From positions 62,001 to 126,000 of IMG/VR virus record IMGVR_UViG_3300047476_000521: a stretch of DNA of 64,000 nt; one strand, written 5' to 3'. Made by a program: the position numbers and the translations under genes. Origin of the DNA: a virus. The notes beneath the pieces were generated by a model. That model worked only from the letters and a program-made list of their open reading frames with translations. It was not told the DNA's origin and made no database searches. Below are positions 1 through 64,000 of the stretch, piece after piece. The number at the start of each line of letters is the position of its first letter. Positions within the stretch are counted from its first letter, which is position 1.

Positions 1-3000
1 CGTATGTTGATGGTAAAATTGCTACTGCTAATGCAGCTATTACTAGTAATGCAGCTACTGCTTATTCTAATGCTATAGCTTTTGCTTCAAACGCCTCTAA
101 TATTAATACAGGAACTTTAGCAGAAGCCAGACTTCCATATCGTATGGATCAAAACGTTCGTACTAACGATACAGTTACGTTCGGTAATATTACAGTTTCT
201 GGTAATCTAACAGTTAATGGCACTACTATTACCTTACAAGGTAATACTGTTAGCTTTACTGATAATATGTTATATTTGAATCAAGGAATATCAGCGAATA
301 TCACTAATATCTCCGGTAATGGAACTTATGTAACATTTACTGCTAACAATAATTATTCTACTGGTTGGGACGTAACAATAACTGGGGTTAACCCTTCTTC
401 GTATAATGGTAATTATAATAACATTTTCTTGGCTAATGCAACGCATTTCGTAGTAGCTAACACTAATACTGCTTCTTATGTTTCTGGCGGTGTTGCTAGA
501 GGCAAAACAGATTCGAATCCAGATTTAGGTTTTGCTGCTGGTTATAATGATGGAACATATCAGCACGCCGGATTCTTTAGAGATGCATCTGATGGTATCT
601 GGAAAGTTTTTGATGGGTATTTACCAGAACCAGATCAAAGCGTATTCATCGATACTACAAATACAAGTTTTAAGGTAGCAAATTTCCAGGCAAATACATA
701 CTTTGCTGGTAATACAAGCACTAACTGGTTTGTTGCTAATGGTTCAGGAGCGTATCATACAGGAACAGTTAACGCTGCTAGTCATACAGTAGGAACTTCA
801 TTTACTGCTAATTCCACTATGACTAATACTGTTTCTTTGGTAGTTTCTACTAATACAGCTACTATCGGAACTGGAACATATTTTGTTGCCAATGGTAATG
901 TTGGTATTGGAACTTCAACACCAGGGTATAAGTTAGAGGTAAACGGCGAAACAAGAATATTGAACAATCGTTTCGCAAGCGGTTCAATTGAGGTCAATGG
1001 ATTAGGGACCGGAAATCGTTACGCTCTTATTGATTTTATAGGTGACGATACTTACACCGATTATGGTTTAAGAATCATTAGAGACAATGTTGGAGCAAAT
1101 AGCGGTTCTGAAATTAGCCATCGTGGTACAGGGCAGTTAGGATTAAAGACAATAGAAGCTGCTCCCATAACATTTTATACAAATAACGCCGAACGTATGC
1201 GAATCGCATCTGATGGAACTATATCTGTTGGAACTACAACAACAGGTTCAGTTTCTATGTTGTTTGGCGGTAATGCTCCTGCTGTCGCTGCGGCTAGAAC
1301 TTTACAAGCGGCGCAATTAATTTCGTCATCAACGACGACAAATTTTATTAATATTGCTTCTTATCCTTCTGTTGCAAACGCAGTATTTACTCTACCTAAT
1401 TTGTATCATTTTCTTGCAGGACAAGCAACATACGGTGCGTCTGCAACTATAACAAGTCAGTCTGGGTTTTATGTTGCATCATCTCTTACTGGAGCAACTA
1501 ATAACTACGGATTTCGTAGTGATATTCCTAGTGGAACTGGTCGTTGGAATGTTTACTCTGGCGGCACTGCTGATAACTTTTTTGCAGGTAATGTTGGTAT
1601 AGGAACTAATTCACCAAGCAATTTATTAGATGTTGCCGGTATGATTCGTATGAATTCGGCCACACAATTTAACGGTCTTACGATGCAGAATGGTACTTAT
1701 GAGTTTGCTAAACTCTATGGTCAGTCTGCTACAAACGACAATGGTGTTTTATCTTTAAACTTAGCGGGAACACCAAATGTTATACTAAGAGCTTCAGGAA
1801 TAAATTACATTAATGGTGGTAATGTTGGTATTGGCGTTAGCTCTCCATCTCAAAAACTTGATGTAGCTGGAATAATTACCAATCGTGGCGCTGCTTCTGT
1901 TGGTTGGGTTAATATATCCCAAGGAGATACTAGAACTGGTTTTACTGATTATATGTATGCAAATTCACAAAGCGTTGGATTTGTTGGATATGGCGACAGT
2001 ACTACCATGCTGGCTTGGGCCAGAGATGGGAAAAATTTATCTTTAGGCGCTAATAGCACTACAGTTATGTTGTTAAGCTCCAATGGTAACGTTGGTGTTG
2101 CTAATGGAATTCCTTCGCATAAATTATCAGTTAGCGGTACTGGTTATTTTGCTGACACAGTTTCAACTGCAGGTTCTTTTAGCGTAGGAACCACAGACTT
2201 TACTACAGATTTAGCATATAATACTAAGTTAGTAGTGTCAGGAACAGGACCAGTTTTATATCTAAGAGAAACTGATGGCGACGATTGGGCTCTGAGCGCT
2301 CTTTCTAATAATTTTACAATCAGATCAGTTCCAGATGTTGCAAATTCTTCTACTTGGACTGCTCCGTTTTTTGTTGGTACAGGAGCTCCGACTAATTCAT
2401 TATATGTTGCTGCTAACGGTAATGTTGGATGTGGAACTGCCTCTCCATCAACAAAACTTCATCTTTCTGGAACAGACGCTACTCTTAGAATAGATGGAAC
2501 TGGTAGTTCTGTTTCTTCTATTCAATTAAATCCCACTGCTACTGCTGGTTATCTGGGAACAATTAGTAATTATCCTCTTATTTTTGTTACTGCTTCAGGC
2601 GGTACTGAAAAAATGCGAATCGATACTGGCGGTAACGTCGCTATCGGTACTACAACAACAAATTCTAGACTAGTAGTTTCAGCAGCTGATGGCGTTCCTG
2701 CTTATTTTGCAGGAGCTACGAAGGCTGTAAGAATTGTAACAGGTACAGGAGGTTGTTCTGTTGAAGGAGTAGATAATACAGGCTACGCTTCTTATCAACC
2801 TTTAACAGTTGGTGGTTCCACTTTAACTTTCCATACTGGAGGAACTGGAAGATTATCAATCGATGCTTCTGGTAACGTTCTTCCAGGAGCAGACAATACC
2901 TATAATTTAGGTTCGCTTACTATGAGATGGGCAAACATCTATACAGGCGACTTACATCTTTCTAACGAAAACTCAAAAGGTAATGACGTTGATAAGACTA

Positions 3001-3098
3001 CTGGTAACTGGACAATCCAAGAAGGCGAAAACGATCTCTACATTATAAATAACAAAAACGGAAAAAGATTCAAATTTAAACTGGAAGAGATTCAATGA
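1..3098 (+). CDS. Tail fibre protein, 5' end outside window
   Basis: The reading frame is open from base 3, upstream of the first ATG at 144, so the N-terminus lies left of the window. The visible part is over 1000 residues, rich in Asn, Thr, Gly, Ser and Val. About six degenerate repeats of the type NGNVGIGTSTP followed by KLEVNG occur (roughly residues 253, 490, 570, 650, 750 and 830 counted from the ATG at 144), typical of trimeric beta-structured fibre shafts. The C-terminus is a compact charged segment ending FKFKLEEIQ. It overlaps the next fibre gene by 4 bp (ATGA). Role: distal tail fibre or receptor-binding shaft, inferred from composition, repeats and context. Confidence 0.85.
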   Translation, partial: YVDGKIATANAAITSNAATAYSNAIAFASNASNINTGTLAEARLPYRMDQNVRTNDTVTFGNITVSGNLTVNGTTITLQGNTVSFTDNMLYLNQGISANITNISGNGTYVTFTANNNYSTGWDVTITGVNPSSYNGNYNNIFLANATHFVVANTNTASYVSGGVARGKTDSNPDLGFAAGYNDGTYQHAGFFRDASDGIWKVFDGYLPEPDQSVFIDTTNTSFKVANFQANTYFAGNTSTNWFVANGSGAYHTGTVNAASHTVGTSFTANSTMTNTVSLVVSTNTATIGTGTYFVANGNVGIGTSTPGYKLEVNGETRILNNRFASGSIEVNGLGTGNRYALIDFIGDDTYTDYGLRIIRDNVGANSGSEISHRGTGQLGLKTIEAAPITFYTNNAERMRIASDGTISVGTTTTGSVSMLFGGNAPAVAAARTLQAAQLISSSTTTNFINIASYPSVANAVFTLPNLYHFLAGQATYGASATITSQSGFYVASSLTGATNNYGFRSDIPSGTGRWNVYSGGTADNFFAGNVGIGTNSPSNLLDVAGMIRMNSATQFNGLTMQNGTYEFAKLYGQSATNDNGVLSLNLAGTPNVILRASGINYINGGNVGIGVSSPSQKLDVAGIITNRGAASVGWVNISQGDTRTGFTDYMYANSQSVGFVGYGDSTTMLAWARDGKNLSLGANSTTVMLLSSNGNVGVANGIPSHKLSVSGTGYFADTVSTAGSFSVGTTDFTTDLAYNTKLVVSGTGPVLYLRETDGDDWALSALSNNFTIRSVPDVANSSTWTAPFFVGTGAPTNSLYVAANGNVGCGTASPSTKLHLSGTDATLRIDGTGSSVSSIQLNPTATAGYLGTISNYPLIFVTASGGTEKMRIDTGGNVAIGTTTTNSRLVVSAADGVPAYFAGATKAVRIVTGTGGCSVEGVDNTGYASYQPLTVGGSTLTFHTGGTGRLSIDASGNVLPGADNTYNLGSLTMRWANIYTGDLHLSNENSKGNDVDKTTGNWTIQEGENDLYIINNKNGKRFKFKLEEIQ

Positions 3099-6000
3099 CC
3101 TTATTTGTTGGTAATTCCACAGTAAACACTTCTATAAATGCAAATACTGCTAGTATTTTTGCTAATAGTACTGCGACTGCTTTATTTGTTGCCGCTAATG
3201 GAACTGTCGGAGTCGGAACGTCTTCTACTGGTTCGGCTAGATTAAATGTAAACGGCAAAGTATCTGCTTCGCAACTGGGAACAGAAAGCGGTAATCTTTT
3301 AATAGATACTGCAGGTAATGCGGGTACAATTACTCTTGGTTCAAGTTTCTTAGTAATACCTTCTAATGGTAATATTGGTATTGCAACTACCTCACCTCGT
3401 AACAAACTATCAATAGGAACTATTACTTCAACATCAACAGCAACTCCAGATGTAATTGATATAGGAGGCACATACAACAGCAGTGCTGGCAGCGCACCAA
3501 AACTTCGTGTGTGGACTGACGGCTCTAGTCATTATGGTATTGGTGTTTCTACTAATCAGATGGAATTTACTACGCAAGCAGGCGGAGCTCAAGTTTGGTA
3601 TACTGATGGTACCGAAAAAATGCGTTTGTCTTCTAATGGTAATGTGCGTATAGGTTCCGCTACAGCATCAGTAAGGTTTACTGTTGGAGATGGCGGGGAT
3701 AATCAATCAGGTCCAGGAACAGCGCAGATTGTTCTAAATGGTGCAGGAACAACTCCTTCAGTAACAGGTAAACCTACTTTATTCCATAAAGCAAATATTG
3801 GTTTAGGTTTACACTCAGATTCAGCAATGTCATTTACTGTTGCTGGTGCGGCTTACACTGAAGCAATGAGAATCGCTTCAAGTGGTAGTATTACTGGATA
3901 TGTCGATATTCGTTCTCCTATCTTTTATGACAGTAATAATACAAGTTTTTATGTTGATGCTGCATCCGCTTCTAGATTTAGTTCAATATATTCAGATCAA
4001 TATAGAATATTGAACAGCGGCGTTTTCATTTGGCAGCATGATAGCGCAGCAGCTAATAATAAGTTTTGGGATACATACTCAGGAAGCGATGGTACATTAA
4101 ACTTTAGAACAGTCAATGATACATATACAGCGGCGGTAAATTGGTTAACTGTAACACGCACTGGTAATTCTCCTCAAGTCATATCACTTGGCGGAACTTA
4201 TACGGCAGCGGCAGGTTCTGTAAGATCACCACTCTTCTACGATAGCGACAATACTGGTTACTATATTGACGGCGCAGGAACGTCCGTTTTGAATGCTGCT
4301 ACTTTTGCAGGTTTACATACAATTGATAGTCTTGGTATTATTGCTAGAACCGGTGGTGGTAACTATGGTGTTCGAATTTATCCCGGCGGTGGAACATCGG
4401 CTGTCAATGCCGTTCTACAATTCACAAATGCTGCACAAAATGTACAATGGGGAACACTCAACTTTGATGGTACCGCTGGCAGCGTAGGTACAGATACCGC
4501 TGTTCCTTTTTATATTAGGTCAAATGCGTCTAATAGAATCACCCTTCTTAGCGGCGGCAACGTTGGTGTAGGAACAATTTCACCCTCGACAAATTTTCAA
4601 GTTGTTGGTACTAGTTGGCTTGGTGGTTCAACAAATACCCAATCTACGATTGCAATTTATAGTCAAAACGCAACTTCTGCTAGTATAGAAGCGTTTGATC
4701 CAACAAATTCTGCCACAAAACGTGATATAGGTATTTCTGCTTTTGGTGGTAACGTTGGAATAGGAACTCAAAGCCCGACTCAAAAATTGACAGTTAGTGG
4801 TACAGGAAACGCTACTGGCGATTTCAGAGCGCCTATTTTCTATGACAGTGACAATACTGCTTACTATATGAATCCTAACGATTGGTCGAATTTTGGTGGT
4901 CTCTACGTTGATTGGGGCGTCATAACTTTCCAGTCCACCAAGCACAAGCGTATCACATCAAACGATGGTGGTGGTAACTGGAACTTCCGTGCAGGTAACT
5001 ACATGGATGGTTCGCTAAAGTATATCAACAACAGTGCAAATAGTGGTGCTGCTACTATCTCATTCTCTGTAGATAGCTCCGATGGATACATTAGTTTTCT
5101 CACTGCACCGATTGGTGTTGCTGGAGCAAACGTTTCGTATACCGGAACAGCATATCTAGATCGATATGGTACCTTTGGAACAAGTAACGATTTCAGAGCG
5201 CCTATCTTTTATGATAGTAATAATACTGCTTATTATTCTGATCCTAATGGTACATCAGTATTAACTAGAGTATCGCTATGGTCCGGAACAACTTCTGCAT
5301 TACATATCAACGACGTTGCAGGAGCAGCATCCTACAACAATATCATGTCAGCAGCAAACGATGGTGGCACTAAACTTGTTGCATTCGTTAACGGTTCTAC
5401 AAGAAATACTGATGGTGGTAATAATGCTGTTGTTATAAGAAACGATGGAGGACCATTTGTTCTTGGTTCTACTTCGCAGATAACAACTGTTGCAGGTTCG
5501 TATGTAGGTATTCCCACTGATCTTATCATATCTGGTGGTGTTGACGCCATTCAATTTAATAATGCTACAAGCAACTATATCACTTGGAATACTGCTGGCG
5601 TTGCTGCTCCAACTTTTACTACTCGTTCTGCTGGAACCAAGTTAGTATTATATCCATCTCTTGCCGCTTCTGCTGCTGATTATGCTATTGGTATTGAGAA
5701 TAACACTTTATGGAATTCTGTAATTAATACTGGAGCGCAGTTCAAATGGTATGGCGGAACTACGCTCGCCCTAACCCTTTCTGGTGCTGGTTTGTTGACT
5801 ATTGTTAATAGTCAAATAGCCAATCTAGGATCCACTTCGCTTAATAGTTTTGCAACAGCAGCAACAGCTACAGAAGGTCAGTTAATTGCTAATTTCACTG
5901 GTCAAAACTCTGCTTATCTATTCAATAACTCTACATTCTGGGGATTATATTCTGGTTCTGGCGGAGGCATTATTGCTTGGGATAGAGGTAATACTAGAGT

Positions 6001-7543
6001 CAACATAGCAAGCGGTGGTGGATTTGCGCAAATAAGCGGTTCTGCAAGAGCACCAATCTTCTACGATTCTGATGATACTATTAGTCGTTGGACTAGTAAT
6101 GATTTTGTTCTTAGAGGAACATCGCCAACAATTTTCTTACGAGATACAGATCATAATTCAGCAATGATTCATTGTAATTCTAATTTGTTATACGTTCTTA
6201 GAGGCGGCGTTGATACAGAAACTTGGGCGCAAGTTAATTCTCAATGGCCTCTCACCATAAATCTCACAAACAACGATGCTGTTTTTGGTGGTACTCTTTC
6301 TTCTGTTGGTGCTGCATATTCTCCTATTTACTATGATAGGGATAATACTGCATATTATGTTAATGGCAATGGAACTTCTCTACTAAGTTCATTGTCTCTT
6401 CAAGATGTCGGTGGTCTATGGGCAAGAGCTGGTTATTCTGATGGATATCATGATATTACATTCCGTGGTTATCCATCAACATTTGGCGCTTTTCCTGCGA
6501 CAACTATTGCTGATGTTATGGCATTTAGTGATTGGGGTGGTGATTTCAGGTTCTATCATAAGACAAGCACTGTCTTAACACATTTAGCACACATCACGAC
6601 AGATTATCTATGGCATTATTCTAATATAAGAACACCTATCTTCTATGATAGCAACGATACAAATTATTATTTGAACCCCAATGGTGGTAGTCAAGTAGCA
6701 GGGCATTTTAGAATTGGACCATACGCAGGTTCTGCAACTACTGGTAATGTTACTGGCTTAGAAATTATGAACGCTGGTGGTACTGGCGATTCAAATCTTG
6801 CTGCTATTTCTTTTCACTGTCAGGGCACATATGGTGCTCATATGCATCTTCGTGCTGATGGAGTGTTTGGTATTGGTGGATGGTCAGCTTCTTCATATCG
6901 TTGGTATGTCGATTTACCAAACTCTATTACATATATGACCAACCAATCACGTTCTAATATACATTACGATCTTGATGATACAAACTATTATGTAGACCCT
7001 AACAGCACCACAAGACTAAACAATCTAACTGTTGTCGGAACAGGCAGTAAGACTCTTATTGCAACTCTTACAGCATCAAATTCTGCAACCCTTTCCACAA
7101 CAGCACTAAGCGGATATAGATATTATGAAATTATTTTCACAAATATCGTTCCTGTAACAACATCAACGAATCTAAGATTACAGTTTTATAGTAATGGTTC
7201 GTATCAAGCAGCAAATTATCTAAACTATCTTGCTGTGTTCAACACAGGAGGTTCAACAGCAGGAGCGTCCACAACTTATGTTGATCTTTCAGCAGGTAAC
7301 AGAGTTTCTAATACAGCAAGTAATGGATTTACGGGTACAGTTTTATTGACAAACGCTAACCAAGCAACTGGTTTCAAACAATACATAGTCGATTCCGGAG
7401 GTTTAGATTCAAGCACTGCAGGATATTGTAGATGTTGGGGTACAGGTTCTTTGAATGTTACTACAACGATTACAGGTCTTCAGGTCTATATGTCATCTGG
7501 TAATATTTCAACTGGCGTTATTCAAATTTGGGGATGGAACTAA
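3095..7543 (+). CDS. Giant tail fibre protein with FYDSxNTxYY repeats
   Basis: 1482 residues, translationally coupled to the preceding fibre through ATGA. About eight copies of a motif like PIFYDSDNTAYYMNPN are spread through the protein, plus a few NVGIGT-type repeats shared with the upstream fibre. Both repeat types are known from long phage fibres, where they form modular beta shafts. The last about 150 residues lose the repeats and look like a globular beta domain. No S74 chaperone signature is visible at its end. Probable receptor-binding long tail fibre; exact T4 equivalence cannot be assigned. Confidence 0.85.
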   Translation: MTLFVGNSTVNTSINANTASIFANSTATALFVAANGTVGVGTSSTGSARLNVNGKVSASQLGTESGNLLIDTAGNAGTITLGSSFLVIPSNGNIGIATTSPRNKLSIGTITSTSTATPDVIDIGGTYNSSAGSAPKLRVWTDGSSHYGIGVSTNQMEFTTQAGGAQVWYTDGTEKMRLSSNGNVRIGSATASVRFTVGDGGDNQSGPGTAQIVLNGAGTTPSVTGKPTLFHKANIGLGLHSDSAMSFTVAGAAYTEAMRIASSGSITGYVDIRSPIFYDSNNTSFYVDAASASRFSSIYSDQYRILNSGVFIWQHDSAAANNKFWDTYSGSDGTLNFRTVNDTYTAAVNWLTVTRTGNSPQVISLGGTYTAAAGSVRSPLFYDSDNTGYYIDGAGTSVLNAATFAGLHTIDSLGIIARTGGGNYGVRIYPGGGTSAVNAVLQFTNAAQNVQWGTLNFDGTAGSVGTDTAVPFYIRSNASNRITLLSGGNVGVGTISPSTNFQVVGTSWLGGSTNTQSTIAIYSQNATSASIEAFDPTNSATKRDIGISAFGGNVGIGTQSPTQKLTVSGTGNATGDFRAPIFYDSDNTAYYMNPNDWSNFGGLYVDWGVITFQSTKHKRITSNDGGGNWNFRAGNYMDGSLKYINNSANSGAATISFSVDSSDGYISFLTAPIGVAGANVSYTGTAYLDRYGTFGTSNDFRAPIFYDSNNTAYYSDPNGTSVLTRVSLWSGTTSALHINDVAGAASYNNIMSAANDGGTKLVAFVNGSTRNTDGGNNAVVIRNDGGPFVLGSTSQITTVAGSYVGIPTDLIISGGVDAIQFNNATSNYITWNTAGVAAPTFTTRSAGTKLVLYPSLAASAADYAIGIENNTLWNSVINTGAQFKWYGGTTLALTLSGAGLLTIVNSQIANLGSTSLNSFATAATATEGQLIANFTGQNSAYLFNNSTFWGLYSGSGGGIIAWDRGNTRVNIASGGGFAQISGSARAPIFYDSDDTISRWTSNDFVLRGTSPTIFLRDTDHNSAMIHCNSNLLYVLRGGVDTETWAQVNSQWPLTINLTNNDAVFGGTLSSVGAAYSPIYYDRDNTAYYVNGNGTSLLSSLSLQDVGGLWARAGYSDGYHDITFRGYPSTFGAFPATTIADVMAFSDWGGDFRFYHKTSTVLTHLAHITTDYLWHYSNIRTPIFYDSNDTNYYLNPNGGSQVAGHFRIGPYAGSATTGNVTGLEIMNAGGTGDSNLAAISFHCQGTYGAHMHLRADGVFGIGGWSASSYRWYVDLPNSITYMTNQSRSNIHYDLDDTNYYVDPNSTTRLNNLTVVGTGSKTLIATLTASNSATLSTTALSGYRYYEIIFTNIVPVTTSTNLRLQFYSNGSYQAANYLNYLAVFNTGGSTAGASTTYVDLSAGNRVSNTASNGFTGTVLLTNANQATGFKQYIVDSGGLDSSTAGYCRCWGTGSLNVTTTITGLQVYMSSGNISTGVIQIWGWN

Positions 7544-7989
7544 TGACACTCAATTATAAATCTAGAAACGATACTGAAGCTGTAGTTCGTCTAACCGATG
7601 GAGCAATCATCGGTCCTGAAAACGAAACAGAATGGGAAGAATATCAAACTTGGTTATCTGAAGGTAATACACCAGAAGAACCAGAATCAGAGTTACTTCC
7701 TGTTCCCTCGACAATATCAGATCGTCAGTTTTTTCAACAGGCAGCTATACTTGGTGTTATTTCACAAGCAGAAGCATTGGCCGCTGTTCAGACTGGCACA
7801 ATTCCAACAGTTCTTCAAAGTATTGTTGATGGAATACAAAATTCGTCTGAAAAGTTTGCAGCAACAATGTTGTTAGCAGGAGCAACAGTATTTGAGAGAA
7901 ATCATCCATTCACTAATGCTGTTGGCAACGCTTTAGGTTGGTCAACTCAACAGATTGATCAGTTTTTCATTGACGCAGCAAAGTTATAA
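7543..7989 (+). CDS. Hypothetical protein after tail fibre
   Basis: 148 residues if started at the ATG that overlaps the fibre stop (TAATG), preferred over the in-frame ATG 15 bp upstream because of the coupling. The N-terminal half is acidic, with a run ESELLPVPSTISDRQF, and the C-terminal half is alanine-rich and helical. Such small proteins directly after fibre genes are often fibre assembly helpers or minor virion proteins, but no family is recognised with certainty. Confidence 0.7.
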   Translation: MTLNYKSRNDTEAVVRLTDGAIIGPENETEWEEYQTWLSEGNTPEEPESELLPVPSTISDRQFFQQAAILGVISQAEALAAVQTGTIPTVLQSIVDGIQNSSEKFAATMLLAGATVFERNHPFTNAVGNALGWSTQQIDQFFIDAAKL

Positions 7990-7995
7990 TTCAAC

Positions 7996-8003
7996 CTAAA
8001 TAT
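7996..8003 (+). promoter_or_regulatory. Possible late promoter (CTAAATAT)
   Basis: CTAAATATAAAAT sits 25-35 bp upstream of the ATG at 8033, at the spacing seen for the better TATAAATA boxes in this window. It departs from the consensus, so it is a weak candidate for gp55-dependent late transcription of the two small paralogues. Confidence 0.4.
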
Positions 8004-8032
8004 AAAATATCGCATTAAAGGAGATAGAAATT

Positions 8033-8428
8033 ATGGCTATTACATACACTTGGGAAGTTACTGGTATGAAAACCACAACTTTCAACGATACTCCTGATAT
8101 AGTCGTTCAGACTTATTGGAAGAAAATTGGTACTGATGAAAATGGTAATGAAGGAACTTTTAGTGGAGCCACTCCATTTCCTCTCAATAACATGCCTGCC
8201 GGGACATCATTTATTCCTTTCGAAGATTTGACAGAGGCAGATGTTCTATCATGGATTCAAGCAGTTGTTGTTGGTAATTATGCAGATCACGTTAATGGTC
8301 AAATTCTAAAACAGATCAACGAAAAGAAAAATCCAATCGTTGAGCCACCATTACCATGGGCTCCTGTTACTAATACTGCTGTAAGTAATACAGCACCTGT
8401 AACTAATACATCAACAAGTAATACTTAA
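8033..8428 (+). CDS. Small structural-region protein, paralogue A
   Basis: 131 residues, preceded by AAAGGAG. It starts MAITYTWEVTGMK and is clearly related to the next gene: both have an aromatic-rich start (YTWEV / YDWSI), a central YWKK..G.DE.G.EG.F or IWRKRGVDEEGHEG.F block, the block EADV..W, and a DHVN..I.KQI.EKK..V segment ending in PW. The C-terminal tail is a low-complexity NTAVSNTAPVTNT repeat found only in this copy. Function unknown; its place between fibre genes suggests a minor tail or fibre-associated protein. Confidence 0.75.
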   Translation: MAITYTWEVTGMKTTTFNDTPDIVVQTYWKKIGTDENGNEGTFSGATPFPLNNMPAGTSFIPFEDLTEADVLSWIQAVVVGNYADHVNGQILKQINEKKNPIVEPPLPWAPVTNTAVSNTAPVTNTSTSNT

Positions 8429-8429
8429 A

Positions 8430-8783
8430 ATGACTATCAAATATGACTGGTCTATTGTTTCTCTGAAATACAAGAAAAACGATAAAGACGAAGATATAAT
8501 TACTGAAGTTATATGGAGAAAACGAGGCGTCGACGAAGAGGGCCATGAAGGCTCTTTCGAAGGTTTGTTAGATCCAAAAACTGTTACATACCCAGATAAT
8601 TATAAGTTTCTGCCTTATAATAAGTTAAAAGAAGCAGATGTTATTAAATGGGTAAAGATGTTTGTTTCTGAATCTTTAGACGATCATGTTAATAACATTA
8701 TCGCCAAACAAATAGAAGAAAAGAAACTAATTGTAGTAGAAGATACATTTCCTTGGTCAAAGGGAAATAAAAAGAATAAATAA
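8430..8783 (+). CDS. Small structural-region protein, paralogue B
   Basis: 117 residues, starting 2 bp after the stop of paralogue A. It shares the same pattern of conserved blocks but has a lysine-rich tail (SKGNKKNK) instead of the Asn-Thr tail. The pair looks like an old tandem duplication, with identity concentrated in the central EEGHEG and DDHVNN blocks. No enzymatic motif is visible. Function unknown. Confidence 0.75.
   Translation: MTIKYDWSIVSLKYKKNDKDEDIITEVIWRKRGVDEEGHEGSFEGLLDPKTVTYPDNYKFLPYNKLKEADVIKWVKMFVSESLDDHVNNIIAKQIEEKKLIVVEDTFPWSKGNKKNK
8776..8783 (+). promoter_or_regulatory. Possible late promoter (ATAAATAA)
   Basis: ATAAATAA lies 28-35 bp upstream of the fibre gene at 8811, overlapping the stop codon of the preceding gene. 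It matches the core of the TATAAATA late box but not its first base. Confidence 0.45.
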
Positions 8784-8810
8784 TAAAAATACCATAGGGG
8801 ATAGGGAACC

Positions 8811-11366
8811 ATGGCGACTTTAGATTTCAGAGTAAAAAACGGTTTAGTTACCGGAGCAAATAACACAACATTAGGAACAGCAGTTACCGTTTTATTAGGC
8901 GGTAATGTTGGTATTGGAGATTCGAATCCTTCTTCAAAATTAGCTGTTTCCGGAACTCTGAACGCTACTGGCGCCATCACTCAAGGCGGTAATCAGGTTC
9001 TTCACGCTGGTAATTATAATTCATATTCTCCAACGCTAACCGGAACAGGAGCTTCTGGTACTTGGGGCATTAACATTACTGGTAATGCTGAGACTGTTGA
9101 TGGTTATAGCGCCTCTACTTCTGCTTTTATGAACACTATAGTTGTTAGAGATGCTAGTAATTATGCTTATTTCAATTACATTAACAGTAATACAGCTAGT
9201 GGAGAAAATCCAGCAGTTTCGCAAGTAATTGTTACTAATGCTGCTGACGGGTTTTATCGTAAAGCATCAATTTCTCACCTTACTTCTGCAGTTCAAACGA
9301 ATGCTTCTGGTAACTGGAGTATCAATTCTCTTAATATTACTCAGTACCCTCTAAATCAAGATGTAAGAACTACTGCTTCTCCTACTTTTGCTGGATTAAC
9401 TTCAACAGGCGCAGTTAGTGTTCCTGCTGGTTTCACAGTTCGTAAGCAAGATAACGCTAACGAAGGCGCAGAAATTACATTTGAAAAAGCGACTAACTCA
9501 ACACTAGCAGGCAATATCATCATTGATAATGCTTCAAATGCAATTCGTATATTTGAAGGTGCTGGAAGTTTCCGTGGTGTTACACTCGATATTACTGGTT
9601 GCGGTTCGCAGTCCGCACTACTTCACTCATCAAACTATAACTCGTACGCACCAACTCTAACAGGCGGTAATGCATCAGGAACTTGGGGTATTAATATTTC
9701 AGGTTCAGCTGCAACTTTAACTACTGCTAGAACAATTAACGGAACTTCGTTTAATGGTTCTGCTAATATTACTACTGTTTCTTGGGGAACTGCTAGAACC
9801 TTAACTATCGGAAACACAGGTAAGCTGGTTGATGGTTCTGGTGGTGTTGCTTGGTCGCTAACAGAAATCGGTGTTCCTTCGTTAACAGGTACTGGAGCTT
9901 CTGGTACTTGGGGTATTAGTATCACTGGTAATGCTGCAACTGTTGCTGGTTATGGCGTAGCTTCAACAGCTACTGGATCAACTGTTGCTCTAAGAGATGG
10001 TTCTGGTCATTTATTTGGCGTTTATCTATACAGTCAATATTTGAACATGTCTCACGCTTCCTCATCAAGAACCGGAGATACTATATTTTATAGTTCTTAT
10101 GATGATTTTGTTCGTAAGAACGATGCTGCTGGTATGCGTGGTTCGCTTAATGTTCCTACTAGAACTGGTGGCGATGCCTCTGGTACTTGGGGAATCAACG
10201 TAACTGGAAACGCAGGAACAGCAACTACTGCTACATATTCTATAAACACAACACAATCATTCGCTTCAAATTGGAATACAGATTTCGCAAATACTCCAGC
10301 TGGAAGCATGAACCTAAGAGGCGACACTTCTACAGGTACTTCTACTGGTGGTCCTGGTGGTTCTTGGTGGTTTCAAGAAAACTTTAGGCACAATAATAAT
10401 TCAAGCACTTGGGGCGTCCAGGTTGCATGGGGTTGGGAAGATAATGCCAATACCCTTAGAACACGTAACGTTCAAAATGGCGCATTTGGCGCATGGGTAA
10501 CTTATCTTAATTCGGGCAATTATAATTCTTATTCGCCAACATTAACAGGAACTGGCGCTTCCGGAACTTGGGGCATCAGCATTACAGGTAATGCATCAGG
10601 CAATGCTGGAACTGCTACAACTCTACAAACTGCTAGAAATATTAACGGTACTTCGTTTAATGGTTCCGCTAATATTACAACAGCTACATGGGGAACTGCA
10701 AGATCAATCACAATTGGTGGTACTGCCAAATCAGTTGACGGTTCAGCAGCAGTTTCTTGGTCGCTAACAGAAATCGGTGTTCCTTCATTAACAGGAACTG
10801 GTGCTTCTGGAACTTGGGGTATTAGTATTTCCGGTAATGCTGCTACTGCCACAACTGCCTCTACTGCTACATCTGCTACTACTGCTGGATCAGCAACTAC
10901 TGCTGGTTCTGCTACAACGTTTACTAGCACCACCCAGAATTCTCAGTTTAATTCAATCGGAGTTGGTACTGCTGCTTCTGCGATTGCTGGTGAAATTCGT
11001 GCCACAAACAATATCACCGCTTACTATTCTGATAAGAGACTCAAGGAAAATATCAAGAAAATAGATAATCCTCTTGAAAAGGTTTCAATGATCAGCGGCG
11101 TGACTTATAACAGCAATGACATTGCAGCGTCTTATGGTTACACAGACAAGTCAACTCAGGTTGGTGTTATTGCTCAGGAAATCGAACAAGTTCTTCCAAT
11201 GGCTGTCAAGCAGGCACCATTTGATATCGATGTCAAGCATGGTGTTGAATACTCTAAGTCTGGAGAGAACTATCTCACTGTTCAATATGAAAAGATTATT
11301 CCTTTGTTGATTGAGGCAATCAAAGAATTGAAGTCTGAGATTGACCAACTAAAGAGCAATAGATAA
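8811..11366 (+). CDS. Tail fibre with C-terminal S74 self-cleaving chaperone
   Basis: 851 residues, RBS AGGGGATAGGG. Six copies of a repeat like TGTGASGTWGINITGNA alternate with NINGTSFNGSANITT blocks, making the shaft. The final about 110 residues, from SDKRLKENIKKI (about residue 742) through VGVIAQEIEQVLP to the helical end, are the peptidase S74 intramolecular chaperone domain. In that family the Ser of SD.RLK and a nearby Lys drive autocleavage after trimerisation, releasing the chaperone from the mature fibre; those residues are present. The other two fibres in the window lack this domain. Confidence 0.92.
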   Translation: MATLDFRVKNGLVTGANNTTLGTAVTVLLGGNVGIGDSNPSSKLAVSGTLNATGAITQGGNQVLHAGNYNSYSPTLTGTGASGTWGINITGNAETVDGYSASTSAFMNTIVVRDASNYAYFNYINSNTASGENPAVSQVIVTNAADGFYRKASISHLTSAVQTNASGNWSINSLNITQYPLNQDVRTTASPTFAGLTSTGAVSVPAGFTVRKQDNANEGAEITFEKATNSTLAGNIIIDNASNAIRIFEGAGSFRGVTLDITGCGSQSALLHSSNYNSYAPTLTGGNASGTWGINISGSAATLTTARTINGTSFNGSANITTVSWGTARTLTIGNTGKLVDGSGGVAWSLTEIGVPSLTGTGASGTWGISITGNAATVAGYGVASTATGSTVALRDGSGHLFGVYLYSQYLNMSHASSSRTGDTIFYSSYDDFVRKNDAAGMRGSLNVPTRTGGDASGTWGINVTGNAGTATTATYSINTTQSFASNWNTDFANTPAGSMNLRGDTSTGTSTGGPGGSWWFQENFRHNNNSSTWGVQVAWGWEDNANTLRTRNVQNGAFGAWVTYLNSGNYNSYSPTLTGTGASGTWGISITGNASGNAGTATTLQTARNINGTSFNGSANITTATWGTARSITIGGTAKSVDGSAAVSWSLTEIGVPSLTGTGASGTWGISISGNAATATTASTATSATTAGSATTAGSATTFTSTTQNSQFNSIGVGTAASAIAGEIRATNNITAYYSDKRLKENIKKIDNPLEKVSMISGVTYNSNDIAASYGYTDKSTQVGVIAQEIEQVLPMAVKQAPFDIDVKHGVEYSKSGENYLTVQYEKIIPLLIEAIKELKSEIDQLKSNR

Positions 11367-12049
11367 TGCCAACACCAGCATCTGGTACGATATCATTAAA
11401 TGACATTGGAACCATTACAAAAGGCGCTTCTGGCACTGTTGTAAGTTTAAACGATTCTAAAGTTAGAACTTTATTGGGAATACCAAGCGGGCAGATATCT
11501 TTATCACAAGCATACAACAAACCAGCTTCTGGAACTGCAAGTCAAACAGTGCCTGGCACATACTCATACGCTCCACCTCCTTATCAGTATTTGACTGCTG
11601 ATTGTAGAGGCGGCGGAGGTGGCGGCGGCGGACAGTGCTGGCTATTTTATGGAGGAGGTACAGCAGGTGGTGCTGGCGGAGCTACTACTTTTTTCAGTAC
11701 AACTAACGTTGTTGCTAACGGAGGCGGTGGTGGTGGAGGCCAAGATGGATTCGGTAACTTTGGTGCTGTAGGAACTGCTGGTGGTGGTTCTGGAGGAACT
11801 GTAACAACTGGCGGTGGCGCTGCAGGCGGAGCCAGCGGTTATTCTGCGTATGGTCAAGGTGGTACAGGTGGTAATGGTGGTAAAACTACTCAGACTTGGA
11901 CGTATGCTGCTACAGCTGGTTATCCTGAATGGGGAACATCTTATACCTATACAGTAGGAGCAGCTGGTGCAAGAGGTATTGGTTATGCTGGCGTTGGAGC
12001 AAACGGTCAGCTAGGTGCTCCTGGAGCTATATACTTTACTTATTCATAA
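11366..12049 (+). CDS. Glycine-rich adhesin-like virion protein
   Basis: 227 residues, starting on the last A of the fibre stop (TAATG). The N-terminus PASGTISLNDIGTITKGASG carries the ISLNDI-type motif common in phage structural proteins. From about residue 78 long glycine runs alternate with hydrophobic segments. Poly-glycine loops of this kind are a hallmark of receptor-binding tip adhesins such as T2-type gp38, where they determine host range. The homology is not certain here, but the position after an S74 fibre supports a tip or adhesin role. Confidence 0.7.
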   Translation: MPTPASGTISLNDIGTITKGASGTVVSLNDSKVRTLLGIPSGQISLSQAYNKPASGTASQTVPGTYSYAPPPYQYLTADCRGGGGGGGGQCWLFYGGGTAGGAGGATTFFSTTNVVANGGGGGGGQDGFGNFGAVGTAGGGSGGTVTTGGGAAGGASGYSAYGQGGTGGNGGKTTQTWTYAATAGYPEWGTSYTYTVGAAGARGIGYAGVGANGQLGAPGAIYFTYS

Positions 12050-12057
12050 AGGAGATT

Positions 12058-12474
12058 ATGATGCGTTGTTTTATAAGAGTAGTGGAGGGAAACCCTTTTG
12101 AACATCCATACACAGCAGAAAATTTATCTCAGTTAATTAAAGATTTTGACCCTGACAATCCACCAGATGGTTTAGAAGAGTTTATACGTATCGCTCCTCC
12201 TGTTGTTAACTTTTTAGAAACATTTGTAGGTACAACTTATGAAAAAGTTAATGGGTTTTGGCAAGATGTTCATAATGTTAGACCGTTAACTGAAATTGAA
12301 AAAGAAGAAAAGATAAAGTTTACCAAAAGTATTTTTATATTTTCTGATACTTGGACTTTAAACGAAACTACAGGACAGTGGATTCCACCAGTTCCTTATC
12401 CAACCGATGGCAAACTTTACGGTTGGGATAACGATAAATTAGAATGGTTCGAATCTAATAATCTAAATACTTAA
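12058..12474 (+). CDS. Conserved hypothetical protein before neck genes
   Basis: 138 residues from the first of two tandem ATGs, 7 bp after a strong AAAGGAG; a longer upstream frame exists but would overlap the glycine-rich gene by 120 bp. Begins MMRCFIRVVEGNPFEHPYTAENL, with many Trp and acidic residues toward the end. No catalytic motif or membrane segment is visible. It separates the fibre module from the neck module; probably a virion-associated protein of unknown role. Confidence 0.7.
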   Translation: MMRCFIRVVEGNPFEHPYTAENLSQLIKDFDPDNPPDGLEEFIRIAPPVVNFLETFVGTTYEKVNGFWQDVHNVRPLTEIEKEEKIKFTKSIFIFSDTWTLNETTGQWIPPVPYPTDGKLYGWDNDKLEWFESNNLNT

Positions 12475-12490
12475 AACAAAAGAGAGCAAA

Positions 12491-13231
12491 ATGGCAGTCC
12501 CAACAACAAGAACAGAATTCGCTGAACATTGCTTGAGAAGATTGGGTAAACCAGTCATTGAGATTAATGTTGACGACGATCAAGTTTCTGATCGTATCGA
12601 CGAAGCTCTTCGTTGGTATTGGGATTATCATTTCGATGGTTCCGAAAAGACATATTATAAAAAACAAATTGATGCAACTGATATAGCTAACAAGTATATT
12701 ACTCTTCCTGAGAATATTATTGGCGCAGTAAATATATTTCCGCTAGGTTCTGCTCTTGGTCTAAACAATCTTTTTAATATTCGATACCAGATTGCACTAA
12801 ACGACCTTTATACTTTGACATCAGTGTCAATGGTTCCATATTACATGGCCATGAATCATGTTCAATTCCTCGAACAGATGCTGGTTGGTCAACAGCCGCT
12901 AAGATATAATCGACACATAAACCGTTTATACATCGATATGTCATGGGATCAAGTTGCAGTAGGAAACTATTTGATTGTTGAAGCGTACCAGGTTGTAGAT
13001 CCTGATGTATATGTTGATGCATGGAATGATCGTTGGTTACAGCGTTATGCTGCTTGTTTGATAAAGCAGCAGTGGGGTCAGAATTTGAAAAAGTTTCAGG
13101 GTATGAAACTTCCTGGTGGTCTAGAATTCAACGGTCAAAGAATTTATGATGAAGCTACAAACGAAAGAGAACAGTTAGAAAAAGAAATGATTTACAGCTA
13201 CTCATTACCAGCTACGGATATGATTGGTTAG
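12491..13231 (+). CDS. gp13: Neck protein gp13
   Basis: 246 residues, starting MAVPTTRTEFAEHCLRRLGKPVIEINVDDDQVSDRIDEALRWYWDYH. The early CLRRLG.PVI.INV...Q..DRID.AL..Y..YH block is characteristic of T4-like gp13 neck proteins. gp13 forms, with gp14, the head-to-tail connector that closes the DNA-filled head and docks the tail. It is shorter than T4 gp13 (about 309), as is usual in marine T4-like phages. Followed by an inserted endonuclease gene and then gp14. Confidence 0.9.
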   Translation: MAVPTTRTEFAEHCLRRLGKPVIEINVDDDQVSDRIDEALRWYWDYHFDGSEKTYYKKQIDATDIANKYITLPENIIGAVNIFPLGSALGLNNLFNIRYQIALNDLYTLTSVSMVPYYMAMNHVQFLEQMLVGQQPLRYNRHINRLYIDMSWDQVAVGNYLIVEAYQVVDPDVYVDAWNDRWLQRYAACLIKQQWGQNLKKFQGMKLPGGLEFNGQRIYDEATNEREQLEKEMIYSYSLPATDMIG

Positions 13232-13237
13232 AAATAT

Positions 13238-13822
13238 ATGAAAGCTTTCGTTTACTGTTGGACAGATAAGAAAACTAATATGTTATACGTTGGATCCCAC
13301 AAGGGTTCGATCGATGATGGATATATTTGTTCTAGTAAATATATGATAGAAGAGTATAATAAAAGACCAGAAGATTTTAGTAGACAGATTGTTGCTGAAG
13401 GGTCTTTTGATGATGTAAGAAATTTGGAAGCAAAAATTTTACAGTCTGTAAATGCAGCACTTGATGAACAGTTTTATAATAGGCGCAATTGCGATAATAA
13501 ATTTTATTTAAAAGAACATACAGAAGAGACCAAAAGAAAAATAGCGTCCAAACATGTTGGTAGAATTAGATTAGATTTATCAGAAAGAAATAAAAAAGGT
13601 CTATCCGAAGAAAGCGTTAAAAAAATGGTTTCTACCAGAAAAGCTAACGGTTCCTACGATAGAGAACGTAACCCTATGTTGGGCAGAAAACATTCTGAAG
13701 ATTCAAAGAATAAAATGTCGTTAAACAGGATAGGAAAAAACAGATCTCCTAAATCAGAAGAAACTAAACAAAAAATGTCAGAAGCCAGAAAAAAATATTG
13801 GGAGATTAAACGTGGCCACTAA
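13238..13822 (+). CDS. GIY-YIG family homing endonuclease
   Basis: 194 residues. The N-terminal YCWTDKKTNMLYVGSHKG block is a variant GIY-YIG nuclease core. The C-terminal half carries repeated NUMOD3-like DNA-binding motifs, seen as HTEETKRKIASKHVG, NPMLGRKHSEDSKNKMS and SEETKQKMSEARKKYW. Codon choice is A-rich and Lys-rich compared with the flanking neck genes. It sits exactly between gp13 and gp14, genes that are adjacent in T4, so it is a free-standing intronless mobile gene of the seg type. It overlaps the gp14 start by 11 bp. Confidence 0.9.
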   Translation: MKAFVYCWTDKKTNMLYVGSHKGSIDDGYICSSKYMIEEYNKRPEDFSRQIVAEGSFDDVRNLEAKILQSVNAALDEQFYNRRNCDNKFYLKEHTEETKRKIASKHVGRIRLDLSERNKKGLSEESVKKMVSTRKANGSYDRERNPMLGRKHSEDSKNKMSLNRIGKNRSPKSEETKQKMSEARKKYWEIKRGH

Positions 13823-14534
13823 TTTTTTTGTTAATAATTTTCAGGCTTCACAAGAACAGCTGTTGATTGAAGATCTTATCGTTGAATCAATTCGCCTATA
13901 TGGACATGATGTTTATTATTTGCCACGTAAACTAAACAATTACGACGACGTTTATGGTGCTGACGATCAATCTTCTTATGAGATTGCATATCCAATAGAA
14001 ATGTATATCAAATCTATTGATGGTTTTGGCGGAGATCAAGAATTTCTGTCTAAGTTTGGTGTTGAAATACGCAATCAAGTTGTGTTCTCTGTATCTAGAA
14101 GAAGATTCAACGAAGAAGTTGGAGAATTTACAACCCAAATAAGACCTAATGAAGGAGATATAATTTATTTTCCTTTAAACAAAAGAGGGTTTCAGATTAA
14201 GTTTGTAAACAAGTATGAGATGTTTTATCAGCTTGGCGCTTTACAAACATGGGAAATGACCTGCGAAGTATTTGAATACTCTGGCGAAACCTTCTCAACA
14301 GGTATACCAGAAATTGATTCTATTCAGAAAAAGTTTGACACTAACGTTCTTTACTGGACTATCAAAAACCAACTAGATGAAAAGATTGTCACCGAAGATG
14401 GTGATTATATTGTTCTAGAAAATTCTTCAATGGATGATTTGGTACCAGCTGCAGATAACGAAGAGATACAACAAGAATCTGATTTGTTCGTAGACTTTAG
14501 TTCTATTGATCCATTCAGCGAAGGAAAAATATAA
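13812..14534 (+). CDS. gp14: Neck protein gp14
   Basis: 240 residues, begins at a GTG (VATNFFVNNFQ, read as Met) with GGGAG about 8 bp upstream, inside the end of the endonuclease gene. The start block FF.NN....EQ.L.EDLI.ESI...G.D..YLPR is typical of gp14, as is the later RPNEGDIIYFPL.K..F.I.FV block. Partner of gp13 in the neck. The unusual start codon and the RBS supplied by the endonuclease coding region suggest the insertion rebuilt this gene's translation start. Confidence 0.9.
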   Translation: MATNFFVNNFQASQEQLLIEDLIVESIRLYGHDVYYLPRKLNNYDDVYGADDQSSYEIAYPIEMYIKSIDGFGGDQEFLSKFGVEIRNQVVFSVSRRRFNEEVGEFTTQIRPNEGDIIYFPLNKRGFQIKFVNKYEMFYQLGALQTWEMTCEVFEYSGETFSTGIPEIDSIQKKFDTNVLYWTIKNQLDEKIVTEDGDYIVLENSSMDDLVPAADNEEIQQESDLFVDFSSIDPFSEGKI

Positions 14535-15392
14535 ATGTTTGGATCACCTTTTTACTTCGGCCTTATTCGTAAATACGTTATTTTAATGGGAACTTTGCTC
14601 AATCAAATTCGCATTACAAGAACAAATAAAGCTGGCGAAGTAACATCTCTTATGCAAGTTCCAATTACTTATGCCCCAAAAGATAAAATGTTGGCACGTA
14701 TTAAACAAGATCCAGCGTTGGACTCTCAGAGCGCCGTAGCTCCTTTACCTATGATTTCTTTTGAGATGGGTAAAATGGTTTATGACGGTTCTAGAAAATT
14801 AAACACAATCGGAAAAGCTTCTGTGCGTGATGCTACTACAGCTAATAAGTTCAAGTATCAGTATAATCCTGTTCCTTATAACATAGAATTTAAAGTTTAT
14901 GTGTATGCTAAAAATGCTGAAGATGGAACTAAGATTATTGAACAGATTTTACCTTATTTTACTCCTGATTGGACTACGACTTGTAACCTTATTCCTGAAG
15001 TAAACGTTACTATGGATATTCCTATCATCCTAAATAACATAGGTTACACTGATAATTATGATGGTCAGTATACCGAAAGAAGAGCTATCATTTGGCAGCT
15101 TGATTTTGTATTAAAGGGTTATCTCTACGGGCCAGTAAAATCTTCTAACATTATTAAGTTTGTTAAAGGTAATTTTTATATACCATCAACAAACACTGCT
15201 GCTCAAGGCAGAGGTATTTCGCCTATCGAAGAAAGAATTACAGTTCAACCTGGCTTAGATGCAAACAATAATCCTATAAATTATTATGGTGGGCCTAATG
15301 CTAATACAGGAACTCTTCCTTACGCTCAAATTGAAGTTGATGACGATTTCGGATTTATAACTCAAATTTATGACGCAGATGAGATAGAATGA
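14535..15392 (+). CDS. gp15: Proximal tail sheath stabiliser gp15
   Basis: 285 residues, starting immediately after the gp14 stop. Begins MFGSPFYFGLIRKYVILMGTL, the typical gp15 opening, followed by PITYAPKDKMLARI and FEMGKMVYDG blocks. gp15 caps the last tail-tube and sheath ring and makes the head-proximal tail terminator. Overlaps the small terminase gene by 4 bp (ATGA). Confidence 0.92.
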   Translation: MFGSPFYFGLIRKYVILMGTLLNQIRITRTNKAGEVTSLMQVPITYAPKDKMLARIKQDPALDSQSAVAPLPMISFEMGKMVYDGSRKLNTIGKASVRDATTANKFKYQYNPVPYNIEFKVYVYAKNAEDGTKIIEQILPYFTPDWTTTCNLIPEVNVTMDIPIILNNIGYTDNYDGQYTERRAIIWQLDFVLKGYLYGPVKSSNIIKFVKGNFYIPSTNTAAQGRGISPIEERITVQPGLDANNNPINYYGGPNANTGTLPYAQIEVDDDFGFITQIYDADEIE

Positions 15393-15805
15393 CAGAAAAA
15401 GATGATGATCCTATTGGCAAGGCTCTTGGCATTGCTCCTTTACAACATGAATTACAAATAGAAAAAATGTTAGCTCAAGCTCATGATGATTCAGCAAAGA
15501 ATGATTTCGAGGCGGCTAGAGCAAATCTTTACGAAGTTATTCAAACTGGTAAAGAAGCAATGGATACGCTAACAGAAATAGCTACTCAGTCTCAACACCC
15601 ACGTGCGTTTGAAGTGTTGGCTAAACTCATGGACACCATAGTAAATACCAACAAAGATCTCTTAGAACTCCAAACTAAGATCCGTGAGATTGACGCTAAA
15701 GATTCCCCAATCAACGATAAAGCCCAAACTATCAATAACAATTTGTTCGTTGGTTCTACTGCAGAACTTCAAAAAGTTCTTAAGGATATGAAGAATAATG
15801 AATGA
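15389..15805 (+). CDS. gp16: Terminase small subunit gp16
   Basis: 138 residues, acidic and helical, with a central coiled-coil-like stretch (FEAARANLYEVIQTGKEAMD and following helices) ending in NNNLFVGSTAELQKVLKDM. This matches T4-like gp16 in size and position directly upstream of the large terminase, which it overlaps by 8 bp. It regulates packaging initiation by gp17. Direct sequence motifs are weak in this family, so the call rests partly on synteny. Confidence 0.85.
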   Translation: MTEKDDDPIGKALGIAPLQHELQIEKMLAQAHDDSAKNDFEAARANLYEVIQTGKEAMDTLTEIATQSQHPRAFEVLAKLMDTIVNTNKDLLELQTKIREIDAKDSPINDKAQTINNNLFVGSTAELQKVLKDMKNNE

Positions 15806-17438
15806 TTTGGTTGGTGGTTATAAGGGTAATGTTCTTCTAAAAAAGACTAATCAAAACATCGAATGGACTCCTGAACTCGTTCAGGAGTACGTCAAGTGTC
15901 AAGAAGATCCCGTTTATTTTACTGAAAACTATATGAAGATCATCTCTATTAATGAGGGTCTTACTAGCTTTAACATGTATGAGTATCAGAAGGATATGGT
16001 TAAATCCTTCAAGGATAATCGTTATACAATCGTTACAACGGCAAGACAGGCAGGTAAGTCAACTACAACCTGCGCTTTCATTCTTTGGTATATCATTTTC
16101 CATCCTGATAAAACCGTTGCTCTTCTAGCCAATAAGGGCGATACGGCTCGAGAAATTCTTGGTCGAGTTCAGTTGGCTTACCAACACTTACCAAAATGGC
16201 TACAACAGGGCGTGGTCGAGTGGAACAAAGGTTCATTCGTTCTAGAAAACAACAGTCGTGTTTTGGCTGCTGCTACTTCTGGTTCTGCCATCCGTGGTTA
16301 TACTATCAACCTTCTATTCATCGACGAAGCGGCCTTCATTGATAACTGGGACGAGTTCTTCACCTCAGTTTATCCTACTATTTCTTCTGGCCTTGAATCT
16401 AAGATTATCCTAGTTTCTACGCCTAATGGTTTGAACCACTTTCACGCTACTTGGGCGAACGCTCAAAAAGGTCAAAATGGTTACCATCCTATCCTAGTGC
16501 ACTGGACTAGCGTCCCAGGAAGAGACGAAAAGTGGAAAGCCGAAACCTTAGCAGGTATGAACTTTGATCACGAAAAGTTTGATCAGGAATATAACTGCGA
16601 ATTCTTAGGTTCTTCCGGAACTCTGATTGCTGGTTGGAAGCTTAAAGAGCTAGTTTCTAGTAACCCAATCTTACAAAAAGACGGTTTAACTCAGTTCGCT
16701 CATCCAGAAAAAGATCATGTTTATATGATGGTATGCGACGTTTCTAGGGGTAAGGGATTAGATTATTCTGCCTTTCAGCTTATGGATGTCACTCGTATGC
16801 CATACCAACAAGCTGCAGTTTACAGAAACAATGCCATTACTCCACTGGATTATGCTGACATTATTTACAGAACAGCCAAAGCCTATAATAACGCTTCAGT
16901 TCTCGTCGAAGTAAACGATATTGGCGAACAAGTATCAACTTCTTTGAACTATGATTTTGGTTACGAGAACGTTCTGTTCACTGAAAATGCAGGAAGATCT
17001 GGTAAAAGAATTACGACTGGGTTTGGTGGCGGATCAATAGATAAGGGTATCAGAACTACTAAAATTGTTAAATCCATAGGTTGTTCTATTCTAAAACTTT
17101 TAGTAGAACAGAACCAAATGGTGGTCAGAGATATTAATACCATCAGCGAACTGGGAACTTTTTCTAAGAAAGGCAAATCTTTCGAGGCAGAACCTGGTAA
17201 ACACGACGACTTGGTTATGTGTTTGGTTCTATTTGCTTGGCTTTCGGACCAACAGTATTTTAAAGATTATACTAATATTAACACCCTCATGTCTCTGAGA
17301 GATAAAACTGAAGAAGATATAGAACAAGATCTGGCTCCATTTGGATTTGTGGATTCAGGTCGAGATGACTTTATTGAAGAAGAATACGAACGATATGTCC
17401 CTGACAGCTGGATGTGGGATACACCAAGAGACTTCTAA
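15798..17438 (+). CDS. gp17: Terminase large subunit gp17
   Basis: 546 residues. The ATPase domain has Walker A TARQAGKST at about 81-89 and Walker B LLFIDEAAF at about 172-180, with the adjacent catalytic Glu. The C-terminal RNase H-like nuclease domain shows the acidic residues of MVCDVSRGKG (Asp about 314), VEVNDIGE (about 371-374) and GKHDDLVM (about 470-471). Powers headful DNA packaging through the gp20 portal and cuts concatemers. Length and motif order are as in T4 gp17. Confidence 0.97.
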   Translation: MNDLVGGYKGNVLLKKTNQNIEWTPELVQEYVKCQEDPVYFTENYMKIISINEGLTSFNMYEYQKDMVKSFKDNRYTIVTTARQAGKSTTTCAFILWYIIFHPDKTVALLANKGDTAREILGRVQLAYQHLPKWLQQGVVEWNKGSFVLENNSRVLAAATSGSAIRGYTINLLFIDEAAFIDNWDEFFTSVYPTISSGLESKIILVSTPNGLNHFHATWANAQKGQNGYHPILVHWTSVPGRDEKWKAETLAGMNFDHEKFDQEYNCEFLGSSGTLIAGWKLKELVSSNPILQKDGLTQFAHPEKDHVYMMVCDVSRGKGLDYSAFQLMDVTRMPYQQAAVYRNNAITPLDYADIIYRTAKAYNNASVLVEVNDIGEQVSTSLNYDFGYENVLFTENAGRSGKRITTGFGGGSIDKGIRTTKIVKSIGCSILKLLVEQNQMVVRDINTISELGTFSKKGKSFEAEPGKHDDLVMCLVLFAWLSDQQYFKDYTNINTLMSLRDKTEEDIEQDLAPFGFVDSGRDDFIEEEYERYVPDSWMWDTPRDF

Positions 17439-17442
17439 ATAA
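17435..17442 (+). promoter_or_regulatory. Possible late promoter (CTAAATAA)
   Basis: CTAAATAA overlaps the gp17 stop, about 100 bp upstream of the sheath gene. A second AATAAATAC lies at about 17495-17503. Either could serve gp55-dependent transcription of gp18. The 105-bp gap holds no ORF. Confidence 0.4.
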
Positions 17443-17543
17443 CTATAAACGCTCTCTTTGTAAGGATGAAACTAGCGGTCTAAAAGTAAAAAATAATAAA
17501 TACAAAAAACATTTAATTGACATCCTAAAAAAGGGAGAAAAAA

Positions 17544-20111
17544 ATGGCTTTCCAATTAAGTCCAGGTGTAAATGTCTCTGAAATCGACCTAACTACAGTG
17601 GTTCCATCAGTCGCTACTAGCGACGGTGCTATCGCTGGCGTATTCCGTTGGGGTCCAGTAGGAGAGAGAATTCTAGTAGACACTGAGAATAGTCTCGTTT
17701 CTAGATTTGGTAAACCAACAAACTTCAACGCCGAGACATGGTTCTCAGCAGCCAACTTCCTATCTTACGCTAATCGCCTATATGTAGCACGTGCTGCTGA
17801 CACTTCAGGCGCAACTCCATTTGTTTCAGCAAACGCTGCAGGTGGTGCAAATAGCATTCTAAACGTTGGCGATACATCAGCCATTACAGTTGGTATGTAT
17901 GTAACTCAAGTAGGAAACAATAGCGTTCTTACTGGTAACGTAGCTTCGTTCATAGTTGTTTCAAAGAATTCTTCACATATTGTGATGAACAAGAACACAG
18001 CTTCTTCATTCACTAACGTAAATTTCTATTTCGGGCGTCCTGAAACAGTATATACTGCTGTTGGATTTGATCCTTCAAACACTGTAGCCAAGGCAGCTAA
18101 CCTTGTTAATCAGATTGTTAAGAACGAAACTCATTATGCTCAGAAAGATGGAACTTTCGATACAGACGTTGTTTATGTTGCTAAGTTCCCAGGTGCAATT
18201 GGTAACTCTCTAAGAGTTGCAGTTTGCGATAACGCTGATAGCTTCAATTCTGCAATTCCTCTATTCGGCGCTAACACTGCTGGTTCTGGTATTACTGCTA
18301 ACGCTGTTATGGAATTCAGAGTTGGTTCTAACGTAGCTACCATGAAGGTATTAGGTTCAACTAACGCTGTTACAAACTCAGTAATCTCAAAGATTGCTGT
18401 TGGCGATCAGATTCTTGCTGGTAATAGCACTCTTGGTGTTCAGTATCTACAGGTTAGATCTTCGACTATCGCTGCTAATACTACTGCAGTCACCACTTTC
18501 GTAGGAAACACTGCAGTAAATAGCAACATTAACTTTATTTCTGTTCCAAGTAATCCATTTACTAATGGCGATATTGTTGTGTATGCTAACAGTGCTGGTG
18601 AATCAGAAGTTAACGGTCTGCTTAACGGTACAAGTTATCATGTTATTCAAGCTAACTCTAGCGGCCTAAAGCTTTCTAATAATCCTTTTGGAACTGAAAT
18701 TGATCTTGTTGCAACTCCAGGTTCCAACTCAGTTCTAACAGCTAACTATCGTGTTCTATCAGTTCAATTCGAAGACCCATATAGACTTCGTGAAAACTAT
18801 ACAACTCAGACAGTTGACCGTTATTGGGAATTCTTTAATGTTGTAGAAACTGCACCAGGTCAGTCTAACTATGTCCTATTCAACGGTAATACTGCTGCAA
18901 GCGACGAGCTTCATGTTGTAGTAGTTGACGATGGTGGCGCATTTACTGGAACCCCAGGAACTGTCCTAGAAGTTTACAAGGGCGTTTCAAGAGCAACAGA
19001 CGCAAAGAATGCTGATAATTCCCTTAACTATTATAAGGACGTTATTAATCAGAGTTCTGAATATATTTGGTGGGCTAATGATCGTGGCACTGCTCCTTCT
19101 GCCAACTCACTAAATCTTATTTCTGCAACTTCTACTGCTCCTGCAAGCATTCAGTTGCAGCTAGGCGCTGATGGTAGAAACGAAAACGACGCTTCGCTAG
19201 GTATTCTTGGCGCTGCATACGACTTGTTCGCATCACCAGAAGATATTGACATTTCTCTAGTTCTACAGGGCAAGCCAGTTGGTGGTTCTACTGCAATCAA
19301 CGGAAGAACTGTTCAGAACTTCCAGCTAGCTAATTATATCATCGAAAACATCTGCGAAAGAAGAAGAGATTGCGTTGCTCTTATTTCACCAGATAAGTCT
19401 CTAGTTCTAAACAACGTTGGAAACGAGACAACTGACCTAAGAGCATGGAGAGGAGCTATCACTAGCACTTCTTACGCTGTTCTTGATTCAGGTTGGAAGT
19501 ATCAGTACGATCGTTATAACGATCTTTATCGTTGGGTACCACTAAACGGCGACATCGCTGGTATCTGCGTAAGAACAGATAACACTAATGACGCTTGGTG
19601 GTCACCAGCTGGTTTCAACCGTGGTCAGATCAAGAACCTAGTTAAGCTAGCATGGAATCCACGCAAGGCTGAAAGAGATGTTCTATACAGCAACGGTATT
19701 AACCCAGTTGTTACTTTCCCAGGTCAGGGAACTATCCTCTTCGGAGATAAGACCCTACAGGCTAAACCATCTGCCTTTGATCGTATTAACGTTCGTAGAT
19801 TGTTTATCGTTCTTGAGAAAGCAATTTCAGTTGCTGCTAAGTATCAGTTGTTCGAATTCAACGATGCGTTTACAAGAGCACAGTTCCGTAATCTTGTAAT
19901 CCCATATCTACGCACCATTCAGGGCCGTCGTGGTATTACTGATTTCCATGTTGTTTGTGACGATACTAACAATACTCAGCAGATTATTGATAGTAACCAG
20001 TTTGTCGGAGATATCTATATCAAACCTGCGAGAAGCATCAACTTTATCCAGCTTAACTTCGTAGCTGTTCCTTCTGGAGTACAGTTCTCTGAAGTTATCG
20101 GAAAGTTTTAA
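17544..20111 (+). CDS. gp18: Tail sheath protein gp18
   Basis: 855 residues, RBS AAAGGGAG. Opens with FQLSPGVNVSEIDLTTVVPSV, the classic contractile sheath start, and contains GVFRWGPVGER. The C-terminal region (QGRRGITDFHVVCDDTNN, then the GDIYIKPARSINFIQLNF block) is the conserved sheath domain that joins neighbouring subunits. It is longer than T4 gp18 (659) because of an enlarged Asn, Thr and Ala-rich middle region likely exposed on the sheath surface. Polymerises around the gp19 tube and contracts at infection. Confidence 0.96.
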   Translation: MAFQLSPGVNVSEIDLTTVVPSVATSDGAIAGVFRWGPVGERILVDTENSLVSRFGKPTNFNAETWFSAANFLSYANRLYVARAADTSGATPFVSANAAGGANSILNVGDTSAITVGMYVTQVGNNSVLTGNVASFIVVSKNSSHIVMNKNTASSFTNVNFYFGRPETVYTAVGFDPSNTVAKAANLVNQIVKNETHYAQKDGTFDTDVVYVAKFPGAIGNSLRVAVCDNADSFNSAIPLFGANTAGSGITANAVMEFRVGSNVATMKVLGSTNAVTNSVISKIAVGDQILAGNSTLGVQYLQVRSSTIAANTTAVTTFVGNTAVNSNINFISVPSNPFTNGDIVVYANSAGESEVNGLLNGTSYHVIQANSSGLKLSNNPFGTEIDLVATPGSNSVLTANYRVLSVQFEDPYRLRENYTTQTVDRYWEFFNVVETAPGQSNYVLFNGNTAASDELHVVVVDDGGAFTGTPGTVLEVYKGVSRATDAKNADNSLNYYKDVINQSSEYIWWANDRGTAPSANSLNLISATSTAPASIQLQLGADGRNENDASLGILGAAYDLFASPEDIDISLVLQGKPVGGSTAINGRTVQNFQLANYIIENICERRRDCVALISPDKSLVLNNVGNETTDLRAWRGAITSTSYAVLDSGWKYQYDRYNDLYRWVPLNGDIAGICVRTDNTNDAWWSPAGFNRGQIKNLVKLAWNPRKAERDVLYSNGINPVVTFPGQGTILFGDKTLQAKPSAFDRINVRRLFIVLEKAISVAAKYQLFEFNDAFTRAQFRNLVIPYLRTIQGRRGITDFHVVCDDTNNTQQIIDSNQFVGDIYIKPARSINFIQLNFVAVPSGVQFSEVIGKF

Positions 20112-20118
20112 TAAATAA
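20111..20118 (+). promoter_or_regulatory. Possible late promoter (ATAAATAA)
   Basis: ATAAATAATAAAA starts on the last base of the gp18 stop codon and lies 26-33 bp upstream of the gp19 ATG, the same geometry as the other late boxes. It lacks the leading T of TATAAATA. Confidence 0.5.
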
Positions 20119-20143
20119 TAAAAATCTCAAAGGAGTAACATAG

Positions 20144-20755
20144 ATGCCTTTTAATATTAACTCTTTCAAAGCAAACGGAATGCAGTGGGGCGGAGCTCGC
20201 CCTGCTCTATTCCAGGTACAAGTAACTCCACCTCCAACACTTCCGCTAAATCCGGAAGCATTCAGAAAGTTGGTATTTACTTGTAGAGCAGCGGAATTAC
20301 CAGAGTCAACAATTACTAATATTGAAATTCCATATTTCGGTCGTAGAATTAAGGTTGCTGGCGAAAGAACTTTTGCTGATTGGTCAATCACAATAATGAA
20401 CGACGAAGACTTCTCAGTTCGTTCTATGTTTGAAGCTTGGCACAACGCTATCAATACTATGCAGACTAACGTTCGTCTACCAGAAGCTGCTTTTGAACAA
20501 TATAAAGCATTTGCTGTTGACGTAACTCAGTTCAGTAAGGACGGCGAAATTCTTCGTGTTTATCAGCTAGTCGGCGCTTTCCCAACACAGGTAAGCGGTA
20601 TCGGTCTTGGCTGGGATACTCAGAATGCTATTGAAGAGTTCACAGTTAACTTTTCATATGATTATTGGTTACCAGTTGACGAAGGTACTACAGTCAAGAC
20701 TTCTGGAAAGATTACTCCATATCTTGGCTTGACCAATACTGGTCCGCAGGAATAA
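20144..20755 (+). CDS. gp19: Tail tube protein gp19
   Basis: 203 residues, RBS AAAGGAG. Contains FTCRAAELPESTI, EIPYFGRRIKVAGERTFADWSITI and DEDFSVRSMFEAWHNAINTMQ, all hallmark blocks of the T4 tail tube subunit. It forms the inner tube through which DNA passes. Located between sheath and portal genes as in T4. Length is slightly above T4 gp19 (163), with an extended C-terminus after YDYWLPV. Confidence 0.96.
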   Translation: MPFNINSFKANGMQWGGARPALFQVQVTPPPTLPLNPEAFRKLVFTCRAAELPESTITNIEIPYFGRRIKVAGERTFADWSITIMNDEDFSVRSMFEAWHNAINTMQTNVRLPEAAFEQYKAFAVDVTQFSKDGEILRVYQLVGAFPTQVSGIGLGWDTQNAIEEFTVNFSYDYWLPVDEGTTVKTSGKITPYLGLTNTGPQE

Positions 20756-20763
20756 TCTAAATA
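20756..20763 (+). promoter_or_regulatory. Possible late promoter (TCTAAATA)
   Basis: TCTAAATA begins right after the gp19 stop and lies about 50 bp before the portal gene. It resembles the late box with TC in place of TA at the first two bases. Confidence 0.4.
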
Positions 20764-20776
20764 CACTATATTATTT

Positions 20777-20796
20777 GGAGGGAGGAAACTCCCTCC
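20777..20796 (+). other. GAAA-tetraloop hairpin between gp19 and gp20
   Basis: GGAGGGAG (20777-20784) pairs perfectly with CTCCCTCC (20789-20796) across a GAAA loop: an 8-bp stem capped by a GNRA tetraloop. The next bases are TACACTT, not a T run, so it is not a convincing terminator. It sits just before the gp20 RBS (TTGGAG) and may protect or process the mRNA. Confidence 0.7.
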
Positions 20797-20813
20797 TACA
20801 CTTGGAGAAATAA

Positions 20814-22646
20814 ATGGCAGAATTATTCGGCTTCGAATTCAGAAAAAAACGCCCAGAACCAGAATTACCTTCGTTTGCTCCAGAGAGAGATTCAGACGAC
20901 GGAGCAGTTGTCGTTTCAGCAGGAGGTGCGTTTGGCACGTATGTTGATCTTGATGGTACAGTAAGATCAGAAGCTGAGCTAGTTACAAAATATCGTGAGA
21001 TGTCACTACAACCAGAATGCGATGCTGCTGTTGATGAAATTGTAAACGAATCTATTGCTATAGACGAAGAACACGTTGTAAAGATCAATCTTGAAGATCT
21101 AAAAGTAAACGATAATATTAAGAAGGCTATTCGTGAAGAATTTCAGAATTGTTTAAATATTCTTGAATTTAACAAATATGCTTACGAAATTTATCGTCGT
21201 TGGTATATTGATGGTCGTTTATATTATCATGTAATCATTGATGACAAGAACCCATCAGCAGGTATTAAAGAAGTAAGATACGTCGACCCACGTAAGATTC
21301 GTAAAGTCCGTGAGGTCCAAAAGAAAAAGATTCAAGCAAACAATCCAGGCGATGCAGTTGTTACTAAAACTGTTAATGAATATTTTATCTTCAACGATAA
21401 AGGTTTTAACTTTGGTAATAAAGCAGTGGGACCATCAACTACAGGTCTAAAGATCGCTAGGGATTCTATTCTACACGTTGTGTCAGGTCTAACAGACAAT
21501 CAAGGCACAATGGTTCTTTCCTATCTTCATAAAGCTATTAAGCCTCTCAATCAATTAAGAACATTAGAAGACGCTCTAGTTATCTATCGTCTTGCTCGTG
21601 CACCAGAACGTCGTATTTGGTATATTGACGTTGGTAATCTTCCTAAGATGAAGGCCGAGCAGTATGTTCGTGACATTATGGTAAAGCATAAGAACCGTTT
21701 AATTTATGACGCCCAAACAGGCGACATCAGAGATGACCGCAAGTTCATGACTATGTTAGAAGACTATTGGCTTCCTCGTCGCGAAGGTGGTAGAGGTACG
21801 GAGGTTACTACCCTACCAGGCGGTCAGACACTAGGACAGATGGATGACGTTTTGTATTTCCAGAAGAAATTCTTAAACTCTCTAAACGTCCCAGTGTCAA
21901 GATTAAATTCCGATGCTCTATTCTCAGTTGGTAGAGCTACTGAAATTACTAGAGACGAATTAAAGTTTACTAAGTTCACAACAAGACTAAGAAACAGATT
22001 CGCTCATCTCTTCAGTAAAATGTTAGAAAAACAATTAGTGCTGAAGGGTATTTGCACTTTAGAAGATTGGAAATTATTTTCCGATAATATTCGTTTTGAT
22101 TTCTCTAAGGATAATTACTTCACTGAACTTAAAGATTCTGAAATTCTTGAAGGTAGAATTAATCAAGCTAGAAACGTTCAAGATATGATTGGTAAATATT
22201 ATTCTCACGATTGGGTTCGTAAAAACGTTCTCCGACAGTCAGATGAAGATATTATCAATAACGATAAGAATATTAAGATCGAGAATAAACTTTCGGAGCA
22301 AGGCGATTATAGATGGGTCAACCCAACTGTAATAAACAATGAAATGTTACTACAACAAGCCGAAGCTCAAATGCAACAACAGCAAGAAGCATTGCAACAG
22401 CAGCAACAACAACTTCAACCTGGTACAGAAGGTTCTACTGAATCTGATCCTGAAATGGCTCAGAAAATGGAACAAGTACGTAATGCTCAAATCATCGTAG
22501 ACCAGATGAAGAAAATGCCAAAAGCTAATAGAACTATGGCCGACGAAGCCAAGTATAAAGCAGCAGTGCAAATAATTGCTAAAAATCCAGATTTAGTAAG
22601 CAGAGCGCAAGCAGGTGGCGCTCCGCAACCAACTCAACAACAATAA
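20814..22646 (+). CDS. gp20: Portal protein gp20
   Basis: 610 residues. Shows the T4-type portal blocks ECDAAVDEIVNESI, RRWYIDGRLYYHVIID, EVRYVDPRKIRKVR, LRTLEDALVIYRLARAPERR and LPRREGGRGTEVTTLPGG. The dodecameric portal sits at the unique head vertex, nucleates head assembly and is the packaging channel. The last about 120 residues are a Gln-rich tail (MQQQQEALQQQQQQLQ), which is low complexity and longer than usual. Confidence 0.97.
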   Translation: MAELFGFEFRKKRPEPELPSFAPERDSDDGAVVVSAGGAFGTYVDLDGTVRSEAELVTKYREMSLQPECDAAVDEIVNESIAIDEEHVVKINLEDLKVNDNIKKAIREEFQNCLNILEFNKYAYEIYRRWYIDGRLYYHVIIDDKNPSAGIKEVRYVDPRKIRKVREVQKKKIQANNPGDAVVTKTVNEYFIFNDKGFNFGNKAVGPSTTGLKIARDSILHVVSGLTDNQGTMVLSYLHKAIKPLNQLRTLEDALVIYRLARAPERRIWYIDVGNLPKMKAEQYVRDIMVKHKNRLIYDAQTGDIRDDRKFMTMLEDYWLPRREGGRGTEVTTLPGGQTLGQMDDVLYFQKKFLNSLNVPVSRLNSDALFSVGRATEITRDELKFTKFTTRLRNRFAHLFSKMLEKQLVLKGICTLEDWKLFSDNIRFDFSKDNYFTELKDSEILEGRINQARNVQDMIGKYYSHDWVRKNVLRQSDEDIINNDKNIKIENKLSEQGDYRWVNPTVINNEMLLQQAEAQMQQQQEALQQQQQQLQPGTEGSTESDPEMAQKMEQVRNAQIIVDQMKKMPKANRTMADEAKYKAAVQIIAKNPDLVSRAQAGGAPQPTQQQ

Positions 22647-22655
22647 GGTGTTATT

Positions 22656-22871
22656 ATGACAGATCATAAATATGAAATGACAGATTTAGTTGTAGCTGCT
22701 CTAGAGCAAAAGCCAACAGATTTCGAGGCTGCGTTCAATGATTTGATTATTGATCGCATCTCAGCAGCTATAGAAGATAAAAAAATTGCTGTTGCTCAGC
22801 AAATGTATGGTTACAATTCTGAAGAAGAAATAGATAACTCAGAGGAAGAGGATTATGGCGAAGAGTCTTAA
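22656..22871 (+). CDS. gp67: Prohead core protein gp67-like
   Basis: 71 residues, strongly acidic at the C-terminus (SEEEIDNSEEEDYGEES), starting with a helical MTDLVVAALEQKPTDFEAAFNDL block. Size, acidity and position directly after gp20 match the T4 prohead core component gp67 (PIP), which helps scaffold the head and is processed by gp21. Overlaps the next gene by 17 bp. Confidence 0.8.
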   Translation: MTDHKYEMTDLVVAALEQKPTDFEAAFNDLIIDRISAAIEDKKIAVAQQMYGYNSEEEIDNSEEEDYGEES

Positions 22872-23451
22872 AGATATTTTAGCTGGTCAGAAGAAAAGCA
22901 AAGTTTCTCCGCCAGACATCGACGATAAAAACCTTTATCAGTGGAATGGTCCTGATGGTGTAAAGTTCATCAAGAAGCATGAAATTGAAACTCATGATTA
23001 TCCTCATGATGCTGAAGCTGCGTTCAAGGGTAAGAAGGGCGGGTCAGAAAAAACTACGAAGTATAAGTTCCAGAAAGATGGAGTTTATGAAGCCTCTTGT
23101 AATCAAACAAACGAAGGCGTAATGTGCGAAGTTCATGGTGAAGCTGCCTGTCCTACTGGTACAGAACCAAAGGATATGAAAAAGGGTAAGAAGGTTCTTC
23201 TTGATAAGAAAATTAAAGAAGAAGCTATTAACGAAGTAGCTCCAAAAAACCCAAAGATTGAAAAGTGGATTAAGTCCAACAAAGAACGTTTCGTAAAAGA
23301 ATACGGTAAAGAAAAAGGCATGCAGGTTCTTTATGCTAAGGCATGGAAGATGCATGGTCAGTCAGAGTCAGGAACAGCAACTAATACAGATTATACTGGA
23401 CCAGGCGCTGCAGGATATACTACTGGTAGATTAGATGTGGGGACTCTATAA
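22855..23451 (+). CDS. Head-region protein in the gp68 position
   Basis: 198 residues, lysine-rich, starting MAKSLKDILAGQKKSKV. Near the C-terminus is a block NPKIEKWIKSNKERFVKEYG followed by AKAWKMHGQ, a motif often seen in phage head and internal virion proteins. It lies where T4 carries gene 68 (prohead core). Sequence similarity to gp68 cannot be judged by eye, so the equivalence is positional. A short Cys-containing stretch (CNQTNEGVMCEVHGEAAC) is unusual for a core protein. Confidence 0.65.
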   Translation: MAKSLKDILAGQKKSKVSPPDIDDKNLYQWNGPDGVKFIKKHEIETHDYPHDAEAAFKGKKGGSEKTTKYKFQKDGVYEASCNQTNEGVMCEVHGEAACPTGTEPKDMKKGKKVLLDKKIKEEAINEVAPKNPKIEKWIKSNKERFVKEYGKEKGMQVLYAKAWKMHGQSESGTATNTDYTGPGAAGYTTGRLDVGTL

Positions 23452-23696
23452 TGTTTATTAAATTACTTGGCGCCGAAAGAGCAATCTCAACAGCAAACAA
23501 TTTTGGTAACACTGCAAATCTTTGTAGAGTTGTGAATCCAACTACTGCAGCTGTTTTAAACATCGCTTATGCTAACGGAGTTGTATACGCTAACACAACA
23601 GTTACAAATACAGCACCAATCTTTGTCGTTAAAGATTTAACAGACACACTTCAAGGAACTGGTATGTTAGCAACACCAGTCGCTTACAGAGGGTAA
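23451..23696 (+). CDS. Small hypothetical head-region protein
   Basis: 81 residues, joined to the upstream stop by TAATG and ending 1 bp before gp21. Hydrophobic beta-like sequence with many Asn, Thr and Val residues and no charged clusters (AERAISTANNFGNTANLCRVV and after). T4 has no gene at this place between 68 and 21. Possibly a minor capsid or decoration protein; function unknown. Confidence 0.65.
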   Translation: MFIKLLGAERAISTANNFGNTANLCRVVNPTTAAVLNIAYANGVVYANTTVTNTAPIFVVKDLTDTLQGTGMLATPVAYRG

Positions 23697-23697
23697 A

Positions 23698-24360
23698 ATG
23701 AAACTCATCGCCGAATTAACAGAAGATACACAATATATCACAGAGAGATCCGAAGACGGTAAGAAACATCATTACATTACTGGCCGCTTCATGACTGCTG
23801 AAGAAAAGAACAAGAATGGTAGACTATATAAGAAAGACATTCTTGAAAAAGAAGTAGAAAGATATCTCAGAGAAGTTGTAAAAGCAAAAAGAGCTTTCGG
23901 CGAACTAAATCATCCTGCTGGTCCGACAATTAATTTAGATCGCGTTTCTCACATCATCACAGAACTTAATTGGGATGGTAATTTTGTTAATGGTAAAGCC
24001 AAAATAACATCAACGCCTATGGGCGAAATTGCTCGTGGTCTCCTAGAATCAGGCGGACAGCTTGGCGTTTCTACTCGTGGTATGGGATCTTTGAAAGAAA
24101 GCAATGGAGTTATGGTTGTTCAACCAGACTTTAAACTTTCTACAGTTGATATCGTTTCCGACCCAAGCGGACCAGGTTGTTTTGTAAATGGTATTATGGA
24201 AAATGTTGATTGGATCTATGATCCAGTTCATAACACATGGCACGAAGAAAAACTTCATGAAACAAAGAAGTATATTCATACTCTATCAAAATCGCAGTTA
24301 GAAGAAAAGAAACTTGCTATTTTTGAAGAGTATTTATCATCCCTAACTCTAAAAGACTAA
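23698..24360 (+). CDS. gp21: Prohead maturation protease gp21
   Basis: 220 residues. Shows the herpesvirus-like protease signature: catalytic His in AFGELNHP (His about 72) and catalytic Ser in GVSTRGMGS (Ser about 125), followed by FKLSTVDIVSDPSGPG. It cleaves the scaffold, core proteins and capsid precursors during head maturation. Size matches T4 gp21 (212). Confidence 0.95.
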   Translation: MKLIAELTEDTQYITERSEDGKKHHYITGRFMTAEEKNKNGRLYKKDILEKEVERYLREVVKAKRAFGELNHPAGPTINLDRVSHIITELNWDGNFVNGKAKITSTPMGEIARGLLESGGQLGVSTRGMGSLKESNGVMVVQPDFKLSTVDIVSDPSGPGCFVNGIMENVDWIYDPVHNTWHEEKLHETKKYIHTLSKSQLEEKKLAIFEEYLSSLTLKD

Positions 24361-24364
24361 TTAA

Positions 24365-24372
24365 TATAAATA
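24365..24372 (+). promoter_or_regulatory. Late promoter TATAAATA before gp22
   Basis: Exact TATAAATA, 32-39 bp upstream of the scaffold ATG and immediately after the gp21 stop. This is the consensus box read by the T4-type late sigma factor gp55, which is encoded at 29603. Confidence 0.8.
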
Positions 24373-24403
24373 TAATAAATTTCTAAAATAGGAGACTATT
24401 TAA

Positions 24404-25564
24404 ATGGCTAATAACGAACACGACCTCGAGGACTTTGTTGAACTAGAAGATATTGCTGTATCTGAAGCAAAGCACGAAGAGGAAGAAGAAGAGGAAGAAG
24501 ACGAAGAGTCTTCTAAGAAGATGAAGAAGAAAAAGCACGAAAAGAAAGATGATGTTTCAGAAGAAACTCTTGCTGCTTCATCACTACATCCAAAGGCACG
24601 TTCATCAGACCCAATGTCAAAGCTTGGCGCTATGCATGGTGTTATGAATGTAATGGCCGGAATGGGTAAGTCAGATCTTATCAATTTCTTCAATCAGGTT
24701 CAGTCTCAGTTTGGTCCAGGTAAGGATTATGGCGTTGGCGATAAGTCAGCCGCTAATCAGTCAACTCTTGACATGAAGCCTTCCGATGCTACTGGTAAGT
24801 CTGCACCAAAGACTCGTGACGCTATGCCTAAGCTAAACGTCAAGGAAGACATTGAAGAAATGTTCAATGGTCAGGATCTTTCAGAAGAATTTAAGGATAA
24901 TGTTGCTACTCTATTCGAAGCAGCTGTTTCCGCAAGAATGGTTGCTGAAACTGCTCGTCTTGAAGAAGCATATGAAGAAGCACTACAGGAAGAAATTGCA
25001 AACTTCGGCGAAGAACTAACATCAAAGCTCGACACATATCTCGATTATGTTGTTGAAAACTGGATGAAGGAAAACGAAGTAGCTATTGAATCAACCCTAC
25101 GCAATGAACTCGCAGAAGAGTTCATGGAAGGATTGAAGAACCTATTCGCTGAGCACTATATTAGTGTACCAGAAGAAAAGGTCGATGTTCTAGAAGCAAT
25201 GGCTGAAAAGGTTGCTGCCCTAGAAGAAAAACTTGATGAAACTATTACTGAGAACTTTGAGCTAAAGAGCCTTGCTGCTGAGAACGAAAGACAGGACATT
25301 GTTGAAAGTCTTGCTTCCGATCTAGCATTGACACAGCAGGAAAAGTTCGCTGCTCTTGTTGAAGGTATCGAGTTTGATGGTGATCTTGACACTTATGCTA
25401 AGAAGCTAATGATTGTCAAAGAAAACTATTTTAAGGTTGAATCAACTTCGCATTCTTCAAACATTGAAGAAGAAACTTTTGAAGGAGAAGTAAGCGAAAC
25501 TAAGAACGTCGACCCAACAGTAGGACGTTATCTAGCCGCTATCTCCAGAACAGTTAAAAAGTAA
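24404..25564 (+). CDS. gp22: Scaffold (prohead core) protein gp22
   Basis: 386 residues. An acidic run of about 10 Glu and Asp residues (about 26-37) is followed by a lysine-rich run. The second half is a long acidic coiled coil rich in ALEEKLDE-type heptads. Position between the gp21 protease and the gp23 capsid, the composition and the length fit the T4 major scaffold protein, which is assembled inside the prohead and then degraded by gp21. Confidence 0.9.
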   Translation: MANNEHDLEDFVELEDIAVSEAKHEEEEEEEEDEESSKKMKKKKHEKKDDVSEETLAASSLHPKARSSDPMSKLGAMHGVMNVMAGMGKSDLINFFNQVQSQFGPGKDYGVGDKSAANQSTLDMKPSDATGKSAPKTRDAMPKLNVKEDIEEMFNGQDLSEEFKDNVATLFEAAVSARMVAETARLEEAYEEALQEEIANFGEELTSKLDTYLDYVVENWMKENEVAIESTLRNELAEEFMEGLKNLFAEHYISVPEEKVDVLEAMAEKVAALEEKLDETITENFELKSLAAENERQDIVESLASDLALTQQEKFAALVEGIEFDGDLDTYAKKLMIVKENYFKVESTSHSSNIEEETFEGEVSETKNVDPTVGRYLAAISRTVKK

Positions 25565-25569
25565 TTTAT

Positions 25570-25577
25570 TATAAATA
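25570..25577 (+). promoter_or_regulatory. Late promoter TATAAATA before gp23
   Basis: Exact TATAAATA, 35-42 bp upstream of the major capsid ATG and a few bases after the scaffold stop. Gives the capsid gene its own late transcript, matching the high amount of gp23 needed. Confidence 0.85.
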
Positions 25578-25611
25578 GATAAAGTATATTTTCTAGTAGA
25601 AAGGAAAACAA

Positions 25612-26988
25612 ATGTATCTAGCTGAGGAAATTCAAAACAAGTGGGCACCAGTCCTTGACCATGACGCTCTTGGCGCCATTAAGGATCAGCACCGCCGTTC
25701 AGTCACTGCAGTTATGCTCGAGAACACAGAGAAGGCTCTCCGTGAATCAGCAGCACACGGTGACTATCAGACACTAACAGAAACAAGTTCACTAGTTCCA
25801 TCTAACCTAATGGGCGCTTCAAGCTCCACTCAGGGTACTGGTGGTATCGATACTTTCGATCCAGTTCTTATTTCTCTAGTTCGTCGTGCAATGCCAAACC
25901 TAATGGCATACGACATCTGCGGCGTTCAGCCAATGACTGGACCAACTGGTCTTATCTTCGCAATGCGTTCACGTTATGCTAATACAACTAGCTATAACAA
26001 CGCTGGCGCAGAAACATTCTATAACGAAGTTAACACTCAGTTCTCTTCTGTTACATCTGGTGCTAACACCTTCGGTCAGAAGCATGTTGGTACTATCCCA
26101 GGTGCAACTAACACTTCACCACTAACAGCAGTCAACACCTATAACACTGGTGCTGCAATGGGTACTTTCCAGGCTGAAGCTCTTGGAACTGACTCAAACA
26201 CTGCTTTCCCACAGATGGCATTCTCAATTGAGAAGGTTACTGTTACAGCTAACACTCGTGCTCTAAAGGCAGAGTATACTATGGAACTAGCCCAGGATCT
26301 TAAGGCTATCCATGGTCTCGACGCTGAAACAGAACTAGCTAACATTCTTTCAGCAGAAATTCTAGCTGAAATCAACCGTGAAGTTGTTCGTACTATCAAC
26401 ATCACTGCTGAGGCTGGCGCTCAGGAAAACACAACTACTCCAGGCGTGTTCGATCTTGACACTGACTCAAACGGTCGTTGGTCAGTTGAAAAGTTCAAGG
26501 GTCTAATGTTCCAGCTAGAGCGTGAAGCTAACCAGATCGCCAAGCAGACTCGTCGTGGTAAGGGTAACATCGTTATCTGTTCTTCAGACGTTGCTTCTGC
26601 TCTACAGATGGCTGGTGTTCTTGACTACGCTCCTGCTCTTAATTCAAACAACCTACAGGTTGACGATACTGGAAATACTTTCGCTGGTATTCTAAATGGT
26701 CGTCTACGTGTTTATATCGATCCATACGCTCTTGGCGGAAACTATCTAACTGTTGGTTATAAGGGTTCATCAGCTTTCGACGCTGGTCTATTCTATTGCC
26801 CATACGTTCCACTACAGATGGTTCGTGCAGTTGATCAGTCAAGCTTCCAGCCAAAGATCGGCTTTAAGACTCGTTACGGCATGGTCGCAAACCCATTCGC
26901 TGAAGGTCTTACACAGGGCTTTGGTCGTTCTAACGTTATTAGCACTAACAAGTACTATCGTAGAGTTATTGTTACTAACCTTATGTAA
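25612..26988 (+). CDS. gp23: Major capsid protein gp23
   Basis: 458 residues, RBS AGAAAGGA. Contains the gp23 blocks ALGAIKDQHRRSVTAVMLENTEKAL, DPVLISLVRRAMPNLMAYDICGVQPMTGPTGLIFAMRSRY, KAEYTMELAQDLKAIHGLDAE and GKGNIVICSSDVASAL. HK97 fold. The N-terminal about 65 residues are expected to be removed by gp21. Codon use is biased toward C-ending codons compared with neighbours, as expected for the most highly expressed gene. Confidence 0.98.
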   Translation: MYLAEEIQNKWAPVLDHDALGAIKDQHRRSVTAVMLENTEKALRESAAHGDYQTLTETSSLVPSNLMGASSSTQGTGGIDTFDPVLISLVRRAMPNLMAYDICGVQPMTGPTGLIFAMRSRYANTTSYNNAGAETFYNEVNTQFSSVTSGANTFGQKHVGTIPGATNTSPLTAVNTYNTGAAMGTFQAEALGTDSNTAFPQMAFSIEKVTVTANTRALKAEYTMELAQDLKAIHGLDAETELANILSAEILAEINREVVRTINITAEAGAQENTTTPGVFDLDTDSNGRWSVEKFKGLMFQLEREANQIAKQTRRGKGNIVICSSDVASALQMAGVLDYAPALNSNNLQVDDTGNTFAGILNGRLRVYIDPYALGGNYLTVGYKGSSAFDAGLFYCPYVPLQMVRAVDQSSFQPKIGFKTRYGMVANPFAEGLTQGFGRSNVISTNKYYRRVIVTNLM

Positions 26989-27023
26989 TTTGTTTTCGGA
27001 CGAAGAGCCGAAAACTAGAAACT

Positions 27024-27051
27024 GGGGCGGTCTTCGGATCGCCCCTTTTTT
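27024..27051 (+). terminator. Rho-independent terminator after gp23
   Basis: A 9-bp stem (GGGGCG then GTC, pairing with GAT then CGCCCC) is closed by a TTCG tetraloop of the very stable C(UUCG)G type and followed by six T residues. Ends the highly expressed capsid transcript. Confidence 0.92.
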
Positions 27052-27053
27052 CA

Positions 27054-27061
27054 TATAAATA
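27054..27061 (+). promoter_or_regulatory. Late promoter TATAAATA after gp23 terminator
   Basis: Exact TATAAATA only 2 bp after the T run of the gp23 terminator and 18-25 bp before the ATG at 27079. It restarts late transcription for the downstream tail gene. Confidence 0.8.
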
Positions 27062-27078
27062 GTTGAAAAGGAGTTAAC

Positions 27079-27600
27079 ATGTCAGCGATAGATAATACGC
27101 CTTCTAATAGAAATTTTCTTTCACCTTTAAACTTCAAATTTCAATTGAAGCGTTCGCCCCATGTTAACTTTTTTATTCAAAAAGTAAATATTCCTCCCAT
27201 GGAATTACCACCAATAGCTTCACCAAACCCTTTCGTGAACATCCCATATTCTGGTGAACATATCAGTTATGGAAACCTTTCCATAACTTTTAAAGTAGAT
27301 GAAGATCTTCAGAATTACCTCGAGATTCATAACTGGGTAAAAGCTTTAGGTAAGCCAAAGGATTTCGAAGAGTATAGAAATATTTCTTCTAAGCAAGAAT
27401 ATACAGGCGAAGGGCTGAAATCTGATATATCTTTAATGGTTTTATCCAGCACTAAATCTGCAAACTATGATATAACTTTTGCAGATGCTTTTCCTATTTC
27501 TCTTTCGGGTATTGTTTTTAATACTACAGATGAAAATGTCATATATACAGAAGCTTCGGCCGAGTTTAAATATACTTACTATGACATAATAAAAGTTTGA
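27079..27600 (+). CDS. Tail-tube-fold tail protein (gp19-like or gp3 candidate)
   Basis: 173 residues, RBS AAAAGGAG. The blocks FKFQLKRSPHVNFFIQKVNIPP, PNPFVNIPYSGEHISYGNLSITFKVDEDLQNYLEIHNWVKALG follow the pattern of tail-tube-fold proteins such as gp19. In T4-like marine phages a tail completion protein (gp3) is commonly found in this region between gp23 and uvsY. I therefore call it a tube-fold tail protein and leave the choice between gp3 and a gp19 paralogue open. Confidence 0.6.
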   Translation: MSAIDNTPSNRNFLSPLNFKFQLKRSPHVNFFIQKVNIPPMELPPIASPNPFVNIPYSGEHISYGNLSITFKVDEDLQNYLEIHNWVKALGKPKDFEEYRNISSKQEYTGEGLKSDISLMVLSSTKSANYDITFADAFPISLSGIVFNTTDENVIYTEASAEFKYTYYDIIKV

Positions 27601-27625
27601 CAATTTTCTAGAAATATAGTAATAT
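27597..27625 (+). promoter_or_regulatory. Early (sigma70-type) promoter before uvsY
   Basis: TTGACA (27597-27602), 17-bp spacer, TAATAT (27620-27625). The -35 is perfect and overlaps the stop of the preceding late gene. It marks the change from late to early or middle expression at uvsY-uvsW. Confidence 0.85.
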
Positions 27626-27655
27626 AAAATATTAGATGAAAACTGTGAGAGAGTT

Positions 27656-28090
27656 ATGACTATTGATGAAATCTTAGAAAATTGGCAAGTTGATGCAAAG
27701 ATCGATAATACTGAACTGGGTCAAGAAGCCCTCAATATACCGAAGCTACATCATAAATATTATAAAATTTTTGTCAAGGAAAAACTGATTCTCAGAAAAC
27801 AAGAGACAGAATTAAAGCGTCTAAAGCTTGACAAATTTGAATTTTTCACACAAGGCCCAAACGAAGAGACAAAAGATAAAGGTTGGAAGCTTCCTCCAAA
27901 AGGTATGATCCTAAAGGGAGATATACCAATGTATATGGATGCTGATGAAGACATTATTAATTTGTCTCTTAAAATTGGTTATCAACAAGAAAAGATAGAA
28001 CTTCTAGAATCAATCATTAAGACTATTGTTAATAGAAGTTTTCATATTGGTAATGCTATTGATTGGCAAAAGTTCACCATGGGAGCATAA
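27656..28090 (+). CDS. uvsY: Recombination mediator UvsY
   Basis: 144 residues, close to T4 UvsY (137). The central DADEDIINLSLKIGYQQEKIELLESIIKTI and the C-terminal NRSFHIGNAIDWQKFTMGA parallel the T4 UvsY blocks DKDVLKVDTSLQYW and SRGFAIKHIQDMRAFEAG. It loads UvsX recombinase onto gp32-coated ssDNA. Coupled to uvsW by TAATG, the usual neighbour in T4-like phages. Confidence 0.85.
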   Translation: MTIDEILENWQVDAKIDNTELGQEALNIPKLHHKYYKIFVKEKLILRKQETELKRLKLDKFEFFTQGPNEETKDKGWKLPPKGMILKGDIPMYMDADEDIINLSLKIGYQQEKIELLESIIKTIVNRSFHIGNAIDWQKFTMGA

Positions 28091-29544
28091 TGGATACTGT
28101 TCAAGTAGAAAAATACGACGAGGTTTACATAAAGATAAAAGCTGAACCCTCGATCATGATGGAATTGAGTGAATATTTTACATTCGAAGTTCCTGGTGCT
28201 AAGTTCATGCCTGCTTATCGTTCTAAGTTTTGGGACGGTAAGATTAGGCTTTTGAATGTAATGACTGGTTTGCTATATGCTGGTCTTACAAAATACATTG
28301 AAGAGTTCTGTAAGTCTAGAGAATACGAACTAGAATATACATCAGACTTCTCTTCTGAAAATTTTTCTGTGAAAGAAGCAAAAGATTTCATAGAAAAACT
28401 AAAGCCAACCATGCAGCCAAGAGATTATCAGATTGATGCTTTCGTTCACGCTGTAAGAGAACGTAGAGCTCTACTTCTTTCTCCAACTGCTTCTGGTAAG
28501 TCGTTTATTATTTATTTACTTGTGAGGTATTATGCAAAAAGAACTCTCATCATTGTACCAACTACTTCTCTTGTTAGCCAGCTTTCCAGTGATTTTGCTG
28601 ACTATGGTTTCGACTCCGATACTTTTGTTCATCGTGTGTTCGCTGGACAGGACAAGGGAACAACAAAACCTATCACCATCACAACTTGGCAAAGCGTATA
28701 CAAGTTACCTAAAGAATTCTTTGATTCATTTGATGTTGTCATCGGAGACGAAGCTCATCTCTTCAAAGCAAAATCTCTTACTTCTATACTTACTAAATTA
28801 TCCGGAACACGCTACCGTTTTGGATTTACCGGAACATTGGATGGTTCTGAAACCCACCGCCTCGTTCTTGAAGGGCTCTTTGGAGCAGTCAGAAGAGTAA
28901 CTACTACTGCTGAGTTGATAGAGCAGAAGCATCTAGCTGACTTTAAGATCAAAGCTATTGTTCTTTCTTATCCAGATGAAGTAAGAAAGATGATAGCCAA
29001 GGCCAATGATTATCAGGCAGAGATGGATTACCTGGTTAGATTAGAAGCAAGAAATAAATTCATTCGTAATCTAACTCTTTCATTAGAAGGTAACACTCTA
29101 TTACTTTTTCAATACGTAGAAAAACATGGTAAAGCATTATTCAACGATCTTACTAAAGAAGCTGGAAAGAATCGTAACGTATTTTTCGTCTCAGGCGAAG
29201 TTAGTGGCGACGATCGCGAAGGAATTCGTAAAATTGTCGAAGAAGAGAGCAATGCTATTATCGTTGCAAGTTTTGGTACTTTTTCCACTGGTGTTAATAT
29301 ACGAAACCTTCACAATATTATATTTGCCTCGCCTTCGAAGTCTCGTATCCGCAATCTTCAATCGATCGGAAGAGGACTAAGAAAATCTGAGTCTAAGACA
29401 AGTTCAACTCTATATGATATAGCTGATGATATGTCTTGGAAGAATAAGAAGAACTATACGTTACTACACTTTATGGAAAGAATTAAAACATATAACGAAG
29501 AGAAGTTTGAATACAAGATCTATAAAGTAGGAATAGATATTTAA
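28090..29544 (+). CDS. uvsW: DNA/RNA helicase UvsW
   Basis: 484 residues from the ATG overlapping the uvsY stop. SF2 helicase motifs: Q-like RDYQIDA, Walker A SPTASGKS (about 131-138), DEAH box GDEAH (about 219-223), motif III FTGTL and motif VI QSIGRGLR. The N-terminal about 100 residues form the small substrate-binding domain seen in T4 UvsW. Unwinds R-loops and Holliday junctions, shifting the phage from origin-dependent to recombination-dependent replication. Confidence 0.95.
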   Translation: MDTVQVEKYDEVYIKIKAEPSIMMELSEYFTFEVPGAKFMPAYRSKFWDGKIRLLNVMTGLLYAGLTKYIEEFCKSREYELEYTSDFSSENFSVKEAKDFIEKLKPTMQPRDYQIDAFVHAVRERRALLLSPTASGKSFIIYLLVRYYAKRTLIIVPTTSLVSQLSSDFADYGFDSDTFVHRVFAGQDKGTTKPITITTWQSVYKLPKEFFDSFDVVIGDEAHLFKAKSLTSILTKLSGTRYRFGFTGTLDGSETHRLVLEGLFGAVRRVTTTAELIEQKHLADFKIKAIVLSYPDEVRKMIAKANDYQAEMDYLVRLEARNKFIRNLTLSLEGNTLLLFQYVEKHGKALFNDLTKEAGKNRNVFFVSGEVSGDDREGIRKIVEEESNAIIVASFGTFSTGVNIRNLHNIIFASPSKSRIRNLQSIGRGLRKSESKTSSTLYDIADDMSWKNKKNYTLLHFMERIKTYNEEKFEYKIYKVGIDI

Positions 29545-29602
29545 CTTCAACTGGTGCACTAGTGATTATACTCGTGCTTGTCAAAAAGTCAAGGAATATA
29601 TT

Positions 29603-30157
29603 ATGGAAGTAAAAAAGTCTAAGAGAAAAACAAATTACATCAACAACAAGACTCTCTACGGAGCGATGATTCATTATAAAAATGATTTACAACATGCGTT
29701 AGAACACGATGCTGATAAACCACAAGTCCCGAGGTATATCGGCGAATCTATTCTTTTAATTTGTAACAACCTAGCCAAGAAACCAAATTTCTCAGGTTAC
29801 ACTTATAAACAGGATATGATTAGTGATGGTATTATGGACTGTATATCCGCAGTAGATAATTTCGATCCAGATAAAACAAATAATCCTTTTGCTTATTTTA
29901 CACAGATTGCTTGGAATGCTTTTCTTAGAAGAATCCAGAAAGAAAAGAAACAGACATACATTAAACACAAAAATTACATCAACTCTAATTTGATGGAAGA
30001 TATCGCTAGAGAAATGTATATTACTGGTAATAAAATCAACAACGAGTATTCAGATGAAATGGTTCGCAACTTTGAAGATAAGTTGACAAAAACCAAAAAA
30101 CCGAGTAAACTTACTGGAGTAGAAAAATTCTCAGAGGTAGAAAACGATGAAGAATGA
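29603..30157 (+). CDS. gp55: Late-transcription sigma factor gp55
   Basis: 184 residues, T4 gp55 is 185. Motifs: IGESILLICNNLAKKPNFSGYTYKQDMISDGIMDCISAVDNFDPDKTNNPFAYFTQIAWNAFLRRIQKEKK, which is the sigma region 2-like core. Directs host RNA polymerase to TATAAATA late promoters with gp33 and the gp45 clamp. RBS AAGGA 8 bp upstream. The 58-bp gap before it has no clear promoter. Confidence 0.96.
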   Translation: MEVKKSKRKTNYINNKTLYGAMIHYKNDLQHALEHDADKPQVPRYIGESILLICNNLAKKPNFSGYTYKQDMISDGIMDCISAVDNFDPDKTNNPFAYFTQIAWNAFLRRIQKEKKQTYIKHKNYINSNLMEDIAREMYITGNKINNEYSDEMVRNFEDKLTKTKKPSKLTGVEKFSEVENDEE

Positions 30158-30335
30158 ACATCTCGTTCCTGTCAATGTGCAGGATATAGCAAACAGATTG
30201 TATGATAAAAATCTTAGCGCCAATGAACGACTAGTGCTACTACAGCGTCTAGATGCTATTCGAGAGTATACTGAGGCGCAGTATAAGAAGCATAATTTCG
30301 TAGACTTTGGTCAGACGTATTCAGGTAGAAAATGA
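30147..30335 (+). CDS. Small hypothetical protein between gp55 and gp47
   Basis: 62 residues, overlapping gp55 by 11 bp and gp47 by 4 bp, so it is translationally embedded in the operon and likely real. One predicted helical segment (ANERLVLLQRLDAIREYTEAQYKK). No motif recognised. Confidence 0.7.
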   Translation: MKNEHLVPVNVQDIANRLYDKNLSANERLVLLQRLDAIREYTEAQYKKHNFVDFGQTYSGRK

Positions 30336-31402
30336 AAATTGCTCTAATTACTGATTCGCATGCAGGAGTCAGAAATGACTCTATGGCTTTTCACGATTAT
30401 ATGAAGAAATTTTATGATGATGTTTTCTACAAATATCTAGACGTTCATAATATTAAAACAATTGTACATTTGGGCGACATTGTAGATCGCCGTAAATATA
30501 TTAACACTTATACAGCTTTTCGTCTTAGGAAAGATCTGATTGAGCCTGCGCTCGAGCGTGGTATTAATTGGCACCAGATTATTGGTAACCATGACACGTA
30601 TCATAAGAACACTAACGAGGTTTCTTCTTTCACTGAACTTTTCGGTAGTTATATTAATTACACTACTCTAAATATCTATGATAAAGCAACCGAAGTAGTG
30701 TTCGATAATACCAAGATTTTATTCATTCCTTGGATTTGCGATGATAATAAAGAACACTCCTTCAAATTAATTAAGGAAACAGATGCACAAATTGCTTTCG
30801 GACATTTGGAAATTCAGGGATTCGAAATGTTCAAAGGTTCTATCGTTTCTCATGGAGATGATCCAAATGTGTTCGGACGTTTTGATCTTGTCTGCTCTGG
30901 GCATTTTCATCATCGCTCAAACCGTGGCAACATTCATTATCTTGGTTCTCCTGCAGAGTTTACTTGGTCTGATTACGATGATCCACGTGGCTTTCATATA
31001 TTTGACACGGAAACGAGAGATCTAAAGTTTATTGAAAATCCATATAAGATGTTTCATAAGTTTTGGTATAATGATGGCGATCCTAAGTTCGTAGATTCTG
31101 AGGTTGATTATAGTCAGTTTAAAAATAAAACAATCAAGATCATTATTACCGAAAAGAACAATCCTTATTGGTTTGAAAAATTCGTAGAGAATATAGAAAA
31201 ACAGAATCCTGTTGATATTCAAATTGTAGAAGATCATCTAAACCTAAACATGGAAGAAGATCAGGAAATTGTTGACGAAGCCGAATCTACAATTGAAATT
31301 TTTAAGAAGTATATTACGGGCGCTGAAGTAAAGGGCGTTGATAAAACTAGATTAGAAAGTAAGATTATAGAACTTTATAATGAGGCTCTTACAGTTGAGT
31401 GA
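30332..31402 (+). CDS. gp47: Recombination endonuclease subunit gp47 (SbcD/Mre11-like)
   Basis: 356 residues. Metallophosphoesterase motifs are clear: ITDSHAG (D..H), HLGDIVDRR (GDxxD), IGNHDTY (GNHD) and GHFHHR with the preceding H residues. Pairs with gp46 as the Mre11-Rad50-type nuclease that resects DNA ends for recombination-dependent replication. T4 gp47 is 339 residues. Confidence 0.96.
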   Translation: MKIALITDSHAGVRNDSMAFHDYMKKFYDDVFYKYLDVHNIKTIVHLGDIVDRRKYINTYTAFRLRKDLIEPALERGINWHQIIGNHDTYHKNTNEVSSFTELFGSYINYTTLNIYDKATEVVFDNTKILFIPWICDDNKEHSFKLIKETDAQIAFGHLEIQGFEMFKGSIVSHGDDPNVFGRFDLVCSGHFHHRSNRGNIHYLGSPAEFTWSDYDDPRGFHIFDTETRDLKFIENPYKMFHKFWYNDGDPKFVDSEVDYSQFKNKTIKIIITEKNNPYWFEKFVENIEKQNPVDIQIVEDHLNLNMEEDQEIVDEAESTIEIFKKYITGAEVKGVDKTRLESKIIELYNEALTVE

Positions 31403-31410
31403 TTTGACAT

Positions 31411-33117
31411 ATGATAATCTTTAAGAAATTAAGATGGAAAAATCTATTATCTACTGGTAATGTGTTTACCGAGATTGATTTATTTAATAAAGAAACTACG
31501 CTAATAGTCGGAACTAATGGCGCTGGTAAATCAACCATTTTAGACGCTTTATCTTTTGTTCTGTTTGGTAAACCTTTCCGTAAAATTACAAAACCACAAT
31601 TAATTAATTCTATTACTCAAAAAAACTGCGTAGTAGAAGTTGAATTTACTATTGGTATGAATAATTATAAGATTATTCGTGGTATGAAGCCGACTATATT
31701 TGAAGTTTATATGAATGATAAGCTTCTTAATCAGTCTGCAGAAATGAAAGATTACCAAGAAATTCTAGAAAAGCAGATTATCAAAGTAAATCAAAAGTCT
31801 TTTAATCAAGTAGTTGTTCTAGGCTCGGCTACATTCCAACCATTTATGCAGTTACCTGCTGGCCAGCGTAGAGAGATTATTGAAGACCTTTTAGATTTAC
31901 ATATATTCACTATAATGAACTCTCTATTAAAAGATAAAGTGTTAATTAATAGTGGGTCTATTACCGATTCGTTAAACAATAAAAAGTTAGTAGAATCAAA
32001 ATTAGAATTAACCAAACAGCATATGCAAGAGGTTAACGAAAACATTGCTAAAACCATTAAAGAAAAACAAAAATTAATAAACGAAACTGAGAATAAAGTA
32101 AAAGATCTTAACAAGAAATATTCTGATTTAGAAACTCAAATTGAAACTCTATGTTCTAAGACGGAAGATGAAGAAACTGTTTCTAAAAAGATCAACAAAA
32201 TCTCTAAACTAAGGCATCAGATTGAAGCTAAAGTTTCGTTGTTGAATAGCGATCTAGACTTTTTCAAAAACCATGAAAATTGCCCTACTTGTAAACAGCA
32301 TATCGCTGAAGACTTTAGGTTAAAAACTATAGAAGAAAAGAATATCCAAAAGAAAGAGATCGAAGATGGTCTTAATCTGTTGCTAGTGGAATATGAGACA
32401 ACTAATAATAGATTAAATCAAATTATGGAATTAATTAACGAAATTCGGTCATTAGAAATGAAGAAAATTGAATGTAAAACTACTATCAATTCTCTAACAA
32501 AATATTCTCGATCTTTAGAGGAAGAAATTGATAGCTTACAAAAACCAATTAAAACTGTATCCGAGGATAAGGTTGCAGATTTTCAATTAGAAATTAAACA
32601 GATTGAAGGCGAATATAATAAACTAATCGAGGAAAGAAACCTATTGACTGCTGCTGGGATATTGTTAAAGGACGGCGGTATTAAGTCTAAAATCGTCAAA
32701 CAATATATACCTGTTATTAACAAACTTATTAATAAGTATCTTTCTGCTATGGATTTCTTTGTTTCTTTTGAACTTGACGAGCAGTTTAACGAGACTATAA
32801 AGTCCAGATACAGAGACGACTTTACATATGCTTCTTTCTCGGAAGGCGAAAAACAAAAGATCGATCTAGCGTTATTGTTTACTTGGAGAGCAGTAGCTAA
32901 ATTGCGTAATTCGATTAATACAAATCTTCTTATAATGGATGAAGTATTTGACTCTTCTTTGGATATGAATGCTGTAGACTATCTAATGAATATTATCCGA
33001 GATATATCAAAAGATAGTAACATTATAATCATATCACATAAAGAACATCTCAACGAGAAGTTCAATAACGTCTTGAAATTCGTTAAGAATAAAAATTTCT
33101 CTCAGATCCAAGAATAA
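31411..33117 (+). CDS. gp46: Recombination endonuclease subunit gp46 (SbcC/Rad50-like)
   Basis: 568 residues, T4 gp46 is 560. Walker A GTNGAGKST (about 34-42), long coiled coil with zinc-hook NCPTC (Cys 291 and 294), ABC signature SEGEKQKIDLA and Walker B LLIMDEVFDS near the C-terminus. ATPase partner of gp47; the hook dimerises two complexes. Lies 8 bp after gp47. Confidence 0.96.
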   Translation: MIIFKKLRWKNLLSTGNVFTEIDLFNKETTLIVGTNGAGKSTILDALSFVLFGKPFRKITKPQLINSITQKNCVVEVEFTIGMNNYKIIRGMKPTIFEVYMNDKLLNQSAEMKDYQEILEKQIIKVNQKSFNQVVVLGSATFQPFMQLPAGQRREIIEDLLDLHIFTIMNSLLKDKVLINSGSITDSLNNKKLVESKLELTKQHMQEVNENIAKTIKEKQKLINETENKVKDLNKKYSDLETQIETLCSKTEDEETVSKKINKISKLRHQIEAKVSLLNSDLDFFKNHENCPTCKQHIAEDFRLKTIEEKNIQKKEIEDGLNLLLVEYETTNNRLNQIMELINEIRSLEMKKIECKTTINSLTKYSRSLEEEIDSLQKPIKTVSEDKVADFQLEIKQIEGEYNKLIEERNLLTAAGILLKDGGIKSKIVKQYIPVINKLINKYLSAMDFFVSFELDEQFNETIKSRYRDDFTYASFSEGEKQKIDLALLFTWRAVAKLRNSINTNLLIMDEVFDSSLDMNAVDYLMNIIRDISKDSNIIIISHKEHLNEKFNNVLKFVKNKNFSQIQE

Positions 33118-33147
33118 TATTGCTTTATTTACAATTGAGGTTATAAT

Positions 33148-33621
33148 ATGAATCTAGATGATAGATATTTACTCGAGAAATGCGAAGACTTTGATTTCAA
33201 AGATCCTCCGTTTGATCCCGTGCAGTTTGCTCAGACATTAGTAAAATATATGCACGAGAAAAACGGATTAGGATTGGCTGCTAATCAGGTCGGAGTTCCA
33301 TATCGCATATTCGCTATGCGTGGTTCTCCTGAAAATTTCGTTTGCTATAATCCTAAGATAGTTCAGATAAGCGATCAAACAGTAACTCTAGAGGAAGGTT
33401 GTCTTTCTTATCCTAATCTTTATGTTAAAATTAAAAGACCATCGATGATAAGAGTTAGATTCACCACTCCTAATGGAGATACAATCACGAAACAATTTAT
33501 TGGAATGACTGCTAGATGTTTTCAGCACGAGTATGATCATTTAGAAGGTAAAAGGTTTTATGACCAAGCTAATAAATTTCACAGAGATCAAGCCATAAGG
33601 AAGTGGAAGAAAAATGGGTAA
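33148..33621 (+). CDS. def: Peptide deformylase
   Basis: 157 residues with all three family motifs: GLGLAANQ (40-47), EEGCLS (82-87, metal-binding Cys) and QHEYDHLEG (His 127, Glu 128, His 131). Removes the N-formyl group from new proteins. Phage versions are typically short and lack the C-terminal helix of bacterial enzymes, as here. RBS GAGG. Confidence 0.95.
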   Translation: MNLDDRYLLEKCEDFDFKDPPFDPVQFAQTLVKYMHEKNGLGLAANQVGVPYRIFAMRGSPENFVCYNPKIVQISDQTVTLEEGCLSYPNLYVKIKRPSMIRVRFTTPNGDTITKQFIGMTARCFQHEYDHLEGKRFYDQANKFHRDQAIRKWKKNG

Positions 33622-33772
33622 ATGGTTCGATATAGCAGGATTGAACGAAAGATATTTTCATTTCGACAATCTAGTAGAGTTAATGCACAAGATTGAAGAT
33701 TTAGCATTATTTGCTATTTTGTGCTTTTTAGTTTATATTTGGGTTAAGTTGTTTCTCTATTGGGATAATTAA
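33614..33772 (+). CDS. Small single-span membrane protein
   Basis: 52 residues (MGKWFDIAGLNERYFHF start, KLFLYWDN end). It overlaps the deformylase end by 8 bp and shares its stop with the next start (TAATG). A hydrophobic segment ALFAILCFLVYIWVKLFLYW near the C-terminus is a clear membrane span. Tight coupling on both sides argues it is translated. Function unknown. Confidence 0.65.
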   Translation: MGKWFDIAGLNERYFHFDNLVELMHKIEDLALFAILCFLVYIWVKLFLYWDN

Positions 33773-34335
33773 TGAACATCTTTTATATTTCTGATAATCC
33801 TGTTCAAGCTGCCGAGTGGATGGTAGATCGTCATGTCGTTAAGATGATCCTAGAATCTGCTCAGCTTCTTTCTACTGCACATCGTATTCTTGATGGTAGA
33901 GAGATTCAGTTAGAAGTTCAGGTTGAACAGGAAGACGGGAACGTTAAGACTCGTAAGAAGAAGTGGTGGTTACTAAATGATGCTCGCGAGCACATTATCT
34001 ATTCAGCTACGCACATCAATCATCCTTCTGCTATCTGGGCTCGCACGAGCGTAGAGAATTACAATTGGCTCGTAGATCATTTCTTTGCATTGATGGAAGA
34101 ATACACTTATCGTTACGATAAGACTCATAAGTGCTATGGTGAAATCTCTGCGACTCTGTGCTCTCCTCCCAAAAACTTAACTGAATATGATATGACAACC
34201 ATGCCATCTTGTATGGATCCTAAGTATATTGTATCTTCGGATCCGATAGAGAATTATCGTAATTATTACAAGGTGGGTAAAACTCATCTTCATACTTGGA
34301 AAAACCGTAACCCGCCGGAGTGGATGAATGACTAA
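33772..34335 (+). CDS. Conserved phage protein of unknown function
   Basis: 187 residues beginning MNIFYISDNPVQAAEWMVDRHVVKMILESAQLLSTAHRI. The D.HVVKMI.E.AQLL..A.R block is recurrent in T4-like phages of marine bacteria. Conserved His, Asp and Trp residues (INHPSAIWAR, HLHTWKNRNPPEW) suggest a catalytic or metal-binding protein. I cannot assign a reaction. It sits immediately upstream of MazG and the base-modification genes. Confidence 0.7.
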   Translation: MNIFYISDNPVQAAEWMVDRHVVKMILESAQLLSTAHRILDGREIQLEVQVEQEDGNVKTRKKKWWLLNDAREHIIYSATHINHPSAIWARTSVENYNWLVDHFFALMEEYTYRYDKTHKCYGEISATLCSPPKNLTEYDMTTMPSCMDPKYIVSSDPIENYRNYYKVGKTHLHTWKNRNPPEWMND

Positions 34336-34714
34336 TTTTTATAAAGATGTAAAAGAGTTTCAAACAGCAGTAGGTCAGAACGTAGGACAGGCTCCAGCTT
34401 TTCCTGATAACTCTGAACGTGCTTTACGAATGAGACTTCTAGAAGAAGAGTTTGACGAATACAACGAAGGCGAGTATAATAACGACTTGGAAAACATCGC
34501 TAAAGAGCTTGCTGATATTATTTACATTGTATGTGGCACTGCTGTTTCGTATGGTATTCCTCTTGATAAAGTATTCGATGAGGTTCATCGATCAAACATG
34601 GCAAAGTTAGTTGATGGTAAACCAATTCGTCGTGATGATGGTAAGATTTTAAAGCCAGAGGGTTGGACGGCTCCTGACATTAAAAAGATTCTTTATGGAG
34701 TAAGTGATGGTTAA
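34328..34714 (+). CDS. mazG: MazG-like nucleotide pyrophosphohydrolase
   Basis: 128 residues. The MazG fold signature is visible as LLEEEFDEYNEG (EExxE) followed by ELADIIYIVCGTA (ExxD). Hydrolyses non-canonical or alarmone-like NTPs in this family. The C-terminal KLVDGKPIRRDDGKILKPEGWTAP block is typical of phage MazG and phosphoribosyl-ATP pyrophosphatase-like proteins. Overlaps the genes on both sides, so it is co-translated with the dioxygenase gene. Confidence 0.88.
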   Translation: MTNFYKDVKEFQTAVGQNVGQAPAFPDNSERALRMRLLEEEFDEYNEGEYNNDLENIAKELADIIYIVCGTAVSYGIPLDKVFDEVHRSNMAKLVDGKPIRRDDGKILKPEGWTAPDIKKILYGVSDG

Positions 34715-36089
34715 ACGTATTGTTGCAAGAGAAAAACATGATTCTGAACATCTTCTAGGAACATTTCTAGACGAAAGTCATTATGATGTTTTAATCACAA
34801 AAGATACAGATTGTTTCATGCCGCCGAACTGCGATGTCATTACCAAGGCAGATTGCGGTATGAATGATTGTGATACTTGCGAAAAGGGTAATGACGAACT
34901 ACGTATTGCTTTTAAGTTTCGTAAGAATTATTTCTCCAAGCAAGAATGTCATGAAGCATATCTTGGTCTAAGGGGTGCAGCTACTGAATCGCAGAACCGT
35001 GGTCTAGCTGCTGGGCCTCGTGGAGAAATGCTTGCATGCGAAGGTCGTGGCGGTCGTGATTGGGTTACTCCTTATCAGGCTGAGATGCTAGACTTTCTTC
35101 AGTTAGATGCTGCTAACTTAGAATCTTATTTTGACGAAGAAACTTCAGTAGAAAGCATTCGTGCTAAGTATAACGATCCTAAATATAAGCCAGTAGACGA
35201 AACTCGTGGCACTGTTTGGCTTCGTTCTGAGGTCGAAAAGGTTTATCCTGAGTATCATGGTTGGTTCGATAAGTGGGTCGATGGCCTTAGTAATAAACCA
35301 AAGGAGATGGTTCGTGAAGAAGCAAGAATGGTTGCAGAAAAGTGGGCTTCGACCACAAATTATGCCAAGTCCGTGTTCTCAGGTGTGGCTGGCTGGTACG
35401 ATCGTTACCCTCGCATTCCTTATGGGCGTCCAACTTCATATACTGAGAAATACCCAGAGCTATTTGAGCAAGCATATCCATTCCTCCAAACCCTAAACAA
35501 GGGTTTTCGCGAACTCCTTCCTTGGCGTTGGAAGAATCAGCGTGCTGCTGCAGATAAGCTTGATCCACGCTTCCTAGTTCCAGGAACAGTGTTTACTACA
35601 ATCACTGTTAATAAAACATTCAGAACTGCAGCGCACAGAGATGCTGGTGATCTTGAATCAGGATTATCAAACCTTCTTGTTCTAGGCTCAGGAGATTATA
35701 CTGGTGGTTATCTTATTTTCCCTGAGTATAGGATTGCTGTTGATGTTCGTCCTGGCGATCTCCTTCTTGTTAATAATCATGAAATTATTCATGGAAATAC
35801 ACCTATTGTACTTAACAATCCTGATGATCCTGCTTGCGAGAGAATCTCCGTAGTTTGTTATTTCCGAGAGAAGATGCTTGAGCTAAAGGGTTATGACTAC
35901 GAAGCATTGCGTAAGCAATATGTTGAAGAACGTCGCATGAATAAGGATCATCGTTTACATCGTCCGTTGTGGAATGGAGTTTCACCAGGAATGTGGGAAG
36001 AAAAAGAATGGTATGATTATCTCCATGAACATGGTATGATTGATCCTTATGGTAAGGATGAAGTTGCAAGCCTAGAAGGATTTTTCTAA
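34707..36089 (+). CDS. TET/JBP-family 2-oxoglutarate Fe(II) dioxygenase
   Basis: 460 residues from ATG 34707 (a GTG lies one codon upstream). The C-terminal domain carries TVNKTFRTAAHRDAGD with metal ligands His 310 and Asp 312, GGYLIFPEYRIAVDVRPGDLLL, distal His 362 in IIHGNTP and 2-oxoglutarate-binding Arg 379 in ERISVVCYFRE. The FRTA.H.DAGD and PEYR.AVDVR.GD blocks closely follow JBP and TET proteins, which oxidise the methyl of thymine or 5-methylcytosine in DNA. The N-terminal about 270 residues are a family-specific extension. Followed at a TAATG overlap by a matching glycosyltransferase gene. Confidence 0.88.
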   Translation: MVKRIVAREKHDSEHLLGTFLDESHYDVLITKDTDCFMPPNCDVITKADCGMNDCDTCEKGNDELRIAFKFRKNYFSKQECHEAYLGLRGAATESQNRGLAAGPRGEMLACEGRGGRDWVTPYQAEMLDFLQLDAANLESYFDEETSVESIRAKYNDPKYKPVDETRGTVWLRSEVEKVYPEYHGWFDKWVDGLSNKPKEMVREEARMVAEKWASTTNYAKSVFSGVAGWYDRYPRIPYGRPTSYTEKYPELFEQAYPFLQTLNKGFRELLPWRWKNQRAAADKLDPRFLVPGTVFTTITVNKTFRTAAHRDAGDLESGLSNLLVLGSGDYTGGYLIFPEYRIAVDVRPGDLLLVNNHEIIHGNTPIVLNNPDDPACERISVVCYFREKMLELKGYDYEALRKQYVEERRMNKDHRLHRPLWNGVSPGMWEEKEWYDYLHEHGMIDPYGKDEVASLEGFF

Positions 36090-36871
36090 TGGATTATCAA
36101 ATTGCTATTCCTTCGTATAAGCGCCCAGAAACTATTAAGAAAAAGACTCTAAAAGTTTTAGAGAGTTATAATATCGATCCGTCACGAATTACAATCTTTG
36201 TAGCGGATGAAGAAGAACTTGCCGCTTATAAGAAGTCTTTAGGAGGAACTCCTTATCAGAAGTTAGTGGTCGGTGTTCATACCATTGGAGCGCAACGTAA
36301 CTTTATTGAAAAGTATTATCCTGAAGGCACTAAGTTGGTGATGTTTGATGATGATGTTGAAGAAGTTCAGAAGAAAATCTCCGAGCAGAAACTTGGTAGG
36401 CTCGAAGACCTTGAGAAAGACTTCATCATCAAGGGGTTTGAAGAATGCGAAAAGGTTGGTGCGAAAACGTTTGGCATCTATGCTGCCTCAAATGCATACT
36501 TTATGAAGGATAGAGTTTACACTAAGCTCTGTTATGTTATTGCTTCAATGTTTGGTGTGATTGTAGATCATGATCCATTTCTTGAACGTGTGACAAATCA
36601 TGGTGAAGATTACGAATATTCTATTCGCCAGTATGTAAAGAATGATGCAGTTGTTCGATTTGATTATCTCACAGTTAAATCTAATTATTACAAAGAAGAT
36701 GGCGGATTACAGACAATTCGTACCAAAGAATATGTTTATGAATCTATTAAAAAGATTGCAGACATGTTTCCTGATTTATGCACGATGTATATTCGTGAGA
36801 CAACTGGTAACGCTGAACTTCGATTGAAGGATATGCGTGTTAAAGGCAATACACTGGAGAGTTTTTTCTGA
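36089..36871 (+). CDS. TET-associated-type DNA glycosyltransferase (TAGT-like)
   Basis: 260 residues, GT-A fold. The opening YQIAIPSYKRPETIKKKTL, the middle VVGVHTIGAQRNFIEKYYPEG and the metal-binding MFDDDVEEV (Asp 87-89) match the TET-associated glycosyltransferase pattern. In that family the enzyme is proposed to add sugars to oxidised bases made by the adjacent TET/JBP enzyme. Start overlaps the dioxygenase stop by one base. The sugar donor is not evident from the sequence. Confidence 0.8.
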   Translation: MDYQIAIPSYKRPETIKKKTLKVLESYNIDPSRITIFVADEEELAAYKKSLGGTPYQKLVVGVHTIGAQRNFIEKYYPEGTKLVMFDDDVEEVQKKISEQKLGRLEDLEKDFIIKGFEECEKVGAKTFGIYAASNAYFMKDRVYTKLCYVIASMFGVIVDHDPFLERVTNHGEDYEYSIRQYVKNDAVVRFDYLTVKSNYYKEDGGLQTIRTKEYVYESIKKIADMFPDLCTMYIRETTGNAELRLKDMRVKGNTLESFF

Positions 36872-37239
36872 TGACAAAATTATGCGACGATAATTGGATT
36901 TCATTAAAGGATGCTATTAAACAACAGCAATATGGTTTGGCGCCAACTAAATACAAATATAAGGAAGACCAGATTATTGCTGACTTCCATGCCTATATCG
37001 ATAAAACATATGGGCAGCATTATATGACTGAAGAGCAGAATATAGAATGTTTTGATGTGTGGCTCGCCCTTGGTGAATCTATGCCTACCTTCCGAAACAC
37101 AGCTATTAAGTATCTTTGGCGCTATGGAAAAAAGCATGGCAGCAATAAAGATGACTTGCTAAAAGTTCTGCATTACGTTATAATGATGTTATATGTGGAC
37201 CACTATAAGGAAGTAAATGAAGACTATCGAAGAACATAA
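36871..37239 (+). CDS. DUF3310/SaV-like small protein
   Basis: 122 residues. The second half, FRNTAIKYLWRYGKKHG followed by DDLLKVLHYVIMMLY, fits the AIKYl.R.gkK...dDL.K..hy pattern of the SaV-like/DUF3310 phage family, sometimes annotated as nucleotide kinase without strong evidence. Starts on the A of the preceding stop. Role in the island unknown. Confidence 0.55.
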   Translation: MTKLCDDNWISLKDAIKQQQYGLAPTKYKYKEDQIIADFHAYIDKTYGQHYMTEEQNIECFDVWLALGESMPTFRNTAIKYLWRYGKKHGSNKDDLLKVLHYVIMMLYVDHYKEVNEDYRRT

Positions 37240-37411
37240 TCGCGAGAAGTATGAACACTACGCTTTAAAAGAAGTAGGAACTGGTGTTCAATGTCCGCAT
37301 TGTGGCGATGAAATGTTTGAATCAGAACCAGAAGTTGTTTTGTTAACCTTTCCTCCACGAAAAAAAGTTCATTGCAAAAGTTGTAAATATAAAACAACAT
37401 TGATTAAGTAA
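37217..37411 (+). CDS. Zinc-ribbon small protein
   Basis: 64 residues with two Cys pairs, CPHCGD and CKSCKYK, forming a probable four-Cys zinc ribbon. Overlaps the previous gene by 23 bp. Such proteins often bind nucleic acid or act as small partners of transcription or modification enzymes; the specific role is unknown. Confidence 0.65.
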   Translation: MKTIEEHNREKYEHYALKEVGTGVQCPHCGDEMFESEPEVVLLTFPPRKKVHCKSCKYKTTLIK

Positions 37412-37425
37412 GAAAGGTGATTTGA

Positions 37426-38298
37426 ATGGAAATTAAGATTCCTATTGAAAAGTTGAGAGAGCGTGGTTTGTTTGTTGCCACGCCAATGTATGGCGGCCAG
37501 TGTGCTGGTATGTTTGCTAAGTCTTGTGCAGACTTATCTGCTCTTTGTACTCAGTATGGTATTCCTCTACAATATTATTATCTTTTTAACGAGTCGCTAA
37601 TTACTCGTGCTCGTAATTATTGTTGTGATGAATTTATGCGTTCTCAGTCGCAACATCTAATGTTTATTGATGCTGACATTGGATTTAATCCACAAGATGT
37701 TATCGCTCTTATGGCTCTACAAGCTCAAGAAGAGGAAAAGTTTGACATTATTGGCGGACCATATCCTAAGAAGTGTATCTCATGGGAAAAGATTAAGCAC
37801 GCTGTAGATAAGGGTGTTGCTGATGATGACCCAGGCGTTCTAGAAAAGTTTGTTGGCGATTATGTATTCAACCCAAAGGGTAATCAAACTTCAATCCCAC
37901 TAAGCGAACCAGTTGAAGTCCTAGAAATCGGAACTGGATTTATGATGGTTTCTAAGAAAGCCATGCAGAAATTTTACGACCATTACAAGGATCAGTATTC
38001 TTATAAGCCAGACCATGTTCGTACGGAACATTTTGATGGTACTCGAGAAATTCTACAGTTTTTCCAGGCTGAAATTGATCCAAAGTCAAAGCGTTATCTA
38101 TCAGAAGATTATTGGTTCTGTCAGAAGGCTCAGGATATTGGACTACGTACATGGTTCTGCCCATGGATGAAGATGCAGCATGTTGGAACTTATATCTTTG
38201 GTGGTTCTCTTGCTGATCTAGCTAGTATCGGCGCTTCAGCTACAGCTGATCCAGGCGCTCTTAAATCTAAGAAAATGATGAAGTCTAACATTAAGTGA
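37426..38298 (+). CDS. Second GT-A glycosyltransferase-like protein
   Basis: 290 residues, RBS AAAGGTGA. The block LFNESLITRARNYCCDEFM then LMFIDADIGFNPQDV carries an Asp-Ala-Asp (82-84) at the end of a beta strand, the metal and nucleotide-sugar site of GT-A enzymes. Downstream EIGTGFMMVSKKAM and SEDYWFCQKA resemble acceptor-side motifs of family 2-like transferases. It closes the modification island and may add a second sugar to DNA or modify another target. Confidence 0.75.
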   Translation: MEIKIPIEKLRERGLFVATPMYGGQCAGMFAKSCADLSALCTQYGIPLQYYYLFNESLITRARNYCCDEFMRSQSQHLMFIDADIGFNPQDVIALMALQAQEEEKFDIIGGPYPKKCISWEKIKHAVDKGVADDDPGVLEKFVGDYVFNPKGNQTSIPLSEPVEVLEIGTGFMMVSKKAMQKFYDHYKDQYSYKPDHVRTEHFDGTREILQFFQAEIDPKSKRYLSEDYWFCQKAQDIGLRTWFCPWMKMQHVGTYIFGGSLADLASIGASATADPGALKSKKMMKSNIK

Positions 38299-38314
38299 TA
38301 GGAGAAGGTATATT

Positions 38315-38968
38315 ATGAAAATTGATACAGATACAGTTAACGTTCTAAAGAATTTTGCTAAGATTAATCCATCCATTGTCATTCAGGAAGGCAACGTTCT
38401 AAAGACGATTTCACCGACTAAGACAATCATGGCCAAGGCAAAGGTTAAGACTGACTTTGATAAGCGATTTGCAATTTATAATCTCGATCGTTTCATTTCG
38501 ATCGTTAGCACTTTCACTGATCCAGATTTTAAGTTTGGAGATAGGTCTGTTGATATTTGCGACAATAATCGTAAGACTCATTATGTTTATGCTGACGAGA
38601 ATTCGGTAACCAAGGCACCAGATAGGGAGATTAATCTTCCATCTATCGACGTTACCTTTAGACTCACTAACGAGAACCTAAAGGATGTCGAGAAGGCTGC
38701 TGGCATTCTTGCTCTTCCTGAGATTGTTGTCATGGGTGATGGTAGTAACCTATTCCTACAGGCAGCTGATTCAAAGAACCCAAGCGGTGACGTTTATTCG
38801 ATCCAGATTGGAGAAACTGATAAGGCTTTTAAGGCAATCTTTAAGGCAGAGAATATCAAGATTATTCCTGGCGATTACGATGTCAGTATTTCAGCAAAGG
38901 GTATTTCTCACTTTGTCCGAGATGAAGTTGAATACTACATTGCTGTTGAACAGACGTCAACTTTCTAA
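38315..38968 (+). CDS. gp45: Sliding clamp gp45
   Basis: 217 residues (T4 gp45 is 228), RBS AGGAGAAGG. Blocks VLKNFAKINPSIVIQEGN, FAIYNLDRFIS and VEYYIAVEQTS are characteristic. Trimeric processivity clamp for the replicative polymerase and mobile co-activator of gp55-dependent late transcription. Followed by a terminator, so its transcript can end before the clamp loader genes. Confidence 0.95.
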   Translation: MKIDTDTVNVLKNFAKINPSIVIQEGNVLKTISPTKTIMAKAKVKTDFDKRFAIYNLDRFISIVSTFTDPDFKFGDRSVDICDNNRKTHYVYADENSVTKAPDREINLPSIDVTFRLTNENLKDVEKAAGILALPEIVVMGDGSNLFLQAADSKNPSGDVYSIQIGETDKAFKAIFKAENIKIIPGDYDVSISAKGISHFVRDEVEYYIAVEQTSTF

Positions 38969-38973
38969 TAGTT

Positions 38974-38997
38974 GGGGACTACGGTCCCCTTCTTTTT
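38974..38997 (+). terminator. Rho-independent terminator after gp45
   Basis: GGGGAC pairs with GTCCCC across a TACG (UNCG-type) tetraloop and is followed by TTCTTTTT. Second UNCG-capped terminator in the window, after another highly expressed gene. Confidence 0.88.
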
Positions 38998-39014
38998 GAT
39001 GTGAGGTTTATATT

Positions 39015-39248
39015 ATGAGAAAGATACCAGATCCGATAGTTATTCAAACAGTGTTTGGTCCAGAAGTTGCAACTAAGAAATGCAATGCATGTAAAGATGT
39101 AAAATACATTCATGAATTTTATTGCGAAACTCCTTCTAAGTTGAATAAACTTAAAAGATATGGAGAGCAGGTAAGAAATCAATGTATTGACTGTTGGGCA
39201 AAATACCAAGGTCGTGTTTGGTCGCTACAATATGATGAGGTGAAATAA
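39015..39248 (+). CDS. Small Cys-pair protein before gp44
   Basis: 77 residues with CNACKD and CIDCWAKYQGR, a probable zinc-binding four-Cys arrangement, and a central Lys and Arg-rich linker. Coupled to gp44 (TAATG). Not present at this point in T4. Possibly a nucleic-acid-binding accessory of the clamp loader operon; function unknown. Confidence 0.65.
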   Translation: MRKIPDPIVIQTVFGPEVATKKCNACKDVKYIHEFYCETPSKLNKLKRYGEQVRNQCIDCWAKYQGRVWSLQYDEVK

Positions 39249-40186
39249 TGAATGAAGAATTTCTCTGGGTTGAAAAGTATCGTCCAAAGGCAATTGAAGA
39301 TACTATCCTTCCTTGTGATCTGAAGGCAACCTTTCAACAGTTTGTTGATCAAAAGAATATTCCTAATCTAATTCTAGCAGGCTCGGCAGGCGTTGGTAAG
39401 ACAACTGTTGCACGTGCTATGCTTGAGCAGTTAGGTTGTGATTATATCGTAATTAATGGATCTATGAATGGCAATATCGACACACTTCGTAACGAAATAC
39501 TCAACTTTGCGTCATCCGTTTCATTATCAGGTGGCAGGAAATATGTCATCCTTGACGAAGCGGATTATCTTAATGCCAATTCTACTCAACCCGCACTTCG
39601 TAATTTTATGGAAGAATTTTCCAGGAATTGCGGTTTCATCCTCACTTGCAACTTCAAGAATCGAATCATCGATCCTCTGCACTCCAGATGTTCTGTAATT
39701 GATTTCAAGATTCCTAAGAAGTCCATGGCCAAGTTGGCTGGTCAGTTCTTCAAGCGTGTTCAGACCATCCTCGAGTCAGAAGGTGTGGAATACGACAAGG
39801 CAGTAGTTGCTGAGGTAATTAACAAGCACTTCCCAGATTGGCGTCGTGTTCTAAATGAACTACAGCGTTATTCAGCAACAGGTAAGATTGATTCTGGTAT
39901 TCTAGCAAATATGACAGAATCATCAATCAAGGAATTGGTTGGGTTTCTTAAGAGTCAGAATTACACAGAGATCCGTAAGTGGGTTAAGAATAACCTAGAC
40001 ACTGATGTTAATTATCTGTATAATCAGTTCTATGATATTTCTTCTGATATTTGTACCAAGCAATCAGCACCAGCACTAGTTCTGAGCCTTTCAAAGTATC
40101 AGTATCAGAATGCATTTGCTGCTAATCCAGAGATCAACTTTATGGCTTTTCTGATTGAGATTATGATTGAATGTGAGTTCGTTTGA
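39248..40186 (+). CDS. gp44: Clamp loader large subunit gp44
   Basis: 312 residues (T4 gp44 is 319). AAA+ motifs: FLWVEKYRPK opening, Walker A GSAGVGKT (45-52), Walker B VILDEADYLN (Asp 103, Glu 104) and the arginine-finger SRC motif (146-148). Opens and loads gp45 with gp62. Overlaps gp62 by one base. Confidence 0.96.
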   Translation: MNEEFLWVEKYRPKAIEDTILPCDLKATFQQFVDQKNIPNLILAGSAGVGKTTVARAMLEQLGCDYIVINGSMNGNIDTLRNEILNFASSVSLSGGRKYVILDEADYLNANSTQPALRNFMEEFSRNCGFILTCNFKNRIIDPLHSRCSVIDFKIPKKSMAKLAGQFFKRVQTILESEGVEYDKAVVAEVINKHFPDWRRVLNELQRYSATGKIDSGILANMTESSIKELVGFLKSQNYTEIRKWVKNNLDTDVNYLYNQFYDISSDICTKQSAPALVLSLSKYQYQNAFAANPEINFMAFLIEIMIECEFV

Positions 40187-40641
40187 TGACTAAGTTTCTA
40201 GACGTTACGTTACAGGAGAGAAAAGAACCTAAACAAGAAATTAAATTGGAGAAACCCAGATATGACTGGCGGTATGAAAATTCTATTACCTCTGGGAAAG
40301 AAATCGAGATTGACACTGATTATAGTCAATGGAGAACTAATAGTGTCCTATCAAATTATAGAGAAACCATCCTTTATGCCAACGAAATGAATTGTCATTA
40401 TGGCGTAACAGATCAAATGCATTATGATTATCTTTATAATTCCATTCGTAAGAAAAGAATGAAGGGTGTTAAAGAAACAGATAAAGAAAAGAAAGATCGT
40501 AAGCAAAAGGAAGAGCTCCAATCTCTAGTTTCCGACTATTATAAATATAATATTGTGCGCACTAAAGAAGCTTTAAAAATACTTACTGCGGAACAATTGA
40601 ATTTTATAAAGAATAAAAATAATAAAGGTGGAGTCAAATGA
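40186..40641 (+). CDS. gp62: Clamp loader small subunit gp62
   Basis: 151 residues from ATG 40186, which overlaps the gp44 stop (TGATG). The middle and C-terminal pattern MHYDYLYNSIRKKRM...KEELQSLVSDYYKYNIVRTKEALKILTAEQLNFI matches gp62 of T4-like phages. The N-terminal about 60 residues are an extension with acidic and Trp-containing sequence. Position between gp44 and regA is diagnostic. Confidence 0.85.
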   Translation: MTKFLDVTLQERKEPKQEIKLEKPRYDWRYENSITSGKEIEIDTDYSQWRTNSVLSNYRETILYANEMNCHYGVTDQMHYDYLYNSIRKKRMKGVKETDKEKKDRKQKEELQSLVSDYYKYNIVRTKEALKILTAEQLNFIKNKNNKGGVK

Positions 40642-41039
40642 ATGAACTTTTAGATTCTCTAATTGAGGTGAAGATCGCCGAAGAAGAAGATTTTCTCAAA
40701 ATCAAAGAAACCCTAACACGTATCGGTGTGGCTTCTCGTAAAGAGAAGAAGCTCTATCAGTCCTGTCATATATTCCATAAGCAGGGTAAATATTACATTG
40801 TTCATTTTAAAGAGATGTTTAGTATAGATGGTAAGCCATCTAATTTCTCTGATGAAGATAAGGGACGACGTAATAAAATCATTCAGTTACTCCAAGAATG
40901 GGGTCTGTTAAAGGTAGTAGAACCAGAACGTATTACTGAGCCACTAGCTTCCATGAGTCAGATTAAGATTATTAATCACAAAGAAAAGCATGAATGGAAT
41001 CTAGAAGCTAAATATAACATGGGTCGTAAGAAGAAGTAA
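40638..41039 (+). CDS. regA: Translational repressor RegA
   Basis: 133 residues. DFLKIKETLTRIGVASRKEKKLYQSCHIFHKQGKYYIVHFKEMF is nearly the T4 RegA block, and KEHWN-like KHEWNLEAKYNMG closes it. Binds ribosome-binding regions of early mRNAs and blocks translation, including its own operon in T4. In T4 gene 43 follows regA; here it does not. Confidence 0.95.
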   Translation: MNELLDSLIEVKIAEEEDFLKIKETLTRIGVASRKEKKLYQSCHIFHKQGKYYIVHFKEMFSIDGKPSNFSDEDKGRRNKIIQLLQEWGLLKVVEPERITEPLASMSQIKIINHKEKHEWNLEAKYNMGRKKK

Positions 41040-41054
41040 CTGAAGGAATATATT

Positions 41055-41402
41055 ATGTGGCCATTTAAAATTGTAAAAAAGAATAATACTCCTGCCGAAG
41101 AAAGACTTGAACAGATTAAGGATATACTTTTTCCGCCAAGTAAGCTAAATGAAGAATTAGATAAAGACGGTAGTATTTTCAAATGGCAAGTAGATTATTC
41201 TGCCGATATGAATCTAGATGCTGCGTTGACGGACCTAGAAGAAGGTATTAACGATCCTGCAGTTCATAATACTATAAGAGATATTTCAAAAAGACTTTCT
41301 AGTATTAGAGAATTATTAGATGCTTACATGGAGTTACATCCAGAAGCCAAGTATATAATGGTCGAAAGCAGTAAGGATGATGTAGATGTCGGAAACCTCT
41401 GA
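41055..41402 (+). CDS. Hypothetical protein after regA
   Basis: 115 residues, RBS AAGGA. Basic at the start (MWPFKIVKKNN), then acidic and helical (LDAALTDLEEGIND, RDISKRLSSIRELLDAYMELHPEAKYI). Overlaps the following small gene by 17 bp. No recognised family. Confidence 0.65.
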   Translation: MWPFKIVKKNNTPAEERLEQIKDILFPPSKLNEELDKDGSIFKWQVDYSADMNLDAALTDLEEGINDPAVHNTIRDISKRLSSIRELLDAYMELHPEAKYIMVESSKDDVDVGNL

Positions 41403-41568
41403 GAAATTAGAAGAAATTCCTGCTATTCTAGAGAGAATTATAGACTCTAGATTTAAATATTTACATGAATTGCGATTCGAAAATCATAGACTCGCGAGAC
41501 ATATACTCGAAAACGAATATAATCCTGAAGTAGAAAAAATAAAAAAGATCCTAGAAAATATCGCTTGA
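41386..41568 (+). CDS. Small helical hypothetical protein
   Basis: 60 residues, largely one charged amphipathic helix (EIPAILERIIDSRFKYLHELRFENHRLARHILE). Out of frame with but overlapping the previous gene, consistent with coupled translation. Its stop lies inside the -35 element of the next promoter. Confidence 0.6.
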   Translation: MSETSEKLEEIPAILERIIDSRFKYLHELRFENHRLARHILENEYNPEVEKIKKILENIA

Positions 41569-41593
41569 CATTTTTCCGGATCTAGGGTAATAT
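41565..41593 (+). promoter_or_regulatory. Strong early sigma70-type promoter
   Basis: TTGACA (41565-41570), 17-bp spacer, TAATAT (41588-41593). Transcription would start near 41600, before the gene at 41617. It looks like a host-polymerase early promoter for the small-gene region. Confidence 0.88.
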
Positions 41594-41616
41594 AAGCATA
41601 CGATAGGGAGAACTCT

Positions 41617-42042
41617 ATGTCTATGCATATTTTACCCGCCTTCTATACGACTACGAACACTCGTAAACGTAAGAAGAAGCCAGCAGCCAAGACTAAGCTC
41701 GTGTCAGATCACGATCGTTGGCTGATGAAGAACGGAGTCCATCCGGATCAAATCCGTTCGAAAAAAGATAAAAAAGTACTTGACAAAATGTGGCGTTCGG
41801 GTTATAATGATTCTATGATGGTTGATCGATCTACTCGCCACTACGACGACAAAGAGTTGGTCGCTGGTGATTGTTCTAAGCGAGATATTATGACCAATCT
41901 TCATAAAGAACCAGAGCATGTGCAGGAGGAAATCCTCCGTAAAGCTTCTCTGGTTATGCCCCTCTATAACAAGGGCGGTTTACAGTATGCCGGTCCCAAC
42001 GTTGATTTGACGACTGTAGGGACTAAATCTCGAAGAGGATAA
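41617..42042 (+). CDS. Hypothetical early protein
   Basis: 141 residues, RBS AGGGAG. Basic N-terminus with TRKRKKKPAAKTK, then HDRWLMKNGVHPDQIR and a C-terminal LYNKGGLQYAGPNVDLTTVG. The Lys and Arg-rich start suggests nucleic-acid binding. A consensus promoter lies inside the coding sequence. Function unknown. Confidence 0.65.
   Translation: MSMHILPAFYTTTNTRKRKKKPAAKTKLVSDHDRWLMKNGVHPDQIRSKKDKKVLDKMWRSGYNDSMMVDRSTRHYDDKELVAGDCSKRDIMTNLHKEPEHVQEEILRKASLVMPLYNKGGLQYAGPNVDLTTVGTKSRRG
41780..41808 (+). promoter_or_regulatory. Full-consensus sigma70 promoter inside a gene
   Basis: TTGACA (41780-41785), exactly 17 bp, TATAAT (41803-41808): both hexamers match the bacterial consensus perfectly. 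It lies within the coding sequence of the gene at 41617 and would drive 42044 onward, including the first tRNA genes. Confidence 0.88.
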
Positions 42043-42043
42043 T

Positions 42044-42241
42044 ATGGCTCAGATTAAGCTAAGTGATGCGTTTATGAATGTTTCTGACAGTGTTACTGTC
42101 AATCGATACGAGAATGGTTGGATGGTCGAGGTCTCTGGCAACGATCATAGCGACAGTTGGCAGAATAAAAAGTTTATCTTCTCTGACCTAAAAAATGTCT
42201 TGACTTTTCTCGAAGAATATAGTAAGATTACTCTAAGCTAA
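42044..42241 (+). CDS. Small hypothetical protein
   Basis: 65 residues, starting one base after the upstream stop. Alternating charged and hydrophobic residues (NGWMVEVSGNDHSDSWQNKKFIFSDLKNVLTFLEEY) suggest a compact beta-alpha fold. No recognised family; downstream of a consensus promoter, so probably early. Confidence 0.6.
   Translation: MAQIKLSDAFMNVSDSVTVNRYENGWMVEVSGNDHSDSWQNKKFIFSDLKNVLTFLEEYSKITLS
42200..42228 (+). promoter_or_regulatory. Possible early promoter
   Basis: TTGACT (42200-42205), 17-bp spacer, TAAGAT (42223-42228). The -10 matches only four of six positions. Located just before the small gene at 42259. Confidence 0.45.
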
Positions 42242-42258
42242 GAAAAGGGGTTACGGAT

Positions 42259-42432
42259 ATGGACATGATCGAAATTCAGCTTCAGGATCAGACGGGCAAC
42301 TGGCGTACGTATTCGTATACTCAAAATATTCCTCTCTTGTATCGGGATGGAATGCGCCAGCTGCAGTGGCAGTTTCCGGATGCTCGGATCCGTGCAGTTG
42401 ACTCTAATGGTCGTGTTGTAGATATCTTTTAA
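42259..42432 (+). CDS. Small hypothetical protein
   Basis: 57 residues, from ATG at 42259 (MDMIEIQLQDQTGNWRTYSY) to stop at 42432, preceded by AAAAGGGG. The C-terminus PDARIRAVDSNGRVVDIF reads like a small beta protein. Codon pattern and spacing to neighbours support a real gene. Confidence 0.6.
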   Translation: MDMIEIQLQDQTGNWRTYSYTQNIPLLYRDGMRQLQWQFPDARIRAVDSNGRVVDIF

Positions 42433-42445
42433 TGGAGAATATATA

Positions 42446-42709
42446 ATGGTTCAGAATGCTACTAAGGTTGATAAGGTGTTCGAGGCTCTTGTTGCTCGTG
42501 GCGAGCAGCTAACAGCTCAGCAGATTAAGGCTCGTTATGGTGTCGCTAATCCGCATGATGCTGTTTACCAGATTCGTCAGATGGGTTATGCTATCTATCT
42601 AAACGAGAGCAAGAATGCCAAGGGTGAGACTGTTGCTAAGTATCGTGCTGGTACTCCAAACCGCAAGCTAATTGCTGCTGGTTATCGAGCTCTGGCCGCT
42701 GGCCTTTAA
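42446..42709 (+). CDS. Winged-helix-like small protein
   Basis: 87 residues. DKVFEALVARGEQLTAQQIKARYGVANPHDAVYQIRQMGYAIYLNES resembles the helix-turn-helix plus wing of small phage regulators (a helix, then QQIKARYG as second helix and AVYQIRQMGY as recognition helix). Rich in C-ending and G-ending codons relative to neighbours. May be a DNA-binding regulator; target unknown. Confidence 0.6.
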   Translation: MVQNATKVDKVFEALVARGEQLTAQQIKARYGVANPHDAVYQIRQMGYAIYLNESKNAKGETVAKYRAGTPNRKLIAAGYRALAAGL

Positions 42710-42715
42710 TACAAC

Positions 42716-42791
42716 GCTGCTGTAGCTCAGTTGGTAGAGCAACTGATTAGTAATCAGTGGGTCGGGAGTTCGATTCTCTCTAGCAGCACCA
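42716..42791 (+). tRNA. tRNA-Thr (AGT)
   Basis: 76 nt with encoded CCA. Acceptor GCTGCTG pairs with TAGCAGC; anticodon stem ACTGA/TCAGT; loop TTAGTAA gives anticodon AGT (codon ACU). A at the wobble position is unusual for a bacterial system. First gene of the array. Confidence 0.9.
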
Positions 42792-43048
42792 GAATTCCAC
42801 GGCAGACTTTGAATCTGTTTGTGGATTTGCAGAGAGCAAATAGCCGATGTGCATTCGATATGTTTCCGTAGAATGCATCCCGTCAAGGGTTGATAGGAGA
42901 GGGAAACACTGACTGCGAATAAGTGTATATCGGCCATTCCGGGTGTACATTTAGTTTAACAGGAATGGTGTAGTCTCATGTTGTCCGTCGGCATGGGATA
43001 AGATTAAATTGGGTTGGAGATAATCCCCTGATAGGGCGGACCAATTTC
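42792..43048 (+). other. Structured tRNA spacer 1
   Basis: 257 bp with no gene. Nested inverted repeats: GCCGAT (42843-42848) with ATCGGC (42929-42934) enclosing TGCATTC/GAATGCA; CCATTCC (42934-42940) with GGAATGG (42962-42968); and AAATTGG (43006-43012) with CCAATTT (43041-43047), the last ending one base before the next tRNA. Looks like a folded RNA rather than filler. Confidence 0.55.
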
Positions 43049-43123
43049 GCTGGTAGGTCGGCAGGATGTCGAAACGCTCTCATAAGGCGTCTAAGGTTGG
43101 TTTGATCCCAACTACCAGCACCA
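43049..43123 (+). tRNA. tRNA with CAT anticodon (Met or Ile2)
   Basis: 75 nt, CCA encoded. Acceptor GCTGGTA/TACCAGC, D stem TCGG/TCGA, anticodon stem ACGCT/GGCGT, loop CTCATAA. All acceptor pairs are Watson-Crick, so it is not an initiator. Could be elongator Met or a lysidine-modified Ile tRNA. Confidence 0.88.
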
Positions 43124-43286
43124 ATGTTACTGCGTCAACGGATTAGACTACGGTTCGAAACGTTGACAGTAATGTGTTGTAAAGTTAGCAAAGGTGACCG
43201 GAGAGACCGTAAAAAGGTCTCGTATGGGATCCAGGTTCCGGTTGCAAAGTCCGGTCATTATGCTAATCCGTTGACGCAGTAACATT
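43123..43286 (+). repeat. 24-bp perfect inverted repeat filling a tRNA spacer
   Basis: 43123-43146 is the exact reverse complement of 43263-43286. The left arm starts at the last base of the previous CCA and the right arm ends 2 bp before tRNA-Lys. Inside are TGACCGG/CCGGTCA (43195-43201 with 43251-43257) and GAGACC/GGTCTC (43203-43208 with 43216-43221). Part of the left arm (43127-43140) can also pair with 43161-43172, so two folds compete. Confidence 0.85.
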
Positions 43287-43288
43287 AT

Positions 43289-43364
43289 GGACCGATAGCT
43301 CAGTTGGTAGAGCAGCCGACTCTTAATCGGCTTGTCGTGGGTTCGATCCCCTCTCGGTCTACCA
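43289..43364 (+). tRNA. tRNA-Lys (CTT)
   Basis: 76 nt with CCA. Acceptor GGACCGA/TCGGTCT, anticodon stem GCCGA/TCGGC, loop CTCTTAA, canonical D and T arms. Confidence 0.93.
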
Positions 43365-43366
43365 TA

Positions 43367-43450
43367 TTGATACACAACAACGGGACGCCGACCTCAAGGA
43401 AGCGGGTATGGAGATAGCTACCAGATACGTGGAGAGGCGTTGTGTATCAA
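43367..43450 (+). other. Structured tRNA spacer between the two tRNA-Lys
   Basis: TTGATACACAAC (43367-43378) pairs exactly with GTTGTGTATCAA (43439-43450). Inside, ACGCC and CTC pair with GAG and GGCGT further up the same stem. The helix begins 2 bases after one CCA and ends 9 bases before the next tRNA. Confidence 0.65.
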
Positions 43451-43459
43451 GTTTTATAT

Positions 43460-43535
43460 GGACCCATAGCTCAATAGGTAGAGTACTGGACTTTTAATCC
43501 ATGTGATCTCAGTTCAAATCTGAGTGGGTCTACCA
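43460..43535 (+). tRNA. tRNA-Lys (TTT)
   Basis: 76 nt with CCA. Acceptor GGACCCA/TGGGTCT, anticodon stem CTGGA/TCCAT, loop CTTTTAA. Closely related to the upstream Lys(CTT) gene, suggesting duplication. Confidence 0.92.
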
Positions 43536-43548
43536 AAATTTATAAATT

Positions 43549-43556
43549 TATAAATA
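43549..43556 (+). promoter_or_regulatory. Late promoter TATAAATA before HNH gene
   Basis: Exact TATAAATA 31-38 bp before the HNH gene; a second near-match TATAAATT is 8 bp upstream. The endonuclease appears to carry its own late promoter. Confidence 0.75.
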
Positions 43557-43586
43557 AGCAAAAGGCGTCAGTTTATGAGGTATTAG

Positions 43587-43979
43587 ATGCATTGCTTAAA
43601 TTGTGGTAAAGAAATAAAAGTTGGAAAATATTGCAATAATAAATGTCAAGGCGAACTCAGAACCAAAAAACTATTACAAGAATGGTTTGATGGAAACGAT
43701 GAAGGTTATAAAGCAGGATTGAGGATTAAATCGCATATAAGAAACTATATGTTAGAGAAATCTAATTATAGTTGTTCAGAATGTGGTTGGGATAAAATCA
43801 ATCCAATTACAGGTAAAACGCCATTAGAAATCGATCATATAGATGGTGATTGTAAAAATTGTAAAGAAGATAACCTTAAAGTTCTTTGTCCAAACTGTCA
43901 TTCATTGACGCCTACTTGGAAAGCTTTGAATAAAGGCAAAGGAAACAAAGAAAGACATAAGTACTCTAAACTAATATAG
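43587..43979 (+). CDS. HNH homing endonuclease
   Basis: 130 residues. N-terminal Cys4 zinc ribbon (CLNCGK, KYCNNKCQG) and an HNH core: CSECGWDKINPITGKTPLEIDHIDGD, then NLKVLCPNCHSLTPTW. Free-standing mobile gene inside the tRNA array, with a late promoter of its own. A and T-rich with Lys- and Asn-rich protein, like the other endonuclease genes here. Confidence 0.93.
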   Translation: MHCLNCGKEIKVGKYCNNKCQGELRTKKLLQEWFDGNDEGYKAGLRIKSHIRNYMLEKSNYSCSECGWDKINPITGKTPLEIDHIDGDCKNCKEDNLKVLCPNCHSLTPTWKALNKGKGNKERHKYSKLI

Positions 43980-43988
43980 GTGAGTGTC

Positions 43989-44189
43989 ATGAAGCGCAAG
44001 TATACATTTATGGAAATGGTTGATCTTTCGTATTCTGAACATTATCGTGAGTATCTTCGCCATCTTTGGTGGCCTCATGGATATCGTCATAATAAAGAAG
44101 TTCAAGAAAAGATTCTAAACAACTTGGTTAGGGATCTTTTTGGATTTGATGAATACCTTGATCAGTATTTCTTGAGTCTTGCAGTATAA
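43989..44189 (+). CDS. Small hypothetical protein
   Basis: 66 residues from ATG 43989, which has AGGTGAG as its RBS; an in-frame GTG at 43980 is less likely. Aromatic and charged (MEMVDLSYSEHYREYLRHLWWPHGYRHNKEVQEKILNNL). No membrane segment. Function unknown. Confidence 0.6.
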   Translation: MKRKYTFMEMVDLSYSEHYREYLRHLWWPHGYRHNKEVQEKILNNLVRDLFGFDEYLDQYFLSLAV

Positions 44190-44192
44190 ATA
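44185..44192 (+). promoter_or_regulatory. Late promoter-like TATAAATA before tRNA-Ala
   Basis: Exact TATAAATA straddling the stop codon of the preceding gene, only 9 bp before the tRNA. If used, transcription would start at about the 5' end of the tRNA. Confidence 0.5.
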
Positions 44193-44200
44193 AAGTTTTT

Positions 44201-44276
44201 GGGGGATTAGCTCAGTTGGGAGAGCGTCTGATTTGCATTCAGAAGGCCATCGGTTCGATCCCGGTATCCTCCACCA
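44201..44276 (+). tRNA. tRNA-Ala (TGC)
   Basis: 76 nt with CCA. Acceptor GGGGGAT/ATCCTCC, anticodon stem TCTGA/TCAGA, loop TTTGCAT. Confidence 0.92.
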
Positions 44277-44278
44277 AG

Positions 44279-44414
44279 TTTCGGGTGCATACGTAGCCAC
44301 ATACCTGTCAGCACGTAGCGACAGGAGCGCATTTGTGGTGCAAGTATATACGGCTAGCCACGGCGCTGCACAAATGTGGAGAAGAGACGAATGTGTGTCC
44401 TCGTCTGCCCGAAA
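44279..44414 (+). other. Cloverleaf-like structured tRNA spacer
   Basis: Outer 7-bp stem TTTCGGG (44279-44285) with CCCGAAA (44408-44414) encloses three arms: CCTGTC/GACAGG (44304-44309, 44320-44325), CATTTGTG/CACAAATG (44330-44337, 44369-44376) and GACGA/TCGTC (44386-44390, 44401-44405). A four-way junction with a tRNA-like outline but no tRNA consensus loops. It occupies the whole gap between tRNA-Ala and tRNA-Asp. Confidence 0.65.
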
Positions 44415-44423
44415 ATTAACATT

Positions 44424-44499
44424 GGGGATGTAGCTCAATTGGGAGAGCGCAGCACTGTCACTGCTGAGGTAGCGAGATCGAAACTCGTCATTCCCGCCA
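44424..44499 (+). tRNA. tRNA-Asp (GTC)
   Basis: 76 nt with CCA. Acceptor GGGGATG/CATTCCC, anticodon stem CAGCA/TGCTG, loop CTGTCAC, discriminator G as expected for Asp. Confidence 0.92.
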
Positions 44500-44508
44500 T
44501 TTTTGAAT

Positions 44509-44695
44509 ATGGGCGTCTATGGGGGTTCGACTCCCCAGCGGGCTTGCGACATAGATGAAAAAACAATGTTAGTTGCAACTGGCATTGCCCATTTATTTTA
44601 TGGTCTATAGAAAGATACATTCAGACATTTCCAATGCCGCTACTAAGAGAGTTGGAAACTGTTAGTAGGTCAGCATTCTGAGTGTATCTTTCTAT
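44509..44695 (+). other. Two consecutive structured RNA elements after tRNA-Asp
   Basis: First element: TCTATG (44516-44521) with CATAGA (44550-44555) around a T-arm-like hairpin GGGG-TTCGACT-CCCC. Second element: a 13-bp exact arm (44607-44619 with 44683-44695) extended by TCAGA/TCTGA after one mismatch, with CTACTAA/TTAGTAG inside. No coding gene on the plus strand. Confidence 0.6.
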
Positions 44696-44704
44696 GGTCC
44701 CATA

Positions 44705-45274
44705 TCAGACTCGTTCCCAACCGTATTTTTTATACGCAGGAACTTGATTTCTTTTTATTGTTTTAAATTTACCATTTTTAGTTATTTGAACTTGACTATA
44801 AGTAGGATTTGGGTTTTTGGTTCTTGTTTTAGCTGCAGCTAAACCGCCTTTTCTTCCTCTTTCTACTCTTTCTTCTTTGGAAATTTTGTTAAATGTTTGT
44901 CTGTCTCTATATTTTTTACATTGCCATAACAGTTTCATCGAATCAGATATAGATTTTCTTCTTCTATCCTCTGATACAGAGTCTTTTAAACATACTCTTG
45001 GTGATGATATTGCCTGGTTATAGAATTTAGGGTTAGAAACTGCTTTAACTCTTTGAAGAAACTTTGTTTCGTGGTTACGAGCTTCTTCGTATGTATTAAA
45101 TTTTCTTCTAATTTTAAATAAAAAGTTTTCAACACCTTCAGACTCAATAAGTCTTTGGATTATTTTTGATGAAGAAAAGTATTGAACGCCAATATCATTT
45201 ATAGAAGATTTTCTGACACCGTAATAAATAATACCAGTAGTGATATGGACTATAGTGTAAGTGTACGCTTTCAT
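44705..45274 (-). CDS. GIY-YIG family homing endonuclease, opposite strand
   Basis: 189 residues. YTIVHITTGIIYYGVRKSS is the GIY-YIG core in variant form, followed by the conserved E in the NHETKFLQRVKAV block. The C-terminal KYGWERV tail and RKGGLAAAKTRTKNP resemble DNA-binding tails of this family. It is the only minus-strand gene in the tRNA array and has its own late promoter, typical of a recent mobile insertion. Confidence 0.87.
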   Translation of the reverse strand: MKAYTYTIVHITTGIIYYGVRKSSINDIGVQYFSSSKIIQRLIESEGVENFLFKIRRKFNTYEEARNHETKFLQRVKAVSNPKFYNQAISSPRVCLKDSVSEDRRRKSISDSMKLLWQCKKYRDRQTFNKISKEERVERGRKGGLAAAKTRTKNPNPTYSQVQITKNGKFKTIKRNQVPAYKKYGWERV

Positions 45275-45302
45275 ATTTTGCCTCGTTTGTATCTGCTGCT
45301 AT

Positions 45303-45310
45303 TATTTATA
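45303..45310 (-). promoter_or_regulatory. Late promoter TATAAATA (minus strand) for GIY-YIG gene
   Basis: The plus-strand text TATTTATA reads TATAAATA on the minus strand, 29-36 bp upstream of the endonuclease ATG at 45274. Confidence 0.75.
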
Positions 45311-45324
45311 AGTTTTATGATCTT

Positions 45325-45416
45325 GGGCGTGACGCTGGGTAGCGGGGAGGCTCTTATAAAGCCTTTAGCATCAGATGGGTGTTCTTCAGTGGGTTCGAGT
45401 CCCACCATGCCTACCA
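45325..45416 (+). tRNA. Atypical tRNA, probably Ile (TAT)
   Basis: 92 nt with CCA. Acceptor GGGCGTG/CATGCCT (two wobble pairs), anticodon stem AGGCT/AGCCT with loop CTTATAA, T stem GTGGG/CCCAC. The D arm is short and irregular (GCT/AGC), and about 24 nt separate anticodon and T arms, an unusually long variable region for Ile. Anticodon read as TAT (codon AUA) by position; identity uncertain. Confidence 0.5.
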
Positions 45417-45421
45417 ATTAT

Positions 45422-45512
45422 GGAGAGTTGGCCGAGTGGTCGAAGGCGGCTCACTGCTAACGAGTTGAACCCTAACACGGTTCCGAGAGTTCGAATCTCT
45501 CACTCTCCGCCA
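45422..45512 (+). tRNA. tRNA-Ser (GCT)
   Basis: 91 nt class II tRNA with CCA. Acceptor GGAGAGT/ACTCTCC, loop CTGCTAA, long variable arm, discriminator G. Confidence 0.9.
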
Positions 45513-45513
45513 C

Positions 45514-45541
45514 TTGACTTTTTGACAGAAAACGGTATAAT
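45514..45541 (+). promoter_or_regulatory. Early promoter before tRNA-Glu
   Basis: TTGACT (45514-45519), 16-bp spacer, TATAAT (45536-45541). Starts 2 bp after the Ser tRNA and restarts transcription of the array. Confidence 0.8.
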
Positions 45542-45557
45542 GGTAATATGAGTTTAT

Positions 45558-45632
45558 GGCTCCTTCGTCTATCGGTTAGGACACAAGACTTTCAATCTTG
45601 GAAGAGGGGTTCGATTCCCCTAGGAGCTACCA
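45558..45632 (+). tRNA. tRNA-Glu (TTC)
   Basis: 75 nt with CCA. Acceptor GGCTCCT/AGGAGCT, anticodon stem CAAGA/TCTTG, loop CTTTCAA. Confidence 0.93.
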
Positions 45633-45633
45633 A

Positions 45634-45858
45634 ATGAAATATCTACACGAAAAATATCCCTTTACTTTTGGTGTGATATTTTTTATAATATATTTCGCAT
45701 TGGACTTTATTGATGCTAGATTTTTCATACCAAGAAAGATCGCTGAAGCAAGACAATGTGAGTTAGATGATAAGTGTAGAACTTGGATAAATATACACAC
45801 GGAGGATGGCGTGCATGGTGCACACACAGTCTTGAAAACTGCGCCACCGAAAGGTTGA
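45634..45858 (+). CDS. Possible small membrane protein overlapping tRNA-Ser
   Basis: 74 residues from ATG 45634. MKYLHEKYPFTFGVIFFIIYFALDFIDARFF contains one clear membrane span. The last 18 or so codons run into the tRNA-Ser(TGA) gene, so the C-terminus is dictated by tRNA sequence. No strong RBS is visible because the start lies next to the Glu tRNA. It may be real or chance. Confidence 0.4.
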   Translation: MKYLHEKYPFTFGVIFFIIYFALDFIDARFFIPRKIAEARQCELDDKCRTWINIHTEDGVHGAHTVLKTAPPKG

Positions 45859-45884
45859 TGGTTCGATTCCTTCATCCTCCGCCA
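45801..45884 (+). tRNA. tRNA-Ser (TGA)
   Basis: 84 nt with CCA. Acceptor GGAGGAT/ATCCTCC, loop CTTGAAA, variable arm longer than class I, discriminator G. Confidence 0.88.
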
Positions 45885-45892
45885 CTTTTTTA

Positions 45893-45920
45893 TTGACATC
45901 TTGACTAAATAAAGTATACT
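45893..45920 (+). promoter_or_regulatory. Early promoter inside tRNA array
   Basis: TTGACA (45893-45898), 16-bp spacer, TATACT (45915-45920), 9 bp after tRNA-Ser and 9 bp before the next tRNA. Confidence 0.78.
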
Positions 45921-45929
45921 AGAGTTTAT

Positions 45930-46005
45930 TGCGGGTGGGAGGTATTAGTATCTTGTCGGTTTCATACGCCGATAGAAGTGGGGGCAGTTCCCACACCCGC
46001 TTCCA
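45930..46005 (+). tRNA. tRNA with CAT anticodon, initiator-like
   Basis: 76 nt with CCA. Acceptor TGCGGGT/ACCCGCT leaves a T1-T72 mismatch, the kind of unpaired first position that marks bacterial initiator tRNA. Anticodon stem TCGGT/GCCGA, loop TTCATAC. T loop GGCAGTT departs from the usual TTCGANN, so folding is less certain. Confidence 0.65.
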
Positions 46006-46024
46006 GTATAGATACATATTCCTC

Positions 46025-46182
46025 AAACTGGATCCGCTATGCCGAAAGGTGCGAGGACAATGTGTGTCTTATGTGCCGTGCTTGGCCCGTCACGGGATAT
46101 AAATCTACGGGGTGCATGTCGATAGATGCGAGCAGTCCATTGCTTGTATTGTGCTATCTGACCGCTAACGGGCCTCCAGTTT
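46025..46182 (+). other. Structured tRNA spacer before tRNA-Trp
   Basis: AAACTGGA (46025-46032) pairs with TCCAGTTT (46175-46182), ending 2 bp before tRNA-Trp. Internal CCCGT/ACGGG and GCAT/ATGC hairpins. No ORF on either strand with a convincing start. Confidence 0.5.
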
Positions 46183-46184
46183 AT

Positions 46185-46258
46185 ATCGGTGAAGTGTTAC
46201 GGTAGCACATCTGTCTCCAAAACAGAGGGCGAGGGTTCGACTCCTTCCGCCGGTGCCA
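46185..46258 (+). tRNA. tRNA-Trp (CCA)
   Basis: 74 nt with CCA end. Acceptor ATCGGTG/CGCCGGT, anticodon stem TCTGT/ACAGA, loop CTCCAAA, discriminator G. Confidence 0.88.
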
Positions 46259-46265
46259 GTTTTAT

Positions 46266-46342
46266 CGGGGTGTAGCTCAGTCTGGTAGAGTGCTTGCTTT
46301 GGGAGCAAGATGTCGTAGGTTCGAATCCTGCTACCCCGACCA
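46266..46342 (+). tRNA. tRNA-Pro (TGG)
   Basis: 77 nt with CCA. Acceptor CGGGGTG/TACCCCG, anticodon stem CTTGC/GCAAG, loop TTTGGGA. C1-G72 is typical for Pro. Confidence 0.93.
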
Positions 46343-46527
46343 TTTGATGTTGAATTGTTTCAATGGAAAGGTCTGTTGAAACACAGTTGGAGTCGAGATT
46401 TCAACCGCCAGGGCAGGCGTTCCAACAGCCCGACTGTTATGTGCCTTCCAGAGACCGTCTGCGTAGCGGGCGGAACCTTGCACACTAGGTTTTCTGTTTC
46501 CTGGGGAAGAAAAACAGACAGAATTAT
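46343..46527 (+). other. Structured tRNA spacer between Pro and Val
   Basis: 185 bp without a gene. Hairpins GTTGAAA/TTTCAAC (46373-46402 region), CGCC/GGCG, and a long-range GTCTGTT/AACAGAC pair that nearly closes the spacer. Confidence 0.45.
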
Positions 46528-46603
46528 GGACGATTAGCTCAGTTGGGAGAGCAACGCTTTTACACAGCGAAGGTCGGCAGTTCGAACCTGTCATCGTCTA
46601 CCA
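46528..46603 (+). tRNA. tRNA-Val (TAC)
   Basis: 76 nt with CCA. Acceptor GGACGAT/ATCGTCT, anticodon stem ACGCT/AGCGA, loop TTTACAC. Confidence 0.9.
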
Positions 46604-46645
46604 ATTCCAGTGAATCGCTGTGGACGCACAGAGGGGTTGCTGGCA

Positions 46646-46702
46646 GGGATACGCAGTAGTAGTATAAATGACCAGGGGGTAAACCTGCTACTAAACGATC
46701 CC
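46646..46702 (+). other. Structured tRNA spacer before tRNA-Leu(TAG)
   Basis: GGGAT (46646-46650) pairs with ATCCC (46698-46702); inside it TAGTAG (46657-46662) pairs with CTACTA (46688-46693), and CAGG/CCTG closes the apex. A three-tier hairpin 10 bp before the tRNA. Confidence 0.5.
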
Positions 46703-46712
46703 GTAAGTTTAT

Positions 46713-46789
46713 GCCTCTGTAGTCCAACTGGAAGAGATGCCTGACTTAGAATCAGGAGGTTGTAAGTTCGAATCTTACCAGGGGCACCA
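46713..46789 (+). tRNA. tRNA-Leu (TAG), short variable loop
   Basis: 77 nt with CCA. Acceptor GCCTCTG/CAGGGGC, anticodon stem CCTGA/TCAGG, loop CTTAGAA, 5-nt variable loop AGGTT. Bacterial Leu tRNAs normally have a long variable arm; this one is class I. A73 is retained. Confidence 0.85.
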
Positions 46790-46790
46790 T

Positions 46791-46798
46791 TATAAATA
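46791..46798 (+). promoter_or_regulatory. TATAAATA box 2 bp before tRNA-Phe
   Basis: Exact late-box sequence between two tRNAs. Transcription from it would begin inside tRNA-Phe, so if functional it more likely serves the small gene at 46898. Confidence 0.4.
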
Positions 46799-46799
46799 T

Positions 46800-46875
46800 G
46801 CTTGTTTGGTGTAGCTGCTGCGCACGTCCGTCTGAAGAACGGAAGGATCTAGTTGAATTCTAGGAACAAGCACCA
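46800..46875 (+). tRNA. tRNA-Phe (GAA)
   Basis: 76 nt with CCA. Acceptor GCTTGTT/AACAAGC, D stem GTGT/GCAC, anticodon stem TCCGT/ACGGA, loop CTGAAGA. Confidence 0.9.
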
Positions 46876-46897
46876 TCCTACGAAAAGGAAATATATC

Positions 46898-47110
46898 ATG
46901 AACAACGAAAAAACGTTGTTTAGATTGAGAGCGGGTATTGTAGGAAAAGATAAGACTGTATCGGTATACTGCGATATGCCTGTGAAACCGAGAGACAACT
47001 GGATCAATCTTGATCCCGGCGTTTATACATATGAGAGTTTGTTGTGTGAACGCATGTTGATTATTGTAAAGAATAAGAGTTTCCACGCTTCTTCTATGCC
47101 TAATGGGTAG
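46898..47110 (+). CDS. Small hypothetical protein in tRNA array
   Basis: 70 residues from ATG 46898, chosen because AAAAGGAAA lies 7-15 bp upstream; a longer frame would begin inside tRNA-Phe. Beta-rich (KTLFRLRAGIVGKDKTVSVYCDMPVKP). No motif recognised. Confidence 0.65.
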   Translation: MNNEKTLFRLRAGIVGKDKTVSVYCDMPVKPRDNWINLDPGVYTYESLLCERMLIIVKNKSFHASSMPNG

Positions 47111-47133
47111 ATAGCGCACCAGGAAACTTACTT

Positions 47134-47210
47134 GCCCTCGTAGCCCAACCGGCAGAGGCAGTTGACTCAAAATCAACCAAGTGTCAGTTCGAATCTGACC
47201 GAGGGCACCA
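47134..47210 (+). tRNA. tRNA-Leu (CAA), short variable loop
   Basis: 77 nt with CCA. Acceptor GCCCTCG/CGAGGGC, D stem GCCC/GAGG-like, anticodon stem GTTGA/TCAAC, loop CTCAAAA, variable loop CAAGT. Class I structure again, with A73. Confidence 0.87.
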
Positions 47211-47211
47211 T

Positions 47212-47288
47212 GTCTCTGTAGCTCAACTGAATAGAGCATCGGTCTTCGAAACCGAGGGTTGTGGGTTTGAATCCTACCAGGGACTCCA
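47212..47288 (+). tRNA. tRNA-Arg (TCG)
   Basis: 77 nt with CCA. Acceptor GTCTCTG/CAGGGAC, anticodon stem TCGGT/ACCGA, loop CTTCGAA. One base after the Leu tRNA. Confidence 0.92.
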
Positions 47289-47294
47289 GTTTAT

Positions 47295-47372
47295 GTTGCG
47301 GTGTGTCCGGAACGGTTACGGCAAGGTCTGCAAAACCTCTTCATGTGGGTTCGAATCCCATCCGCAACTCCA
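47295..47372 (+). tRNA. tRNA-Cys (GCA)
   Basis: 78 nt with CCA. Acceptor GTTGCGG/CCGCAAC, loop CTGCAAA, T stem GTGGG/CCCAT; discriminator T as in Cys tRNAs. D arm slightly enlarged. Confidence 0.88.
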
Positions 47373-47376
47373 ATTT

Positions 47377-47450
47377 GCTGGGGTAGTGTAGTGGTAGCAC
47401 CTGAGGTTGTGGACCTCAGAGTCCAGGATCGATACCTGGTCCCAGTACCA
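47377..47450 (+). tRNA. tRNA-His (GTG)
   Basis: 74 nt with CCA. Acceptor region GCTGGGG/CCCAGT, anticodon stem TGAGG/CCTCA, loop TTGTGGA. The first G may be the G-1 that HisRS requires. Confidence 0.9.
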
Positions 47451-47456
47451 AATTGG

Positions 47457-47485
47457 TTGACTTTTATGTCAATCTAGGGTAATAT
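47457..47485 (+). promoter_or_regulatory. Early promoter before tRNA-Ile(GAT)
   Basis: TTGACT (47457-47462), 17-bp spacer, TAATAT (47480-47485). The spacer ends in TCTAGGG exactly like the promoter at 41565. Confidence 0.82.
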
Positions 47486-47506
47486 ATGTGAACAGTAAGA
47501 ATTAAT

Positions 47507-47581
47507 GTCCCTTAGCTCAGTTGGTAGAGCGCAGTCCTGATAAGACTGAGGTCGCTGGGTCGGAGCCAGCAGGGACAACCA
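47507..47581 (+). tRNA. tRNA-Ile (GAT)
   Basis: 75 nt with CCA. Acceptor GTCCCTT/AGGGAC, anticodon stem CAGTC/GACTG, loop CTGATAA, T stem GCTGG/CCAGC with unusual loop GTCGGAG. Confidence 0.87.
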
Positions 47582-47703
47582 GTTATCCCGTTTTCTAGAT
47601 ACACGGGAGAGACCTAACGAGAATAACAGCAGGGAAAGCTCGTGAATATCGGATTGTTGACTGCTTTAGCTAAAGGGCTAAACCGATAAGGTGTATGGAA
47701 TAT
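47582..47703 (+). other. Structured tRNA spacer before tRNA-Tyr
   Basis: Two elements: GTTAT+CCCGT (47582-47591) pairing with ACGGG (47603-47607) and ATAAC (47623-47627); and TATCGG (47647-47652) with CCGATA (47683-47688) enclosing TTTAGC/GCTAAA. Confidence 0.5.
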
Positions 47704-47795
47704 GCGTGGACGGCAACGACGGTGGTGTTGCGACGGACTGTAAATCCGTTCCCTTTGTGGTAACATTGGTGGTTCGAATCCATCTCCACGCACCA
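47704..47795 (+). tRNA. tRNA-Tyr (GTA)
   Basis: 92 nt class II tRNA with CCA. Acceptor GCGTGGA/TCCACGC, anticodon stem ACGGA/TCCGT, loop CTGTAAA, long variable arm as expected for bacterial Tyr. Confidence 0.92.
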
Positions 47796-47801
47796 GTTTA
47801 T

Positions 47802-47875
47802 TCGGGGATAGTTTAATGGTAGAACGTCAGACTTTGAATCTGATTGTCGGGGTTCGAGTCCCTGTCCCCGATCCA
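47802..47875 (+). tRNA. tRNA-Gln (TTG)
   Basis: 74 nt with CCA. Acceptor TCGGGGA/TCCCCGA, anticodon stem TCAGA/TCTGA, loop CTTTGAA. Confidence 0.93.
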
Positions 47876-47884
47876 AAAAAGAAC

Positions 47885-47912
47885 TTGACTTTGTGACTAA
47901 ATAAGTTACAAT
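47885..47912 (+). promoter_or_regulatory. Early promoter before tRNA-Asn
   Basis: TTGACT (47885-47890), 16-bp spacer, TACAAT (47907-47912). Confidence 0.72.
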
Positions 47913-47921
47913 ATGTTATAT

Positions 47922-47997
47922 TCCCGTGTAACTCAGTTGGTAGAGTAGGTGACTGTTAATCACTTTGTCGGAGGTTCGAGTCCTTCCTCGGGAGCCA
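47922..47997 (+). tRNA. tRNA-Asn (GTT)
   Basis: 76 nt with CCA. Acceptor TCCCGTG/CTCGGGA, anticodon stem GGTGA/TCACT, loop CTGTTAA, discriminator G. Confidence 0.92.
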
Positions 47998-48012
47998 GTT
48001 TAGGTTGGTCGC

Positions 48013-48020
48013 TATAAATA
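48013..48020 (+). promoter_or_regulatory. Late promoter TATAAATA before secreted-protein pair
   Basis: Exact TATAAATA 46-53 bp upstream of the ATG at 48066, with a CTCTC/GAGAG hairpin (48049-48062) just before the RBS. Confidence 0.8.
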
Positions 48021-48065
48021 GACTCGTGAGGGCCCACGGTTAGTCCTCTCTTTTGGAGAGAGAAA

Positions 48066-48353
48066 ATGAAAAAGATTATCTTATCGTTATCATTGTTTCT
48101 TGGTTTGAGTATGCAACCAGCAAACGCCCAGTATTGGGGAGGTTATGGCTACGGTTATGGTTATAATGCTGCTGCTGGTTTAGCTATTGGTGCTCTGGCT
48201 GGAGCAGCTATCGCTAGTGCTGCCAATCCATATTGGAATTATGGTAGACCAGGATATGGGTATTATCCTCCGTATGGTGGTTATTATGCTGTCCCTGTTG
48301 CTCCTCCTGCGTATTATTATCGCCCAGGACGTGCATACTACTACGGTTACTGA
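48066..48353 (+). CDS. Exported Gly/Tyr-rich protein with glycine-zipper segment
   Basis: 95 residues. Signal peptide MKKIILSLSLFLGLSMQPANA with an AxA-type cleavage site after residue 21. The mature part has YGYGYGYN, then a glycine-zipper-like hydrophobic stretch (AAAGLAIGALAGAAIASAA) and a Tyr, Pro and Gly-rich tail. Predicted export to the periplasm or outer membrane. A host-envelope or lysis-timing role is possible but not shown. Lies in the tRNA array under a late promoter. Confidence 0.75.
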   Translation: MKKIILSLSLFLGLSMQPANAQYWGGYGYGYGYNAAAGLAIGALAGAAIASAANPYWNYGRPGYGYYPPYGGYYAVPVAPPAYYYRPGRAYYYGY

Positions 48354-48354
48354 T

Positions 48355-48765
48355 ATGAAAAACATTGTTATTGCTCTCATGTTGGTATCAACTCCAGCTG
48401 CAGCCAGTAATTATAACATTGATGTTTGTAATAACTGTAATATCAATGTTCAAAAGAAAGTTATTAAAAAGGTTGTAAAGACTGTTCCTGTTGCAATTGA
48501 GTATGTTCCTGCTGGTCCTGGACCAATCAGTTCTACCATTGCAGTTCCAGTAGCAGTTCCTGTTCAACCTGTACCGTTGGTTCCTGTATATAACTCTGTA
48601 CCAACACCAGAAGCATCGAATATCTATTCGCCTCCAGGATATCCTACTAACGTTCCTGTGGCAACTTCTGGTAACTGTGCCATGTATATTGATCCTTATG
48701 ATTTATTTGGTCAACTTTTTGGTGGAGCAGATTTAGTTCAGAGTTGTTTAGTTCCAGCGTATTAA
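48355..48765 (+). CDS. Exported Pro/Val-rich protein
   Basis: 136 residues from ATG 48355, 1 bp after the previous stop. Signal peptide MKNIVIALMLVSTPAAA, then CNNCNINVQKKVIKKVVK and a low-complexity Val-Pro run (IAVPVAVPVQPVPLVPV), ending in a Cys-containing tail. Four Cys residues could form disulfides in the periplasm. Pairs with the upstream exported protein in one late operon. Function unknown. Confidence 0.75.
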   Translation: MKNIVIALMLVSTPAAASNYNIDVCNNCNINVQKKVIKKVVKTVPVAIEYVPAGPGPISSTIAVPVAVPVQPVPLVPVYNSVPTPEASNIYSPPGYPTNVPVATSGNCAMYIDPYDLFGQLFGGADLVQSCLVPAY

Positions 48766-48766
48766 T

Positions 48767-48842
48767 GCCGGTATAGCTCAGACGGTAGAGCAACTCACTT
48801 GTAATGAGAAGGTCGTGGGTTCGACTCCTGCTGCCGGCACCA
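48767..48842 (+). tRNA. tRNA-Thr (TGT)
   Basis: 76 nt with CCA. Acceptor GCCGGTA/TGCCGGC, anticodon stem ACTCA/TGAGA-like, loop CTTGTAA. Confidence 0.92.
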
Positions 48843-48843
48843 T

Positions 48844-48918
48844 TGGGGATTAGTTTAACTGGCAGAACGTCTGACTCTGACTCAGGTAGTTGAGGTTCGA
48901 ATCCTTGATCCCCATCCA
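48844..48918 (+). tRNA. tRNA-Gln (CTG)
   Basis: 75 nt with CCA. Acceptor TGGGGAT/ATCCCCA, anticodon stem TCTGA/TCAGG, loop CTCTGAC. Confidence 0.9.
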
Positions 48919-48926
48919 AAAGTTAA

Positions 48927-49000
48927 GCGGTAGAAGTGTTACGGTAGCACGATAGGCTTCCACCCTGTAAGCGTGGGTTCGACTCCCACTTACCGCTCCA
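48927..49000 (+). tRNA. tRNA-Gly (TCC)
   Basis: 74 nt with CCA. Acceptor GCGGTAG/TTACCGC, anticodon stem ATAGG/CCTGT, loop CTTCCAC. Last tRNA of the array. Confidence 0.92.
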
Positions 49001-49039
49001 GTTTTGATTTAATTCATCATGATAAAACGGAGATAGATA

Positions 49040-49444
49040 ATGGGCAAGTGTTATACGAATGTAGTGGCAGAACCTTTCACTAACGAAATCGGTCAGACTA
49101 TTAATCCTGGAGATGAGGTAGTAGTTGTTACTACTGGTTATTCTCATAGAGTTAATGTTTATACTGCTAAGTTTCTAGGAGTTCGTCGTAATAAAGAAAC
49201 CTATGAATTCGTTGGTACTTCCGTAGGAGATGTTCCTTCTACTAGGACTCGCATTGTTTATTCGTCTGATGGCGAATACGAAGAAATCAAGTATGGAGAC
49301 TATGATTGGACGACACAAAAAGGCTCACAAATTAAAACTGGCCGAAGATATTCTTTTGTTCGAGAAGATGTTATGACTAGGCGAGCTCTATATTGTAATC
49401 GAATTTTTAAGATCGGTACTCAGCTTGCTGATGTTAGAATTTAA
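49040..49444 (+). CDS. Hypothetical protein
   Basis: 134 residues, RBS CGGAGATA. Beta-rich with an early NPGDEVVVVTTGYSHRVNVYTAKFLGVRR block that resembles a small SH3-like or OB-like barrel. Strongly charged C-terminal half. No family assigned. Confidence 0.65.
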   Translation: MGKCYTNVVAEPFTNEIGQTINPGDEVVVVTTGYSHRVNVYTAKFLGVRRNKETYEFVGTSVGDVPSTRTRIVYSSDGEYEEIKYGDYDWTTQKGSQIKTGRRYSFVREDVMTRRALYCNRIFKIGTQLADVRI

Positions 49445-49447
49445 TTC

Positions 49448-49476
49448 TTGACTTTATCGCAATTAAGCGATATAAT
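49448..49476 (+). promoter_or_regulatory. Early promoter before deaminase gene
   Basis: TTGACT (49448-49453), 17-bp spacer, TATAAT (49471-49476). It starts 4 bp after the stop of the previous gene. Confidence 0.82.
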
Positions 49477-49487
49477 TACTGATAATT

Positions 49488-49509
49488 GGAGGGATCTTCC
49501 CTCCTTTTT
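49488..49509 (+). terminator. Terminator-like hairpin right after promoter
   Basis: GGAGGG and CCCTCC pair across ATCTT and are followed by TTTTT. It begins about 5 bp after the expected start of the promoter at 49448, so it may terminate upstream transcripts or act as an attenuator. Confidence 0.7.
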
Positions 49510-49523
49510 CATTGGGTAGATCG

Positions 49524-49937
49524 ATGACTCGCGACGATAAGTATATGGCCTTTACTCGTCGAATGGCTATTTCCAATAAAATGAAAATGAAACTCGCTGC
49601 TTGCCTCGTTATCCAAAACGAGGTAATCAGCATAGGATATAACTCTGATAAGTCTCATCCCCTGCAAAAAAGATTCTCCAAGAATTCAGAATCAATCTTT
49701 AAGCACGCAGAGATTGATTGTATCGTCAATGCGCTCAAACACATTGACGCTGAAGATATGAAGCGTGCGACTCTCTATGTTTATAGAGTAAAAAAGAAAC
49801 AGAAAGGAGATAGTGGGTGGGTTGATGGAAGAGCAGAACCTTGTTCAGGATGTAAGAAAGCTATCGAACATTTTGGAATTAAGATGGTTGTGTATTCCAC
49901 AGACGATCCTGGGATGTATGGGATTGACTACGCCTAA
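49524..49937 (+). CDS. Zinc-dependent cytidine/dCMP deaminase-like protein
   Basis: 137 residues from ATG 49524. Motif HAEIDCI (His 61, Glu 63) and PCSGCKKA (Cys 107 and Cys 110) form the zinc site of the deaminase superfamily. Size and motif spacing fit nucleotide-level deaminases; whether the substrate is dCMP, cytidine or another base is not determined. In a phage it most likely feeds dUMP for thymidylate synthesis. Confidence 0.8.
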   Translation: MTRDDKYMAFTRRMAISNKMKMKLAACLVIQNEVISIGYNSDKSHPLQKRFSKNSESIFKHAEIDCIVNALKHIDAEDMKRATLYVYRVKKKQKGDSGWVDGRAEPCSGCKKAIEHFGIKMVVYSTDDPGMYGIDYA

Positions 49938-49945
49938 ATAATCAT

Positions 49946-50275
49946 ATGGGAACAGTAAGAACTAGAATTTCAAAGAAATCAGGACCAATTAGAACTACTA
50001 CTTCTTGGGGAGGTGGCAGAGGCACAACTTCTTCCATGTCTTACAGTAATGGTAAGGGGATAGGTAGAACAAGAGTAACCTATTCTACAAATCAAAAGAC
50101 AGGTAGATCTAGGTTCACTCAGTCGCAAAAGGTAGGCCAGAACTCTTGGTATACTACCAGTAAAACTACTGGCGGTTTCTCTAAGAGAAGAGGAAGAAAA
50201 CCTAAGATAAAGTCTTGGTCAGAATTATTCTGGACTCTTGTTATCTTAGGCGTTATTATCCTGTTTGTGCTGTAA
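49946..50275 (+). CDS. Basic protein with C-terminal membrane anchor
   Basis: 109 residues. The first 85 residues are Arg, Lys, Ser, Thr and Gly rich (GPIRTTTSWGGGRGTTSSM), then SELFWTLVILGVIILFVL forms a single C-terminal membrane helix. RBS is weak; CTAAATAA sits just upstream. Converges with the nuclease gene on the other strand, overlapping it by 20 bp. Confidence 0.6.
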   Translation: MGTVRTRISKKSGPIRTTTSWGGGRGTTSSMSYSNGKGIGRTRVTYSTNQKTGRSRFTQSQKVGQNSWYTTSKTTGGFSKRRGRKPKIKSWSELFWTLVILGVIILFVL

Positions 50276-50918
50276 AGATATCGATAACTCTATCTACATA
50301 TTGACCACGATCTTTCACAAATAGCTGTGGAGGTTCGTGGTCAACTGCTATTAGGATTGCTATTTGTGGGATCTTTATCTTATAGATCCATTCAAACATC
50401 ATAGAATATACTGTTGTCTGGAGGAAGTAGCTTTCAATCCACTCCTCCTTTTTTAATTTACGGCTTGTTTTAAAATCAATTACAGAAGGAACACCATCGA
50501 ACTCAGCAATGAGATCGCAACGTCCAGCTGTCTTAAGAGCAACAGAATATAATGGTAGCTCGATGCCTAGAATATTATCAACATGCTTATCTAAGAGCGT
50601 TTGAACACCTTTGAAAGCATCAATTCCAGAAGGCATAGCGCCCCGAAGATAGTTCTCTTCGTTGAGGACATAACGCTCTGCGATAGAGTGTACGGCGGTT
50701 CCACGACGAGCAGCTTGTGTAGAAATTTTTTGAGCTTCCTCATGTCCTACTCTTTTCCTCCATTCGTGTAGTGCTGTTTTATCCATAGCTCCATCTAATA
50801 CGGTTGTTACCGAACGGAATTTCTCACCGTTCGGTAACACATAATATCTCTTACCATCTATGGTAGTTGTATTAATGTCAATCTCTGGTACGAGATTGTG
50901 TTTAAATGTTTTTCTCAT
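50256..50918 (-). CDS. PD-(D/E)XK exonuclease (RecB/Cas4-like)
   Basis: 220 residues. Motif GRCDLIAEFDGVPSVIDFKTSRK places Asp 135, Asp 148 and Lys 150 in the classical D...DxK active site, with upstream RRGTAVHSIAERY (the H of the motif before the helix). Such nucleases process DNA ends in many T4-like phages. Overlaps the next gene by 4 bp (ATGA). Confidence 0.85.
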   Translation of the reverse strand: MRKTFKHNLVPEIDINTTTIDGKRYYVLPNGEKFRSVTTVLDGAMDKTALHEWRKRVGHEEAQKISTQAARRGTAVHSIAERYVLNEENYLRGAMPSGIDAFKGVQTLLDKHVDNILGIELPLYSVALKTAGRCDLIAEFDGVPSVIDFKTSRKLKKEEWIESYFLQTTVYSMMFEWIYKIKIPQIAILIAVDHEPPQLFVKDRGQYVDRVIDIFTAQTG

Positions 50919-51283
50919 AAGATATCCATTGTAAATAAAGCCCTAACAGGATAAAGTGGCGGTATTCTCTGTCTAGCGAATACCACGTAACCAAAATCAT
51001 CTTCACCAATAACTTCTAGCATGGATGTTCCTGTCGTCCATACATCATCCACAACAAGACGATAAGTCTGATGTGTTTTCTCTGTTTCACAATATTTTTG
51101 TAGCGCAGAGGCAAGTTTATTTCCGCCTCTTGGTATTCCTACTACTTCGTGAAACATAATACGATCAGAAATCATCTTGGCAAGACAATCCCAATCATCA
51201 TCCGTTAGAGCGTCACATTCTAATTTCCAATTTAGCTCATTACCAGAATGACTGGTGAACTTTCCTAGCTGAAATAAACTCAT
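50915..51283 (-). CDS. Phosphoribosyltransferase-like protein
   Basis: 122 residues with the PRPP-binding loop LVVDDVWTTGTSM and an upstream EVVGIPRGGNKLA segment, both typical of type I phosphoribosyltransferases. Short compared with pyrE or hpt enzymes, so likely a single-domain or regulatory version. The substrate is not evident. Confidence 0.75.
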   Translation of the reverse strand: MSLFQLGKFTSHSGNELNWKLECDALTDDDWDCLAKMISDRIMFHEVVGIPRGGNKLASALQKYCETEKTHQTYRLVVDDVWTTGTSMLEVIGEDDFGYVVFARQRIPPLYPVRALFTMDIL

Positions 51284-52044
51284 ACCACAATCCTCATCTT
51301 ATCTTTTAGAATTATATATTCTTTAACCAGAGCAGATCTAACAATATCTTCTGCATTAAACTCAATCAAATTAAAAGAACGCATACTCTTGATAACTCTC
51401 ATGAAGTCAGTCAATCCATTCTTCTCGTGTTCTCTTGTAAAGTCAGACTGGCGGAAATCGCCGCAGAATATGATCTTACAATTATGTCCTACACGTGTGA
51501 TTACTGAATCTAGTTCGTGAAGAGTAGCATTCTGCATTTCATCCACAATTACAATACAATCGTTGAGGGTAATACCACGAATAAAGGAAGTAGAAATAAA
51601 CTCAACCAAGTTTCTCTGCTTTAGATACTCATAGGCATCACCTCTACCAAATAGCTCGGAGCATATTGCGTAGTAAGGAGCCTCATAAACCTTAGTCTTT
51701 TCTTTAGAGTTACCTGGCAGGAAGCCCATGTCTCTGGTGGGCACGACTGTACGCACGATAACGATCTTTTTAAAAGAACTGTCCGGATTATTAAGTATCT
51801 GTTTCAGAGAAAGATACATCGCCATGAACGATTTACCAGTTCCGGCTATACCATGTAACATTAGATTCTTTTCGTCAGCAAAAGATCTAAAAGCAATCCT
51901 CTGGTTATCTGTAAGAGGATCGAAATGTCTTAGGTTAAAATTTAGCTTTTGCTGTTGAGAACTTTCTTTTGTTTTTCCTTGTCGAAGAAGTCTTTTTTCT
52001 TTACGAGTTAATCTTTTTGTTGGTTCTAGGATTTCTTCTTCCAT
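51280..52044 (-). CDS. phoH: PhoH-like ATPase
   Basis: 254 residues from ATG 52044, which has GAGG upstream; the longer frame overlaps the next gene. Walker A GIAGTGKS, conserved TVVPTRDMGFLPG and KVYEAPYYAI, Walker B CIVIVDEMQNAT, and GDFRQSDF. PhoH-like P-loop ATPases are common in marine phages; the biochemical role is still debated, with RNA helicase or nuclease links proposed. Confidence 0.93.
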   Translation of the reverse strand: MEEEILEPTKRLTRKEKRLLRQGKTKESSQQQKLNFNLRHFDPLTDNQRIAFRSFADEKNLMLHGIAGTGKSFMAMYLSLKQILNNPDSSFKKIVIVRTVVPTRDMGFLPGNSKEKTKVYEAPYYAICSELFGRGDAYEYLKQRNLVEFISTSFIRGITLNDCIVIVDEMQNATLHELDSVITRVGHNCKIIFCGDFRQSDFTREHEKNGLTDFMRVIKSMRSFNLIEFNAEDIVRSALVKEYIILKDKMRIVV

Positions 52045-52051
52045 TTTGCCT

Positions 52052-52297
52052 CTAAAATGTATGGATGGTGCTCCTGCTAATGCCTTTTTGATTACCCTTT
52101 TTAATGTGTTTAAGTAGGTCACGGAAACCATCATCAGGTTTACCCATGCCTCTACCAGAGTGTATCATTGGAGCGCCATTGACTAATTGAGTGATGTGTT
52201 TATTCTCTTCAAGATAGACTTCAAGAGCAGAGATGCTCATGAATTCCTCATACTCTTCACCAGTTTCATCATTACGAAATAAATAAGTAGGGCACAT
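52052..52297 (-). CDS. FmdB-like small protein lacking zinc cysteines
   Basis: 81 residues. YLFRNDETGEEYEEFMSISALEVYLEENK resembles the N-terminus of FmdB-type regulators, but the CxxC pairs that normally hold zinc are missing. C-terminal GAPMIHSGRGMGKPDDGF is shared with the paralogue at 52993. Function unknown. Confidence 0.65.
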   Translation of the reverse strand: MCPTYLFRNDETGEEYEEFMSISALEVYLEENKHITQLVNGAPMIHSGRGMGKPDDGFRDLLKHIKKGNQKGISRSTIHTF

Positions 52298-52298
52298 A

Positions 52299-52895
52299 TT
52301 AAGAATCCTTTTTCTTTCTTGCGGCTAACATTTTCTCTCTCCAAACAGGGTCTTTCCACAATTCTTTAATTTTTTCAGAATTTTTTCTCTTATGATCTTC
52401 TGTTTGTATTGCACCCTTTTTTGATTCTGATATTTTGTTTTTAGTTTCTTCGTCTCTGGATTTACCTAACCAATATTTACTAGGATTTTTCTTAGCAGCA
52501 ATTCTCATATTTTCTCTTGCTTTTTCAGAGGTAGTTGTTCCTTTTCTTGGGGGATTGGATTTACATCTTTCTGACACCCAAGGTTTAGGTTTTTTAGCAG
52601 AATCGCTCATTCTTTTTCTTGTAATAGAAGAAATATTGGAAATTCCTTCGCCGCCATCAGTCATATTTAACAGTGTGCCATTACCTATGTCTCTTCTTCC
52701 ATACCAATTAATATAAAATCTTTCTAAAGCAAAAGCTCCTATTTCTGTCAAATTTTTTTCCATTATAATAATTCTATTATGTTCTTTCGGTACAGGTATT
52801 TTACCATGTTTTTTATATGCTCTATTACCTGTTCCTTTACCTATATAATAGGGATTTCCATTTTTATTAGAAATATATGCGTATATGTAATACAT
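52299..52895 (-). CDS. GIY-YIG homing endonuclease with NUMOD3 repeats
   Basis: 198 residues. YYIYAYIS and [19 protein letters not shown] form the GIY-YIG core, with conserved Arg and Glu in [16 protein letters not shown]. The C-terminal half has NUMOD3-type DNA-binding repeats ([30 protein letters not shown]). Inserted between the two FmdB-like paralogues. Confidence 0.9.
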
Positions 52896-52951
52896 AGCTG
52901 TGTCCTCCTAGACATAGAGTCCGCGGAGCGCCAACTCGTGACGGACACAAC

Positions 52952-52959
52952 TATTTATG
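52952..52959 (-). promoter_or_regulatory. Late-promoter-like box (CATAAATA) before GIY-YIG gene
   Basis: Plus-strand TATTTATG reads CATAAATA on the minus strand, about 60 bp upstream of the endonuclease start. The 97-bp gap otherwise holds only a GC-rich stretch with no ORF. Confidence 0.45.
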
Positions 52960-52992
52960 ATTCTCAAGTTTTTAAAAACTTATATGTTGGCA

Positions 52993-53214
52993 TTACTTAC
53001 CTGTTGAATCTAAGAAAGGTTTGTTTATCGAAGTAGAATCTTTGATCTTCTTCATTGGTGTGTTCTTACCCATGGTACCAGTGACCATGGGCGCACCATT
53101 GAGGAGAAGTTTGACATGAGGATGCTCTAATAGCTTAGATTCCATTTCTGAAATGGACATAAGCTCTTCCCATTCTTCTTCGGTTTGTGTGTTGAGAAAC
53201 TTATAGATAGGCAT
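52993..53214 (-). CDS. FmdB-like small protein, second copy
   Basis: 73 residues from ATG 53214, which overlaps the upstream stop as TAATG. MPIYKFLNTQTEEEWEELMSISEMES and NGAPMVTGTMGKN parallel the 52052 gene. Also lacks zinc cysteines. Duplicate of that gene, now separated from it by the endonuclease. Confidence 0.65.
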   Translation of the reverse strand: MPIYKFLNTQTEEEWEELMSISEMESKLLEHPHVKLLLNGAPMVTGTMGKNTPMKKIKDSTSINKPFLDSTGK

Positions 53215-53426
53215 TAGCAAACTGCCCTAGATGGGATGACAGGTTTCCAATCAGTAGAATCTGCGACTGGCGCTGCAGTTGTATTTCTGGGGATATACTT
53301 GGGAGTCTTCTTTTCGAAAACTGTCTGTAGATGTTCACGAATTGCTTGCCACTGAGCCTCCGTTGGAGGCTCACCGTTAATCTCAGCAAATCCCTGTAGC
53401 CAATAACAAAACTGTAAAGGTTCCAT
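53214..53426 (-). CDS. Small conserved phage protein
   Basis: 70 residues. MEPLQFCYWLQGFAEINGEPPTEAQWQAIREHL resembles a recurrent small T4-like protein with a compact helical N-terminus. C-terminal part is linker-like. Linked to both neighbours by 1-4 bp overlaps. Confidence 0.65.
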   Translation of the reverse strand: MEPLQFCYWLQGFAEINGEPPTEAQWQAIREHLQTVFEKKTPKYIPRNTTAAPVADSTDWKPVIPSRAVC

Positions 53427-53653
53427 CAGTCGTCCTCTTCAATAATATGCCCACGAGTAGTCCCTGCGCAAATCTCAGAGATGTCAAAGTCATCATCGTC
53501 TTCTTCTAGAAGACTAGAGATATCCTTGGTACGTAGAGCACGTTCCACACGCTTTTCCTTATACTTATTAACACGATTACGAGGGTCTTCATGATACTCT
53601 TCATGATCCGAATAATCGTTCTTCTTAAACTTCTTTAGTGCTGACTTGCTCAT
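53426..53653 (-). CDS. Acidic small hypothetical protein
   Basis: 75 residues: basic first half (SKSALKKFKKNDYSDHEEYHE) and a very acidic second half (LEEDDDDFDISEI). No motif. Embedded in a tightly overlapping minus-strand operon. Confidence 0.6.
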   Translation of the reverse strand: MSKSALKKFKKNDYSDHEEYHEDPRNRVNKYKEKRVERALRTKDISSLLEEDDDDFDISEICAGTTRGHIIEEDD

Positions 53654-54069
53654 TCTGCGATTAGTCCTGGTAGTGCTTCTTTAACGTGTTGAACTGTGAT
53701 GCCTGGAAATGGCATCTTCTTATCCTTCATTCCTAGGACAAGCTTTGCATCGTCTGGATCTAATCTTTCTAGGAACTCAACAAACATAGTCTCTCGCTTT
53801 GTCTGGTTGAGCGTAGGATGAAATCCTTCGACGAAATACCTAATCTTATCAGCTTCCTTGTGGAACACATGCTGCTGATCAACAAGATCGTTGGGCTTAT
53901 ATGGGGGTTCGCCTTCTGGCAATAGAAACTTTACGTTTGGATCGAAGATTGCTTGTAGAACAATTCGTAGAGCAAATGTATCATTAGCCTTTAGATTGTC
54001 TACCTTTTCTTGCGTCTTCTTTAGTTTTGAAACCTTGTGTAGAAATTCATACATTCCAAGGACAGCCAT
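53650..54069 (-). CDS. Conserved hypothetical phage protein
   Basis: 139 residues. LGMYEFLHKVSKLKKTQEKVDNLKANDTFALRIVLQAIFDPNVKFLLPEGEPPYKPN is a pattern seen next to rnh in T4-like marine phages. Predicted helical, no catalytic motif, possibly a replication accessory protein. Confidence 0.65.
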   Translation of the reverse strand: MAVLGMYEFLHKVSKLKKTQEKVDNLKANDTFALRIVLQAIFDPNVKFLLPEGEPPYKPNDLVDQQHVFHKEADKIRYFVEGFHPTLNQTKRETMFVEFLERLDPDDAKLVLGMKDKKMPFPGITVQHVKEALPGLIAE

Positions 54070-54078
54070 TTATATCTC

Positions 54079-54936
54079 CTAAAAATCACTCAAACAGTCA
54101 GTAAGGTTTTTGAGTTTGTTTGCTATAAAATAATTTAGTAGTTTGCTACGATCGCGATTTGACTGTGCGTCAAACTGCTCCATAACCTTCTCACGAATGA
54201 AGTCAGGAGTAAAACTGAGATCGATTAGCTTTGCGTTACGAGAATAATTACGGGCAGTAACTGTATCCATATCTTCTAGATCAGTTCCCATAATCTTTTC
54301 CATCTTCTTTGCTGTCAGTGGTCTCTGGCGATCGCCAACAACAAAAACATTATCAGGGGAAAGGACGTTAGGAATGCCATCACCAGCATCTCCCTTTAGG
54401 ATATGTTCGTGAAGAAAACGTTCCGGATCCTCGTGAGAAACCCACTTCTTGCGGGTAGGATCATACTGTCTTACATTAGGATAAATGTGCAATTGAATGA
54501 AATCTTTATCGCCTGATAGAATGAGAATTTTCTCACCAGTATTTAGCTCTGAACTAAACTCAGTGACAAGAGTTGAGATGATATCGTCTGCTTCTGCAGC
54601 TTCAACATCAATAACTCGGTAAGGAAAATACTCCTTTAGTTCTGCGCGAATCTTGTTAAGGCATTCGAACAGAGCCTTCCAATCTAGCTCAGACTTTTCA
54701 AGGTTCTTCTTTCGGTTTGCCTTGTAATAAGGAAACACCTGCTTGCGCCAATAATTGGTGTTATCACAAGCAATAATCATTTCGCCATACTCGTCACCGA
54801 ACTTAACCTTATACGAACGGAGAGAGTTTAAGATCATATGGCGAACCATATTTTCTTCTAGCTGAGCGTTGGTATGGTTACCAAGCTGCATTAGAAGATT
54901 TGACAACATGACCTGATTCAAGTCAACAATAATCAC
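54079..54936 (-). CDS. rnh: Ribonuclease H (5'-3' exonuclease family)
   Basis: 285 residues. FEN-type active-site acids: DLNQ near the N-terminus, CDNTNYWR, AEADDIISTLV, SGDKDFIQL and KGDAGDGIPN. T4 RNase H (305 residues) removes lagging-strand RNA primers during replication; the same motif order is present. Ends 8 bp before the upstream gene's stop region. Confidence 0.92.
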   Translation of the reverse strand: MIIVDLNQVMLSNLLMQLGNHTNAQLEENMVRHMILNSLRSYKVKFGDEYGEMIIACDNTNYWRKQVFPYYKANRKKNLEKSELDWKALFECLNKIRAELKEYFPYRVIDVEAAEADDIISTLVTEFSSELNTGEKILILSGDKDFIQLHIYPNVRQYDPTRKKWVSHEDPERFLHEHILKGDAGDGIPNVLSPDNVFVVGDRQRPLTAKKMEKIMGTDLEDMDTVTARNYSRNAKLIDLSFTPDFIREKVMEQFDAQSNRDRSKLLNYFIANKLKNLTDCLSDF

Positions 54937-54944
54937 AATTTCAC

Positions 54945-55331
54945 CTATTCTGTTTCTTCGTCTTCTACAGTTTTTAGTTCGAGTTCTAGTTTATTTACAA
55001 TCTTATACGCACCTTCCTCTTTGGGATGAGGAATAAAGATTGCTTCTGCTACTTGCTGAAAAGGATGGTGCATATCATAGTGTTTTAGCATTAGAGAACG
55101 TAACGCTTCAACTATAAGAGCGCCATCCTTAATATCATGATCAACATCGTCTTCAATGAGACCAAATCCTGCGATATCTAGCTGGTTAAAAATCATAGGA
55201 ACAAGGTTTTGAATCGTCTCTTGGATATGATAATGCCTCATCATGTCCATGTTATGTTGGATATCCTCTAGAGTTATTCCCTTTGTATCCTGTTTTCCCT
55301 TGGGAAAAGTTACAACATTATTCGAAGTCAT
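54945..55331 (-). CDS. Conserved hypothetical protein
   Basis: 128 residues, strongly acidic and helical, with VPMIFNQLDIAGFGLIEDDVDHDIKDGALIVEALRSLMLKHY. The -10 element of its promoter is so close that its ATG coincides with the predicted start of transcription, so it may be leaderless. No family recognised with certainty. Confidence 0.65.
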   Translation of the reverse strand: MTSNNVVTFPKGKQDTKGITLEDIQHNMDMMRHYHIQETIQNLVPMIFNQLDIAGFGLIEDDVDHDIKDGALIVEALRSLMLKHYDMHHPFQQVAEAIFIPHPKEEGAYKIVNKLELELKTVEDEETE

Positions 55332-55337
55332 GATAAT

Positions 55338-55366
55338 ATATTACCTTATAATATTATTATTGTCAA
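55338..55366 (-). promoter_or_regulatory. Strong early promoter (minus strand)
   Basis: Reading the minus strand: TTGACA (55366-55361), 17-bp spacer, TAATAT (55343-55338). Predicted start about 55331, at the ATG of the gene it drives. Heads the rnh-phoH minus-strand operon. Confidence 0.82.
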
Positions 55367-55371
55367 TATAT

Positions 55372-56361
55372 TTAGTTGTGATAGACCACACTAGATCCTA
55401 GTCCATAAAATTCGAAGTCGTAAATTCTACAGTCTTTGTGTAGATTAGAGATCGCCCAAGTTACTGACGATCTATGAATTTCTGGCACATAGAAAATAAA
55501 AAATCCTCCTCCGCCTGCTCCTAGAAGTTTACCTCCTAAAGCTCCAGAATCCATTGCTGTATTGTAGATTTCATCGAAATAGTCTTGCGTTATTTCTTCG
55601 CAAACACCTTTCTTATCTATCCATGATTCGTGTAGAAGTCTACCGAAATCGTCAATCTTTCCTTTATGGATCAGTTCTAATGCTTCGAAAGCCTTATCCT
55701 TAGACCTCTTGACTTTATTAAATTTGTCAACATCTACCATGGCTTTCTGTTGTTTCTGAAGAATGTTATTAGCGTTTCTACTTCTTCCAGAGTAAACCAA
55801 CAATAGATTTTTTTCTAAAGCCATTAAATTAGGATTGGTTAGTCTAACTTCTTCTACATCAACTTGACCGTTTTTTCTAAACTGAAAAAGATTAAACCCT
55901 CCATAAACGGCAGCGTATTGATCCTGTTTACCAACAGGATATCCGCAACGATTCATTTCTATTTCGCATGCAGTTTCTGCGAAATGACTTCGGGATCTTT
56001 CGTTGTTGTTAATTGTAGAGATAGCCTTAACAAGCCCAACTGTAAAAGCAGAAGAGCTACCAAGGCCAGAACCCTTAGTAACAATATCAGACATTGACGC
56101 AACCGTAATCTCCTTTGAAATATTGTAATACTTTAAAGTTTCTCTTGTGATTGCGTGTTGCATTTGTTCAATATCGTATTGTTCTTCAACTTCATCATAC
56201 ATGCAGCGTACGCCCATGTGAGGAACTTTGTGAGCCATTACGTAAATAAATTTATTGATAGTCACTGAAAGAGCGGCACCGTCTTCCTTTTCATAGAAAG
56301 ACGGCATATCGCTACCACCACTGAAGAAAGAAACACGTAGTGGAGTTTTTGTAATAATCAT
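55372..56361 (-). CDS. hddA: D-glycero-D-manno-heptose 7-phosphate kinase (HddA-like)
   Basis: 329 residues from ATG 56361, preferred over an upstream in-frame ATG that lies inside the preceding gene. GHMP kinase: KTPLRVSFFSGGSDMPSFY at the start, ATP-binding TKGSGLGSSSAF (97-106) and C-terminal KLLGAGGGGFFIFY. The FSGGSD.P.FY opening is characteristic of HddA, which phosphorylates heptose 7-phosphate at C1 for GDP-heptose synthesis. Last gene of the sugar operon. Confidence 0.87.
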   Translation of the reverse strand: MIITKTPLRVSFFSGGSDMPSFYEKEDGAALSVTINKFIYVMAHKVPHMGVRCMYDEVEEQYDIEQMQHAITRETLKYYNISKEITVASMSDIVTKGSGLGSSSAFTVGLVKAISTINNNERSRSHFAETACEIEMNRCGYPVGKQDQYAAVYGGFNLFQFRKNGQVDVEEVRLTNPNLMALEKNLLLVYSGRSRNANNILQKQQKAMVDVDKFNKVKRSKDKAFEALELIHKGKIDDFGRLLHESWIDKKGVCEEITQDYFDEIYNTAMDSGALGGKLLGAGGGGFFIFYVPEIHRSSVTWAISNLHKDCRIYDFEFYGLGSSVVYHN

Positions 56362-56362
56362 A

Positions 56363-57358
56363 TTACACCTTATATACGAACATTGGTTCAGGGAACTTTC
56401 TAGATTCAACAGTTGGATACTGTTGTAGGAGATCTCTTAAGACAGCATTCCATTTGTTATTAATGAACTCAATGTTAAATCTAGAATCAACGTATACCTT
56501 ATTGAAAGCTAACATACTCTTCTCGTTGTCTTCTCTAACAAGTTGAATAGCAGCGTTCAAATTACCAGCAAACAAAGAAGCATGAATAGTCTTGTCTTCC
56601 ATGTTACCATGGTACATAACATTTAATCCACCAGATGTTTCAGGTAAAGCTCCAAGATTAGGATGAACACAAACTAGTCTAGCAGACATAGCTTCAAGCA
56701 TAGCACGACAAGAAGTCTCAACCCAAATAGAAGGATATGCAAAGATATGAGCAGAGTTTAGATGCTCCTTCAACTTTTCGTTTGAAACAAATCCATGATA
56801 TGTCATTTGAGGATGATTACGAATCTTATCATATAATGGCTCAAACTGTTTATCTGCTTCATCCCAGCCATAAATCTTAAAAGAGGAAAATACGTCTAGA
56901 TGAATATCAGGTTGAGTCTCTGCCAACCTCTCGAATACAGGAACTAAAATCTCTAGCCCACGTTGAGGAGTTGATGTGTAAACTAACCGAATCTTATCCT
57001 TGGGCTTTTCTACCTCTGGAGCAGGTTCGATGCCTGACTCTAGGATAACTGACTTGTTATCCATGGGTAATCCATGGATAAGATTGTACCTCTGGTACTG
57101 CCAGTTTGAAATAAAAACAAACTTGTGATACTTATCTCGCCATTCAGTGTTACGGAACTTAGCAGACTCTGGGTCTTCTGGTAAATCGTGACACCAAAAT
57201 AATCTAATCTTAGATTCGTCTAACTGACGTTCGCGAGAACAGATAATTTGAAAATTATCTAGTAGATCCTGATCTAAAATCTCAGCTAGCTTTCTCTTTG
57301 CGATCTCTGTTCCGCCTTGAGCCTTTGATGAAATTTCGTTTTCTTCAAATCCCTTCAT
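56363..57358 (-). CDS. Family 4-type glycosyltransferase
   Basis: 331 residues, GT-B fold pattern: GGTEIAKRKLAEIL near the N-terminus, VYTSTPQRGLEILVPVFE as the start of the second domain, HGFVSNEKLKEHLNSAHIFAYPSIWVETSCRAMLEAMSA containing the EX7E-like motif for nucleotide-sugar binding. Sits between transaldolase and HddA, so its donor is plausibly the NDP-heptose made by the operon. Acceptor unknown. Confidence 0.85.
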   Translation of the reverse strand: MKGFEENEISSKAQGGTEIAKRKLAEILDQDLLDNFQIICSRERQLDESKIRLFWCHDLPEDPESAKFRNTEWRDKYHKFVFISNWQYQRYNLIHGLPMDNKSVILESGIEPAPEVEKPKDKIRLVYTSTPQRGLEILVPVFERLAETQPDIHLDVFSSFKIYGWDEADKQFEPLYDKIRNHPQMTYHGFVSNEKLKEHLNSAHIFAYPSIWVETSCRAMLEAMSARLVCVHPNLGALPETSGGLNVMYHGNMEDKTIHASLFAGNLNAAIQLVREDNEKSMLAFNKVYVDSRFNIEFINNKWNAVLRDLLQQYPTVESRKFPEPMFVYKV

Positions 57359-58104
57359 TATACTTCAATCCTGTATCCAGATGCAACAGCATCATTATAA
57401 AACATTTGAACTGTTTCTTGTGAAAACTCTTCTAAATCCTTGTTCTCTAGACTTAACTTTTTAATCTGATCATGAAGCATAGTAATAATGTTACAGCCAG
57501 AATGTTCAGCCATTCGTAGATGATAAAGTTCTCTACAAGAAGCCCAAAGAAACTTTACATTTTTTACATCGTTTTCTTCAAAACAATCCATTTCTTGAAC
57601 ACAACGTTTTGTTCTATCAACTGGATCTCGAAGAGTATCAGCAATACGTCCAGAGAAGATAGAAATAATTACTGGAACTTCGGGGTTGTTAATGCTTTCA
57701 AGAATTTTAAAGGTCTGTTGTGGCGTAAACACAGCGGTAACATTTACCTTCACACCCTCTTCGTTAAGCAAACGAATAAGACCGTAATTAGGTTCGCCCT
57801 TTGTATTCGTAACTGGAATTTTAACGAATACGTCATACTTATAAAACTCGCCCCACGAAGCAATCTTCTTTGCTTGCTCGTACATACTATTAGTATCATC
57901 AGCAAATACTTCTAGAGAAATATTAGTCCCTGGTCTCTTTTGCGCTAAAACACTAATAATATTATGAGCGAATTCCTCATAATCAGTAACACCAGCTTGC
58001 CTCATAAGAGTTGGATTAGTAGTAAATCCAGTAACAAGAGGATTCTCTGCCGCTTTTAAAATACCATTAAAATCAGCACCATCTGCATAAATTTCAATCG
58101 TCAT
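57358..58104 (-). CDS. talC: Transaldolase (TalC-type)
   Basis: 248 residues. Short-type transaldolase pattern IYADGADFNGILKAAENPLVTGFTTNPTLM, catalytic Lys 95 in DVFVKIPVTN, NVTAVFTPQQ, and ISIFSGRIAD. Such enzymes interconvert sedoheptulose 7-phosphate and fructose 6-phosphate. In cyanophages TalC feeds the pentose phosphate pathway; here the position in a heptose operon suggests making or balancing sedoheptulose 7-phosphate. Overlaps both neighbours by 1-4 bp. Confidence 0.9.
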   Translation of the reverse strand: MTIEIYADGADFNGILKAAENPLVTGFTTNPTLMRQAGVTDYEEFAHNIISVLAQKRPGTNISLEVFADDTNSMYEQAKKIASWGEFYKYDVFVKIPVTNTKGEPNYGLIRLLNEEGVKVNVTAVFTPQQTFKILESINNPEVPVIISIFSGRIADTLRDPVDRTKRCVQEMDCFEENDVKNVKFLWASCRELYHLRMAEHSGCNIITMLHDQIKKLSLENKDLEEFSQETVQMFYNDAVASGYRIEV

Positions 58105-58643
58105 TCGCCACCTACATTTTGTTGAATAATAATTACTGCCTCAAGAAGATTCTTGGCATAAAAGTCTGGTTTGATATGCATATACTCTTCAGGAGAAGAA
58201 TAGATATCTCCAAGGTATATAGTCGCGACCCCAGCCTTGTTACCAGCAACCACATCTTTCCAAGTATCACCAATCATCCAACTACGTTCTCTAGTAATCA
58301 TCCATTCTTTGATTACCTTATCAAGCATACCAGAATTAGGTTTGTATTCTGGTGTACCACGAGTTCTAGCTGCTTGAATAGTATCAACTTTTAAATCATT
58401 CTTGAGGCGTTGATGAATTACATTCATTGTTTCTTCAGTAGTATAACCATCATCAACATCAGGTTGATTGGTTACTACATGCAAAGTATAACCTAAACTA
58501 CGAAAACTAGCAATAGCTTGTTCTACGCCATCAATATATTCAAACTCTGAATAATACCAAGGACAAACATGTTTAGGATTATCCCTTCCATGAACCAATT
58601 CGTTGATTGTTCCATCTCGATCTAGGAAAATAGCTTTTACCAT
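58101..58643 (-). CDS. gmhB: D,D-heptose 1,7-bisphosphate phosphatase (GmhB-like)
   Basis: 180 residues. HAD motifs: FLDRDGTINELVHG (Asp 8, Asp 10), HVVTNQPDV, and MIGDTWKDVVAGNKAG. The DRDGT variant and overall length are typical of GmhB and histidinol-phosphatase type enzymes; the two neighbours make GmhB the better reading. Removes the C7 phosphate of heptose 1,7-bisphosphate. It lacks a full four-Cys zinc loop of bacterial GmhB in this reading. Confidence 0.85.
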   Translation of the reverse strand: MVKAIFLDRDGTINELVHGRDNPKHVCPWYYSEFEYIDGVEQAIASFRSLGYTLHVVTNQPDVDDGYTTEETMNVIHQRLKNDLKVDTIQAARTRGTPEYKPNSGMLDKVIKEWMITRERSWMIGDTWKDVVAGNKAGVATIYLGDIYSSPEEYMHIKPDFYAKNLLEAVIIIQQNVGGE

Positions 58644-59221
58644 TTTGTAGAATTCTTCTGTAAAACTGGATTAGAAACCAAGCAATGCCAAACTACTGCC
58701 TGAAATGCTTCTGAATGAGGCGTAACCCGAGCAGGATTTACCTCAGGAATATGAACAACCTGATGAGCCATCTGATGGGTATATCCGTTATTCTTACCAA
58801 CAATACCAAAGATATGAGCTCCAACATAATTGGCATAATCAATTGCCTTAACTAAGGCTACTGATACATTCTTTTCTTTGTTTCCACCACCAACGGAAAG
58901 AACAAAGATAGCATCATACTTATTAAGATTGCTAGTGCGTAGATATTCGTCGAAGATAGTATCAAAACCTTCATCATTTGTTCTAGCAGTAAGCTCTGGA
59001 ACATTATCTGTTGGACAATACGCTTCAATACCACATAGCTTTCTAAGATCGTTTACCATGTGAGAAGCATTACCAGCAGAACCACCAACTCCCAAAACAA
59101 AAACTCTACCTGCTCGAGCTCTAACTTCTGAAAGAGCTTCGGCTAGAATTTGAATCTTTCGAGTATCGATAGCCTGTGAAATAGTTGTTACTTCTTGAAA
59201 GAAATCGTCAGAGTGACTCAT
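58637..59221 (-). CDS. gmhA: Sedoheptulose 7-phosphate isomerase (GmhA-like)
   Basis: 194 residues, SIS domain: RVFVLGVGGSAGNASHMVNDLRKLCGI, DNVPELTARTNDEGFDTIFDEYLR and VSVGGGNKEKNVSVALVKAIDYA. The GSAGNASHMVNDL block matches GmhA-type isomerases, which convert sedoheptulose 7-phosphate to D-glycero-D-manno-heptose 7-phosphate. Overlaps gmhB by 7 bp. Confidence 0.87.
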   Translation of the reverse strand: MSHSDDFFQEVTTISQAIDTRKIQILAEALSEVRARAGRVFVLGVGGSAGNASHMVNDLRKLCGIEAYCPTDNVPELTARTNDEGFDTIFDEYLRTSNLNKYDAIFVLSVGGGNKEKNVSVALVKAIDYANYVGAHIFGIVGKNNGYTHQMAHQVVHIPEVNPARVTPHSEAFQAVVWHCLVSNPVLQKNSTKW

Positions 59222-59645
59222 TATGTTTAATCCTTTTTCTCAAACCACTTGAAGAATAATTATGTAATCTATCAATATAGATAATCTCAACGGATCTGTT
59301 TTCGCAGATGTCTTGACCGTTTAATGTTTGACCCTTATATTCTGATCCTATAAACCTTTTGTTTATATTAAGAATAGATAGCATATTACTTAGGTCTTCC
59401 TCAGTATCGTAAGGAATGATCTCATCTACGCATCTTAAAGCGTTTAACTGACACCAACGTTCGAACGTTGTCTGAACTGGTTTGTTTTTCTCTTTGGGCC
59501 TATTAATAGTAGGATCAGTTTGTAACCCTACTATCAACCAATTACATTGTTTCTTACATTGTTCTAGCATGGAAACATGACCTGCATGAAGCAGGTCAAA
59601 TGAGCCAAAAGTAATTCCTATTGAAAAATTATCCTCTGACAACAT
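59208..59645 (-). CDS. Sugar-phosphate nucleotidyltransferase (HldE-C/TagD type)
   Basis: 145 residues from ATG 59645 (GGAGG upstream). Cytidylyltransferase-like fold with GITFGSFDLLHAGHVSML (HxGH motif), GLQTDPTI, QTTFERWCQLNALRCVDEIIPYD and YSSSGLRKRI (ISSTxxR variant). In heptose pathways this fold is the HldE C-terminal domain that makes ADP-heptose; related TagD makes CDP-glycerol. The HddA neighbour points to the D,D-heptose branch, so the nucleotide is uncertain. Confidence 0.8.
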   Translation of the reverse strand: MLSEDNFSIGITFGSFDLLHAGHVSMLEQCKKQCNWLIVGLQTDPTINRPKEKNKPVQTTFERWCQLNALRCVDEIIPYDTEEDLSNMLSILNINKRFIGSEYKGQTLNGQDICENRSVEIIYIDRLHNYSSSGLRKRIKHNESL

Positions 59646-60456
59646 AATACATATTTCCTCCATCCCACTTATTAAGACCATCGCTTACTAAAGGAATCTT
59701 TTCTACGTTCTTGTCCATGAAGAAATTGTTGAAATAATCATCATTGACTTCTAAACCAAACACTGCTGACTGAGCAAGGACAAGCCAATTCTTAGACTTA
59801 TCGATCTTAGGCATTAAAACGTTTCTATATTCTACAGGAGTTTCTGACAAAGACCAAGTAGCAATAACTAGATCAGAATGAGTAGCAACGTCATCTTCGA
59901 ACGACCATTTAGGATTAATACCCTGCTTACTAAGATAAAATTCTTGGATTGGCTGCGTCTCTGGAATATCAACAATAGTATATTCGCCCTTAAATCCTAG
60001 AGCATGAACTACCGAACACATATCTCCATAACCAGCACCGATCTCAACAATTGACTTCATATCCTTTAACTTATCAGCAAAGCCAGTTATACAAAGATGA
60101 GCAATATCTTGGATACGCTGCATCGATGTATCAAAGTCAGAAGTGACACGAAGCATTGGTCTAATGTGATCTGGCGCTCCAATCCAATTTTCTTGGAGCG
60201 CCGTGGCAATTTGCTCATCTCGTGCAGCATGATAAAACGATTCGCCAACAAAGCGAGAAGTTCTATACTGAGTAATAAAAGGTACATTGTGACAAGAAGC
60301 CCATAGCCTAAAACGATTAAGCGGGAGTGTAGCGCAATCATGCTTAAACACTTCCCGCATCGTTGGCCAATACTCTGGCCCGTTTACGTTTTTAGCTTCT
60401 CGAGCTTTCACTGAAACTTCTGACATTGGATCAAAGTCAGACCATATTAAATCCAT
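59629..60456 (-). CDS. Putative sugar O-methyltransferase
   Basis: 275 residues, class I SAM methyltransferase fold: IVEIGAGYGDMCSVVHALG (motif I), EYTIVDIPETQPIQEFYL, and LVIATWSLSE as motif IV-like segment. The overall pattern resembles the putative sugar O-methyltransferase family found in bacterial polysaccharide clusters. First gene of the sugar block; overlaps the nucleotidyltransferase by 17 bp. Confidence 0.8.
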   Translation of the reverse strand: MDLIWSDFDPMSEVSVKAREAKNVNGPEYWPTMREVFKHDCATLPLNRFRLWASCHNVPFITQYRTSRFVGESFYHAARDEQIATALQENWIGAPDHIRPMLRVTSDFDTSMQRIQDIAHLCITGFADKLKDMKSIVEIGAGYGDMCSVVHALGFKGEYTIVDIPETQPIQEFYLSKQGINPKWSFEDDVATHSDLVIATWSLSETPVEYRNVLMPKIDKSKNWLVLAQSAVFGLEVNDDYFNNFFMDKNVEKIPLVSDGLNKWDGGNMYYVVRG

Positions 60457-60470
60457 AATAAACTCCTATA

Positions 60471-60833
60471 TTAAGCTTGTCTAGTTAGAAGCGTAGAATC
60501 AATATTCTTTGCTTCGAAAAATGTTCTAACTAGATGAAGAACTGTCTTCTCGTTAAAAGGCTTGCAAGAAAAGACGTCGAGGTAAATATCATCAGTTTCG
60601 TTAACGAAGTGTGCGCAAATATTGCTTGTTTCGATTAATTGAACAAGAGTGTAACCTGCTTTGTTTCCTGAACCAAAGTTCACAATCTGTGGTTCGCCAT
60701 AAGCAACCATATCGATATCTCTGACTAACTGTTTAGTAAACTCATGAATTACACCATAGTTAGTAATCATTTCGTGATTACACCCGCTTGCATTAACAAT
60801 AAGATGATAACCCCAATAAGTCTTTTCGCTCAT
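60471..60833 (-). CDS. speD: S-adenosylmethionine decarboxylase (SpeD)
   Basis: 120 residues, class 1B size. Cleavage and pyruvoyl-forming Ser 70 in IETSNICAHF, catalytic His 75, and catalytic Cys 90 in LDVFSCKPF; the usual TPE block is replaced by VNETDDIY. Makes decarboxylated SAM for spermidine synthesis; known from marine T4-like phages. RBS AGGAGACA. Confidence 0.88.
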   Translation of the reverse strand: MSEKTYWGYHLIVNASGCNHEMITNYGVIHEFTKQLVRDIDMVAYGEPQIVNFGSGNKAGYTLVQLIETSNICAHFVNETDDIYLDVFSCKPFNEKTVLHLVRTFFEAKNIDSTLLTRQA

Positions 60834-60844
60834 GTATTTGTCTC

Positions 60845-61123
60845 CTATGAATATTGGTAAGGATCTAAAATTTCAACATACTCAATGGAGTCAATGCGAA
60901 AAGAACGCCATCCTCCCTTCATCACATCCCATACGGCAAGAACATCTGGGTTCTTGCCGTGAAAATCTTTTTCTTCTGCCTGTTCGTTTACGTAGTTAGG
61001 AGGAAGAAGAGCAGGCATTAAAGTGCATCGCATCTCTCGCTTCTCGCCGTTTACCTTTGTGAAGTACACGGCCATAACATTTTTACGTAGATCGTTTAGA
61101 AGCGTATCACGTTCATAAGCCAT
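60845..61123 (-). CDS. Small phage protein of DUF2693 type
   Basis: 92 residues. VYFTKVNGEKREMRCTLMPALLPP and WRSFRIDSIEYVEIL match the small SH3-like family (WYL-like) found in T4-like phages. Starts where the glutaredoxin gene ends (1-bp overlap). Function unknown. Confidence 0.7.
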   Translation of the reverse strand: MAYERDTLLNDLRKNVMAVYFTKVNGEKREMRCTLMPALLPPNYVNEQAEEKDFHGKNPDVLAVWDVMKGGWRSFRIDSIEYVEILDPYQYS

Positions 61124-61383
61124 TAGTCGTTCTCCAATAGAATCTTACGGTTATCTGAAGTTTCTTCAGTAAGATGTCTCTTTAGCTGTTCAAATCCACC
61201 AATGTTGAATCCATCCAGAACGATTACTGGAAAGGTCTTTGCTTCGGGGAATTTGGTAAGTAACACTTCTCTTGTAAAGTCTTCGTCTAACTTATATTCG
61301 ACGAACTCCTTACTGTGAAGTCGTAGCATTTGTTTAGCTTGATCGCAATACACACAATTATTTTTTGAATAAACCTCAATCAT
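61123..61383 (-). CDS. grx: Glutaredoxin
   Basis: 86 residues from ATG 61383 with GGAG upstream. MIEVYSKNNCVYCDQAKQML has the CxxC active site (CVYC), with TFPVIVLDGFNIGGFEQL supplying the cis-Pro and GG of the glutathione site. Hydrogen donor for ribonucleotide reductase or other oxidoreductases. Confidence 0.93.
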   Translation of the reverse strand: MIEVYSKNNCVYCDQAKQMLRLHSKEFVEYKLDEDFTREVLLTKFPEAKTFPVIVLDGFNIGGFEQLKRHLTEETSDNRKILLEND

Positions 61384-61492
61384 TGAAATAACTCCACCAA
61401 TAATGATATACATCGTTAGGATCATAAGGATTGTAACCCTTCATGATCATGTCTGTCTCTACCATAAACTCTAGATCGCTGCTCATATCCAT
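61376..61492 (-). CDS. Short protein coupled to glutaredoxin
   Basis: 38 residues starting MDMSSDLEFMVETDMIMKG and ending NDVYHYWWSYFND. Strong RBS GGAGG 8-12 bp upstream and an 8-bp overlap with the glutaredoxin start argue for translation. Function unknown; could simply couple translation. Confidence 0.55.
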   Translation of the reverse strand: MDMSSDLEFMVETDMIMKGYNPYDPNDVYHYWWSYFND

Positions 61493-61517
61493 AACAAACC
61501 TCCAATTAAGACATATT

Positions 61518-61546
61518 ATTATACTAATTGTTTGGGAAAAAGTAAA
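61518..61546 (-). promoter_or_regulatory. Early promoter for the glutaredoxin-heptose operon
   Basis: Minus strand: TTTACT (61546-61541), 17-bp spacer, perfect TATAAT (61523-61518). Located before the 38-codon gene. The next gaps downstream are all under 16 bp, so it may drive everything to 55372. Confidence 0.7.
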
Positions 61547-61549
61547 CTC

Positions 61550-62275
61550 TTATTTTAAGGAGAGCTCTTTATCTTTAAGCGAAGACTCGTACTTATTCAT
61601 CTTATCTATATATCCACGATTACGTAGTTCTTTGAATAAAAGGTTTTCTCTACCGAACTCTCCATACTGCTGAAGAGAAGCTGTTCTCATATTCTTAAAT
61701 TTAGTTTTCATGTTATTGAAAGATTCTTCTCCCATATGATGTTTGATCATATGATCAATAGCATGCATGTAATGAGAAACTTTTTGTTTGAGTAGATGAT
61801 CGTTCTTAAAGTCATAGTTGACTTTAACAGGTTTCTTTACCCATTCATTTTTAAGAAGAGAATACACTCCTTGATTCTTAGGATATGTTATATCCTTGTC
61901 TTGAGCGTAAGGTTCTAGAGGATAACCATAAACATCAATATTATGAGTAAGAGTCCAAAGAGATTTTTTATCTTGAAGATATTCTTCAACGAATTTGGGG
62001 TCGCTGAATAGTTTACTACGATCAACAATCAAATGAACGTCTATGTCTGACTTGTTTGTGTAATTATAATTTGCATTACCGCCAGTCATTACAATATCTT
62101 CGATCATTGACTTAGGTATTTTAGCAAACTCTGCCCATGCATGCCCAAAATTTATGAGAGCTTTTCTTACTTCTGGGTTTAATTTGTCTGAGGAGCTCCA
62201 AATTTTTGGGTTTAATTCTTCGTGGTATTGAAGAGTTAATTTCAACTCAGACAAATAAATGTTAAAATTAAGCAT
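61550..62275 (-). CDS. Nucleotidyltransferase-like protein
   Basis: 241 residues. MTGGNANYNYTNKSDIDVHLIVD is the GG...DxD signature of the pol-beta-type nucleotidyltransferase fold. C-terminal half helical and basic. RBS GGAGG; a late promoter lies just upstream. Substrate unknown; could act on tRNA ends, small molecules or a protein toxin partner. Confidence 0.75.
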   Translation of the reverse strand: MLNFNIYLSELKLTLQYHEELNPKIWSSSDKLNPEVRKALINFGHAWAEFAKIPKSMIEDIVMTGGNANYNYTNKSDIDVHLIVDRSKLFSDPKFVEEYLQDKKSLWTLTHNIDVYGYPLEPYAQDKDITYPKNQGVYSLLKNEWVKKPVKVNYDFKNDHLLKQKVSHYMHAIDHMIKHHMGEESFNNMKTKFKNMRTASLQQYGEFGRENLLFKELRNRGYIDKMNKYESSLKDKELSLK

Positions 62276-62280
62276 GGTTC

Positions 62281-62312
62281 CTCCGGAATGTTGTATATTA
62301 TTTATATTCCGG
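62281..62312 (-). promoter_or_regulatory. Late promoter (TATAAATA) inside an inverted repeat
   Basis: TATAAATA reads on the minus strand at 62305-62298, 23-30 bp before the ATG at 62275. It is flanked by TCCGGAAT (62281-62288) and ATTCCGGA (62305-62312), an 8-bp perfect inverted repeat. Confidence 0.75.
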
Positions 62313-62320
62313 AGAAATTA

Positions 62321-63025
62321 TTACTTGGTCTTTATATATGATGCTTTGATCTTGCTCTTTTCAAGAATTTCGAAGCCATTAGGGAATAGATAAGTCTGTT
62401 CTACGATCTCGTCATGATCATACATCCAAATATCATCAAACACATGAACTGATCCAACTGGAGCACGCTTGACAAAGAAGTCGCACTCTAGATGTAAGGC
62501 TCCATTATCATGAGGACCATCAAAAAATACGAAAGCGTATTCGTTTTCTAGCTTCTTATAATCATCATATACCGGAACGCCATCACCATAACGATTGAAA
62601 AACTCTGAATCTTCTAGACAGAAAAAGGAGAAGTTCAAACCAGCATTATATGCATAGAAATATAGAGAAGGAATAATACGGTTACGCATTGTATTATCAT
62701 AATCAAAACGCTGGGGCGAAGTAATCTCCTTTGACATCTTATCGCCTTCGATCTGACGTTCTGGGTTATGAATTGACATGTTAAGATTAGTGCATTCAAT
62801 CTCGATGTTACCATATGGATCAATACAGAACATAGAACGATTGTTGTTGCCTGTCTGAACAAGCGTATCAATAATCAACTTAGCAGAACCACCACGACGA
62901 GTGCCAATCTCAACGATGGCGCCAGGAACTTCTTGCTTGACAGCAGCTGCTGCTCTTACTAAGATTTCATACTCCTGAGAATCTGTACCAAAAACTTCTT
63001 CATCACTAAAACGAATAATTGCCAT
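62321..63025 (-). CDS. SAM-dependent methyltransferase (class I)
   Basis: 234 residues. VPGAIVEIGTRRGGSAKLIIDTL is motif I of a Methyltransf_24 or macrocin-type O-methyltransferase, FCIDPYG follows, and FVFFDGPHDNGALHLECDFFV is the metal or acceptor-side motif. Probable small-molecule or sugar O-methyltransferase. RBS AGGAG. Confidence 0.8.
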   Translation of the reverse strand: MAIIRFSDEEVFGTDSQEYEILVRAAAAVKQEVPGAIVEIGTRRGGSAKLIIDTLVQTGNNNRSMFCIDPYGNIEIECTNLNMSIHNPERQIEGDKMSKEITSPQRFDYDNTMRNRIIPSLYFYAYNAGLNFSFFCLEDSEFFNRYGDGVPVYDDYKKLENEYAFVFFDGPHDNGALHLECDFFVKRAPVGSVHVFDDIWMYDHDEIVEQTYLFPNGFEILEKSKIKASYIKTK

Positions 63026-63026
63026 T

Positions 63027-63266
63027 TTATACTCCTAATATAAGTTTAATCACGCCAACCAAATATAATATCAAAACAAAAGTTTGAATTATAATTAGAG
63101 ACCATTTATTCCATTTAACAGCCAAGAAAAACCACAGAAGATTTCCGATTACGTTGATATATATGTTAATCGGATATACGTTCCATGCAGTAAGGGCAAC
63201 ACCAATAATCAAAGTTATCGTTGCTGCCCACTCAATAAAAATCCACAATCTCGTCTGCGATACCAT
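63027..63266 (-). CDS. Small membrane protein, about three spans
   Basis: 79 residues, hydrophobic segments WIFIEWAATITLIIGVALTAW, INVIGNLLWFFLAV and IIIQTFVLILYLVGVIKLILGV. The end of the ClpP gene overlaps its start. Recurrent in T4-like marine phages; PnuC-like reduced transporters are one possibility. Function unknown. Confidence 0.65.
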   Translation of the reverse strand: MVSQTRLWIFIEWAATITLIIGVALTAWNVYPINIYINVIGNLLWFFLAVKWNKWSLIIIQTFVLILYLVGVIKLILGV

Positions 63267-63795
63267 ATTTTACTGCCTCTCTTGCAGAAAGCCAAACATC
63301 TTCTGGTGGTAATAGATACTTCTTAATAGTTGCTTCCGTTTGACCAGTGCACTTTTTATAATGATCCATAATACGTTGAGAAGTGTTTTCGAACTCTTTA
63401 ACCCTAGACATCAACTCATGTTCTTTACCATAGGATCCCCATGAGAATTGGTGTGATAGAATAGCTGTGTTTCTTGTAATATACCTATGACCCTTATGAC
63501 CTGCGATAAACGTAAGCAAACCACATGAAGAAATTTCACCAAGTCCATATGTATATATTGGAATCTTGGATCCTTTCATCGTATCAATAAGAGAGAATGC
63601 AGAAGTTACCATTCCGCCGGGTGAATTAATGATCATTTTCATGAACTTAGGACGATCTCTGCCCATTAAATTACGTGCGAGAATGAATCTCATAGCATCC
63701 GAGCAGGAACCATTGTCAAAATCTTGTGAGAAAATATAGTAATGATGGTCTTCAATGTTGGGAATATTAATGTCTTTTGTTTCTTCTTTTAGCAT
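63232..63795 (-). CDS. clpP: ClpP-like serine protease
   Basis: 187 residues. ClpP fold pattern INSPGGMVTSAFSLIDTMKG, nucleophile region GLGEISSCG (Ser 90), catalytic His in NTAILSHQF (His 115), and the Asp in EDVWLSAREAVKYGIADEI (Asp 166). Length is as in bacterial ClpP minus the N-terminal tail. Could tune host proteolysis or act in virion maturation. Confidence 0.9.
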   Translation of the reverse strand: MLKEETKDINIPNIEDHHYYIFSQDFDNGSCSDAMRFILARNLMGRDRPKFMKMIINSPGGMVTSAFSLIDTMKGSKIPIYTYGLGEISSCGLLTFIAGHKGHRYITRNTAILSHQFSWGSYGKEHELMSRVKEFENTSQRIMDHYKKCTGQTEATIKKYLLPPEDVWLSAREAVKYGIADEIVDFY

Positions 63796-63815
63796 CTTAA
63801 CTCCATGTTAAAAAG

Positions 63816-63842
63816 GGGTGGCACGGACATTGCCACCCCAAA
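63816..63842 (-). terminator. Rho-independent terminator (minus strand)
   Basis: GGGGTGGCA and TGCCACCCC pair around a short loop; read on the minus strand the hairpin is followed by TTTTTAAC. It ends the transcript of the truncated right-edge gene just before the ClpP gene. Confidence 0.85.
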
Positions 63843-63844
63843 TA

Positions 63845-64000
63845 TTAAAGCTGAACGTGAATATGGTCGTAGTGACCTGGAACTCGCCAGAGAACCTTAT
63901 ATCCACTTGCCCGCATACTTGCAGCGAGCGCATCGAACTTATGTGCATAACCTGAACGAGCTTCTGTTAAACCCGTTCCAACGTTCACATCAATAGCACG
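63845..64000 (-). CDS. C-terminus of a peptidase/M15-like protein, cut by the window edge
   Basis: 51 residues visible, reading into the right edge. The ending VPGHYDHIHVQL carries the HxH-type DHIHV motif that closes the zinc site of M15-type D-Ala-D-Ala peptidases and related phage tail hydrolases; upstream VNVGTGLTEARSGYAHKFDAL fits the same fold. May be an endolysin-like or tail-tip cell-wall hydrolase. N-terminal domains are outside the window. Confidence 0.65.
   Translation of the reverse strand, partial: RAIDVNVGTGLTEARSGYAHKFDALAASMRASGYKVLWRVPGHYDHIHVQL

What the first reader, a model, noticed from the sequence alone, without database searches (positions are those of the whole stretch)
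55372..60456. Near-complete NDP-heptose pathway in one phage operon
Seven adjacent, overlapping genes encode transaldolase (sedoheptulose 7-phosphate supply), GmhA isomerase, HddA kinase, GmhB phosphatase, a nucleotidyltransferase, a glycosyltransferase and a sugar O-methyltransferase. Every step from a pentose-phosphate intermediate to a transferred NDP-heptose has a candidate. Single heptose genes occur in marine phages, but a contiguous set with its own glycosyltransferase and methyltransferase is striking.
Basis: partly seen in the sequence, partly recalled or inferred. Interest (0 to 1): 0.8.

Follow-up and report, generated by a model that had tools for sequence, protein, structure and literature searches.

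The report
Phage operon making an activated rare sugar
A group of T4-like viruses of bacteria carries a conserved set of genes that should build a rare seven- or eight-carbon sugar from basic cell metabolites, activate it and attach it to something, so the sugar supply seems to be part of how these viruses work rather than a stray host gene.

Summary
Seven tightly packed minus-strand genes (55372-60456) encode the families named. The six-gene core NT-isomerase-HAD-transaldolase-GT4-GHMP kinase keeps its order in 34 of 36 non-redundant, fully spanned related phage contigs, under purifying selection. The methyltransferase is optional.

The set is a complete route from sugar phosphates to an activated aldose, but "heptose" is not established. 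Every enzyme scores far below curated heptose cut-offs. The isomerase belongs to a separate clade (100/100), shared with bacterial polysaccharide clusters, that travels with the transaldolase in 37 of 41 bacterial loci. Known heptose pathways need no dedicated transaldolase. The characterised pathway using exactly these five enzyme types is the lincomycin octose (C8) pathway, and the bacterial clusters also carry LmbL/LmbM/LmbZ-like genes. I slightly favour NDP-octose over NDP-heptose; chemistry must decide.

The phage version is a hybrid: a standalone TagD/HldC-type nucleotidyltransferase replaces the HddC-type enzyme of the bacterial clusters. The glycosyltransferase has homologues at the same genomic slot in other T4-like phages lacking this pathway. 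The acceptor is unknown; no hydroxymethylase gene for T4-type DNA glucosylation was found.

The parts
59629..60456 (-). MT275, putative sugar O-methyltransferase (NanM-type, class I SAM); optional decoration gene
   Evidence: TIGR04371 45.2 bits over 55 residues only, cut-off 44; no Pfam hit. A MT275 homologue is detected in 15 of 36 spanned phage loci.
59208..59681 (-). NT, HxGH nucleotidyltransferase of the HldE-C / HldC / TagD superfamily; proposed to make the NDP-sugar
   Evidence: CTP_transf_like; rfaE_dom_II 86.5 bits; phrog_7878; AlphaFold pLDDT 90.5, Foldseek nearest GCT 1coz/2b7l and HldC 5xf2.
58637..59221 (-). GmhA*, SIS_2 ketose-phosphate isomerase of a separate subfamily (motif NDLRK, TPxxEx7H)
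   Evidence: SIS_2; gmhA 40 bits of 209; model nearest to GmhA structures; one clade with bacterial GmhA*, 100/100.
58101..58643 (-). HAD-IIIA phosphatase, GmhB/LmbK-like position in the pathway
   Evidence: PRK08942 83 bits of 178; PDB E. coli GmhB best; DxD motif in 46 of 46 phage copies.
57358..58104 (-). TAL, transaldolase of the TIGR02134 type; proposed first committed step
   Evidence: TIGR02134 258 bits of 282; Schiff-base Lys motif KxP in 49 of 49 phage copies; only about 31% identical to cyanophage TalC.
56363..57358 (-). GT4 glycosyltransferase; proposed transferase of the sugar
   Evidence: Glycos_transf_1; phrog_2170; the only PF00534 match found in this genome; homologues in the same slot in other T4-like phages.
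55372..56361 (-). GHMP sugar-phosphate anomeric kinase, HddA/WcbL-like
   Evidence: NF049969 158 bits of 600; PDB WcbL 4usm 6e-39, HddA 3k85 and 4n3o.
60471..60833 (-). AdoMet decarboxylase, conserved upstream neighbour, not assigned to the pathway
   Evidence: PF02675; synteny.
54079..54936 (-). T4-type RNase H, conserved downstream flank that anchors the locus

Best explanation
A lineage-conserved operon of T4-like phages builds its own nucleotide-activated higher sugar, most likely an octose. Proposed route: TAL moves a C3 unit from fructose 6-phosphate (or sedoheptulose 7-phosphate) to ribose 5-phosphate, giving octulose 8-phosphate; GmhA* isomerises it to octose 8-phosphate; the GHMP kinase phosphorylates C1; the HAD enzyme removes the C8 phosphate; NT makes NDP-octose; GT4 transfers the sugar to an acceptor; methyltransferases, which vary between phages, decorate it. 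Shown: families, gene order, conservation, catalytic motifs, the partnership of GmhA* with TAL, and the match of the enzyme set to the lincomycin pathway. Inferred: every reaction, the chain length, the nucleotide and the acceptor. The broader claim, a TAL-fed NDP-aldose pathway of either chain length, I hold at about 0.85. The acceptor is probably a host envelope glycan or a phage component, with no evidence to choose.
For: 34 of 36 spanned non-redundant phage loci keep NT-GmhA*-HAD-TAL-GT4-HddA in order with near-zero spacing; dN/dS mostly 0.04-0.2 for core genes, with dS near saturation. GmhA* of phages and bacteria is one clade at 100/100, phages nested inside. TAL lies beside GmhA* in 37 of 41 bacterial loci against 5 of 14 loci with other GmhA types. 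The lincomycin pathway has the same five enzymes: LmbR transaldolase (F6P or S7P donor, R5P acceptor), LmbN isomerase, LmbP kinase, LmbK phosphatase, LmbO nucleotidyltransferase (PMC5854111, PMC4351081, PMC7014725). Bacterial GmhA* clusters also carry NDP-sugar dehydrogenase, epimerase and Gfo/Idh genes in the roles of LmbL, LmbM and LmbZ (PMC12945683); two phage variants keep an SDR and a Gfo/Idh gene beside TAL.
Against: No LmbN, LmbR or LmbP sequence could be reached, so the link to lincomycin is by enzyme set and not by tested orthology. TAL makes S7P just as well. Some GmhA* clusters of Pelagibacterales use an NT-PfkB fusion that matches HldE, which speaks for heptose there. Another GmhA group in Pelagibacterales also has TAL. 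The phage kinase does not group with the kinases of the bacterial TAL clusters in the best tree, though that grouping is not rejected (p-AU 0.27). The phage GT4 shows no significant sequence similarity to any solved GT, LmbT included.
Confidence: 0.48

Rival explanations
1. One reading: TAL supplies sedoheptulose 7-phosphate, and GmhA*, HddA-like kinase, GmhB-like phosphatase and NT make NDP-D-glycero-manno-heptose, which GT4 transfers.
For: Nearest named families and structures of kinase, isomerase, phosphatase and NT are heptose enzymes. Viral heptose enzymes that make ADP-heptose are experimentally known (PMC11573728). HldE-like fusions sit in some bacterial GmhA* clusters.
Against: All scores are far under curated cut-offs; GmhA* is a separate clade; the TAL partnership is unexplained, since S7P is a normal metabolite; GHMP kinase (alpha route, normally with HddC) is paired with an NT of the beta/ADP type.
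Confidence: 0.38
2. The sugar decorates phage DNA as in T4 (hydroxymethylcytosine glycosylation) and so protects it from host nucleases. This concerns the acceptor and can be true with either chain length.
For: GT4 and replication genes (RNase H, PhoH) lie in one block. GT4 homologues are conserved at this slot across T4-like phages with different or no sugar genes, which suggests a phage-borne or otherwise constant acceptor.
Against: No thymidylate-synthase-family (hydroxymethylase) gene in this genome or in 8 relatives, although records may be incomplete.
Confidence: 0.12
3. The pathway remodels the host envelope polysaccharide, for example to block superinfection. This concerns the acceptor and can be true with either chain length.
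For: The homologous bacterial modules sit in surface-polysaccharide clusters. Variable methyltransferases resemble O-antigen-type diversification.
Against: No flippase, polymerase, acetylase or membrane protein is in the cassette; an invariant GT4 is unexpected if host glycans differ between hosts.
Confidence: 0.45
4. The transaldolase is a flux gene like cyanophage talC, unrelated to the other genes.
For: Cyanophages carry talC.
Against: It is locked inside the operon in 36 of 36 spanned loci, is of the TIGR02134 type and not TalC, and the same TAL-GmhA* pairing exists in bacteria.
Confidence: 0.04

Closest known systems
Lincomycin/celesticetin octose pathway (LmbR, N, P, K, O)
   Same: Same five enzyme types: transaldolase, SIS isomerase, GHMP kinase, HAD phosphatase, nucleotidyltransferase; bacterial relatives of the phage cassette also have LmbL/LmbM/LmbZ-type genes.
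   Different: In phages and surface-glycan loci, not an antibiotic cluster; NT is TagD/HldC-type and not a guanylyltransferase of the LmbO/HddC kind; no aminotransferase; GT not similar to LmbT by sequence; orthology not testable here.
GDP-D-glycero-alpha-D-manno-heptose pathway (GmhA, HddA, GmhB, HddC)
   Same: Kinase nearest to HddA/WcbL; isomerase and phosphatase folds.
   Different: Dedicated TAL; isomerase of a separate clade; no HddC.
[quoted passage not shown]
   Same: NT resembles HldE-C/HldC.
   Different: GHMP kinase in place of PfkB-type HldA; NT has an aromatic residue where the STTR5 motif has Arg.
Caulobacter phage Cr30 and Synechococcus phage SynMITS9220M01 heptose-type genes
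   Same: GT next to HddA next to a GmhA; Cr30 shares the grx-GT4-HddA neighbourhood and a related NT elsewhere.
   Different: Other GmhA type, no TAL in the group, no HAD gene annotated, not a complete operon.
Bacterial GmhA*-TAL polysaccharide modules (Pelagibacterales, Rhizobium plasmids, Verrucomicrobiota, Firestonebacteria)
   Same: GmhA*, HAD, TAL, HddA-type kinase in one cluster; the phage GmhA* nests among theirs.
   Different: They use HddC-type or NT-PfkB enzymes; none of 80 loci has a standalone phage-type NT.

Membership tests
Lincomycin-type octose pathway | Dedicated transaldolase next to the other genes | tested here: met
   TIGR02134-type TAL in 36 of 36 spanned phage loci.
Lincomycin-type octose pathway | SIS isomerase, GHMP kinase, HAD phosphatase, nucleotidyltransferase in the same operon | tested here: met
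Lincomycin-type octose pathway | Isomerase, kinase and TAL orthologous to LmbN, LmbP and LmbR | not testable with these tools
Lincomycin-type octose pathway | HddC/LmbO-type guanylyltransferase | tested here: not met
   Phage NT is HxGH cytidylyltransferase-like.
GDP-heptose pathway | HddC guanylyltransferase | tested here: not met
   Absent from the cassette; found in the bacterial modules. HddC-like hits among phage records only in unverified faecal contigs.
GDP-heptose pathway | HddA above the curated cut-off | tested here: not met
   158 bits against 600, though HddA/WcbL are the nearest solved structures.
ADP-heptose pathway | PfkB-type heptose 7-phosphate kinase | tested here: not met
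   Kinase is GHMP.
ADP-heptose pathway | STTR5 motif (F/L)xxGRSTT, the hallmark of NTP-promiscuous heptose nucleotidyltransferases (PMC11573728) | tested here: not met
   Phage NT has R-x-H-x-[Y/W/F]-S-[S/T]-[S/T] in 49 of 50 sequences; this bears on NTP promiscuity only.
Canonical GmhA | gmhA equivalog score and canonical clade | tested here: not met
   40 bits of 209; separate clade 100/100; catalytic His kept, Glu65 equivalent is Asp.
T4-type DNA glycosylation | Hydroxymethylase of the PF00303 family | tested here: not met
   None in own genome or 8 related records, which may be fragments.

The most novel reading that the evidence does not exclude
T4-like phages encode a complete de novo NDP-octose (C8) pathway of the lincomycin type, with its own transferase, and with a CTP/ATP-type nucleotidyltransferase in place of the guanylyltransferase: an activated sugar not known from viruses. 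The same C8 module would then be widespread in bacterial envelope glycans of Pelagibacterales, rhizobia and Verrucomicrobiota.
Probability: 0.42. Interest if true: 0.8.

Novelty: new variant of a known kind. Interest (0 to 1): 0.62.

Why it matters
Phages usually carry one or two auxiliary metabolic genes. Here a whole sugar-building route, kept in order across a broad phage lineage, implies that the sugar itself matters for infection. If the product is an octose, it links a chemistry characterised in the lincomycin and celesticetin antibiotics to environmental T4-like phages and to surface-glycan clusters of SAR11, rhizobia and Verrucomicrobiota, and it warns that many genes annotated as heptose biosynthesis may be misnamed. 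Both points can be tested with six small enzymes.

Tried and rejected
Nucleotide comparison of the whole cassette with known phages gave only a short Cr30 match. PHROGs added little. Melnitz, the closest known phage by RNase H, has no such annotated genes around RNase H and PhoH or in the rest of the genome that I read (its first 22.7 kb were not read). Faecal 'Bacteriophage sp.' records with HddA-like genes look like bacterial DNA (L004) and were set aside. A first AU test on the kinase tree used a badly drawn group (it included second kinases of TAL loci); I repeated it with the TAL-type clade, where p-AU was 0.27; that group was chosen after seeing the tree. dN/dS values for PhoH and for NT against L020 were artefacts of ORF picking and are not used. 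Strict motif patterns undercounted HAD and TAL; one search corrects them. Papers: no report of such a phage operon was found in the open library, which does not cover subscription journals.
Full report
What is there. The window is bases 62001-126000 of a 136,102-base virus record of a T4-like myovirus with 27 tRNA genes and T4-type RNase H and PhoH. On the minus strand, between AdoMet decarboxylase/glutaredoxin and RNase H, lie seven close-packed genes: methyltransferase, nucleotidyltransferase (NT), SIS isomerase, HAD-IIIA phosphatase, transaldolase (TAL), GT4 glycosyltransferase, GHMP kinase. HMM searches confirm each family. PDB searches place the kinase with WcbL/HddA (6e-39, next families 3e-11), the phosphatase with E. 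coli GmhB, the isomerase weakly with GmhA, and the NT with TagD and HldC. The NT model (pLDDT 90.5) is nearest to glycerol-3-phosphate cytidylyltransferase and B. pseudomallei HldC; the isomerase model (pLDDT 84.6) to GmhA.

Conservation. Scans of IMG/VR with the kinase and the isomerase gave 38 loci and 147 confirmed relatives (80 kept). Of 58 non-redundant loci with the isomerase, 36 span the whole region. In 34 of these the core NT-isomerase-HAD-TAL-GT4-kinase is complete and in order, usually with spacings between -11 and +29 bases; 7 have a gene of about 550 bases, where checked a methyltransferase, between NT and isomerase, and 4 have extra genes between TAL and GT4. A MT275 homologue is detected in 15 of the 36, a second methyltransferase between or beside NT and isomerase in 8. 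Core genes show dN/dS of roughly 0.04-0.2, with dS near saturation. Catalytic motifs hold: TAL lysine motif in 49 of 49, HAD DxD in 46 of 46, isomerase NDLRK/NDFRK and TPxxEx7H in 48 of 48. This is a functional unit whose methyltransferases vary.

Is the sugar heptose? Every enzyme falls far under the curated heptose cut-offs. The isomerase (GmhA*) has Asp where E. coli GmhA has the catalytic Glu65, a six-residue deletion and a four-residue insertion near the C-terminal catalytic His (residue roles from memory of the GmhA literature). I collected 80 bacterial loci from Pelagibacterales, other Pseudomonadota, Verrucomicrobiota and Firestonebacteria. GmhA* of phages and bacteria forms one clade with 100/100 support against all other GmhA proteins, the phage copies nested inside. 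In bacteria GmhA* has TAL nearby in 37 of 41 loci; other GmhA types in 5 of 14 (Fisher p 1.5e-4, not corrected for relatedness). The usual bacterial set is HddA + HddC + GmhA* + HAD + TAL, often with NDP-sugar dehydrogenase, SDR and Gfo/Idh genes, also on Rhizobium plasmids. A distinct isomerase that travels with a transaldolase suggests that the transaldolase makes the isomerase's substrate.

Precedent. In lincomycin biosynthesis LmbR, a transaldolase, joins a C3 unit of F6P or S7P to ribose 5-phosphate; LmbN isomerises octulose 8-phosphate; LmbP is the kinase, LmbK the phosphatase, LmbO the guanylyltransferase; LmbM, LmbL and LmbZ act on GDP-octose (PMC5854111, PMC4351081, PMC7014725, PMC12945683). 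That is the enzyme set found here, and the bacterial modules even carry the LmbL/LmbM/LmbZ kinds. To my knowledge the characterised heptose pathways (ADP- and GDP-heptose) have no dedicated transaldolase. I therefore favour an octose, but only slightly: no Lmb sequence was reachable, TAL also makes S7P, some GmhA* clusters have an HldE-like NT-PfkB fusion, and a second GmhA group of Pelagibacterales also has TAL.

A hybrid. None of the 80 bacterial loci has a standalone NT of the phage type; they have HddC or NT-PfkB. The phages have HddA-type kinase plus TagD/HldC-type NT. The NT lacks the STTR5 arginine described for promiscuous heptose nucleotidyltransferases (PMC11573728) and has Tyr, Trp or Phe there in 49 of 50. 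The phage kinases are one clade; in the best tree they stand apart from kinases of bacterial TAL clusters, but joining them is not rejected (p-AU 0.27, group chosen after seeing the tree). GT4 homologues sit between glutaredoxin and RNase H in Sinorhizobium phage phiM12 and Rhizobium phage RHph_I1_18, and next to glutaredoxin in Stenotrophomonas phage DLP6; in Cr30 GT4 lies near glutaredoxin together with an epimerase, HddA and GmhA. So the operon seems assembled from parts: an older phage GT4, a phage-type NT, a kinase lineage of its own, and GmhA* (probably with TAL and HAD) from a bacterial polysaccharide module. Two phage variants keep the SDR and Gfo/Idh genes of that module.

What it does. 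Most likely the phage makes and transfers an unusual, often methylated sugar. T4-type hydroxymethylcytosine glycosylation is not supported by gene content (no PF00303 in this genome or 8 relatives). Host envelope, virion protein or a differently prepared DNA base all remain open; the constancy of GT4 across phage groups hints at a constant acceptor.

Known or new. Viral heptose enzymes are known, and some make ADP-heptose (PMC11573728). Cr30 and SynMITS9220M01 carry partial sets. A complete, ordered, TAL-fed pathway with its transferase, fixed across a phage lineage, was not found in the open literature searched. I rate it a new variant of a known kind.

Noticed in passing
L036:5592-7965; L127:8299-10055: Phage contigs with an SDR and a Gfo/Idh oxidoreductase inserted beside TAL (in L036 also a further methyltransferase), homologous to genes in the bacterial GmhA*-TAL modules.
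   Followed up: partly
L058:3239-4774: Pelagibacteraceae gene with reversed HldE domain order (NT first, PfkB kinase second) next to GmhA*-HAD-TAL.
   Followed up: partly
L137, L138, L139: GT4 homologue next to or near glutaredoxin in T4-like phages phiM12, RHph_I1_18 (here upstream of RNase H) and DLP6, with different neighbours; DLP6 has a sialyltransferase-like (GT29) gene, an annotated nucleotide-diphospho-sugar transferase and a methyltransferase there.
   Followed up: partly
window 52299-52895 and G000 5397-6005, 7183-7695, 131464-132084: ORFs that look like homing endonucleases (GIY-YIG-like and HNH-like) scattered through the genome.
   Followed up: no
window 62321-63025: TylF/Methyltransf_24-like methyltransferase upstream of the cassette, present in only part of the related phages; possibly another decoration gene.
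   Followed up: no
L004 (MT835644.1): A 'Bacteriophage sp.' record from faeces that carries a GC-rich sugar-nucleotide cluster (HAD-GmhA fusion ORF, GT, epimerase, NTP transferase, HddA) and looks like bacterial chromosome.
   Followed up: no
L018:10-560, L027:4835-5657: TAL (L018) and MT275 (L026, L027) split between frames in single contigs: sequencing error or decay.
   Followed up: no
Melnitz phage MZ577096.1 50731-56876: The related Methylophilales phage carries a curli (type VIII secretion) gene set.
   Followed up: no
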